Assembly: GCA_005887825.1 (NCBI GenBank)
Contig: VBQC01000001.1
Coordinates: forward strand, 1-37,520
Reading direction: 5' to 3'
DNA from: Verrucomicrobiota bacterium
GTDB lineage: Bacteria > Verrucomicrobiota > Verrucomicrobiia > Chthoniobacterales > UBA10450
DNA length: 37,520 nucleotides
Shown: piece by piece, positions 1 to 37,520 of the stretch
Numbering within the stretch: position 1 is the stretch's first letter
Layout of the letters: the number at the start of each line of letters is the position of its first letter
Notes under the pieces: generated by a model
Database searches by the model: none
Seen by the model: the letters and a program-made list of their open reading frames with translations, nothing else
What the model was told of the DNA's origin: nothing
Position numbers and translations under genes: made by a program

Positions 1-247
1 CCGTTCCGGTCGCATTGTCCGCGCAGGCGTCAGTGCCAAAATCGATGCTGCGCCCAGCGGAACACATTATGTGGGCGCATCGATGAAGTGGTTTATGCGG
101 CTAACGGCCGAAGGCATTGGAATGCATATCGGGATTTTGCCGGGATACCCCGCCTCGCATGGCTGTATCCGGATGCCGTCCGATGGAGCGAAATTATTTT
201 ACGATCACGTTAAAGTAGGCACTCCGGTCGACGTAGGCGATTATTAA
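1..247 (+). CDS. L,D-transpeptidase (YkuD), 3' part only
   Basis: This is the C-terminal end of a gene that begins before the window; the reading frame starts at base 2 and gives 81 residues before TAA. The sequence contains the YkuD catalytic signature: an H-x-G segment (GMHIG) followed by PGYPASHGCIRMP, which holds the catalytic His and Cys. Such enzymes act in the periplasm and make 3-3 cross-links in peptidoglycan or attach proteins to it. The N-terminal half, any signal peptide and any accessory domain are outside the window. It converges on cinA with only 27 bases between the two stop codons. The family assignment is firm; the substrate is not known. Confidence 0.9.
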   Translation, partial: RSGRIVRAGVSAKIDAAPSGTHYVGASMKWFMRLTAEGIGMHIGILPGYPASHGCIRMPSDGAKLFYDHVKVGTPVDVGDY

Positions 248-274
248 CGAAACATAGATTTCCATTCTGCGCGC

Positions 275-1510
275 CTATGTTCCGAGAATTTTCCGCCGCA
301 GCAGATCGAAGGCCGCCTGCGCAGTAAGCTGTTTGAAGGTCTCGCGATCGCTCGGAAAAAATAATTTCTTTACCATAATGTCGTCTGGCACGCGCAACGC
401 GATGTAAACCGTTCCCACTGGTTTCTCCGGCGAGCCACCGGATGGCCCCGCAATCCCAGTTGTGGCCAGCGCATATGTCGATCCAGCGCGTGTACGCGCA
501 TGTTCCGCTAGCGCCCGCGCGACTGGCTCGCTCACAGCGCCGTGTTTCTCGATCAACGTCGGATCGACATCCAACATGTCGATCTTGGCTTGATTGGCGT
601 AACAAACATAGCCAGCGATAAATACTTTCGAGGCGCCCGGCACATTCGTGATTCGGTTCGCGAGCAATCCGCCCGTGCACGACTCCGCGACGGCAAATGT
701 TTCGTTCCTTTGGCCCAGGAGTTTCACGATTACTTCCTCGAGAGTTTCATCACTCACGGAAAAAATCGACAATCGGAGTTCATGTTTGATGATCGCGTCC
801 GCGCGCGAGATCGCATCAGGTTCTCCGATGATGCGAACATCGACTTCTCCCGGGCGCGCACAATAGCCGAGTTCAATCCCCGGGATCGCGAGAACTTTTT
901 CGCCAATCGCTTCCTCGACGGTCGATTCACCCATACGAACAATTTTGTAGAGACGCCGCTCGGTCGAAGCCGGCACTTGCACAATCGAGCGTAAGATCGG
1001 CATTGCAGACGCCAGAAACATCGGCTGGAGCTCGCGAGGCGGCCCGGGCAGGACAAAGAGGTGCGGCGAAGGAATGTGCGGATTGATGTTTGCCTTCAAG
1101 TATAATCCCGACGCGCTTCCGTTTTCATTTGGAAGAATCTCTGCGCCCGCGGGCACGTCAGCCTGTCGGGCGATTCGAGAGGTCCATTTGATTCCGCGGG
1201 CATCGAGTCTCTGTCTAAGCGAAGCAAGCAGCTGCGGATTCTGATGCAATTCCAATCCAAGCACATCCGCCACGATTTCTCGCGTGATGTCATCTGTGGT
1301 CGGACCAAGCCCGCCGGTCACAAACAGAATTTCGGCACGCGAAAACAACTCCGTCAGTGCATCACGAATCGCTTCACCATCGGGAACCGTGCGCCGCTCC
1401 GCGATGCGCAGACCCAAGGGGAAAATCTCCTGCGCGATAAACGCAAGATGCGCATCGTGCACATCACCCAGCAAAAGCTCTGTGCCGGTGTTGAGAAGAT
1501 CCACTCTCAT
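275..1510 (-). CDS. cinA: CinA family protein, nicotinamide-nucleotide amidohydrolase type
   Basis: A protein of 411 residues if it starts at the ATG at 1510, the usual CinA start (MRVDLLNTGTELLLGD); a longer form from 1558 adds 16 atypical residues. The N-terminal MoCF-biosynthesis-like domain shows the TGGLGPTTDDIT motif (65-76). The C-terminal CinA domain shows AESCTGG (275-281) with its catalytic Ser and TTGIAGPSGG (350-359). Family knowledge: the C-terminal domain deamidates NMN in pyridine nucleotide recycling, and the N-terminal domain in some members is an ADP-ribose pyrophosphatase. It is the last gene of the long minus-strand run, 115 bases after clpX. No clear Shine-Dalgarno site is seen. 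Confidence 0.93.
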   Translation of the reverse strand: MRVDLLNTGTELLLGDVHDAHLAFIAQEIFPLGLRIAERRTVPDGEAIRDALTELFSRAEILFVTGGLGPTTDDITREIVADVLGLELHQNPQLLASLRQRLDARGIKWTSRIARQADVPAGAEILPNENGSASGLYLKANINPHIPSPHLFVLPGPPRELQPMFLASAMPILRSIVQVPASTERRLYKIVRMGESTVEEAIGEKVLAIPGIELGYCARPGEVDVRIIGEPDAISRADAIIKHELRLSIFSVSDETLEEVIVKLLGQRNETFAVAESCTGGLLANRITNVPGASKVFIAGYVCYANQAKIDMLDVDPTLIEKHGAVSEPVARALAEHARTRAGSTYALATTGIAGPSGGSPEKPVGTVYIALRVPDDIMVKKLFFPSDRETFKQLTAQAAFDLLRRKILGT

Positions 1511-1556
1511 TTCGCGTGCTGAAGTTTGCCGCGAACAGAAGAAACGTCCAGCGTTC

Positions 1557-1607
1557 AACGCCCAATGTCGAGCTCAGAGGACGAATCTAAATTGAATGTT
1601 GGGCGTT
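1557..1607. repeat. Inverted repeat in the clpX-cinA gap
   Basis: A perfect 9-base inverted repeat, AACGCCCAA at 1557-1565 and TTGGGCGTT at 1599-1607, encloses 33 bases. It has no T-run, so it is not a typical Rho-independent terminator. It resembles the degenerate word repeats found in other gaps of this window. It could form a weak hairpin in the clpX-cinA transcript. Confidence 0.5.
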
Positions 1608-1625
1608 CGGCGTCGTCTGCCGAAA

Positions 1626-2906
1626 TCACGCCGCGTCTTTGTCCTGCTTCTTGCGAATGAGCGGAAGCTTTCTGCCTTCCACGACCGCGCGATTGATCGT
1701 GACTTCGGCGATATCTTCGCGGCTCGGCACCTCATACATGATATCGAGCATGATCCGTTCGAGCAGCGAACGCAACGCGCGCGCGCCGGTTCCCTTTGTG
1801 ACCGCCTGCGCCGCCAGGGCGCGCAAGGCATCTTTTGTCAACGTCAACCGCACGCCTTCCATCGAGAAAAGCTTCGTGTACTGCTTGACCATCGCGTTCT
1901 TAGTCTCCGTCAAGATCGCCACCATCTCTTCCTCCGTCAGAGCGTCGAGAGAGCTTACAACGGGCAATCGCCCTATGAATTCCGGGATCATTCCGAAAGC
2001 GAGCAAGTCTTCCGGTTCGACATGGCGAACGGCTTGCTTTCGCAATGCTTCCTCGACTTCGAGAGTCGGGCTGCCAAAGCCCAACACTTTCTGGCCGATG
2101 CGTTTTTGAATAATCTTATCCAGCCCGATGAAGGCGCCGCCGCAAATGAAGAGGATTTTCTCAGTGTTGACCTGAATGTATTCCTGATGTGGGTGTTTGC
2201 GTCCGCCTTGTGGCGGAACGTTGCACGTGCTGCCCTCTAGAATTTTAAGCAGCGCCTGCTGAACGCCTTCGCCGGAGACATCACGGGTGATGCTCACGTT
2301 ATCGGTTTTTCGCCCGATCTTGTCGATCTCGTCGATATAAACGATGCCGATCTCGGCTCGTTTCACATCGTAATCGGCATTCTGCAGGAGTCGCAGAATG
2401 ATGTTCTCGACGTCTTCGCCCACATAACCGGCTTCGGTCAACGTGGTCGCATCGGCGATGCAAAATGGGACATCGAGAATTCTGGCCAGCGTTTTGGCCA
2501 GCAAAGTTTTACCGGAGCCGGTCGGTCCGATCAGCAAAATGTTGCTCTTCTCGATTTCAACTTCCGCAAGTGGATCGGGCTGGAATGCCGCAGATGCATC
2601 GGCCGACGCCGAAGTTTGCAGGACGCGCTTGTAATGGTTGTGCACCGCCACCGAAAGCGTCTTTTTGGCGACCTCCTGCCCGATCACATATTGGTCGAGC
2701 GAGCGCCGGATTTCTGCCGGCTTCGGCACGCGAATGTTGGAGGACTGGCGCCGGGCGTCCTCGTTGAGCTCTTTATCGAGGATGTTTTTGCAAACGTTTA
2801 TGCAACTGTCGCAGATATAGACTCCCGGTCCTGCGATTAATTTGCGCACCTCCGCATGACTCTTGCCACAGAACGAGCACATGGTGAGGTTGGAAGCGCG
2901 AGCCAT
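1626..2906 (-). CDS. clpX: ATP-dependent Clp protease ATP-binding subunit ClpX
   Basis: A 426-residue AAA+ unfoldase of normal family length. The N-terminal zinc-binding domain has Cys10, Cys13, Cys32 and Cys35. The AAA+ module has Walker A GPTGSGKT (127-134), pore loop GYVGED (160-165), Walker B ending D192-E193, and a sensor-2 GTGARALR motif. The ClpP-docking loop reads LGF (275-277) rather than IGF, a conservative change. ClpX recognises tagged substrates, such as ssrA-tagged proteins, and threads them into ClpP in the cytoplasm. It lies 23 bases after clpP on the same strand, so co-transcription is likely. Confidence 0.98.
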
Positions 2907-2929
2907 ATTTGGATGTTAGAAAAGAGCTC

Positions 2930-3634
2930 TTATCCCCCGGCCTTCCGCGGCAAAGCAGCCTCAGCGACTTCTACCGATCGGTCGCCGGAAGGAGGGGTCG
3001 CGCCATCGAGCAGCTTCACTTCCTTGCGGGACTTAATTACTTCGTCCACTAAACCGTACGCCTTCGCCTCCTCAGCGGACATGTAATAATCGCGGTCCGA
3101 ATCCATCCGCACCTGTTCCTCGGATTTACCGGTGTGTTGAGCGATGATTTTGATGAGGCGTTTCTTAAGCTTAAACATGTAATCGACCTGACGCTCGACG
3201 TCGCTCGCCGCCCCTTGCGCGCCGCCGGAAACCTGATGAATCATGATATCTGAATTCGGAAGCGCGAACCGCTTGCCCTTCGTCCCCGCACAAAGCAAAA
3301 CCGCAGCCATGCTCGCAGCCATGCCGAGGCAATAGGTCGTCACATCGCACGTGAGAAACTGCATGGTGTCGTAAACCGCGAGCCCAGCCGTAACCGAGCC
3401 ACCCGGCGAATTGATATAGATGTTGATGTCCTTTTTCGAGTCCTCCATTTGCAGAAACAGCAACTGGGCAATGACCAGGTTAGCAATGTGATCGTCCATC
3501 GGCGTCCCAATGAAAACGATGCGATCTTTAAGCAGCCGTGAGTAAATATCGTAGCTGCGCTCGCCGCGGCCAGTCTGTTCCACGACCATCGGAATCAGCA
3601 CCGATTGCGATCGGTTCTTACTGGATATGCTCAT
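2930..3634 (-). CDS. clpP: ATP-dependent Clp protease proteolytic subunit ClpP
   Basis: A 234-residue serine protease subunit with an intact catalytic triad: Ser108 in GMAASMAA, His133 in MIHQ, and Asp182 in [11 protein letters not shown]. The spacing of the triad (25 and 49 residues) matches well-studied ClpPs. The Ser motif has Ala where Gly is more common (ASMAA for ASMGA). The C-terminal tail after about residue 205 is a variable extension. The start codon overlaps the tig stop by four bases (ATGA at 3631-3634), pointing to translational coupling. It could partner both ClpX next door and the ClpC encoded near the right end; it is the only clpP in this window. Confidence 0.98.
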
Positions 3635-4968
3635 GATTTTTCTTCTCCAACAGTGCTTACTTCCGTCTTTCCGACGCTAACATTCGCCTTCAGGAAATCA
3701 AGGGTCTTACCTAGTAGAATCTGTTCCGCGAAGGAATTGAGACCGTCGTGCTCTTCCAACTCTTTGCGCATTTTGTCGGCGGAAACATCGTAACGCACTG
3801 CTTCCTGCCTGATCCGTAAATCGACATCTTTGCGCGAGACATCAATCTTTTCGGATTCGGCGATCCGATGCAGAATGAAATTGGTCTTTAACCGGTGGGC
3901 AGCGAGACCTGCGGCACTCTCGACAAGTTCTTTCTCTTTGTCCTTAAGCATTTCATCAGGAATGCCCCGCTCGCGATTTCGTTGCACCAGCTCGCCTAAA
4001 GTGCGTCGTGTTTCGTTTTTCAGCAAAGCAGGCGGCAACTCAAATTGGATGCGCTCATGCAAATACTGAACGACCTGTCCTTCTTTCGCTCGCTCGCGCT
4101 CATGTTCTTTCTCGTGTTCGAGATCGTGTTCGATCATTTGACGAAGATCGACAAGCGTCTTCCCGGGGATCAACTTCTCTGCGAAAGCATCATCAAGCCG
4201 CGGCAGAACTTTTTCTTTTATCTCTCGTAACGTGACTATGTAGTTTGCCTCTTTGGCCGCGAGTTCTTTGACCGGAAAATCCGACGGAAATGCGACGGAA
4301 ACCTTGCGCGTTTCGTCGCGCTTCTCTCCGGTCATCTGCTCGCAGAATGCCGGGAGAAAATTGTCCGGTGCCAGATGCAGCCAGAATTTTTTGCCACCGT
4401 GAAGATTTTTGCTCGCCTGCGGTGCGATTTCACTGACCGGCTTGCCGTCAATTGAGCCTTCGAAGTCGATCACCGCAAAATCTCCCATTTGCAGGCCGCG
4501 TTCTGGCGCATCGACAAAGTCGGCCGATTGATCGCGCAAGCGCTCAAGCGCCGCATCGACCTCCGCATCGGAGACGTTCGTTTCGGGCAACTGTACAGGA
4601 ATGTTTTTGTATTCCGGCAGGTCGAACTCCGGCGTGGTGACCACGGTCGCGCGGAAGCGCATCGATTTGTCCTCGCCGAATTGGACGTCTTCGATGTTGG
4701 CCAATGAAGCAACACGTAATTGCTCCTGCTCGATTGCGTCGTGATAACTCTTTGAGACGAGTTTTTTGGTCAGCTCTTCCTGAATTTCTTTGCGAAATCT
4801 TTTTTCGATCACCGAGCGCGGCGCCTTCCCCGGCCGATAACCTGGAATTTTCGCAAGGCGCGCGAAGTTGTTTGCGATGGAGTCCCACTCCTTGGAAACC
4901 TCGTCGGACGGCAATTCGATTTGCAGCGTAGAAATAGACCCCGGCTGCTTTTCAATTTCGACTTTCAT
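3631..4968 (-). CDS. tig: Trigger factor, ribosome-associated chaperone and peptidyl-prolyl isomerase
   Basis: A 445-residue protein when started at the ATG at 4968, which gives the typical N-terminus [19 protein letters not shown]. In-frame starts further upstream (5007 and 5244) would run into hutI and are unlikely. The ribosome-docking signature G-Y-R-P-G-K-A-P lies at 43-50. The central FKBP-like PPIase domain begins around [14 protein letters not shown], followed by a charged helical C-terminal chaperone domain. Trigger factor binds nascent chains at the ribosome exit. tig-clpP-clpX is a classic gene order; here it lies directly after hutI with a 38-base gap. No strong Shine-Dalgarno site is visible. 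Confidence 0.95.
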
Positions 4969-5006
4969 GAATGGTCTTACTGTAGCGGCGCTCTCTGAGC
5001 CTCGCA

Positions 5007-6263
5007 TTAATTTTCCTCCGCCCGCGACATGACACATCGGCCGCCACACACGTAAACGGAATGCATTGGCGGAAAGCCGAACCAGTACGCGATCTCGCGA
5101 TAATCTTTGCAATCGAAGATCGAGAAGTTGGCGAGCTTGCCGATTTCGAGCGAGCCGATCTTGTCTCCAAGATTGAGACTGTAGGCTGCGTTGATTGTCG
5201 CGGCGGTGATAGCCTCCGCTGGCGACATTTTCATTTGCGTGCACGCGAGCGAGAGGACCATCGGCATGCTTGGCGTTGGAGACGAACCAGGATTGAAATC
5301 AGTTGCAATAACAACAGCAAGCCCCGCCTCGATCATTTCGCGGGCACGCGGATAATCTGCCCACCCAAGCGCATAGACTGATCCCGGCAGCAAAACCGGC
5401 TGCACGCCTGACGTTTTCATCGCTGCGATCCCCCGCTCGTCGGTTTTTTCCAAATGATCCGCCGTTGTCGCTTTTAATTCGGCGGCCAGTTTTGCGCCGC
5501 CGGAATTAGTGAGTTGATCGGCGTGAATTCGCAGCTTGAGTCCCAGCTTTTTTGCCGCGGTCAAAATCTCCCTGGATTGCTCGACGTCGAAATAGCCGCG
5601 CTCACAAAATACGTCGCAAAATTCCGCCAGCTTTTCTGATGCAACACGCGGCAGCATTTCCTGGATCACACAATTGACATGTTCATCGGCGCTCATCTCG
5701 CGCGGCACCGCGTGTGCGCCGAGAAACGTCGGAACAATTTCGAGTGGGGTCTCCTGATTAAGCCTCCGAATCACGCGCAAAATTTTTAGCTCATCATGAA
5801 CCGTCAGCCCGTAGCCCGATTTAGCTTCGACCGTCGTCGTTCCGCAGCGGAGAAACCACTGCGCACGCTTCTTCGCTTGCGCAAGAAGATCGACGTCGCT
5901 GGCCGCGCGCGTCTTTTCCACCGTTGACCAAATCCCGCCGCCGGCTGCTGCGATTTGCTCGTAGGTTTCACCAAGCGCTCGCCGCTCGAAATCATCGAGA
6001 CGATTGCCGGCAAAGACCAAATGCGTGTGTGCATCGACGAATCCAGGCAGAACAACCCGCCGTCCGGCATCGATGATCTCCGCATCGTCTGCCTTTTTCT
6101 CGATCTCGTCGCTCAGGCCAACGATATCGATCTTGCCATTGCGGATCAACATTCCGCCGTCGCGAATGATCGCTAGCTGGGATATCTCCGCGCCGATGCG
6201 CGGTCGGCGAGGCCCGGTCAGGGTAACTAATTGTGAAGCGTTTAGAACGGCAAGAGTGCCCAT
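5007..6263 (-). CDS. hutI: Imidazolonepropionase
   Basis: A 418-residue amidohydrolase-superfamily enzyme that opens imidazolone-propionate to N-formimino-glutamate, step three of histidine breakdown. Metal-ligand histidines lie in the [12 protein letters not shown] motif (His79 and His81), and the family-typical stretch with [10 protein letters not shown] follows soon after. An IHADQL segment and an ATDFNPGSS segment near the C-terminus complete the metal site. Its length equals that of characterised HutI proteins. It follows ftcD by 64 bases and precedes tig by 38. ATG start at 6263. Confidence 0.97.
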
Positions 6264-6327
6264 GAAATCGTTGAGGGGTTAAGGCGTCAAAAGGTTTAGG
6301 CGGATTTGCCTTTGTCGCTTCAACGCT
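6264..6327. other. ftcD-hutI gap with word-like repeats
   Basis: This 64-base spacer contains near-repeats of GCTTCAACGCTTCAACC type and related words on the opposite strand. It has no T-run hairpin and no obvious promoter. It looks like one of the degenerate word repeats seen elsewhere in the window. Confidence 0.35.
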
Positions 6328-8019
6328 TCAACCAAGCTTCTTTTCCACGACGCAGTTAATTTCTTTGAACCGCGCCTCAGAATCTGCACTGATCTTCCGG
6401 ACCTTTTCAACGAACGCCGATTTCAATTTTTCATCTTTCAGCCCGGCCAGATTAATCCTTACATTCATGGCCGCCCCTTCGATGCAGGCGCGCGTCGCGA
6501 GAGCGCCAACGCCAACATCCGAAATGGAGGCAGGATTGCCCTTGTCGGCCATTTCGGAAAGCAGTTGGTAAGATTTGAACGCAGTTTCCATCGCCTTGAA
6601 TGGAATCTCGGCCGCATGTTTCGTCGCCTGCTCGATTGCCGCTGAGCGCGCGGCTTTTTCTTCCGCCGATTCCTTCGGCAACGCGAACGCGTCCATTACC
6701 TTGTTGAAGGCGGCGGTGTCTTCATCCACAAGCGAGAGCAATTCGTCTTTGAGTTGTTGCCCTTTCACTGCCCGGTCGCTGAAATACTCGAGCCTGTCGT
6801 CCCACCCGCGTTTTCCGGCGGAAAGATTGGCCACCATTCCGCCTAACGAAGCGCCCAACGCGCCCATTAACGCCGCCACGGAACCGCCGCCTGGTGCGGG
6901 CGAATCGCTCAACGTTTCATTGCAGAACTCGCGGAGGTTCACTTTTAATAACGATCTCTTGGAATCGGATTCGATCTTGAATTCAATCACCTTTTCTTTC
7001 GGGTCGAAAGGTTTCAACTCACTCAATCCCAATGAGCGAATCGCAATGTCGATCAGCTCTTCCTCGGAGGCGCCCTCCGACCATTGCTGCTTGCGGAGAA
7101 AATATCTTCCGGCATCTAACAGACACTTTTTCGGAACCATGCCGACGATTTCTGATCCCGTCACACGCAGGCCGCGTTTGTTCGCTGATTCGACGCAAGC
7201 GTCGAACGCAACATGCAAAGGTGTCTCCTCGATGTTCGTCAGGTTCATGGAAATCTGCGCGATTCCGTACTCTTCGACGTACCAACCAATGGCCTTCACG
7301 TGCTTCAACATTCCAGGAATGCGGACGGACTCACCGCTGGCATCCAACACCGGTTTTCCAAAAGGCGTCCCGTCTTCCGTTTTGACCCGTCCGTTTTCTC
7401 TCACATCAAACGCGACAGAATTTGCTCTTCTCACCGCTTTCGTGTTCAGGTTCACATTATACGCGATCAAAAAATCGCGTGCACCGATCACAGTTGCGCC
7501 CGATTTCTCATTGAAAATGGAAGGCCCAAACTCCGGTTTCCATGCGGGGCCTTTTATTTTCTCAAAAAAGCCTTCGTATTCTCCCGCGCGAACGACCGAG
7601 AGATTCGAGCGCGACGCGTTTTTTGCCGCTCTTTCGTAAAGATAGACGGGGATGCTCAACTCCTCGCCGACGCGTTTTCCCAACTTGTTTGCGCAAGCGA
7701 TCGCTTCTTCCCAACTGATGTTGCTCACTGGAATGAACGGGCAAACGTCGGTGGCGCCCATGCGCGGATGCGCGCCCTTATGTTTGCGCATGTCGATCAG
7801 TTCGGCCGCCTTTTTGATTCCGCGAAAGGCCGCTTCCACCGCGGCATCAGGACTGCCCACAAACGTCACCACCGTCCGGTTCGTACTCGCGCCCGGATCG
7901 ACATCGAGTAATGAAACGCCATCCACCGATTCAATGGCATCGGTGATCTGCCGAATGACCTCCAGATCGCGCCCCTCAGAAAAATTCGGCACACATTCAA
8001 TGAGCTTTCGCATAGTCAC
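6328..8019 (-). CDS. ftcD: Bifunctional glutamate formimidoyltransferase / formimidoyl-THF cyclodeaminase
   Basis: A 563-residue fusion close in length and layout to animal FTCD. The N-terminal formiminotransferase half begins MRKLIECVPNFSEGRD and has KGAHPRMGATDVCPF, where His84 matches the catalytic His82 of the pig enzyme once two extra N-terminal residues are discounted. The C-terminal cyclodeaminase half, from about residue 355, contains the typical SPAPGGGSVAAL segment. It moves the formimino group of formiminoglutamate to tetrahydrofolate, then releases ammonia to give methenyl-THF. This replaces HutG or the HutF/HutG route, neither of which is present here. The start could be 8019 or 8013 (two in-frame ATGs). 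Confidence 0.96.
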   Translation of the reverse strand: MTMRKLIECVPNFSEGRDLEVIRQITDAIESVDGVSLLDVDPGASTNRTVVTFVGSPDAAVEAAFRGIKKAAELIDMRKHKGAHPRMGATDVCPFIPVSNISWEEAIACANKLGKRVGEELSIPVYLYERAAKNASRSNLSVVRAGEYEGFFEKIKGPAWKPEFGPSIFNEKSGATVIGARDFLIAYNVNLNTKAVRRANSVAFDVRENGRVKTEDGTPFGKPVLDASGESVRIPGMLKHVKAIGWYVEEYGIAQISMNLTNIEETPLHVAFDACVESANKRGLRVTGSEIVGMVPKKCLLDAGRYFLRKQQWSEGASEEELIDIAIRSLGLSELKPFDPKEKVIEFKIESDSKRSLLKVNLREFCNETLSDSPAPGGGSVAALMGALGASLGGMVANLSAGKRGWDDRLEYFSDRAVKGQQLKDELLSLVDEDTAAFNKVMDAFALPKESAEEKAARSAAIEQATKHAAEIPFKAMETAFKSYQLLSEMADKGNPASISDVGVGALATRACIEGAAMNVRINLAGLKDEKLKSAFVEKVRKISADSEARFKEINCVVEKKLG

Positions 8020-8087
8020 AGAATTTCTAGACAGGATTTACGCGATTGACCGGATTGCAAGGAAAGCGAATCGTTAATACGTAAGTT
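8020..8087. repeat. Degenerate ACAGGATT-type repeat in the hutU-ftcD gap
   Basis: The gap contains GACAGGATTTACGC followed by GATTGACCGGATTGC, two imperfect copies of a short word. The spacing and style resemble dispersed intergenic word repeats in Verrucomicrobia and Planctomycetes genomes, as I recall them. No hairpin with a T-run is present, so read-through from hutU to ftcD is plausible. Confidence 0.35.
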
Positions 8088-9755
8088 TCAATCTCGCCGT
8101 TGCGGGCGCATTGGGATGTCGATCTTGTTTGTGGCGGCGAATTCGATCGCGCGGGAATAGCCCGCGTCGGCATGACGGAGGACGCCCAATCCCGGATCGC
8201 TCGTTAGAACGCGCTCGAGACGAGGTTTGGAATTTTCGCCGCCATCGGCGACTACGACCATGCCGGCGTGCTGCGAATAGCCGATACCGACGCCGCCGCC
8301 GTTGTGAATCGACACCCAGGATGCGCCGGTGGCTGTGTTGATGAGCGCGTTGAGCAGCGCCCAATCGGCAATCGCATCGCTTCCGTCGATCATCCCCTCG
8401 GTCTCGCGGTTGGGCGACGCTACCGAGCCCGCGTCGAGATGGTCGCGCCCGATCACGATGGGCGCTTTGATTTCGCCGCGCTTCACCAACTCGTTCATTG
8501 CGACGCCGAACTCTGCGCGCTCGCCATAGCCGAGCCAGCAAATCCGCGCCGGCAATCCTTGAAAGTGAATTCGTTCTCGCGCGAGCTTCATCCAGCGCGC
8601 GAGCGTCTGGTCTCTCGGAAACAATTCGAGCGCGAGCCGGTCGGTGCGCGCGATATCTTCGGGATTGCCGCTCAACGCGACCCATCGAAATGGCCCGCGA
8701 CCTTCACAAAACAGCGGACGAATGTATTCGGGAACAAACCCGGGAATATCGAATGCATTCTCGATGCCAGCCTTTTTCGCCTGCGCGCGAATGTTGTTTC
8801 CGTAATCAAAAGTGATGGCCCCTTTTTTTTGCAGAGCGAGCATGGCCTCGACGTGAACGCCCATCGAATGCATTGCCCTGTCGATGTATTCCTCGGGACT
8901 TTTCACACGTAAGGCGAGCGCGTCTTCGAGTGATATTCCGTGCGGTACATAGCCATTCAACGCGTCGTGCGCGCTAGTTTGATCCGTTAGGATGTCCGGA
9001 ACGATGCCGCGCTTCACGATTTCCGGCAGGACATCGGCACAATTACCGACGAGTCCGACAGAAAGCGATTTCCGATTCTTGCGCGCATCGTCAATCATTC
9101 GCAACGCTTCATCGAGCGAGTGCGCGATCTTGTCGCAATAACCGCTCTTTAATCTTTTCTCGATCCGCGACGGATCGACCTCAAGGCCAAGAAAAACTGC
9201 GCCATTCATGGTTGCAGCAAGTGGTTGGGCGCCGCCCATCCCGCCGAGTCCGCCGGTTAAGACAAATTTTCCTTCCAGCGATCCGCCGAAATGTTTGCGT
9301 CCGGCGGCAGCGAACGTCTCGAACGTGCCCTGCACGATTCCCTGGCTACCAATGTAAATCCACGAACCGGCGGTCATTTGTCCGTACATGGTAAGGCCCA
9401 TTTTCTCGAGGCGATTGAATTCCGTGTAGTTCGACCACTGACCGACAAGATTGGAATTCGCGATCAGAACGCGCGGAGCTTCTTCGTGCGTCCGGAATTT
9501 TCCCACGGGCTTTCCAGATTGGACAAGGAGCGTCTCGTTGTTTTCGAGATTGTGCAGGGATTGAATGATCGCCTCGAAAGCTTCCCAGCTCCTGGCGGCG
9601 CGACCTGTTCCGCCGTAAACGACAAGCCGGTCTGGGGCTTCGGCTACATCCGGATCGAGATTGTTCATCAGCATCCGCATCGCGGCTTCCTGATGCCAGC
9701 CTTTGCAACTGCGCTGGGTGCCGCGCGGGGCGTGGATGATTCGTTTTCCGCTCAT
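8088..9755 (-). CDS. hutU: Urocanate hydratase
   Basis: A 555-residue enzyme of normal urocanase length that converts urocanate to imidazolone-propionate with tightly bound NAD+. The early motif [13 protein letters not shown], the Gly-rich NAD-binding stretch [11 protein letters not shown] (168-178), and the segment ICWLGYGER with the conserved active-site Cys are all present. The C-terminal [16 protein letters not shown] motif is also intact. The ATG at 9755 overlaps the hutH stop codon by one base (TGATG), so translational coupling is likely. An in-frame GTG just upstream at 9758 is a less likely start. Confidence 0.98.
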
Positions 9756-11263
9756 CACGTTTCGTAGCCGCTGTCAAAATCGCCTCGGCGAATCGCTTCG
9801 GCAACCCGTGCAATGTCGCCGGAGAGGGGACGATCTTGCGTGAGAGGTCGCGCAATTTCCCTCAACACAGCAAAAGCCTTTTCCACACCGGTCCCGGCCT
9901 TAAGCGGGCGCCGGTATTCCAAAGCTTCGGCGCCAGCGAGCAACTCGATCGCCAGCAAATTTTCTGCAAGATCAACAATTTCCCGGAATTTCAATGCGCC
10001 CGTCATTCCCATCGCAACGTGGTCTTCTTTGCCAGCGGAGGTGGGAACATTGTCGATGCTCGATGGGTGCGCGAGCACTTTCGCCTCGCTAAGCAGAGCA
10101 GCCGCAGCAACGTGCGCGATCATGAAGCCTGATTCCATGCCGGGATGCCGGGCCAGAAACGCGGGCAAGCCTTCGTTCGTGTCCGGATTGAGCAGGCGCT
10201 CGATTCGGCGCTCGCTAATGCTCATCAGGTCCGTTACCGCGATGGCGGCGTAGTCGAATACGAGGGCCAGTGGCGCGCCGTGAAAATTGCCACCCGAAAT
10301 GACGTCTCCGCTCTCAGCGAACACAAGTGGATTATCGGTCGCCGACGCAGATTCGATGAGAAGCACATCCTCGCAATGCGACAGCGCGCCGCGCGCGGCA
10401 CCGTGCACCTGCGGCATACAACGCAGGCTGTAGGCATCCTGGATACGCGGATCGTTCTCGAGATGCGATTGGCGAATCTCGCTTCCTTCCAGAATCACCA
10501 ACAGATGTTTGGCCGCCGCTCTTTGTCCAGGATGCGGCCGCGCGTCTTGCAACCGCGGATCGAACGCGGCAGGGGTGCCTTTCAGCGCCTCGAGACTCAT
10601 CGCGCCTGAAACATCGGCCACATGAGAGAGCCGTTTCGCGCGCAGAAGCGCGAGCCCGCCCACTGCATGCATAGCCTGGGTGCCATTTAGCAACGCGAGT
10701 CCCTCTTTCGCTTCCAGCCGATGGGGCTTGAGACCGGCCCGGCTAAGCGCTTCGCCGCTTTCCATTCGTTCAGCTTTAAAAAAGGCATCGCCCTCGCCAA
10801 TCAGGCTCAATGCGAGATGAGCGAGCGGCGCGAGATCGCCGCTGGCGCCCACCGAACCTTTTTCCGGAACGACTGGATGCACGCGACGATTAAGCATCTC
10901 ACAAAGCATTTGGATGACTTCGGGACGGATTCCGCTAAGCCCGAGCGCAAGCACGTTTGCGCGGAGCAACATCATCGCGCGCACCTCCGGTTCCGAGAGT
11001 GGCTGGCCGATTCCGCAGGCGTGGCTGCGAACAAGATTCAGCTGGAGCTCGCCCAACGCATCGCGCGGGATGCGAACATCAGAGAGTTTGCCAAAACCCG
11101 TGCTGACGCCGTAAACGGCGGCATCACGCGCGATGATTTCTTCGACAAGTTTGCGCGAAGCCAGAATTCGCGGGCGTGCGAGGGTGGAAATTTCAACTGC
11201 CTGACCACTGAGCGCAACCGCAGCGATATCGGCGAGTGTCAATTTCTGACCGTTTAATTCCAT
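9755..11263 (-). CDS. hutH: Histidine ammonia-lyase
   Basis: A 502-residue lyase that deaminates histidine to urocanate, the first step of the Hut pathway. The Ala-Ser-Gly triad that cyclises to the MIO electrophile is at 140-142 within [15 protein letters not shown], and the catalytic Tyr is in YGVSTGFG (Tyr51). Its length and motifs match HAL rather than phenylalanine ammonia-lyase, and the hutU, ftcD and hutI neighbours confirm the pathway. It is the first gene of the run; a strong hairpin terminator 80 bases upstream isolates it from the preceding small genes. No hut regulator is adjacent and no clear Shine-Dalgarno site is seen. Confidence 0.98.
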
Positions 11264-11344
11264 CGGCGCAGTTTAATTGGAACGCAGCGAAATGGGAAGT
11301 ACGTGCGCGCATGTCGCATAGGCCACATACGGCATGAAAAAAGA

Positions 11345-11376
11345 AAAAGGCCAGGTCGACCGTGACCTGGCCTTTT
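11345..11376 (-). terminator. Rho-independent terminator after the small lipoprotein pair
   Basis: A perfect 13-base stem (AAAAGGCCAGGTC with its complement) closes a six-base loop at 11358-11363. On the minus strand it is followed by T5-C-T6. It lies between the small lipoprotein gene and hutH, so it should end the upstream transcript and isolate the hut run. The A/T ends of the stem also allow weaker function on the + strand. Confidence 0.9.
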
Positions 11377-11417
11377 GTGCGCAAAGTTGACCGCAAACAG
11401 TAACTTGGGCGGCGGCT

Positions 11418-11531
11418 TTATTTCCCGTACGTGCTTGGAGGTGGGGTGACTTCCTTGTGTTGCGCACAAGCCCCGAGTCCCAAAGCAGTGACCAGCACCG
11501 CCACGATCATGATCGTTTTTAAAAGTTTCAA
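11418..11531 (-). CDS. Small lipoprotein, copy A (37 aa)
   Basis: A 37-residue predicted lipoprotein starting with TTG at 11531, preceded by a strong AGGAGG site nine bases away; this site decides the start. A short basic N-terminus (MKLLK), a hydrophobic core and a lipobox LGAC (Cys22) are followed by a 15-residue tail, AQHKEVTPPPSTYGK. It is a tandem paralogue of the gene at 11643-11765 (AxSLGACAQHKE versus ALGLGACAQHKE). The size recalls entericidin-like lipoproteins, but there is no convincing match, so the function is unknown. A strong terminator follows 41 bases downstream. Confidence 0.78.
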   Translation of the reverse strand: MKLLKTIMIVAVLVTALGLGACAQHKEVTPPPSTYGK

Positions 11532-11616
11532 TCTATCTCGCCTCCTTTCCCAGCAAGTTGCTCCGGTCTGTTTAGGCAGGGAACTGCAGGGAAGCAACGC
11601 TTTTCTCAACTTTTTT
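11453..11616. repeat. Tandem duplication, unit A
   Basis: This 164-base segment is repeated at 11687-11850 with an offset of exactly 234 bases and about 20 mismatches by eye (roughly 88% identity). It spans most of the lipoprotein gene plus 85 bases of leader. The leader part differs at only about five positions, the coding part at about fifteen. Confidence 0.88.
11569..11597 (-). promoter_or_regulatory. Candidate sigma-70-like promoter, copy A
   Basis: On the minus strand, TTGCTT and TAAACA are separated by exactly 17 bases, ending about 38 bases before the TTG start. The same boxes and spacing are kept in the second copy while the coding parts diverge. The segment can also pair with itself (GTTGCTTCC against GGAGCAAC), so a leader hairpin is an alternative reading. 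Confidence 0.45.
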
Positions 11617-11642
11617 GAACAGATCACAACCGGGCGCCGGAC

Positions 11643-11765
11643 CTATTTTGCGTAACCGGTCGTGCCCGCCCCTGTGGTCACTTCCTCCTTGTGTTGGGCG
11701 CAAGCACCTAAGCTCAAAGCACTGGCTAAAACAGCCACGATCATGATCGCTTTTAAAAATTTCAA
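11643..11765 (-). CDS. Small lipoprotein, copy B (40 aa)
   Basis: A 40-residue paralogue of the copy A gene, also starting at TTG with the identical AGGAGG site nine bases upstream. It has MKFLK, a hydrophobic core, lipobox LGAC (Cys22) and the tail AQHKEEVTTGAGTTGYAK. The AQHKE after the lipid-modified Cys is shared, while the C-terminal tails differ. No terminator separates it from copy A, though copy A carries its own candidate promoter. The function is unknown; a surface or outer-membrane lipopeptide is an inference from the lipobox. Confidence 0.78.
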   Translation of the reverse strand: MKFLKAIMIVAVLASALSLGACAQHKEEVTTGAGTTGYAK

Positions 11766-11850
11766 TCTATCTCGCCTCCTTTCGTAGCAAGTTGCTCCGG
11801 TTTGTTTAGGCAAGGAACTACAGGGAAGCAACGCTTTTCTCAACTTTTTT
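11687..11850. repeat. Tandem duplication, unit B
   Basis: This is the second copy of the 164-base repeat, 234 bases from the first. It includes the leader, the AGGAGG site and most of the lipoprotein reading frame. The leader end AAAAAAGTTGAGAAAAGCG is identical in both units. Confidence 0.88.
11803..11831 (-). promoter_or_regulatory. Candidate sigma-70-like promoter, copy B
   Basis: TTGCTT and TAAACA with 17 bases between them on the minus strand, in the same position relative to the TTG start as in copy A. Conservation of boxes and spacing across the duplication is the main support. Confidence 0.45.
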
Positions 11851-11921
11851 GGATGTATCGAAATGGCGCACATTTCAATTTGCAAGGTCCAGAGTCGGGC
11901 AAGTTCAAAACTTACCAGCTT

Positions 11922-12371
11922 TTATTCTTCGATCACGACGGGCGCGCCTACATCGACAAGATCGAACAACTCGATGACGTCCGCATTACGCATCCGCACG
12001 CATCCGTGGCTCGCCGGGTTGCCGATTTTGTCCTCGTGTTTGGTGCCGTGAATGTAAATGAAACGTTCGCGCGTGTTCGTGTTGTGCTCATCCAAGCCAT
12101 CAAGCCATAGTATGCGCGACATCACCAAGTCCCCAGTCGGAGGAAGCGGATCGTCGGCTTTCAGCGGCACGCGACTTTGAAAAACAGTATCGCTCGGCAG
12201 GCCGTCGCCGATCTTCTCTGCAACGCGAAAGCGACCGATCGGTGTTTTCATGCTGCCTTCTTCCGTCCCGATCCCAAATCGCGAAGTGGACACCGGGTAA
12301 GTGCGGATTAGCGTCTCACCTTCCTTCAATGTGAGGCGCTGATCGCGAATCGAAATGTGAACGTTTTTCAT
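11922..12371 (-). CDS. YkuD-domain L,D-transpeptidase without visible signal peptide
   Basis: A 149-residue protein that is essentially one YkuD domain. The catalytic motif is complete: IHGTKH with His108, then SHGCVRM with His122 and Cys124. Substrate-side motifs SMKTPIGRF and GDLVMSRILWL also fit the family. The protein begins MKNVHISIRDQRLTL, already inside the domain's first strand, so no signal peptide or membrane anchor is visible. Either export is non-classical, the true start is elsewhere, or the enzyme is cytoplasmic. It lies upstream of the two small lipoprotein genes on the same strand, 156 bases from copy B. ATG start at 12371. Confidence 0.88.
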   Translation of the reverse strand: MKNVHISIRDQRLTLKEGETLIRTYPVSTSRFGIGTEEGSMKTPIGRFRVAEKIGDGLPSDTVFQSRVPLKADDPLPPTGDLVMSRILWLDGLDEHNTNTRERFIYIHGTKHEDKIGNPASHGCVRMRNADVIELFDLVDVGAPVVIEE

Positions 12372-12594
12372 TGCTGGCTAAATAGCTGCGCCGAATTGAG
12401 AATCAAGCAACTCAGAGCCAGCGTGAATCGAGTGCGGCGGCGATCGACGGGAACATTTCAGTGCCCGTCCATCAACGCTTGTGAGCAGTTGATCGGTGTT
12501 GCTTCGCGCAGCCTCATCCACCTAAAGACGACGGCCACGATTTTCGTTTGCGTAGTTTGCATCAAATCCGGCTGGCGATAGAATCCGGCTGCTG
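12372..12594. other. Divergent intergenic region, no gene seen
   Basis: These 223 bases lie between the divergently transcribed L,D-transpeptidase and asd genes, so promoters for both should be here. I see no convincing -35/-10 pair, RNA gene or coding frame. CCGGCTG occurs twice just before asd (GAATCCGGCTG and AATCCGGCTGG). Confidence 0.4.
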
Positions 12595-13617
12595 ATGAAA
12601 GGCTATCACATCGCCGTCGTTGGGGCGACTGGCGCGGTCGGTCAGGAACTCTTGCACGTGCTCGAACGGCGAAATTTCCCAGTGGCAAGTCTGCGGCCGA
12701 TCGCTTCGGCGCGTTCCGCCGGGAAATCTGTTCGATTTGGAGATGAATTGATCTCGGTAGACAAACTCGTCGATCACTCTTTTGAAAAAATCGACATCGC
12801 GTTTTTCTGCGCCGGCGGCGAGGTCTCGCGAAAATATGTGCCGATTGCCTGCCAGGCAGACGCGATTGCGATCGATAACTCCTCCGTTTTTCGAATGGAA
12901 CCGCACGTGCCGCTGGTCATTCCCGAGATTAACGTCGAAGATGTGCGAGGACACCGCGGTCTCATTTCGAATCCAAATTGCACGACGGCGATCGCGCTGA
13001 TGGCGCTTTATCCTTTGCACCGCGTGTTTGGCGTGCGCCGGATGTTTGCTGCGAGCTATCAAGCCGTTTCCGGCAGCGGCGCGCGCGCAATCGAAGAGTT
13101 GACCCAGCAAGTGAAAGACGCAGCGCGAGAACCTGTCGTGAATGCGAGTCGAACGCATCTACCGCATACGTCGCAAGTTTATCCGCATCCGATCGCGTTC
13201 AATCTTCTCCCACATGTCGATTCATTTCTCGAGAGTGGTTACACCAAGGAAGAAATGAAAATGCAAAATGAAGGACGCAAGATCATGCACCTTCCGGAAT
13301 TTCGCGCCTCGGCGACCTGCGTGCGCGTGCCCGTTTATCGCGCGCACTCAGTCGCGGTAAGCGCGGAATTCGAACGCTCGGCATCGGTAGAGCAAGCGCG
13401 CGAGGTTTTGGCCAAAGCGCCGGGACTGGAATTGGTTGACGAGCCACAGAGCAATCGTTATCCCATGCCGCTAAGCGTCGCCGGAAAAGACAATTGTCAG
13501 GTGGGCCGCATCCGCATCGATTGCGCTCTTGAGAACGGGCTTTCCTTTTGGGTATCGGGCGATCAACTGCTCAAAGGCGCTGCTTTGAACGCGGTGCAAA
13601 TTGCGGAGTTGTTGTAG
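12595..13617 (+). CDS. asd: Aspartate-semialdehyde dehydrogenase
   Basis: A 340-residue enzyme that reduces aspartyl phosphate to aspartate semialdehyde with NADPH. This is the branch point for lysine/diaminopimelate, threonine and methionine synthesis. The NADP-binding loop GATGAVGQ is at 10-17 and the catalytic Cys129 lies in SNPNCTTA. The conserved His region RVPVYRAHS is near residue 245. Length is normal for the family. It stands alone on the + strand between two minus-strand blocks and ends before a strong GC-rich hairpin. No clear Shine-Dalgarno site precedes the ATG. Confidence 0.97.
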   Translation: MKGYHIAVVGATGAVGQELLHVLERRNFPVASLRPIASARSAGKSVRFGDELISVDKLVDHSFEKIDIAFFCAGGEVSRKYVPIACQADAIAIDNSSVFRMEPHVPLVIPEINVEDVRGHRGLISNPNCTTAIALMALYPLHRVFGVRRMFAASYQAVSGSGARAIEELTQQVKDAAREPVVNASRTHLPHTSQVYPHPIAFNLLPHVDSFLESGYTKEEMKMQNEGRKIMHLPEFRASATCVRVPVYRAHSVAVSAEFERSASVEQAREVLAKAPGLELVDEPQSNRYPMPLSVAGKDNCQVGRIRIDCALENGLSFWVSGDQLLKGAALNAVQIAELL

Positions 13618-13680
13618 CCACGGCCTCTGTGAGCCGCGCGCAACCGGTAAGAGCAAGAGGTGCTCTCGATGTAACGCAAA

Positions 13681-13707
13681 GCGGCCCCGGATCACCCCCG
13701 GGGCCGC
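13681..13707. terminator. GC-rich hairpin between converging genes
   Basis: A perfect 10-base stem, GCGGCCCCGG with CCGGGGCCGC, encloses seven bases. It lies between the asd stop and the stop of the convergent secreted-protein gene, 24 bases past the latter. On the minus strand only TTT follows the stem, so the T-tail is weak. A shared bidirectional terminator is the likely role. Confidence 0.75.
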
Positions 13708-13731
13708 CGTTAATCTCAAATTAAGTTCGTG

Positions 13732-15597
13732 TTATTGGGGGCCAGGAGTAGGAGACGTTTCCTTGCCTTTCTTTTGCCCGCCTTGTGGTTTTTCGTGACC
13801 AGGCGCGCCGCCAGGAGAAGACCGCCCAGCGGAAGCTCCGCCGCGCTGACCATAGGCACCCTGCCCTCGCTGTCCTCCACTCCCGGGGCTCTCGTGAGGA
13901 GCCGCGCCCTTTGTGGCAGGAGGCACCGTTCCGGTTTGTTCAGGTCCGCGTCCTCTAAATCTTCCCTGCGGCTCATTTGTAGTGCCGCCAGGTTGCGCGG
14001 GGCTCGGACTGGCAACGCCGCGTTCAAATTGTCCTCTGTTCTTGCTAGGTGGCTGCGTTGCCTCAGGCGCAACCGGAGCGGCACCGGGTTGCTCACGTCC
14101 GCGTCCTCTAAATCTTCCCTGCGGCTCGTTTGTAGTGCCGCGAGGTTGCTCAGGGCTCGGACTGGGAACGCCGCGTTCAAATTGTCCTCTGTTCTTGCTA
14201 GGTGGCTGCGTTGCCTCAGGCGCAACCGGGGCCGCGCCGGTTTGCCCGAGCGGCGACTTGCGTGGCGGTGGCCCATGAGGGGGCGTCGGGCTCGTTTCGA
14301 ACCTGCCCCTCCCCGGCCTGCCGTATTCTTCTCCAGCTGGAGAACCTTGAATACGTGGAGAAGGCGGGCCAGCCGGTGACCTCGCTGGTGTGCCAGTCAG
14401 ACTCGGTTGGGGTTGTTCGCCGGGTCGGCCTCTCCGTTTGCCTCTTTCAAACGGCGCTCCTGTTGCGCGCGGAGAACCCGTTGGACTTCCAGTAACACCC
14501 GGTGTGCCCGTGGCACCCGGTTGAACTCGTCCACCCGGCCGACCATGCCTGCCTTTTTCAAATGGCGATCCTGTAGCGGCCGGTGAAGCGATTGGACTCC
14601 CGCCCGCGGTCGCTGCAGGTGCAGTGGCAGATGGCGAACCACCAGCCGGTCCTCGTCCCGCCGCGGCGCCGGTTGGCGGCGGAATACTCTTTGGATTCTC
14701 GGTTTTAATTTTTTGCTTTAGCTGCGCTTCGTTAGGAACACCGGCCCAGCCTTTCTCGATTTTTGGCTTGGCGACTTTCGCTTTTACGCTCGGAGGCGCT
14801 GCCCCCGGAGCTGATTTAGTCAGTTTCTGAGGAGCAGCGACCACAAGTTTGCCGCCTTGGACTTTTGTCAGCGCTCCGGATTTCGCTGCCGCGGACAAAT
14901 TGGTCGCTGACTCCCGCGTGATGCTCAGGCGCTGAATGGGCCGGCTGGAATGCGCGCTCAGCACGTTGTAATCAGGACCATAATTATATACGACATTGTT
15001 CCTAACGGAAATGTTGGTCACGTTCACCGTGTTGTTGATATAGGTGACGTTTTGCGACGGTGCGAAGATGCGATCGCGCAAGACCGGCTCACCGATAAAA
15101 CGAACATCGACGAAGTTGTAATACTCGGGACCGATATCAAATTCGATATCCGCCTGTGCGCCAATAGGCTGTCCCTCGTAAACAACCCCCGGGCCGCGCG
15201 GTGGCAACGGCGCCCAGCCGACATAATCCCCACCTGTTCGCCACGAAACCCACGCCGGACCCCAGTCCAGATCGCTGCCGGGGAACCAGACCCAGCCGTA
15301 ATCGGCCAGGCGCGCCCAGCGCCCATAATGGTAAGCAGCCCAGCCGAAATCTTCGTACGAGATCCATGTCCATCCGTCATCCGTGTAGGCCCAGTAGCCA
15401 TCAGCATAAGGACGCCAATTCGGGTCGTTCACCGCCAGATCGGGTTGCCACCCGTAGCCGTAGTCTGCAACCTCAATCCAGTTTCCTCCGGAAAGATTGT
15501 TGTAGAAGAAATCAATCGACATATCGTCTGCCCGCGCACCCGGCAAGGCAGGCAAGACAAACGCGAGCATCGTTAACGCAAAAAGTATTCTTTTCAT
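13732..15597 (-). CDS. Secreted W/Y-rich protein with Pro/Gly-rich repetitive tail (DUF6600-like)
   Basis: A 621-residue protein with a clear signal peptide (MKRILFALTMLAFVLPALPGARA). Residues about 25-150 hold repeated Trp/Tyr/Gly motifs such as DGYWAYTDDGWTWISYEDFGWAAYHYGRW, which I recognise from memory as the DUF6600 type of uncharacterised exported proteins. A short Asn/Val-rich stretch follows. The C-terminal half, from about residue 290, is low-complexity Pro/Gly/Ala/Arg sequence with motifs like PFEKGRHGRPG and GRFRGRGREQ. It includes a 51-residue tandem repeat. The function is unknown; an envelope or extracellular role fits the signal peptide. A hairpin terminator follows. No Shine-Dalgarno site is seen at the ATG. 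Confidence 0.85.
   Translation of the reverse strand: MKRILFALTMLAFVLPALPGARADDMSIDFFYNNLSGGNWIEVADYGYGWQPDLAVNDPNWRPYADGYWAYTDDGWTWISYEDFGWAAYHYGRWARLADYGWVWFPGSDLDWGPAWVSWRTGGDYVGWAPLPPRGPGVVYEGQPIGAQADIEFDIGPEYYNFVDVRFIGEPVLRDRIFAPSQNVTYINNTVNVTNISVRNNVVYNYGPDYNVLSAHSSRPIQRLSITRESATNLSAAAKSGALTKVQGGKLVVAAPQKLTKSAPGAAPPSVKAKVAKPKIEKGWAGVPNEAQLKQKIKTENPKSIPPPTGAAAGRGPAGGSPSATAPAATAGGSPIASPAATGSPFEKGRHGRPGGRVQPGATGTPGVTGSPTGSPRATGAPFERGKRRGRPGEQPQPSLTGTPARSPAGPPSPRIQGSPAGEEYGRPGRGRFETSPTPPHGPPPRKSPLGQTGAAPVAPEATQPPSKNRGQFERGVPSPSPEQPRGTTNEPQGRFRGRGREQPGAAPVAPEATQPPSKNRGQFERGVASPSPAQPGGTTNEPQGRFRGRGPEQTGTVPPATKGAAPHESPGSGGQRGQGAYGQRGGASAGRSSPGGAPGHEKPQGGQKKGKETSPTPGPQ
13944..14245. repeat. Two tandem 153-base units inside the secreted protein gene
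   Basis: Unit starts at 13944 and 14097, an offset of 153 bases or 51 codons, keep the reading frame. Each unit encodes the series PEATQPPSKNRGQFERGV, a Ser/Pro stretch, then TNEPQGRFRGRG. Few differences (for example GVPSPSPEQPRG versus GVASPSPAQPGG) point to a recent duplication; the second unit's downstream edge is approximate. Confidence 0.85.
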
Positions 15598-15855
15598 ATT
15601 TGTGAAAGAGGGTGTTGAGGCGTTCGACTTCCGCGCTTCGCGGTTTATTCATCATATAATTCGAAAATCCCGCGGCCATCGCGCGTCGCTCATCGCAGAT
15701 TGTCTCGCTCTCAATTGTAAGAGTTATCCGAGGCGTTTTGATAATCGGTCGCGGAGCCGTGGACGCTCAAGACGGAGAGCAAAATGTCAGTTTGCATTCC
15801 GAGCGGCGATAATGGCTGGAAACGCCACTCGTGGTCACAGCGTTTAGCAAACGTT
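15598..15855. other. Intergenic region, no gene seen
   Basis: These 258 bases separate purM from the start of the secreted W/Y-rich gene. Near 15602-15640 there is a GTTGAGGCGTTCGACTTCC-like word repeat. I see no reading frame with credible protein features on either strand. The promoter for the secreted protein should lie here, but no boxes stand out. Confidence 0.4.
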
Positions 15856-16878
15856 CTACAGGACCAAGCGCGTCTTGCCGGTACCGCGCTCGATTCGGCC
15901 AATTCGTTTCGCGCGTAACACTGACATGGCGCGCTTCGCATTCCGCTCCGAAACGGCTGCCACCATGCCGATCCCCATGTTAAACACTTGATACATCTCC
16001 GTATCTTCGACAACGCCGTTTTGCTGCAAGATTTGAAAAATGCGTGGCACACGCCAGCTTTTCGTCTCAATCACGGCGTCGCAATCGTTCGGTAGAATTC
16101 GCGGCAAATTATCGATTAGGCCACCGCCGGTGATGTGCGCGAGACCTTTGATCATGCCGCTTGGAGCATTTCCGACGATCGGATGATAATTCTTGTGCAC
16201 TCGCAGCAATTCCTGGCCAACGGTTGTTGTCGATCCTGGGAGACGCGAACCGACCTTCAATCTCATTTTCTCGAACAAAATTCTTCGGGCAAGTGAATAG
16301 CCATTTGTGTGCAAGCCGTTTGACTCGAGGCCGAGGACGGCATCGCCTGGTCTGATTTTGCTGCCGTCAACGATTTTGGCGCGATCGACCACGCCGACGA
16401 TGCAACCAGCCAGATCGTATTCGCCTTCGCGATAGATTCCCGGCATTTGTGCGGTTTCCCCGCCGATCAGGGCACAGCCGGCAGACCGGCATGCGCGCGA
16501 AAATCCGCGCAACAGGTCACCGAACACGCGCGGGTCAAGCTTCTCGCAGCCGATGTAATCGAGAAAGAAAAGCGGTTCCGCTCCAAGCACTGCAATGTCG
16601 TTTACACAGTGGTTTACAAGGTCGGCGCCTACGGTGTCGTGTTTGTTCATCGCAAACGCGATTTTCAATTTTGTCCCGACGCCATCGATGCTTGCAACGA
16701 GCACCGGCTCGCGCATTCCAGAAAAGTTCGCGCGAAACAATCCACCGAATCCGCCGATCTCGCCAAGTACCTGCGGCCCGTGCGTTTGCTTCGCCAGCGA
16801 CTGAATGGGGCGTTTCAGTCGATTACCAAGAGCGACATCCACGCCCGCGCGTGCGTAGGCCTTTTGCTTCCTTGTCAT
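15856..16878 (-). CDS. purM: Phosphoribosylformylglycinamidine cyclo-ligase (AIR synthetase)
   Basis: A 340-residue enzyme, normal length when started at the ATG at 16878 (MTRKQKAYARAGVDVALGNRL). An upstream in-frame start at 16905 would add RDSSTSLG, which is simply the translation of a palindromic repeat and is rejected. Family motifs seen include GGFGGLF, VASIDGVGTKLKIAF, GGETAQMPGIY and LAHITGGG. It closes FGAM to AIR with ATP in purine synthesis. It is the last gene of purL-purF-purM. Its ATG lies inside the terminal TGTCAT (minus strand ATGACA) of the repeat at 16873-16947. Confidence 0.96.
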   Translation of the reverse strand: MTRKQKAYARAGVDVALGNRLKRPIQSLAKQTHGPQVLGEIGGFGGLFRANFSGMREPVLVASIDGVGTKLKIAFAMNKHDTVGADLVNHCVNDIAVLGAEPLFFLDYIGCEKLDPRVFGDLLRGFSRACRSAGCALIGGETAQMPGIYREGEYDLAGCIVGVVDRAKIVDGSKIRPGDAVLGLESNGLHTNGYSLARRILFEKMRLKVGSRLPGSTTTVGQELLRVHKNYHPIVGNAPSGMIKGLAHITGGGLIDNLPRILPNDCDAVIETKSWRVPRIFQILQQNGVVEDTEMYQVFNMGIGMVAAVSERNAKRAMSVLRAKRIGRIERGTGKTRLVL

Positions 16879-16947
16879 TCCGAGCGAAGTCGAGGAATCT
16901 CTCAATTTAGAACAGTAAGAGATGTCTCGACTCCGCTGGACATGACA
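16873..16947. repeat. Palindromic element, copy 1 (purF-purM junction)
   Basis: A 75-base element with terminal TGTCAT and ATGACA. The two arms of about 30 bases can pair at about 24 positions by eye (left arm TGTCATTCCGAGCGAAGTCG; right arm complement TGTCATGTCCAGCGGAGTCG). It fills almost the whole purF-purM gap and contributes the purM ATG. A second copy, inverted relative to this one, is at 34630-34728. It could be a REP/MITE-like element mobilised in trans. Confidence 0.85.
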
Positions 16948-16960
16948 GCAAAAAAAGCGC

Positions 16961-18493
16961 TTACTTCAAATCCGCGAACAATGTCGGATGCGCTTCCTCG
17001 GCTGCCAGGGCTTTCGCCCGTTGTTCGCGTTTTTCCATGATGAATTTATCCAATGCCGGATCGACCGGCAGCGGATAATCGCCGGTGAAACAGGCCAGGC
17101 AGAATGTGCTCAACGGCCTTCCGGTCGCCCGCACCATTCCTTCCACATCGAGATACCCAAGACTGTCCACGCCGAGATATTTGCAGATATCTTCCATCGA
17201 CATTTGATTGGCGATGAGCTTTTCCGGATCGGGAAAATCGATGCCGTAATGGCAGGCGAACCGGTGCGGCGGGCAGCTGACACGCATGTGCACTTCCTTG
17301 GCGCCAGCCTCGCGCAAGTTCACAACACGCGCACGCGCAGTCGTGCCACGCACGATTGAGTCGTCAACCACGACGACGCGTTTTCCGGCGACCATTTCCT
17401 TGATCAAATTCAATTTTACCCGGACATCGAAGTCACGGATGAGCTGGCTCGGCTGCAAGAATGTACGGCCAATGTAGTGATTGCGAACAAATGCATGCGC
17501 GTACGGTATTTTGAGTTCCTGAGCGAAACCGAGGGCCGCATAATTTCCGGAGTCAGGCACCGGCACCACGATGTCGGCCTCGACGGGAAATCTGCGCGCG
17601 AGTTCGCGTCCCATTTCCATTCGCACTTTGCCTACGTTTACCCCGCCGAGCATGCTATCCGGGCGCGCAAAATAGACATATTCGAACATACAGAACGCCG
17701 GCCGCTCTTCTGGGAATGGCCGCTCCGAGCGCAATCCGTTTTCGTCGATAATCAGCACTTCGCCCGGCTCAATTTCGCGGATAAACTCCGCGTGAATGAG
17801 GTCAAGAGCGCAGGTTTCGGAAGCGACGATGTAAGCGCCGTCGAGTTTACCGAGCGCAAGCGGTCGCCAACCGAACGGATCGCGCACCGCGATGAGCTCA
17901 CGCTCACTCATGATCAGGAGCGAAAACGCGCCCTGAATCCGCCGCAACGCGGCCAGAATATTACCTCCGTTCTCCGAGGGCTGTGCGAGTAGATGTAAGA
18001 TGATTTCGCTGTCAGCGGTCGTTTGGAAGATCGAGCCTTTCCGTTCCAGTTCGTCTCGCAAAAGATCGGCATTAATCAAATTGCCATTGTGCGCGATCGC
18101 CATCTGGCCGCGCACGCAGTCAACCACAAAAGGTTGCGCATTTTTGATCGTGCTCGTCCCCGTAGTCGAGTAGCGCGTGTGTCCGATCGCGCGTGTGCCT
18201 TTGAGCCTGGCCAGTTCAGCCTGGCCAAACACCTGCGAGACAAGGCCCATGTCTTTATGCGTCAGAAAGCTCGCACCGGGACCATTGCTTGTGACGATGC
18301 CCGCGCTCTCCTGGCCGCGGTGCTGCAGCGCAAACAAACCGTAGTAAGTCAGCACCGCCGCGTTGGGATGCCCAAATACTCCGAAGAGGCCGCATTCGTG
18401 CCGCGGAAACGCGTCGGAGTCCGGCACCTCGTAGATGTCGATCTTGTCTGGAGAGACCACACCAAATAATCCACCAAATGGCGCTGTGTTCAA
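16961..18493 (-). CDS. purF: Amidophosphoribosyltransferase (Fe-S type with propeptide)
   Basis: A 510-residue glutamine PRPP amidotransferase catalysing the first committed purine step. The catalytic N-terminal nucleophile would be Cys34 in HECGLFGVFG, so a propeptide must be removed. The PRPP motif VVVVDDSIVRGTT and the four Cys positions of the Bacillus-type [4Fe-4S] enzyme (AFCMFEYVYF, FACHYGID, and the two in FCLACF) are present. The first codon at 18493 is TTG without a visible ribosome site. A GTG at 18460, with GGTGGA upstream, is an alternative giving a 22-residue propeptide. The gene lies 16 bases after purL. Confidence 0.95.
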   Translation of the reverse strand: MNTAPFGGLFGVVSPDKIDIYEVPDSDAFPRHECGLFGVFGHPNAAVLTYYGLFALQHRGQESAGIVTSNGPGASFLTHKDMGLVSQVFGQAELARLKGTRAIGHTRYSTTGTSTIKNAQPFVVDCVRGQMAIAHNGNLINADLLRDELERKGSIFQTTADSEIILHLLAQPSENGGNILAALRRIQGAFSLLIMSERELIAVRDPFGWRPLALGKLDGAYIVASETCALDLIHAEFIREIEPGEVLIIDENGLRSERPFPEERPAFCMFEYVYFARPDSMLGGVNVGKVRMEMGRELARRFPVEADIVVPVPDSGNYAALGFAQELKIPYAHAFVRNHYIGRTFLQPSQLIRDFDVRVKLNLIKEMVAGKRVVVVDDSIVRGTTARARVVNLREAGAKEVHMRVSCPPHRFACHYGIDFPDPEKLIANQMSMEDICKYLGVDSLGYLDVEGMVRATGRPLSTFCLACFTGDYPLPVDPALDKFIMEKREQRAKALAAEEAHPTLFADLK

Positions 18494-18509
18494 TTGCGCG
18501 TTTCTAAAA

Positions 18510-20951
18510 TCACAAACTCGGGATGCGTTCGGCCGCAGAATCGCTCTCGATTGCCCGCCGAATGGCGTTCCACCAGTCGTCGTAAAGATCAGCGACTAGC
18601 CAGCGGAATGTTTCGTCGTTTACCTGGATGCATAACTCGTCACCGCCGACTTTGCCGAGTTGTTCAAATGGAACACTCCGCCCGCGCAAGAAGGACATCG
18701 CTCTCCTAAGATTGGTTGGCGCGACTGAAATCACAATGCGCGACTGCGATTCGTTAAAGAGTGCCGCTTCTGTAGAGGCGGGCGTGTCGCCGGCGCAGCC
18801 GGCACGGCTGCCACCACAGTTTTCAAGCTTAATATCGGCACCTAACAAACCAGCCGGATTGAAACAGCTTTCCGCAAGCGCGACCGCGAGACCGCCTTCG
18901 GAGCAATCGTGTGCGCTTTTTACGAGACCTCCGCGGATTAAATCGCGAACAACATTTTGCACCATAACTTCAAGCTCAAGCTCGACATGTGGTGGCGGGC
19001 CGATTTTCATCCCGTAGCAGACTTTGACATAATGGGAGCCACCAAGGTTGTGGCTGGGATCGCCGATCCCGGCCGGACTCGCGCGTCCAAGGTCCCCGCT
19101 GCCGGGCTCACCGACCCCGGCTACGGCGCTGACCGCTCCTACCGTGCCGACGAGAATGATTGCGTCGCCAGCGTCTTTGAACCACTGCGTCGTGATGTGC
19201 TTTTCGTCATCAATCAAACCGACCATCGCGATGGTGGCCGTTGGATCGACAACTCCGGCAGGGCTCTCATTATATAATGAAACATTTCCGCCTGTAACGG
19301 GCGTGCCAAATACGCGGCAGGCTTCAGCGATGCCCTCAACCGCTTCGCGCAATTGCCAGAAGTTCTCCGGCTTATAAGGATTGCCGAAATTCAGATTGTC
19401 AGTCACGGCCAGTGGCTTCGCGCCGGAGCAGGTAAGATTGCGCGCGGCTTCTGCGACGGCGATTTTCCCGCCCTCACGCGGATCAAGCGCGCAATAGAGT
19501 GAATTGCAATCGGTGGTGGCGGCCAGGATTTTATTCGCATAACGGACGAAAAATACGGCGGCATCTGATCCTGGTTTTATAACTGTGCCAGTGCGCACGG
19601 TGTGATCGTATTGACGATACACCCAATTTTTTGACGCGATTGTCGGATCACCCAGCAACTGGCGCAGCGCTTCGCGATTATCGATCTTAGTGAGATCTTC
19701 GATGCGGCGGTCATAGACCCCCCCCACAGAAGAACGCGGCTTCGCTTCGCGCGAGTACAGCGGGGCTTCTTCGGCAAGCGCTTTGGCCGGGATCTCCGCG
19801 GCAATCGCGCTGTTGTTTCGTACGCGCATGATACCGTCGCCAGTGACACGGCCGATTTTTGCGTAAGGCACGTCCCACTTTTCGAACACATCACGCACAA
19901 GATTTTCTTTTCCGCGCTTGGCGATAATAAGCATTCGCTCCTGCGATTCGCTCAGTAAAATCTCGTATGGCGTCATGCCGGGCTCACGCTTTGGCACTTT
20001 CGCTAAATCGATCTCGATTCCGCTTCCGCCGCGGCTGGCCGTCTCGCAGGTCGAACAAGTTAGACCGGCCGCGCCCATGTCTTGAATTCCGGCCACGGCA
20101 TCGTACGCGAGCAGTTCGAGGCACGCTTCGAGCAACAATTTTTCCTTGAATGGATCGCCTACCTGTACGGCCGGGCGATCCTCGCGCGATTGTTCGGTTA
20201 ATTCACGCGATGCGAATGCTGCGCCAGCAAGGCCATCACGCCCGGTCTCCGCGCCGACATAAAAAACTGGATTGCCCACGCCGCGCGCCGCACCGCGTGC
20301 AAGTTGTTCGTGCTTCAGCACGCCGAGACAGAAAACATTTACAAGCGGATTACCTTCAAAACTTTCGTCAAAATAGATTTCGCCGCCTATGGTGGGGACG
20401 CCGATGCAATTACCGTAATGCGCGATGCCAGAGACGACGCCGGTGAAGAGGCGGCGATTGGCCGGAGTAGCGCGAGCGTCTCGCTGCCGCTGTTCATCGG
20501 ATCGCAAGCCAGAGGCATGCGCTACAATTGGCCCGAACCGGAGCGAGTTTAAACAAAACTCAGGGCGTGCGCCCATGGTAAAGATGTCGCGAATAATTCC
20601 CCCAACGCCGGTGGCCGCGCCTTGGAACGGTTCGATTGCGCTTGGGTGATTGTGGCTCTCGATTTTGAACGCGATCGCCCAGCCGTCGCCGATATCGACA
20701 ACTCCGGCATTTTCTTCGCCGGCTTTCACTAAAATGTTTGGCCCGGTGGTGGGAAGTTTTTTCAGTTCTTTTCTCGAATTCTTATACGAGCAGTGCTCAC
20801 TCCACATGACCGAGAAAATGCCGAGCTCGGTAAAATTTGGTTCGCGCCCGAGGATTTTTTTGATGCGCTCGAATTCCTCCGGTGTAAGGCCGTGTTGTGC
20901 AACGACCTCCGGTGTCACAATCGGATCGACAGTCGGCGCTTGGCTCGTCAT
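18510..20951 (-). CDS. purL: Phosphoribosylformylglycinamidine synthase subunit PurL
   Basis: About 813 residues from the ATG at 20951 (a GTG at 20957 is also possible). This is the PurL type that works with separate PurS and PurQ, not seen here; usual length is near 740. Early motifs [29 protein letters not shown] and [11 protein letters not shown] are typical, and [13 protein letters not shown]-like and [10 protein letters not shown] segments follow. It makes FGAM from FGAR, ATP and ammonia. Extra length comes partly from two insertions: about 28 residues near 605-635 rich in Gly/Pro/Ser, and about 17 residues near 710-727 ([17 protein letters not shown]). Both are encoded by palindrome-rich DNA. 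First gene of purL-purF-purM. Confidence 0.96.
18769..18818. repeat. Palindrome-rich insertion inside purL (C-terminal site)
   Basis: The 50-base stretch runs from TGTAGAGGCGGGCGTG to GGCTGCCACCACA around a core GCCGGC-GCA-GCCGGC. The outer arms pair at about 16 of 21 positions by eye. It is translated in frame as part of [17 protein letters not shown] just before ALFNESQSR, where other PurL proteins have no such residues. It resembles in-frame palindromic elements of the Rickettsia RPE kind, without being homologous to them. Confidence 0.6.
19048..19131. repeat. Palindrome-rich insertion inside purL (central site)
   Basis: This stretch contains GGGATC-GCC-GATCCC plus further GC-rich partial palindromes (CCGGGCTC, CCCCGGC). 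It encodes about 28 Gly/Pro/Ser/Ala-rich residues between VGTVG and LGGSHYVK, a place where usual PurL chains are short. The reading frame is kept. The borders are approximate. Confidence 0.5.
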
Positions 20952-20957
20952 CGGCAC

Positions 20958-21136
20958 GACACGTTAGCGAATCCGCAGGCCCGCTCAATTACGCAAATTG
21001 GAAATTTAGTTCGAATAGCGGCGCCACGGAGCCGGTCAAACAGGAAGACGGCCGCGCGACACTATGGGAGCGTCCGCCAAGTCCCCCAGCTACGAAGTTG
21101 GGGGGTAAACATCAACATAAACAGGGAGGCATTATA
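20958..21136. other. Divergent intergenic region with hairpin
   Basis: These 179 bases separate purL (-) from a small secreted protein gene (+). At 21082-21105 there is a hairpin built from CCCCCA and TTGGGGG around GCTACGAAG, followed by GGGAGG at 21124-21129. The hairpin would lie in the 5' leader of the + strand gene. No sign of a purine riboswitch was recognised. Confidence 0.5.
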
Positions 21137-21487
21137 GTGAACAAAATAATTATTGCTCTCGTCTGCGCGCTCGTCGCGCCCTTGGCTTTTGGGCAAACCA
21201 GCACGACAACGACTGAGCAAACGACAGCGACAGAACCAACAACGACAACACAAACAACCACAACCTACACTGCCGGCACGGTGACCACCTATGAGCCCAG
21301 CAAGACGATTGTGGTTAAGAGCGACGAAGGTCCGGTCAGCTTCGCGCTGGGCACGGCCGCGCGAATCGTGAATGGCGCCGGGCATGTCGTTACATCAGCG
21401 CTCAAGCCGGGACAGCGTGTGCATGTTTACTACACAGGCACGGGCGAAACGCGCGTGGTCGATCATGTAGTTGTGGACGAAGATTAG
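21137..21487 (+). CDS. Small secreted Thr-rich protein
   Basis: A 116-residue protein starting at GTG, with GGGAGG eight bases upstream deciding the start; the longer open frame upstream is not credible. A signal peptide (VNKIIIALVCALVAPLAFGQ) is followed by a Thr-rich stretch (TSTTTTEQTTATEPTTTTQTT, in parts) and then a compact C-terminal part, residues about 55-116, with alternating beta-like segments (FALGTAARIVN, GQRVHVYYTG, TRVVDHVVVDED). The function is unknown; export to the periplasm or outside is inferred. A strong terminator follows. Confidence 0.8.
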   Translation: MNKIIIALVCALVAPLAFGQTSTTTTEQTTATEPTTTTQTTTTYTAGTVTTYEPSKTIVVKSDEGPVSFALGTAARIVNGAGHVVTSALKPGQRVHVYYTGTGETRVVDHVVVDED

Positions 21488-21512
21488 GCGAAAATAATTC
21501 GCAAGCTCAAAG

Positions 21513-21548
21513 CCGCAGGATTCCGGCGGGAATCCTGCGGTTTTTTTT
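21513..21548 (+). terminator. Rho-independent terminator
   Basis: A perfect 12-base stem, CCGCAGGATTCC with GGAATCCTGCGG, has a GGCG loop and is followed by eight T residues. It ends the transcript of the small secreted Thr-rich gene, 26 bases after its stop codon. Confidence 0.95.
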
Positions 21549-21605
21549 GCTCGTAGCGAATTTAGCCTTCGCTCTGCGCAGAAAAGTTCTGATAAACTTC
21601 GACGC

Positions 21606-22112
21606 GTGGACCTTTCGACTCTGGCAAATGTGGCCACGGCATTAACGGTTTTGGCTGCGGTCGCATTCGGTTTGCTTGAAACCCGCCGTGCGCGCCAGGA
21701 ACGCGCAGAACGCGCGGCGTTCGCCGCCGTTCGAGCAATTCTCACTCCCGAATGGATGAAATCGATGATCGTAGTGCACAGTATTCCGGACGGATCGAGC
21801 GCGTCGGCGATCGAAGGGGACACACATGTATTGGCTGCGGTGCAAGCGGTGGGTGTGATTCTCGAAGGGCTTGGCTATTCTGTTTATGCACGCATTGTTC
21901 CTTTGCATGTAGTTGCCGACTTAATGGGTGGCACCCTCCGCCTGGCCTGGCGTAAAGTGCGGCCCTACGTCGAAGAAGAACGCCGGCGCAGCGGTTCACA
22001 GAAAACTTTTGAATGGTTCCAATGGCTCGCGACGCAGTTGGAACGATATTCGCCCGGAAAGACCAATCTGGAGATGGGCGCCCACCAAGTTTATCATGAT
22101 TGGAAGCCGTAA
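21606..22112 (+). CDS. Unknown membrane-anchored protein (168 aa)
   Basis: I do not recognise this protein with confidence; a faint resemblance to DUF4760-type proteins is from memory only. It starts at GTG and has one N-terminal membrane segment (VATALTVLAAVAFGLLE). An Arg-rich stretch follows (TRRARQERAERAAF), then a helical, probably cytoplasmic part with WMKSMIVV, LEGLGYSVYARIVPLHVVADLMGG, and a C-terminal FEWFQWLATQLERY segment. It lies after a strong terminator and 38 bases before the aminotransferase gene, so the two may share a transcript. Confidence 0.65.
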   Translation: MDLSTLANVATALTVLAAVAFGLLETRRARQERAERAAFAAVRAILTPEWMKSMIVVHSIPDGSSASAIEGDTHVLAAVQAVGVILEGLGYSVYARIVPLHVVADLMGGTLRLAWRKVRPYVEEERRRSGSQKTFEWFQWLATQLERYSPGKTNLEMGAHQVYHDWKP

Positions 22113-22150
22113 CAGTTGCGTTCCGTACGGACATCGCAGAACTTTGCACG

Positions 22151-23569
22151 ATGGCTTTTGATCTAAAGGAAGTTGTAGCAGCGCGGCTGGGTGAAAATTA
22201 CCAGCTCCACGAGCGCCATGTGAACCGTACTTTAGTGGCGGCGCAGCGAGTAATCGGGTTCGACAAAGTCTATGCCCGGGCCGAGGGCGCGTATCTCTAC
22301 GATATGGACAACCAGCCGTATCTGGATTTTCTGAGCGGCTACAGCGTTTTTAACATCGGGCGGAATCATCCGGTTGTGAAGCAGGCGATTCGTGACGTGC
22401 TCGATCTCGATCTGCCCAACATGGTGCAGATGGATTGTTCGCTTCTGAGCGGGTTACTCGGGGAGGCGCTCACGAAGCGAACCCCGCCGCATCTCGACGC
22501 GGTTTTCTTTTGCAACTCCGGCACCGAGGCAATGGAAGGCGCGCTGAAATTTGCACGCGCCGCGACGGGGCGGAAACGGGCGCTCTCGTTAGCGAGCGCG
22601 TTTCATGGATTGAGTCTCGGTGCGCTCTCGCTGATGGGCTGCGAGAGTTTCACCGAAGGCTTCGGGCCGCTCATGGAAGGTTTCGATGCGCGCGTGCCGA
22701 TCGATGACCTCGAAGCGTTAGATGCACAACTGCGCTCGCGCGATGTCGCCGCGTTTGTTATTGAGACCGTGCAGGGAAAAGGCTGTCAAACACCGAAGAC
22801 GGATTTCTTTGTTCGTGCACAGGAACTTTGCCGCAAATACGGAACCCTCTTGATTTCCGACGAAGTGCAGACCGGGCTTGGCCGCACCGGGAAGATGTTC
22901 GGATTCCAGCATTGGAATTTGGAGCCGGACATCATCACGCTGGCGAAAACGTTGAGCGGCGGTTATGTGCCGTGCGGCGCGATTGTGACGCGACGCGAGA
23001 TTTACCAGAAAACTTTTTCGCGCATGGACCGTTGCGTGGTGCACTCGACGACGTTCGGACGAAATAACCTGGCGATGGCTTGCGGGCTCGCCGCGTTGGA
23101 GATCATCGATCAGGAAAATTTAATCGAGAACGCGGCTAGCATGGGTGCGCTGCTCATGGAGAAGATCGATGCGTTGCGCGGGAAACATTCCTTTATCAAG
23201 GGAGCGCGCGGCAAAGGCCTGATGATCGGAATCGAATTCCACGAACCCCAGGAGTTCAAACTCAAAATGGCGTGGAAGTTGTTGCACAAGATCGAAAAGG
23301 TTCTTTTCGCGCAAATGATCGTGACCCAAATGTTGAGCAAGCATCGTATTCTCACGCAAGTGGCTGGGCACGCCATGGACGTGATGAAAATCCTGCCGCC
23401 ATTGATCATTGGTGAGCGCGAGATCGACATGTTCGTTAACGCATTGGATGATGTGCTAATGGAATGCCGCAAATTTCCTGGGCCAATGTGGGAGCTTGGA
23501 AATAATTTCGTTAAAGCCGCGATTGGTTCGAAGCGGGGTGTCGCATCGAGCCGGCCTGTTTCGGTTTAA
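22151..23569 (+). CDS. Class III pyridoxal-phosphate aminotransferase
   Basis: A 472-residue fold-type I aminotransferase of the acetylornithine/ornithine/4-aminobutyrate group. Motifs include CNSGTEAMEGALKFAR (121-136), SDEVQTGLGRTG (236-247) and the PLP-binding Lys266 in ITLAKTLSGGYVPCGA. The exact substrate cannot be read from the sequence; it is not clearly ornithine-, GABA- or acetylornithine-specific. An extended C-terminal end after about residue 440 is Lys/Ser-rich. An in-frame start at 22100 overlaps the upstream gene and adds residues unlike the family, so 22151 is preferred. No strong ribosome site is seen. Confidence 0.9.
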   Translation: MAFDLKEVVAARLGENYQLHERHVNRTLVAAQRVIGFDKVYARAEGAYLYDMDNQPYLDFLSGYSVFNIGRNHPVVKQAIRDVLDLDLPNMVQMDCSLLSGLLGEALTKRTPPHLDAVFFCNSGTEAMEGALKFARAATGRKRALSLASAFHGLSLGALSLMGCESFTEGFGPLMEGFDARVPIDDLEALDAQLRSRDVAAFVIETVQGKGCQTPKTDFFVRAQELCRKYGTLLISDEVQTGLGRTGKMFGFQHWNLEPDIITLAKTLSGGYVPCGAIVTRREIYQKTFSRMDRCVVHSTTFGRNNLAMACGLAALEIIDQENLIENAASMGALLMEKIDALRGKHSFIKGARGKGLMIGIEFHEPQEFKLKMAWKLLHKIEKVLFAQMIVTQMLSKHRILTQVAGHAMDVMKILPPLIIGEREIDMFVNALDDVLMECRKFPGPMWELGNNFVKAAIGSKRGVASSRPVSV

Positions 23570-23705
23570 GACCATTCACGGATAAAAGCAGCGGACGTCG
23601 TTGCCACTACATTGTCGAATTCAGGTTGTGTGGTGTCCTTGCCAGGCGTACGGTCTAAATGCGCGTGAAGCGTCTTTTCAACGCGAATAAAATCGGAGGT
23701 AAATC

Positions 23706-24701
23706 ATGAGCACTGCAGTTGTCGAACCAAAGAAAAGCGAAACGGAGCTGAATCAGCTTGATCAGCTTAGGAAGTTTACCAAAGTCGTCGCCGACACGGC
23801 AGATTTTGAATCCATCAAGGAATTCAAACCGCAGGACGCGACGACGAACCCGAGCTTGGTTTATGCCGCCACGCAAAAACCGCAGTACGCGCATGTGGTA
23901 GAAGAGGTGCTGGCTGATCGCAAGAAATCAGGTCTGAGCGGTCACGATCAGATCGAAGACATTTGCGATCACCTGCTAGTCCAATTTGGTTGCGATATTC
24001 TCGAGATTGTTCCAGGACGCGTTTCGACCGAAACCGACGCGCGCTTGTCGTTTGATGTCGAAGGTTCGATCAACAAGGCGCAGCGGTTGATCCAGCTTTA
24101 TGAAGAACGAAAAATTGCGCGCGAACGGGTGTTGATCAAAATCGCGTCGACGTGGGAGGGATTGAACGCGGCCGAGCAACTGCAAAAGGAAGGGATCCGG
24201 TGCAATCTGACGTTGATGTTCTCGCTGCCCCAGGCAGTGCGCGCGGCCGAAGCGAAAGCGCAGCTCATCTCGCCGTTTGTCGGGCGGATTTACGATTGGT
24301 ACAAGAAAGAAAACAAACGCGATTACGCTGGTCCCGAAGATCCTGGTGTGCAGTCAGTTAATGAAATTTATACGTATTACAAGAAATTCGACATCGCGAC
24401 CGAAGTCATGGGCGCGAGCTTCCGCAACGTCGGACAAATCCGCGAGCTGGCCGGTTGCGACGCGCTCACGATCAGTCCCGAACTGATGAAGGAACTTTCG
24501 GAATCGACCGAGCCGCTCGAGCGCAAACTTGATCCAGAAAAAGCGAAGTCCACGAAGATCGACAAGTTGGAGTTCGATGAGAAGAAATTCCGATGGCTGT
24601 TGAATGAGAACGCAATGGCGACGGAGAAAACGGCGGAAGGCATTCGCAAATTCGCCGCCGATGTCGTGAAACTCGAAAAATTCGTAGCAGGCAAGTTGTA
24701 G
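23706..24701 (+). CDS. tal: Transaldolase
   Basis: A 331-residue class I transaldolase of the TalB type, with the Schiff-base Lys145 in [10 protein letters not shown] and the early motif DATTNPSL (44-51). Later motifs [11 protein letters not shown] and VMGASFRN are typical. It moves a dihydroxyacetone unit between sugar phosphates in the non-oxidative pentose phosphate pathway. A GGAGG site lies eight bases before the ATG. The stop codon TAG lies within a palindromic repeat that continues to two bases before trmL. Confidence 0.97.
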
Positions 24702-24748
24702 CCGCGATCGATGGTCGCGGTCGGCCGGCATCAACGATGCCGGCTACA
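24697..24748. repeat. Double-hairpin palindrome between tal and trmL
   Basis: The element begins TGTAGCC and ends GGCTACA. Inside it are two hairpins: CCGCGA/TCGCGG and the perfect GCCGGCATC-AAC-GATGCCGGC. The tal stop TAG is part of the left end, and the trmL ATG follows two bases after the right end. It may act as an mRNA hairpin or be a dispersed element. There is no T-run. Confidence 0.75.
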
Positions 24749-24750
24749 GC

Positions 24751-25200
24751 ATGTTCAACGTTGTCCTGATTGAACCGGAGATTCCGCCCAACACTGGGAA
24801 TGTCGGGCGGCTTTGTCTGGCGGCGCAATCGACACTGCATCTGGTTAAGCCACTCGGGTTTTCCTTGGACGATCGACAACTGAAACGCGCTGGGCTTGAT
24901 TATTGGGACGAAGTCAAGGTGCAACTCTGGGACTCCTTCGACGCGTTGCGGCAGGCGCAGCCGTCGGAGGCGCGCTATTTTTTTCTCACGACGAAAACCA
25001 AACGCGCCTACTACGAAGCAACGTTTCACCGAAATGATTTTCTCGTTTTCGGTCGCGAAACAAAGGGGCTACCTGAAACTCTGCTCGCCGCCAATATTGA
25101 TAGCTGCATCAGCATCCCGATGCACGGGACGCGCAGCCTAAACCTCGCCACCGCTGTTGCAATTGTGTTGTTCGAGGCGGTGCGCCAGGAGCAGCGCTGA
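24751..25200 (+). CDS. trmL: tRNA (cytidine/uridine-34 2'-O)-methyltransferase, SPOUT family
   Basis: A 149-residue SPOUT methyltransferase of TrmL length. Motifs are LIEPEIPPNTGNVGRLC (6-22), GRETKGLPE (101-109) and IPMHGTRSLNLATAVAIVLFEA (122-143), which form the knotted SAM-binding site. It methylates the ribose at the wobble position of certain leucine tRNAs using SAM. It directly follows the tal palindrome, so it is likely co-transcribed with tal. No Shine-Dalgarno site is seen because the palindrome occupies that position. Confidence 0.93.
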   Translation: MFNVVLIEPEIPPNTGNVGRLCLAAQSTLHLVKPLGFSLDDRQLKRAGLDYWDEVKVQLWDSFDALRQAQPSEARYFFLTTKTKRAYYEATFHRNDFLVFGRETKGLPETLLAANIDSCISIPMHGTRSLNLATAVAIVLFEAVRQEQR

Positions 25201-25267
25201 CCAAAACATCGCAACGCATCGGCGCTGTCGGAGTTAAATCAGCGAAGGACAAAACAGAAGGATAATC

Positions 25268-26224
25268 ATGAAACGTATTGTGTTCCTAACATGTATTGGG
25301 AGCGTCGCACTAGCGCTGACGGCATGGGGTGCTCCAAAAGACAGACCAGCAACCAGATCGGCGAAGGGTAAAAGCACGCCAAGCGCGCATACGGTCTCGG
25401 CAAGAGGTGGAGGCCACGTGGCCCGGCACGCCGCACCGGTGAGAACATCGCGAAGTTTTTCGGCTGCGCGATCTCATCAGCGGGCTATCGCGGCGACACC
25501 ACGGACCAGGTCCAGTTCAGTAGCTCGCGGAAGAGCTCTGCGAAGCAGCCGCGTGGAGACGGTAAAAGTGCGCAGCACGCGAACTGCAAATGCCAGGACA
25601 ACAGTGGCCGCTCGCAACCGCACGGCGATTGATCGCGAGAGAAGTCTCGCTCGGGCAAACACTCTGAGGACCAACCGTGCAGAGCCGGCAAGACTACGCA
25701 ACGCGCAGGCCGCGAACGCCAATGCAAGACTCGCCGCTCGCAACAACCTAGCAGTTAATCGCGCAACAAACGCCCGCATCGTCAACAATCGCACAAGAAA
25801 CGCCCGCATCGTCAACAATTGGCGGAGCGATCGTTTCCGCAGTTCGAACTACACCGCGTTTTACAATTACAACCGGCGATGGCACGACCGGAGCTGGTGG
25901 AGAAGGAACTACACGCGTATCATCTTTGTGAGCGGGGGGTGGTGGTACTGGAATACGGGCTATTGGTATCCGGCCTGGGGTTACGCTGCGGGAGCTTACT
26001 ATCCTTACGATGGCCCAATCTACGGATACAATGACCTTTCACCTGATCAGGTGATCGTGAACGTGCAAAGTCAATTGCAGCGCGATGGTTATTATGCTGG
26101 GCCGGTTGATGGAATCCTGGGATCGCAAACCCGGCAGGCACTGGCAGCTTTTCAAGCTGACCATGGATTGGCGATCACCTCGGCGGTCGATAGGCCCACC
26201 CTGGCGACGCTCGGTTTGGCGTAA
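25268..26224 (+). CDS. Secreted Arg-rich protein with C-terminal peptidoglycan-binding domain
   Basis: A 318-residue protein with a signal peptide (MKRIVFLTCIGSVALALTAWGA) and AAGGA-like ribosome site. Residues about 25-190 are strongly basic low complexity (Arg, Ala, Asn, Thr), with words such as NARIVNN. From about 196 an aromatic region (WHDRSWWRRNYTRIIFV, then GYWYPAWGYA, YDGPIYGYN) leads into a PG_binding_1-type domain (about 256-318, SQLQRDGYYAGPVDGILGSQTRQALAAFQ). It likely binds cell wall glycan. The gene at 26527 is a paralogue in the C-terminal part only. A terminator follows. Confidence 0.85.
   Translation: MKRIVFLTCIGSVALALTAWGAPKDRPATRSAKGKSTPSAHTVSARGGGHVARHAAPVRTSRSFSAARSHQRAIAATPRTRSSSVARGRALRSSRVETVKVRSTRTANARTTVAARNRTAIDRERSLARANTLRTNRAEPARLRNAQAANANARLAARNNLAVNRATNARIVNNRTRNARIVNNWRSDRFRSSNYTAFYNYNRRWHDRSWWRRNYTRIIFVSGGWWYWNTGYWYPAWGYAAGAYYPYDGPIYGYNDLSPDQVIVNVQSQLQRDGYYAGPVDGILGSQTRQALAAFQADHGLAITSAVDRPTLATLGLA
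25768..25819. repeat. Perfect 22-base repeat with 30-base offset inside the Arg-rich gene
   Basis: AAACGCCCGCATCGTCAACA plus two bases (AT) occurs at 25768-25789 and again at 25798-25819. The offset of 30 keeps the frame and encodes NARIVNN twice. It shows that the basic region grows by slippage or unequal recombination. Confidence 0.85.
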
Positions 26225-26526
26225 GGTAGGCAATCTCCTTCGCTGAGAGCCGCACGGCGAATTTCACCGTGCGGCTCTTTTTCCAGAAAAATCTGGCGAC
26301 GCTTACTGTCGGCCAAGAATGTCCCCGAGCTCCGTCAGGAGCGCCACAGCACATGGAATTCGTTAAATCATTGAATCGTTAAATCGGATTGCTTACGGCA
26401 GTTTTTCCAGATTGTTTGCGACGACAAAATCTGCGCGGACACTCATGAGGCATCCAGAAAGTAACGCTCCGACGTTGAATAAATAAAGACATCAAAAGGT
26501 CTAACAACCCAGAAGGAAAAAATTTT
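26225..26526. other. Intergenic region between the two peptidoglycan-binding paralogues
   Basis: Roughly 300 bases. It holds the terminator of the upstream gene, then a word repeat at about 26356-26382 in which CGTTAAATC occurs twice around ATTGAAT. An A/T-rich leader ends in AGAAGGA before the next start. No coding frame or RNA gene is recognised; the promoter of the second paralogue should be here. Confidence 0.45.
26248..26282 (+). terminator. Rho-independent terminator
   Basis: A perfect 10-base stem, AGCCGCACGG with CCGTGCGGCT, is separated by nine bases and followed by CTTTTT. It lies 23 bases after the Arg-rich secreted protein gene. Confidence 0.92.
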
Positions 26527-27477
26527 ATGAGAATATTTCTTGTTTTAATTTGCAGTCTTGCGCTTGCATTGGCCGCGAGCGGCGCGCAAGAGCAAAAGAA
26601 GGAAAAGAAACCAGCGCCAAAGAAAGCGACCGCGCCCGCTGCGCACGTTTCGCAACCGAAAGGAAAAGCAGTAGGCAGGTCGGCTGAAACCGGTAAAGCG
26701 GCGGGAGCAGGCAAACCGACAGGTGTCGGTAAGTCGACAGGAGCCGGCGGGCAACTGGGAGTTGGCAAACCAACCAAGGTAGCCAAACCCGCGGGAAAAG
26801 GAAAAGATAAGCAACCGGGAGCGGGATCAGGCGAGGCCTATTACAAACCTCCGGGAGGAGCCAAAGGAGTAGCAACGGGCAAGCCAGCGAAGGCCGGAAA
26901 AGTAACGGGAGCAGGCAAGCCAGCGCAGGCTGCCACCGCCACGACAGCCGGCAAGCTCACGGCAACCGGGCAGGCAAAGGGCAAGCCGTTCAAGGCGCAG
27001 CATTTCAATCTGCCAACGAAGGCGCCTCCAACAAAAGTCGCAGCCGTAAACTTCCAGCAAGGGCGACACATCCAAGGGAGCCAAAACTGGCAAGGCTCAA
27101 AGTATACGGTTTTTCGCAACTATTCATCACAATGGCACGACAGGAACTGGTGGAGGGGCCGTTACAACCGGGTAGTTTTCGTATACGGTGGATGGTATGC
27201 TTGGAATTCGGGATACTGGATCCCGGCTTGGGGCTACGCTCCTAATGCATATTACGCCTATGATGGCCCGATCTACGGCTATAATGGCTTACCTCCCGAT
27301 CAGGTGACCGCCAATGTCCAGTCCGCGTTGCAGCAGCAGGGGTATTATCATGGCGAAGTGGATGGTCTGCTGGGCCCCCTTACGCGGGCCGCAGTCGCAG
27401 ATTATCAGCGCGACCACGGACTCTACACCACATCAACAATTGATCAGCCGACACTGCAATCGCTGGGAATAGCATAA
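26527..27477 (+). CDS. Secreted Lys/Gly-rich protein with C-terminal peptidoglycan-binding domain
   Basis: A 316-residue paralogue of the preceding secreted protein. A signal peptide (MRIFLVLICSLALALAASGA) is followed by a Lys/Gly/Ala/Pro-rich region with repeated GKPT, GAGK and KPAK words (about 25-180). It then shares the aromatic region WHDRNWWRGRYNRVVFV, GYWIPAWGYA, YDGPIYGYN and a PG_binding_1-type domain (about 254-316). Unlike its neighbour, the basic part uses Lys and Gly rather than Arg and Asn. Ribosome site AGAAGGA precedes the ATG. Cell-wall binding is inferred from the domain. Confidence 0.85.
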   Translation: MRIFLVLICSLALALAASGAQEQKKEKKPAPKKATAPAAHVSQPKGKAVGRSAETGKAAGAGKPTGVGKSTGAGGQLGVGKPTKVAKPAGKGKDKQPGAGSGEAYYKPPGGAKGVATGKPAKAGKVTGAGKPAQAATATTAGKLTATGQAKGKPFKAQHFNLPTKAPPTKVAAVNFQQGRHIQGSQNWQGSKYTVFRNYSSQWHDRNWWRGRYNRVVFVYGGWYAWNSGYWIPAWGYAPNAYYAYDGPIYGYNGLPPDQVTANVQSALQQQGYYHGEVDGLLGPLTRAAVADYQRDHGLYTTSTIDQPTLQSLGIA

Positions 27478-27493
27478 CGAAAATCCTATCACG

Positions 27494-27528
27494 AAAGCCG
27501 CCGCGGAATGATTTCTCCGGCGGCTTTT
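27494..27528 (+). terminator. Rho-independent terminator
   Basis: The stem AAAGCCGCCG pairs with CGGCGGCTTT across about 14 bases, ending in TTTT. It lies 16 bases after the Lys/Gly-rich secreted protein gene. Confidence 0.85.
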
Positions 27529-27540
27529 GGCATACAGAGG

Positions 27541-27725
27541 GGAATTGGAGTAGTGAAGCGTGGGAGTAATGGAGTTTTGAAAAGCTCCAAATCCCAAGGT
27601 CCCAGGAAATCACAATCCTCGAAGTTCCAAAAGGCTGCGCGGATTTGGAAGTTGGGGATTTGGAGTTTTTTTGGATGTTGGGGCTTGGAACCTGGAGCTT
27701 TTTGCAACTTCATTACTCTGCCTCC
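27541..27725. repeat. Degenerate palindromic word repeat before the lolD-like gene
   Basis: About 180 bases built from variants of GGAGTTTTGAAAAGCTCC and GGATTTGGAGTTTTTTTGGA. The outer parts form an inverted repeat (AAAAGCTCCA near 27579 and TGGAGCTTTT near 27690). No coding sequence is evident. It stops just before the ATG of the ATPase gene and resembles text-like repeats in Verrucomicrobia genomes as I recall them. Confidence 0.6.
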
Positions 27726-27731
27726 AACTCA

Positions 27732-28400
27732 ATGAAATCGTCGCCGCAATTAATTGCCCACGATCTTTTCCAATCATTCCGAATGGGTTCTCGGCGGATT
27801 GAAGTCCTGCGTGGCATCTCGATGGAGATCGCGCACAACGAGGCGGTCTTTCTCTCGGGGGCTTCCGGTACGGGTAAGACCACTCTCCTTTATACGTTGG
27901 CCGGACTGGAGCGGCCAGAATCGGGCACGGTCGAGTTCGAAGGACGCCGGCTTTATAATGGCAACTCAGCTACGCAGGCGCGCCTTCGGAACGAAAAAAT
28001 GGGTTTTGTTTTCCAAGGCTACTTTCTGCTACCCGAGCTAACCGCATTGGAAAATGTTCTGTTGCCGGCGATGATTGGACGCAGGGCGACAAGAAGCGCC
28101 GCTGAAGAAAGTCTGGCCGCCGTCGGTCTTGGCGATCGTCTGCATCATCTGCCAGCAGAGCTTTCAGGTGGCGAACAACAACGCGTCGCCATTGCGCGCG
28201 CGGTGACCAATAATCCTGACATCATTTTTGCGGATGAGCCGACTGGAAATCTCGATTCGAAAACCGGCGATGCAATTATCGATCTTCTGTTAAATCTCTC
28301 GCGTGAGCGAAACAAAACATTGCTCGTCGTGACGCACGATGCGCGCTTGGCCGCACGCGGGGACCGACAAATGCACATCAAAGACGGAGTGTTGCAATGA
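27732..28400 (+). CDS. LolD-type ABC transporter ATP-binding protein
   Basis: A 222-residue ATPase of the MacB/LolD/FtsE group. Walker A GASGTGKT is at 43-50, the signature LSGGEQQ at 144-150, Walker B IIFADEP at 164-170, and the H-loop in VVTHDARLA. The LolD subgroup keeps ADEPTGNLD, as here. No permease gene (LolC/E or FtsX-like) is adjacent, so the partner must be elsewhere and the transported substrate is unknown. The ATG at 27732 is preferred because the longer open frame upstream is repeat sequence. Confidence 0.88.
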   Translation: MKSSPQLIAHDLFQSFRMGSRRIEVLRGISMEIAHNEAVFLSGASGTGKTTLLYTLAGLERPESGTVEFEGRRLYNGNSATQARLRNEKMGFVFQGYFLLPELTALENVLLPAMIGRRATRSAAEESLAAVGLGDRLHHLPAELSGGEQQRVAIARAVTNNPDIIFADEPTGNLDSKTGDAIIDLLLNLSRERNKTLLVVTHDARLAARGDRQMHIKDGVLQ

Positions 28401-28404
28401 AAAA

Positions 28405-28457
28405 TGTAGCGCAAGCGTCTCGCTTGCGAACCGTGAATGTGCAGCCGGAGGCTCACG
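28405..28457. repeat. Two adjacent hairpins after the lolD-like gene
   Basis: The first hairpin is GCAAGCG-TCT-CGCTTGC within TGTAGCGCAAGCG; the second is built around GCAGCC-GGA-GGCTCAC. Neither has a T-run. The left end TGTAGC resembles the left end of the tal-trmL palindrome, hinting at a related dispersed family. Confidence 0.6.
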
Positions 28458-28516
28458 CCACTTTGATTTTGCGGCTTGAATTGCGTCGCTAAACGCCGGA
28501 GATTTTTGTTGTCATT

Positions 28517-29506
28517 ATGAAAACCACTGATGCGACGGTGTTAGATAAACTGAAAACTCACGAGCCTGCTGCCGATGCACTAGTTGAACCTGCGATCGAA
28601 AGTCGTCCACGCGCGGCAACCGGCGTCAAGGAAGCCAAGATTTACATCGACGGAAAATTCTATTCGGAAGCCAGCGCGAAGGTCTCTGTCTTCGATCACG
28701 GTCTGCTTTACGGCGACGGAATTTTCGAAGGCATTCGCTTTTACAACGGGCGTGTCTTCCGGCTCGAAGAACATCTCTCCCGGCTGTGGGATTCGGCGCG
28801 CTCGATCTGCCTGGAAATTCCAATGACGGTGCGGGACATGACGGAGGCGGTGCTCGAGACCATCCGGCAAAATCATCTGCGTGACGGTTATATCCGGCTG
28901 CTGGTTACGCGCGGCATTGGCAACCTGGGTTTAAATCCGATGCAATGTAAATGCCCGAGCGTGATTATCATTGCAGCGATGATCGCTCTCTATCATGAGA
29001 GCTTTTATCGAAAGGGATTGACGATCGTGACCTGCGCAACGCGCCGTAGCAATCCGGCCGCGCTTAATCCGGCGGTCAAATCGCTTAATTATCTGAACAA
29101 CGTGATGGCACGGATCGAGGCGAACCTGGCGAACGCGGACGAGGCGCTCATGTTGAACGACGCAGGGAACGTTGCCGAATGCACGGCTGATAATGTTTTC
29201 GTTATCAAGCGCGGTCAAATTTTTACGCCGCCGATCACGGCTGGTGCCCTGCGCGGGATCACGCGCGGGATTGTGTTTGAGATCGCGGCGGAACTCGGCA
29301 TCAAAGTTTTGGAGACAGATATCACGCGCCATGATATTTTTGTGGCCGACGAATGCTTTCTCACGGGGACTGCTGCGGAGATTATTCCGGTCGTCAAGGC
29401 CGATGGACGCCTGATCGGAAATGGAAAACCAGGACCAATTACTACGCGCACGATGGCACGGTTCCGCCAGATGACGCGCGAAACCGGCACGCCGATTTTT
29501 GCGTGA
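28517..29506 (+). CDS. ilvE: Branched-chain amino acid aminotransferase
   Basis: A 329-residue fold-type IV PLP enzyme. The family start KIYIDGKFYSEASAKVSVFDHGLLYGDGIFEGIRFY begins near residue 41, with the PLP Lys188 in NPAVKSLNYLNNV and later AECTADNVFVIK. It makes or breaks leucine, isoleucine and valine with 2-oxoglutarate as amino acceptor. The first 38-40 residues are an unusual extension (Thr/Glu/Ala-rich); no internal ATG offers a better start. D-amino-acid aminotransferase is the nearest alternative family, but the RxxNPxxVKSLNYL pattern favours IlvE. Confidence 0.93.
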   Translation: MKTTDATVLDKLKTHEPAADALVEPAIESRPRAATGVKEAKIYIDGKFYSEASAKVSVFDHGLLYGDGIFEGIRFYNGRVFRLEEHLSRLWDSARSICLEIPMTVRDMTEAVLETIRQNHLRDGYIRLLVTRGIGNLGLNPMQCKCPSVIIIAAMIALYHESFYRKGLTIVTCATRRSNPAALNPAVKSLNYLNNVMARIEANLANADEALMLNDAGNVAECTADNVFVIKRGQIFTPPITAGALRGITRGIVFEIAAELGIKVLETDITRHDIFVADECFLTGTAAEIIPVVKADGRLIGNGKPGPITTRTMARFRQMTRETGTPIFA

Positions 29507-29595
29507 CGTCGAGCAAGGCAGGCTCTGAAGCAGAAGGTGCGCAGGGAATATTCGGGGTTGAATGTTTCCCAAATATCGAGGTCTAATCAAAAGAG

Positions 29596-30093
29596 ATGCT
29601 GTGCGACGTTTGTAAATGCAATGATGCGACGGTCTTCCTGACACAAATTCTGGAAGGCAAAATGCAGAAGGTAAATCTCTGCGACGCCTGCTCGAAAGAA
29701 AAAGGCGTACAGGATCCCACCGGTTTCGCACTCGCCGATCTGCTGCTTGGTATCGGTGCAGCGGAGGAAATCGAAAAAGGAGCGTCGACACAGAAATGCC
29801 CGGTCTGCGGCTTTAGCCAGGCTGACTTCAAAAAAACCGGTCGCCTCGGATGCAGTGCGTGCTATGTCACGTTTGCCGACGGCTTGGGCGGATTGTTGAA
29901 AGCGATGCACAAGGGCACCGAGCACGTGGGGAAATTGCCAGAACGCGCGCAGCGTGCCATGAAGCTGAACCACCGGATGCGTGCCTTGAACGAAAATCTG
30001 CAGAAAGCAGTCGCGGAGGAAAAGTACGAAACGGCTGCTTCGTTACGCGATCAAATTAAGCAACTCGAAAGCGAGCTCTTGAATTCGCCATGA
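29596..30093 (+). CDS. mcsA: McsA-like zinc-binding protein with UVR motif
   Basis: A 165-residue protein with paired Cys-x-x-Cys sites: Cys3/Cys6 in MLCDVC, LCDAC, KCPVC and GCSAC. A C-terminal UvrB/UvrC motif (EEKYETAASLRDQIKQLE) follows. In Firmicutes McsA binds zinc and activates the arginine kinase McsB. The order mcsA-mcsB-clpC and the ATGA overlap with the next gene support this name. Length is close to the Bacillus protein (about 185). Confidence 0.92.
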   Translation: MLCDVCKCNDATVFLTQILEGKMQKVNLCDACSKEKGVQDPTGFALADLLLGIGAAEEIEKGASTQKCPVCGFSQADFKKTGRLGCSACYVTFADGLGGLLKAMHKGTEHVGKLPERAQRAMKLNHRMRALNENLQKAVAEEKYETAASLRDQIKQLESELLNSP

Positions 30094-31208
30094 AATTTTC
30101 CAATGTGCTGGCTACTGCCGGAGAATGGCTGCGCGGTGAAGGGCCTCATCACCAAATCGTAATCAGCAGTCGCGTGCGGTTTGCACGCAATTTGCGCGAC
30201 CGCCCTTTTCCGGGTTGGGCCAAGAAGGCGGAACGCACTTCGATCCTTGATCTCGTTAGACCGTGTGTTGAGGAGCTGTCCGAAATGCAGGATTCTTTTT
30301 CTGAAAGCCTGCAGGATCTTTCGGCGCTCGACAGGCAGGTTCTGGTCGAGCGTCATCTGATCAGTCGCGAGCACGCCGCCAAGGGCGCGGGCAGCGCAGT
30401 GGTAGTTAATCGCCGGCAAACCCTTAGCGTCATGATCAACGAAGAAGATCATTTGCGCATGCAATCGATCCGATCCGGCCTGCAGTTGAAACAGGCATTC
30501 AAACTCGTCGATAAGATCGATACTGCGCTCGAAAATAGACTGGAGTTCGCCTTTGACGAGCGCCTCGGATACTTGACCGCGTGCCCGACCAATGTGGGCA
30601 CCGGCATGCGCGCCTCCGCGATGTTGCACTTGCCAGGGCTTGTTTTGAGCGAACTGATTAATCAGGTCATTCAGGCCGTGAGCAAAATCGGTCTGGCCGT
30701 CCGTGGTCTTTATGGCGAAGGGACCGAAGCGATGGGCAACCTTTTCCAGATTTCAAATCAAACGACCCTCGGCGAAAAGGAAGAGGAGATCATTAATCGC
30801 CTGACCAAGGTGATCGAAACAATTATCGAGAAAGAACACGACGCGCGACAGGTCTTGCTTCAGAAAAAGCCAAATACTCTTTCGGATCAGATCGGCCGCG
30901 CCTACGGCGTTTTGACCTTCGCTCACGCGATGGCTTCAAAGGAAGCGCTCAACTTATTGTCGATTATCAAGCTCGGTGTCGATCTGGGTGCGTTTCCGGA
31001 GGAGCGGCGTTTGCCGATCGACGAATTGTTCATCGACACTCAGCCCGCGCATTTGCAGAAAAGTTCTCAACAAAAACTAAATGCCGAAGAGCGCGACCAT
31101 CTGCGCGCCCAAATTATTCGCGAGCGTTTGAAACTCTTCCCCAAACCTGATATTAGTAAGATGGCGAGGGAGTCGGGCAATGGCTCGATTGCCGATGCCA
31201 TCGAATAA
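30090..31208 (+). CDS. mcsB: Protein arginine kinase McsB
   Basis: A 372-residue phosphagen-kinase-family protein of McsB length (Bacillus, 363). ATP-site motif [19 protein letters not shown] (25-43), NEEDH (117-121) with the catalytic Glu, and [12 protein letters not shown] (165-176) with the conserved Cys are intact. The McsB-specific C-terminal motif RDHLRA (335-340) matches the RDxxRA phospho-arginine pocket. It phosphorylates Arg residues on proteins, marking them for ClpC. The ATG overlaps mcsA by four bases, and the TAATG junction overlaps clpC by one base. Confidence 0.95.
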
Positions 31209-33685
31209 TGAATAATTTCACACCGCGCGCTCAACAGGTGCTGGCGCTTGCCCGCAAGGAGGCCGACCGCTTTAATCACAACTACGTCGGCACCGAACAT
31301 CTGCTCCTGGGTCTCATCAAACTGGGACAGGGAGTAGCCGTGAACGTCCTGCAGAAGATGGGTCTCGACCTTGAGACCGTGCGCATGGAGGTGGAGAAGC
31401 AGGTCGGCTCGGGACCGGAAACCAAGATGGTCGGCAACGTTCCATATACGCCGCGTGTTAAGAAAGTGCTGGCGCTCGCCGGCAAGGAAGCCAAAGCGCT
31501 TAATCATTCGTATGTCGGCACGGAACACATTTTGCTGGGCCTTCTGCGTGAAGGCGAAGGCGTCGCCGCGCGAGTGCTGAAGAGTCTTGAAGTCGATATC
31601 GAACGCACCCGCAACGAGATTCTTAAAGAACTCGATCCAAATTTCACACCGTCCGAATCGGACCAGGAAGGCGGCGAACCGACGAAAAAAGACGTTAAGA
31701 CCCCGGCACTCCGCGCGTTTGGCCGTGATCTGACCGATTTGGCGAAAAAGGGCGAACTCGATCCGGTAATTGGCCGGCGTAATGAAATAGAGCGCGTCAT
31801 TCAAGTGCTTTGCCGGAGGACAAAAAATAATCCAGTCCTGATCGGCGAAGCAGGCGTTGGCAAAACGGCCATCGCCGAGGGGCTGGCACAGGAGATTGGA
31901 AGCGGCAACGTGCCCGAATTGTTGCGCGACAAACGCGTGATCACGCTTGATCTGGCGCTAATGGTGGCCGGAACAAAATACCGCGGCCAATTTGAAGAGC
32001 GTATCAAGGCGGTGATGGACGAGATTCGTCGTTCCAAGAAAGTGATCCTTTTCATCGACGAGCTGCACACGATCGTGGGTGCGGGTTCGGCCGAGGGCGC
32101 GATGGACGCTTCGAACATCATCAAGCCCGCGCTGAGCCGGGGCGAATTGCAGTGCGTCGGCGCGACCACGATGAACGAGTACCGCAAGTACATCGAGAAA
32201 GACGCAGCGCTCGAGCGCCGTTTCCAAACCATAAAGGTCGATGCGCCAACCGTCGATGAAGCCATCCAAATCCTGAAAGGTCTGCGCCCGAAATACGAGG
32301 CCCATCACAAGGCGAAACTTACCGACGAAGCGCTCGAGACAGCAGTCAGATTTTCCGACCGTTATATTACCGGACGCTTTCTCCCCGATAAAGCGATCGA
32401 TGTAATGGATGAAGCCGGCGCACGCGCGCGCATCAACGCCATGACGCGGCCGCCCAATGTCAAGGAGATAGAGAAGGAAATCGAAGAGATTCGCCTTGAA
32501 AAGGAGGCGGCGATTAAAGCGCAGGACTTCGAAAAGGCCGCCGCGCTTCGCGACAGAGAAAAACAAACCAAGGAAAAGCTCGAAGCAATTCTGAGCAAAT
32601 GGCGTGAGGAGCGCGAAGAGAAAGAAGTAGTGGTGACAGCGGACGACATGATGCACATCATTTCGAAAGTCACCGGCGTTCCGCTCCAGCGCATGGAACA
32701 GGAGGAAACGCAAAAACTGCTCATGATGGAAGCCGAGCTGAAACAGCGGGTCATCGGTCAGGAAGAAGCGGTCATCGCCATCAGCAAAGCGTTGCGCCGC
32801 TCGCGCGCCGATTTGAAGGATCCCAAGCGCCCGATCGGCTCGTTTGTCTTTCTCGGCCCGACCGGAGTCGGCAAGACCTATCTCGCGCGCACGCTGGCCG
32901 AGTTCATGTTCGGCGATGCCGACGCATTGATCCAGATCGACATGTCCGAATACATGGAGAAATTTACCGCCTCGCGATTGATCGGTTCGCCGCCAGGCTA
33001 CGTCGGCTACGAAGAGGGCGGACAACTTTCCGAGGCGGTGCGGCGCAGACCCTATTCGGTTGTGCTTTTCGACGAAATTGAAAAAGCGCATCCGGACGTG
33101 ATGCACCTGCTCCTGCAAATTCTGGAGGACGGAAAAATCACCGACTCGTTAGGCCGCAAGATCGATTTCCGGAACACAATTATCATCATGACCTCGAACG
33201 TGGGCGCCGAGTTGCTCAAAAAGCAAACCGTGATGGGCTTCGGTGCGCCGCGCGAAGGGCACGATTACGTTTCGATGCGAGACAAGATCCTCGAAGAGAC
33301 CAAGCGCGTTTTTAAACCCGAGTTTCTTAACCGGCTGGACGAGATCATCGTTTTCCATTCGCTCGGCAAACCGGAGTTGTTGCGCATCGTCGATCTGGAA
33401 GTGGACAAGGTGCTCCTGCGCATCAAGGCGAAAGACGTTCATATCGAGCTGAACCAGAGCGCTAAAGAATTCCTCATTGAGAAAGGCTACGATCCGGATT
33501 ATGGCGCACGGCCAATGCGGCGCGCAGTTGGGCGTTATCTCGAGGACCCGCTGGCCGAGGAATTGCTGCGTGGGCACGTCAAGGCGGGCGACCGTGTTGA
33601 GGTTATGGCCGCCGACGGAAAACTGAGCTTCCACGTCGCCGAATCGCAACCGCAGACCAGCGCGGCTGCGCCCGCAGCGAGCTAG
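31208..33685 (+). CDS. clpC: ATP-dependent Clp protease ATP-binding subunit ClpC
   Basis: An 825-residue two-ring Hsp100. Two Clp-N repeats are followed by Walker A GEAGVGKT (213-220), a middle domain with a UVR-like helix (about 436-458), and a second Walker A GPTGVGKT (550-557). The ClpP-docking loop VMGFG (675-679) shows it works with ClpP. Glu30 and Glu106, in the two GTEH motifs, match the two Glu residues described for phospho-arginine binding in Bacillus ClpC (Glu32 and Glu106, by my recall). A weak GAGCC-TTTC-GGCTC hairpin follows the stop. It degrades McsB-marked or adaptor-delivered proteins. Confidence 0.97.
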
Positions 33686-33726
33686 AGCCTTTCGGCTCCC
33701 CCCGACGGTCGAGACCCCCACCCCAA

Positions 33727-34635
33727 TCACGCTCGCGGATGCGCGTCCGCATAGGCTTTCTTCAGCCGTTCGACGGTCACGTGCGTGTAAATTTGTGTCG
33801 TGGAAAGACTGGCGTGGCCGAGCAGCGCTTGAACGCTGCGCAGATCAGCGCCGCGATCGAGCAGGTGCGTCGCGAAGCTATGCCGCAGCTTATGTGGACT
33901 GATGGAAATTGGAATCGATGTGTGCCGTAAATAGCGCTTCAGGATAAGCCAGATGGAGCGGGTAGATATTCGCCTGCGCGCTTTGTTTATGAAAAGCGGT
34001 CCGGAATGTACATTGCCGGTCGCGCGATAACGCGAGATTGCCTCCAGCGCGGGCAAACCCACCGGGCAAACGCGTTCTTTTCGACCTTTGCCCAACACAC
34101 GTATCGACTCGGTAAAAAGGTCCACGTCGGCAACATCGAGAGCGGCCAGCTCGCTTAACCGCAAGCCACTGCTGTAGAAAAGTTCCATGATTGCCACATC
34201 GCGCAGCGGCATCCAGACAGGGGCAGCTCGATTTTTCGCCACGCGGGTTGGCGCTGCGAGGAGCTCTTCGATCTGCGGACGTGTGAGCACCAGCGGAAGT
34301 TTCTTCTCGATCTTCGGTAATTGCACTTCACGCACAGGATTGCGTCGCAGCCCTTTCCGCGCCGCGAGAAACTGATAGAGCGTGCGCAACGCGGAGAATT
34401 GCAATCGCACGTAGGAACGCGCTTGCCCTCGCTTCATAATGGCAAAGAGATAATCGCGAAAATCGTCCACCGTGCATTTTTTCCATGGTGTTTTGTTCTC
34501 CGCCCGAAACGCAGTCAGCGCCTGGCGATATGCCTTGAGCGTGCGCGACGAAGCATTTTTCTCGACCCCGAGATAGCGCAAGAATTCCTCGGCAAGAGGG
34601 TCCCTTTTGTTCAAGGCGCTCGCGGCCTCTGTCAT
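33727..34635 (-). CDS. Tyrosine recombinase XerC/XerD type
   Basis: A 302-residue site-specific recombinase with the full catalytic set: Arg159 in SGLRLSEL, Lys183 in LGKGRKERV, His248 and Arg251 in SPHKLRHSFATHLLDRGADL, His274 in LLGHASL, and Tyr283 in TQIYTHV. Length and the N-terminal SAM-like core-binding domain fit chromosome-dimer resolution enzymes XerC or XerD; which one is unclear. It stands alone and converges on clpC with a 41-base gap. The ATG at 34635 lies in the terminal TGTCAT of the repeat at 34630-34728. Confidence 0.92.
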   Translation of the reverse strand: MTEAASALNKRDPLAEEFLRYLGVEKNASSRTLKAYRQALTAFRAENKTPWKKCTVDDFRDYLFAIMKRGQARSYVRLQFSALRTLYQFLAARKGLRRNPVREVQLPKIEKKLPLVLTRPQIEELLAAPTRVAKNRAAPVWMPLRDVAIMELFYSSGLRLSELAALDVADVDLFTESIRVLGKGRKERVCPVGLPALEAISRYRATGNVHSGPLFINKARRRISTRSIWLILKRYLRHTSIPISISPHKLRHSFATHLLDRGADLRSVQALLGHASLSTTQIYTHVTVERLKKAYADAHPRA

Positions 34636-34728
34636 TTCGCGCGGAGTCGAGACATCTCTTACTTTATCACAAATGATGCCGTGTCAGAACTAACAGCGAG
34701 AGATTCCTCGACTTCGCTCGGAATGACA
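34630..34728. repeat. Palindromic element, copy 2 (upstream of the xer gene)
   Basis: A 99-base relative of the element at 16873-16947, in inverted arm order. It has the same ends TGTCAT and ATGACA; the right arm complement TGTCATTCCGAGCGAAGTCG is identical to the left arm of copy 1. The loop is longer and different. The left end supplies the likely ATG of the recombinase gene. Confidence 0.85.
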
Positions 34729-34961
34729 ATACGGAAGTTTGCCATTTGAGGTTTGCTGCTTAGTGCGGCCCGCTCGCTCACCCTTCGTTTTTCGAGCTTT
34801 GTTCTCATTCCTTCGACATTGCTCATTTGGATTTCGTCATTTCCACGCCCTGCACACACGTGATTCGTTTAAACGGTCATGTCGTCACAATGGGTCCGAT
34901 TCAACGGCGGGCTGAAGTGTTGGCGAAGGAGGCAACGATTTAACGTAGCGAGGCCAACGAT
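34636..34961. other. Intergenic region made largely of repeats
   Basis: After the palindromic element, a second repeat-like stretch (about 34740-34860) has words such as CATTCCTTCGACATTGCTCA and GATTTCGTCATTTCC. The minus-strand frame through it (MSNVEGMRTKLEKRR) is a repeat translation, not a credible protein. The final 100 bases before 34962 hold nothing recognisable. Confidence 0.5.
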
Positions 34962-35468
34962 TCATTCCGGTTTTTCGACTACGTAGCGAAGTTGGCCCGC
35001 GGCAGTGCCGCGAAATTGACTTTTGAAAATTGGTGACGGGTTCATCGAAATCAATTCGTAACCCTTCAAGACAAACTCCGGATAAATCCCGTTGCTCGCC
35101 GGCTCGTAAACCTTGTCGCCGCTAAAGGAGCCGTAGAGTTTGTATTCGTAGTTGTTGTCGCTTCCGAATTCGAGGCGTTCGCGGTCCGGCGCAAGCTTCT
35201 CTTTTTCATTTAACATCACTAATTGGGCTTCGCTCCAAGGCTGACCAGGACGGCGGATGTAGCCCCAGAACTTGTAATCAGGTTTGTAATAACGCCGGCC
35301 GATAAAATAATCTCCCGGCGGTTCGGCAGCGATGTGCTGCGCCATCTCGATTCTCGCTTGCTGGATCCCTTGCGGCATGGTTTGGCAGCTACCGAGAAGC
35401 AGCGCGCCAAGCAAAAGGTCGCTTGCCAGGAGAAGGTGAACGGCGCGCGTCATTGTCTGGATCGGCAT
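34962..35468 (-). CDS. Lipoprotein of unknown function (168 aa)
   Basis: A predicted lipoprotein. From the ATG at 35468, a short N-terminus and hydrophobic stretch (AVHLLLASDLLLGALLLGSC) end in a lipobox LGSC with Cys28; an ATG at 35453 is nearly as good. An open frame further upstream reaches 35630 but would bury the signal sequence. The mature part has YFIGRRYYKPDYKFWGYIRRPGQPW and YEYKLYGSFSGDKVYEPASNG, followed by FVLKGYELIS, suggesting a small beta-rich domain. I recognise no family. It is divergent from mlaE, so a link to envelope lipid transport is only a positional guess. Confidence 0.75.
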   Translation of the reverse strand: MPIQTMTRAVHLLLASDLLLGALLLGSCQTMPQGIQQARIEMAQHIAAEPPGDYFIGRRYYKPDYKFWGYIRRPGQPWSEAQLVMLNEKEKLAPDRERLEFGSDNNYEYKLYGSFSGDKVYEPASNGIYPEFVLKGYELISMNPSPIFKSQFRGTAAGQLRYVVEKPE

Positions 35469-35599
35469 CTTTTTATCGCAAGTTTGCTCCGCGCGCAAAC
35501 TGTCGCGTTGCGAAACACAAAGGATTGCATCGCTGCGATCGGCTCGGTAGGTTCCCGGCCAGCCAATTGCCTTTAAGAAGTGGATGCCCAGTGAAAGTG

Positions 35600-35663
35600 A
35601 ATCCTCAAAGAGCGTTGCGCATCCGACCATTCACCATTGACTAATCACTATTCACCAGAGCCA
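35600..35663. repeat. Word repeat before mlaE
   Basis: Near-repeats ACCATTCACCATTGACTAATC and ACTATTCACC occupy the last bases before the mlaE start. This low-complexity pattern is in the same class as other text-like gap repeats here. No ribosome-binding motif is visible in it. Confidence 0.45.
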
Positions 35664-36461
35664 ATGATCGTTCGATTTTTCAGCGCGCTAGGCGCGCCGC
35701 TGCTCGCGTTCTTTCAATATTTGGGGGAGGTTGTGCTGCTCGCGGCCGACACGTTTCGTTCTATTTTTACGCACAAGCTCCGCTGGAAATTATTTCTCAC
35801 TCAAGTCGTCGAAATTGGCTTGCTTTCACAACTTGTAGTCGTGATCACGGGTGCGTTTACCGGCGCGGTCTTCGCGGCTCAAACGTTCTTTCAATTTAAC
35901 AAAATCGGAATGGGATCGGCCACCGGCGCAGTGGTATCGGTCTCAATCTGCCGCGAGCTTGGCCCAGTGCTCACCGCATTGATGGTAGCGGGTCGTGTGG
36001 GCGCAGCGATGTCGGCGGAAATCGGCACAATGAAAGTGACCGAACAGATCGACGCATTACGAGCGCTCGCAGTTTATCCGACCGATTATCTGGTCGTGCC
36101 GCGCGCGCTCGCCATGATGGTGTCGATGCCGCTGCTGGTAGCCGAATGCATCGCCGTCGGCATCGCTGCTGGCTATTTCGTCGCGATTTTTATGCTCGAG
36201 ATCAATGGCACTTATTACATGGCGAACATGGTGCGCTGGACGCGCAACCGCGATATCATCATGGGCTTGTCGAAAGCATTTTGTTTTGGGGTCTTGATTG
36301 TGTTCATCAGTTGTCAGAAAGGGCTGAGCGCGCGCGAAGGCGCCGTCGGTGTGGGCCGGGCAACGACTGAAGCCGTGGTGAACTCCTCGCTCGCGATCCT
36401 GATTTGCAATTTCTTCCTCACGATGTTGCTCAACATCATTTATCCGGCAGGATATCAGTAA
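35664..36461 (+). CDS. mlaE: MlaE-type permease of phospholipid ABC transporter
   Basis: A 265-residue membrane protein of the MlaE/YrbE family. An amphipathic N-terminal helix is followed by about five membrane segments, with the family stretch ICRELGPVLTALMVAGRVGAAMSAEIGTMKVTEQIDAL (about 100-135) as the hallmark. Loop YPTDYLVVPRALAMM and the C-terminal GVGRATTEAVV also fit. With MlaF and MlaD it forms the inner-membrane complex moving phospholipids between the inner and outer membranes. The ATG at 35664 is preferred to a TTG at 35637, which lies within repeat sequence. Confidence 0.94.
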   Translation: MIVRFFSALGAPLLAFFQYLGEVVLLAADTFRSIFTHKLRWKLFLTQVVEIGLLSQLVVVITGAFTGAVFAAQTFFQFNKIGMGSATGAVVSVSICRELGPVLTALMVAGRVGAAMSAEIGTMKVTEQIDALRALAVYPTDYLVVPRALAMMVSMPLLVAECIAVGIAAGYFVAIFMLEINGTYYMANMVRWTRNRDIIMGLSKAFCFGVLIVFISCQKGLSAREGAVGVGRATTEAVVNSSLAILICNFFLTMLLNIIYPAGYQ

Positions 36462-36511
36462 TATCAGGCAGTTGAGAGTTGAGAGTTGTGCGTTGAAAGT
36501 TGTGCGTTGCG
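36462..36511. repeat. GTTGAGAGTT word repeat between mlaE and mlaF
   Basis: The gap holds GTTGAGAGTTGAGAGTTGTG followed by CGTTGAAAGTTGTGCGTTGC: short imperfect repeats with a period of about 7-14 bases. They lie directly before the mlaF start and leave no ordinary ribosome-binding site. Confidence 0.6.
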
Positions 36512-37321
36512 ATGATCGAAGCACCGCCATCTCCAAAGCCGTCCACTAAATCCCATCTGGTCCCCGGTAATTCGTCGCCTATGGTCGCGGTGCGTTCATT
36601 GGCAAAGAAGATTGGGGAACAGGAAATCTTGCGCGGCGTCGATCTCGAGGTCACGCGTGGTGAAACGCTCGCCATCATCGGTCGCAGCGGTGGGGGCAAA
36701 AGCGTTTTGCTCAAACATCTGGTGGGTTTGATGGAACCGGATGCGGGCGAAATTTGGATCGAAGGCCAAAATATTATCGGATTGACCGAGCGCCAGCTCG
36801 GCGCCGTACGAGAAAAGATAGGCATTCTCTTTCAAGGCGCGGCGCTTTTTGATTCGATGACCGTAGCGGAAAACATCGCGTTTCCGTTGCGAGAAGCAGG
36901 CGAACGCAACCCTAAGGTTTTGCGCGAAAAAGTTCGCGAGATGCTCGACGTGGTGGAGCTCGAAGGCCAGGAAGAAAAAATGCCGGAGAGTTTGAGCGGC
37001 GGAATGAAAAAGCGAGTCGGTCTTGCGCGCTCTATCGTTCGCCGGCCCTCCTGCGTGTTGTACGATGAGCCCACGTCCGGACTCGACCCGGTCGTCTCCG
37101 ACAGTATTAATCGCCTGATTCGCCGGTTGCAGAAGCGGCTGGGAATGACCAGCGTCGTGGTCACGCACGACATGAAAAGCGCGTTCGATGTCGCTAATCA
37201 TGTCGCCTACTTGCACGAAGGTCGAATTTATTTCTACGGCACGCCGAACCAGCTGCAGCAGACGAGCGATCCGATTTTGCAGGATTTCTTGCTCGGCCGC
37301 TCCGAAGGTGCGGGCGATTGA
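36512..37321 (+). CDS. mlaF: MlaF-type ATP-binding protein of phospholipid ABC transporter
   Basis: A 269-residue ATPase of the MlaF/Mkl group. Walker A GRSGGGKS is at 57-64, the signature LSGGMKKR is typical of this group, and Walker B gives VLYDEPTSGLDP, with VVVTHDM as H-loop. It energises MlaE. The N-terminal 25 residues are Pro/Ser-rich and unlike the family; the in-frame ATG at 36581 is an alternative start giving a family-length protein. It follows mlaE by 50 bases of repeat sequence. Confidence 0.93.
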   Translation: MIEAPPSPKPSTKSHLVPGNSSPMVAVRSLAKKIGEQEILRGVDLEVTRGETLAIIGRSGGGKSVLLKHLVGLMEPDAGEIWIEGQNIIGLTERQLGAVREKIGILFQGAALFDSMTVAENIAFPLREAGERNPKVLREKVREMLDVVELEGQEEKMPESLSGGMKKRVGLARSIVRRPSCVLYDEPTSGLDPVVSDSINRLIRRLQKRLGMTSVVVTHDMKSAFDVANHVAYLHEGRIYFYGTPNQLQQTSDPILQDFLLGRSEGAGD

Positions 37322-37424
37322 GGTCAATCGCCGCAGCCTGGTATATTCGCGTCTGCGACGCGCGGTTCGGGTGAAGCGTCCCTACCTTGCGAAAATTAGC
37401 AGTAAGACCGACAATTAGCGCTCA
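37322..37424. other. mlaF-mlaD gap with small hairpin
   Basis: The gap contains CGCGTC-TGC-GACGCG, a perfect six-base stem, followed by GGTTCGGGTGAAGCGTCCC. It resembles the palindromic gap elements found elsewhere. No gene or clear ribosome site is seen. Confidence 0.4.
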
Positions 37425-37520
37425 ATGAATCGGCACGAACGAGGTTTGGAATTTAAAGTCGGCGCTTTCGTTTTCGTTGGATTAGCGATGCTGGGTGCGC
37501 TGGTTGTGCAGTTTGGCCGT
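37425..37520 (+). CDS. mlaD: MlaD/MCE-domain protein, 5' end only
   Basis: The first 32 codons of a gene that runs off the window. It begins MNRHERGLEFKVGAFVFVGL, followed by a membrane anchor (AMLGALVVQFGR). The pattern of a short charged N-terminus, E-x-K-V-G, then a single transmembrane helix is typical of MlaD/MCE substrate-binding proteins. The position after mlaE and mlaF strongly supports this. The MCE domain itself is outside the window. Confidence 0.82.
   Translation, partial: MNRHERGLEFKVGAFVFVGLAMLGALVVQFGR

Follow-up and report, generated by a model that had tools for sequence, protein, structure and literature searches.

Two tandem genes of a Chthoniobacterales bacterium encode putative minimal Lpp-like outer-membrane tethers

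Introduction

In Escherichia coli, the L,D-transpeptidases LdtA-C are described as joining the terminal lysine of Lpp to meso-diaminopimelate (PMC12729407). The C-terminus of Lpp reads S/RYTK in Vibrio and Photobacterium, and in Dickeya a single C-terminal lysine is reported to be necessary and sufficient for attachment, which a tyrosine at position -3 improves (PMC12274547). For Methylacidiphilum fumariolicum, the lipoprotein WP_009060351 is reported in membrane and peptidoglycan fractions, and its authors suggested a covalent tether (PMC10260701). A gap of about 35 angstrom is reported for Coxiella burnetii LimB27 and two barrel proteins (PMC12729407, PMC11841132). For the question of how diderms outside Proteobacteria bind the outer membrane to the wall, a terminal lysine offers a sharp and testable prediction.

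Genes of 36 to 43 codons, often started at TTG, are easily overlooked, and searches of open-access PMC full text gave no paper that we recognized as a description of the lipoprotein family reported here. We estimate a probability of roughly 0.6 that two such genes of a verrucomicrobial genome encode minimal Lpp-like outer-membrane tethers outside the Lpp family, with attachment to the wall predicted from their anatomy.

Results

The window analyzed is a stretch of 37,520 nucleotides on contig 195 of a 3.06-Mb draft genome. It was originally predicted to carry two tandem, tiny, TTG-started lipoprotein genes, and both proved real. On the minus strand, copy A (11643..11765) comprises 40 codons and ends in TAG, and copy B (11418..11531) comprises 37 codons and ends in TAA. 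The copies have in common the arrangement GAAAGGAGG-N9-TTG, in which the Shine-Dalgarno sequence lies at 11775..11783 for copy A and at 11541..11549 for copy B (both minus strand), as well as the lipobox LGAC and the motif CAQHKE. They belong to a duplicated unit of 166 nt (11452-11617 and 11686-11851; identity 88%, spacing 234) that is well above chance, copy B being matched by a copy A query at an E value of 4.3e-55. The product of copy A is a 40-residue precursor with the predicted mature sequence CAQHKEEVTTGAGTTGYAK (19 residues) and the C-terminus Tyr-Ala-Lys; that of copy B is a 37-residue precursor with the predicted mature sequence CAQHKEVTPPPSTYGK (16 residues), a proline-containing linker and the C-terminus Tyr-Gly-Lys. 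Read along the minus strand, the gene order is ykuD, copy A, copy B, a terminator and hutH, with a divergent argC (12595-13617, plus strand) upstream beyond ykuD. The window also holds the histidine utilization genes FTCD, HutU and HutH (6328-11263) and a gene for a 621-residue protein with a DUF6600 domain (13732-15597). The spread of the family through the order, its C-terminal lysine, the adjoining L,D-transpeptidase gene and the common terminator formed no part of the original prediction.

Of 83 genomes in the taxonomic family (f1), 70 contain relatives of copy A, as do 29 of the 30 of good quality, which bears out that the lipoproteins are conserved as proteins. We built a profile from 24 members, which the window's copies A and B match at E values of 8.5e-23 and 2.7e-18, respectively. 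With a threshold of E <= 1e-3, it matched 183 of the 213 genomes in the order (101 of 112 good-quality genomes; 41 of 45 genera), the matches that were opened having E values of about 3e-7 or lower. In a phylum-wide draw of 288 genomes, six matched at E <= 1e-5, all of them in the order Chthoniobacterales, and two listed genomes of the order had no match; because the protein is short and variable, the draw would be weak evidence of absence elsewhere. Loci that carry the gene include records named Verrucomicrobia, Candidatus Udaeobacter, Spartobacteria and Chthoniobacterales. The gene was also seen at 80% identity in VBKE01000450.1, a record titled Deltaproteobacteria that is probably a misbinned contig (L109).

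Adjacent paired copies are frequent in the window's genus (g1), and the other genera mostly have one copy at that place; genome G072 is an exception, and G069 and G100 each have a second locus. The toxin/antidote pair ecnAB is a known case of tiny lipoproteins in tandem, and the two genes could by analogy form an entericidin-like pair or include a lysis lipoprotein. We regard this as very improbable: one copy per locus is the usual state outside the genus, and no match to PF08085, which we take to be the entericidin family, was obtained at E <= 1 for the two window proteins or at E <= 0.1 for seven relatives. Three genera have an additional locus at a distance from ykuD, where an intact copy B comes after a degenerate copy A (L031, L082, L094), and G011 holds a B-type copy with only a partial copy A match (L024); these four loci may reflect transposition or mixed draft genomes.

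C-termini were read from 96 distinct genes of 69 genomes and 12 genera of the taxonomic family, together with 51 genes retrieved by profile search, of which one belongs to f1 and 50 to 12 other families of the order. Lysine is the last residue in all 146 complete members, which share descent and thus are not 146 independent events; the remaining gene is cut by a contig end (L240), so that the two sets stand at 96/96 and 50/51. Tyrosine occupies position -3 in 73% of the 146, giving Tyr-x-Lys, and position -2 is variable (Ser 60%, Gly 16%, Ala 14%). Omitted from these counts were five hits that lacked an acceptable start, four of which end in lysine and the fifth of which is a 111-residue, proline-terminal frame judged unrelated (L107, E 0.006), and one hit outside the lipobox pattern with the C-terminus GYSK (L236). 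Precursors span 36 to 43 residues and, the cut member aside, mature parts 15 to 22. As judged from the motif, the lipobox cysteine is precursor residue 22 in 93 of 96 genes and falls one residue later in the other three. Between the lipobox and the C-terminus, the linker varies in both length and residues. A terminal lysine with a tyrosine at -3 is the anatomy of an Lpp box and leads to the tether reading.

Several controls bear on the terminal lysine. In 330 kb of the window genome, 25 of 312 open reading frames of at least 90 residues end in lysine, as do 7 of the 96 best YkuD frames, taken one per locus. None of the four larger lipoprotein-like frames in the same 330 kb is lysine terminal, a sample too small to settle the matter. 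The terminal codon alternates between AAA (67 times) and AAG (29 times), indicating that the residue, rather than the DNA, is what is kept. Differences at codon positions 1, 2 and 3 in the first 81 bases amount to 1251, 432 and 1856 over all pairs among 22 copies A and to 907, 664 and 1531 over all pairs among 22 copies B, a pattern suggestive of protein-level selection in a test that covers mainly the signal peptide. A terminal lysine alone would nevertheless be no proof of attachment, because such a residue is reported in over 20% of E. coli periplasmic proteins and lipoproteins (PMC12274547).

Immediately upstream of copy A lies a gene for a YkuD-type L,D-transpeptidase (11922..12371, minus strand; 149 residues) with the catalytic motif SHGCVR and no signal peptide, which matches PF03734 at 90.3 bits (cut-off 23.4). 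When second copies are included, 89 of the 96 genes from the taxonomic family have a same-strand ykuD no more than 700 nt upstream, as do 29 of 50 genes outside the family; the other 21 showed no ykuD upstream in the fetched stretch, which in one instance included little upstream sequence. Overall, a YkuD frame is present at 96 of 125 loci. Among the 92 neighbor proteins with a complete N-terminus, S-x-G-C is invariably kept; 71 have SHGC, 13 have SCGC and 8 have another variant, so that the histidine is replaced in 21. A hydrophobicity scan for signal peptides flagged only one of the 92, and there within a long frame extension. HutH matches occur downstream in the taxonomic family, and none was found at 51 loci of other families. 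Across the order, the neighboring ykuD often adjoins a divergent argC, and the order argC-ykuD-lipoprotein could be plain regional synteny.

As it lacks a signal peptide, the neighboring enzyme may fail to encounter the lipoprotein in the periplasm. The window genome has 13 YkuD matches, however, and some of the other YkuD proteins begin, by eye, with N-termini resembling signal peptides or lipoboxes; any of these could be the joining enzyme. The genome also matches LspA, LolA and one OmpA-type domain. A partial second YkuD domain was seen at the edge of the window (77-235, plus strand).

Searches against curated families placed the proteins in none of them. PF04728 (Lpp) matched none of nine proteins, the two of the window and seven relatives, and nothing in the window genome, although the control search detected E. 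coli Lpp. NF040598 (the Lpp/OprI alanine-zipper family) reached 13.6 bits in one of the seven relatives, vs a cut-off of 43. LptM, DUF4223, YgdI/YgdR and PG1828 gave subthreshold matches only, and entericidin none. Small lipoproteins with few conserved residues are known in non-covalent roles, and these genes might encode one of that kind, an LptM-like assembly helper or an envelope-stress lipoprotein in which the lysine serves for charge or protease protection. The LptM model (NF047847) does match two of the seven relatives below threshold, at 13.1 and 13.4 bits (cut-off 27.7), the neighboring YkuD has no signal peptide, and retention of AQxKE behind the cysteine in much of f1 weakens the argument from two conserved ends. 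Still, all curated family cut-offs were missed, and conservation at both ends around a variable linker resembles a tether more than a binding motif. We therefore consider a non-covalent role unlikely, at about one chance in four, and favor the tether reading.

Upstream of each gene, TTGCTT-N17-TAAACA had been proposed as a promoter. In copy A, the -35-like TTGCTT (11826..11831, minus strand), whose position is kept in relatives, and the -10-like TAAACA (11803..11808, minus strand), which reads TATAAA in several members of genus g24, are separated by a spacer of 17; the same two elements lie at 11592..11597 and 11569..11574 (minus strand) in copy B. The proposal is borne out by position, the best -10-like hexamer lying 24 to 27 nt ahead of the Shine-Dalgarno sequence in 112 of 142 leaders, and only modestly by consensus, which the window's sites match at 6 of 12 bases. 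At least 8 of 12 consensus matches were reached by 35 of the 142 leaders vs about 16 expected in shuffles, which were mononucleotide and scanned over slightly fewer offsets; a promoter scanner run on the window found none. Within the taxonomic family, aligned leaders for the most part share an A-rich tract, a -35 TTGC, a TA-A hexamer as the -10, GC-N5-GC and GAAAGGAGG, and much of this pattern recurs in other families of the order, in agreement with the expectation that the leader is kept in related genomes. Five leaders with a poor Shine-Dalgarno sequence were left out of the set.

A gap of 6 bases between -35 and -10 was observed in some copy A leaders (G001, G010, G014, G015, G019, G021, G022, G025, G027, G030, G031, G032 and G034). 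In the two of these for which the best hexamers were read, they shift upstream, to TTGACA-N16-TGTGAT (G001) and ATGACA-N16-TGTAAT (G019), a possible promoter replacement.

Downstream of copy B lies an intrinsic terminator, a 13-pair stem followed by a T run (11345..11376, minus strand). Among 22 tandem pairs of the genus, a terminator follows copy B in 21 (150 nt searched) and copy A in none (105 nt searched), so copies A and B probably share the one after B, which would end transcripts from both. Overall, a terminator lies within 120 nt downstream of 108 of 143 genes vs 1.3 in mononucleotide shuffles.

The leader of the window genome had been judged by eye to be better conserved between the copies than the coding part, at 5 of 85 vs 15 of 79 differences; counting gave nearly the same, 5 of 85 in the leader vs 16 in the first 81 coding bases. 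This contrast is strong in the window genome, which is among the most extreme, and weak in general. Over the 22 tandem pairs, leaders differ at 0.200 when substitutions only are counted and at 0.309 with gaps, vs a mean of 0.253 in the first 81 coding bases, and the leader lies below the coding part in 14 of 22 pairs by substitutions and in 6 of 22 with gaps. Selection on the whole leader, as had been suggested, thus generalizes weakly: it accords with the count by substitutions and not with the count that includes gaps.

Recent gene conversion had been put forward as the other explanation for the similar leaders. With gaps, the nearest leader is the same copy in a different genome for 39 of 44, and the window genome is the one case in which the two leaders are each other's nearest, by about one base. 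Without gaps, 41 of 44 are nearest to the same copy elsewhere, the window's copy A leader being nearest to the second copy of G003. Of the 44 coding starts, 42 fall with their own copy type; the window's copy A and the second copy of G003 do not, and they are mutual nearest. Two sister genomes (G006 and G016; G018 was left out, its leader being shifted) provide 8 leader columns and 18 coding columns that distinguish A from B. In the leader columns, the window's copy B is A-like at 6 and B-like at 1; in the coding columns, it is A-like at 7 and B-like at 9. These columns suggest that gene conversion overwrote the leader of copy B with that of copy A in the window genome, but the A-like state may be an ancestral one retained in copy B.

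A pairing of GTTGCTTCC with GGAGCAAC had been offered as a possible RNA fold in the leader, and this part of the original prediction was not supported. With an RNA leader of about 35 nt, as the predicted promoter implies, one side of the pairing would be the -35 box and the other would lie in the transcript. All five core pairs of the proposed fold form in 65 of 142 leaders, covariation is slight, and fold stability is not general (mean z -0.67 in 86 leaders of the taxonomic family).

The predicted 5' UTR of copy A is short and contains the conserved GC-N5-GC element AGCAACTTGCT (11786..11796, minus strand), which could possibly form a 3-pair mini hairpin. Covariation is weak, with 12 two-sided cells vs 5.8 in shuffles, none of 500 shuffles reaching 12. 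A manual pair count spoke against the hairpin, with the outer two pairs scoring 108 when slid by -3 vs 95 in the true register; a second slide test gave 75.9% in the true register vs at most 39.0%. RNAalifold predicted no pairs in a 47-sequence alignment, the two short UTRs folded no better than shuffles, and an Rfam search of the window returned no family at its gathering score. As a conserved RNA, then, the leader retains at most a marginal 3-pair hairpin after Rfam, single folds, consensus fold, z-scores and pair counts.

These results bear on whether the leader itself, as a structured regulatory RNA, is the conserved functional unit and the coding part is secondary. The positions of -35 and -10, GC-N5-GC and the Shine-Dalgarno sequence are conserved in much of the order, the count by substitutions and the weak hairpin covariation point the same way, and the window genome's leader, if transcribed from upstream, folds with z -2.7 and a paired Shine-Dalgarno sequence. 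The empty consensus fold, the mean z, the ordinary short UTRs and the Rfam result all argue against it, as do the 16 of 22 pairs in which leaders differ more than coding starts once gaps are counted and the excess of differences at codon position 3 in the coding parts. We judge a regulatory-RNA role of this kind improbable, roughly a one-in-ten prospect, and return to the proteins as the conserved unit.

The two copies differ consistently across the 22 tandem pairs of the genus. Copies A end in Tyr-x-Lys, have mature parts of 19 to 20 residues and are free of proline in all 22. Copies B contain one to four prolines in all 22, measure 15 to 18 residues in 21, and have the tyrosine in 5, having lost it in the other 17. 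In at least three genomes (G003, G004 and G009), a decayed piece of ykuD lies between the lipoprotein copies, and the duplicated unit there was therefore ykuD plus lipoprotein.

Discussion

In the tether reading, a 21-residue signal peptide would direct export and lipidation of the cysteine at precursor residue 22, and the acyl groups would sit in the outer membrane, as the +2 residue is alanine and not aspartate. A linker of 13 to 20 residues, rich in Thr, Ser, Ala or Pro, would span to the cell wall, where an L,D-transpeptidase would link the terminal lysine, mostly part of a Tyr-x-Lys box, to meso-diaminopimelate of peptidoglycan in the manner described for Lpp. Promoter-like sites and a strong ribosome site in front of each gene would drive its expression. 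The gene would have been duplicated in the window's genus, after which copy A presumably stayed at 19 to 20 residues, free of proline and ending in Tyr-x-Lys, while copy B became mostly shorter and proline-containing and retained the terminal lysine.

The length of the mature part weighs against a tether: 15 to 22 residues are fewer than the 58 of Lpp, and for so short a chain to reach the wall, either it would have to be extended or the periplasm would have to be narrow. Should the tether reading be true, it would bear on the minimum length of a natural tether and on periplasm width. A broader proposal, to which we give slightly less than even odds, is that the order uses covalent tethers of 15 to 22 residues, among the shortest that are genetically encoded, and that Udaeobacter-type members use a single transcription cassette to produce two kinds of tether, one flexible and ending in Tyr-x-Lys, the other stiffer and rich in proline.

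The family resembles Lpp in its lipobox, in its C-terminal lysine and, for most members, in the tyrosine at -3, and the window genome encodes several L,D-transpeptidases. It is unlike Lpp (PF04728; NF040598) in having no alanine-zipper helix, a mature part of 15 to 22 rather than 58 residues, and no match to either model. In Dickeya dadantii, L,D-transpeptidases are described as attaching OutB to peptidoglycan through a Lys-ended Lpp box; OutB differs in being an inner-membrane protein of a secretion system (PMC12274547). Compared by their published descriptions, the closest precedents appear to be the Methylacidiphilum lipoprotein and Coxiella LimB27. WP_009060351 comes from the same phylum and is reported to have Lpp-like conserved Cys, Tyr and Lys residues, but it comprises 139 residues with a 53-residue C-terminal domain, vs precursors of 36 to 43 residues here (PMC10260701). 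LimB27, an outer-membrane lipoprotein, is described as using a lysine for its bond to peptidoglycan; that residue is the internal Lys21, and the protein is gammaproteobacterial and also linked to metal binding (PMC12729407, PMC11841132), whereas the candidate tethers of Chthoniobacterales carry their lysine at the very C-terminus.
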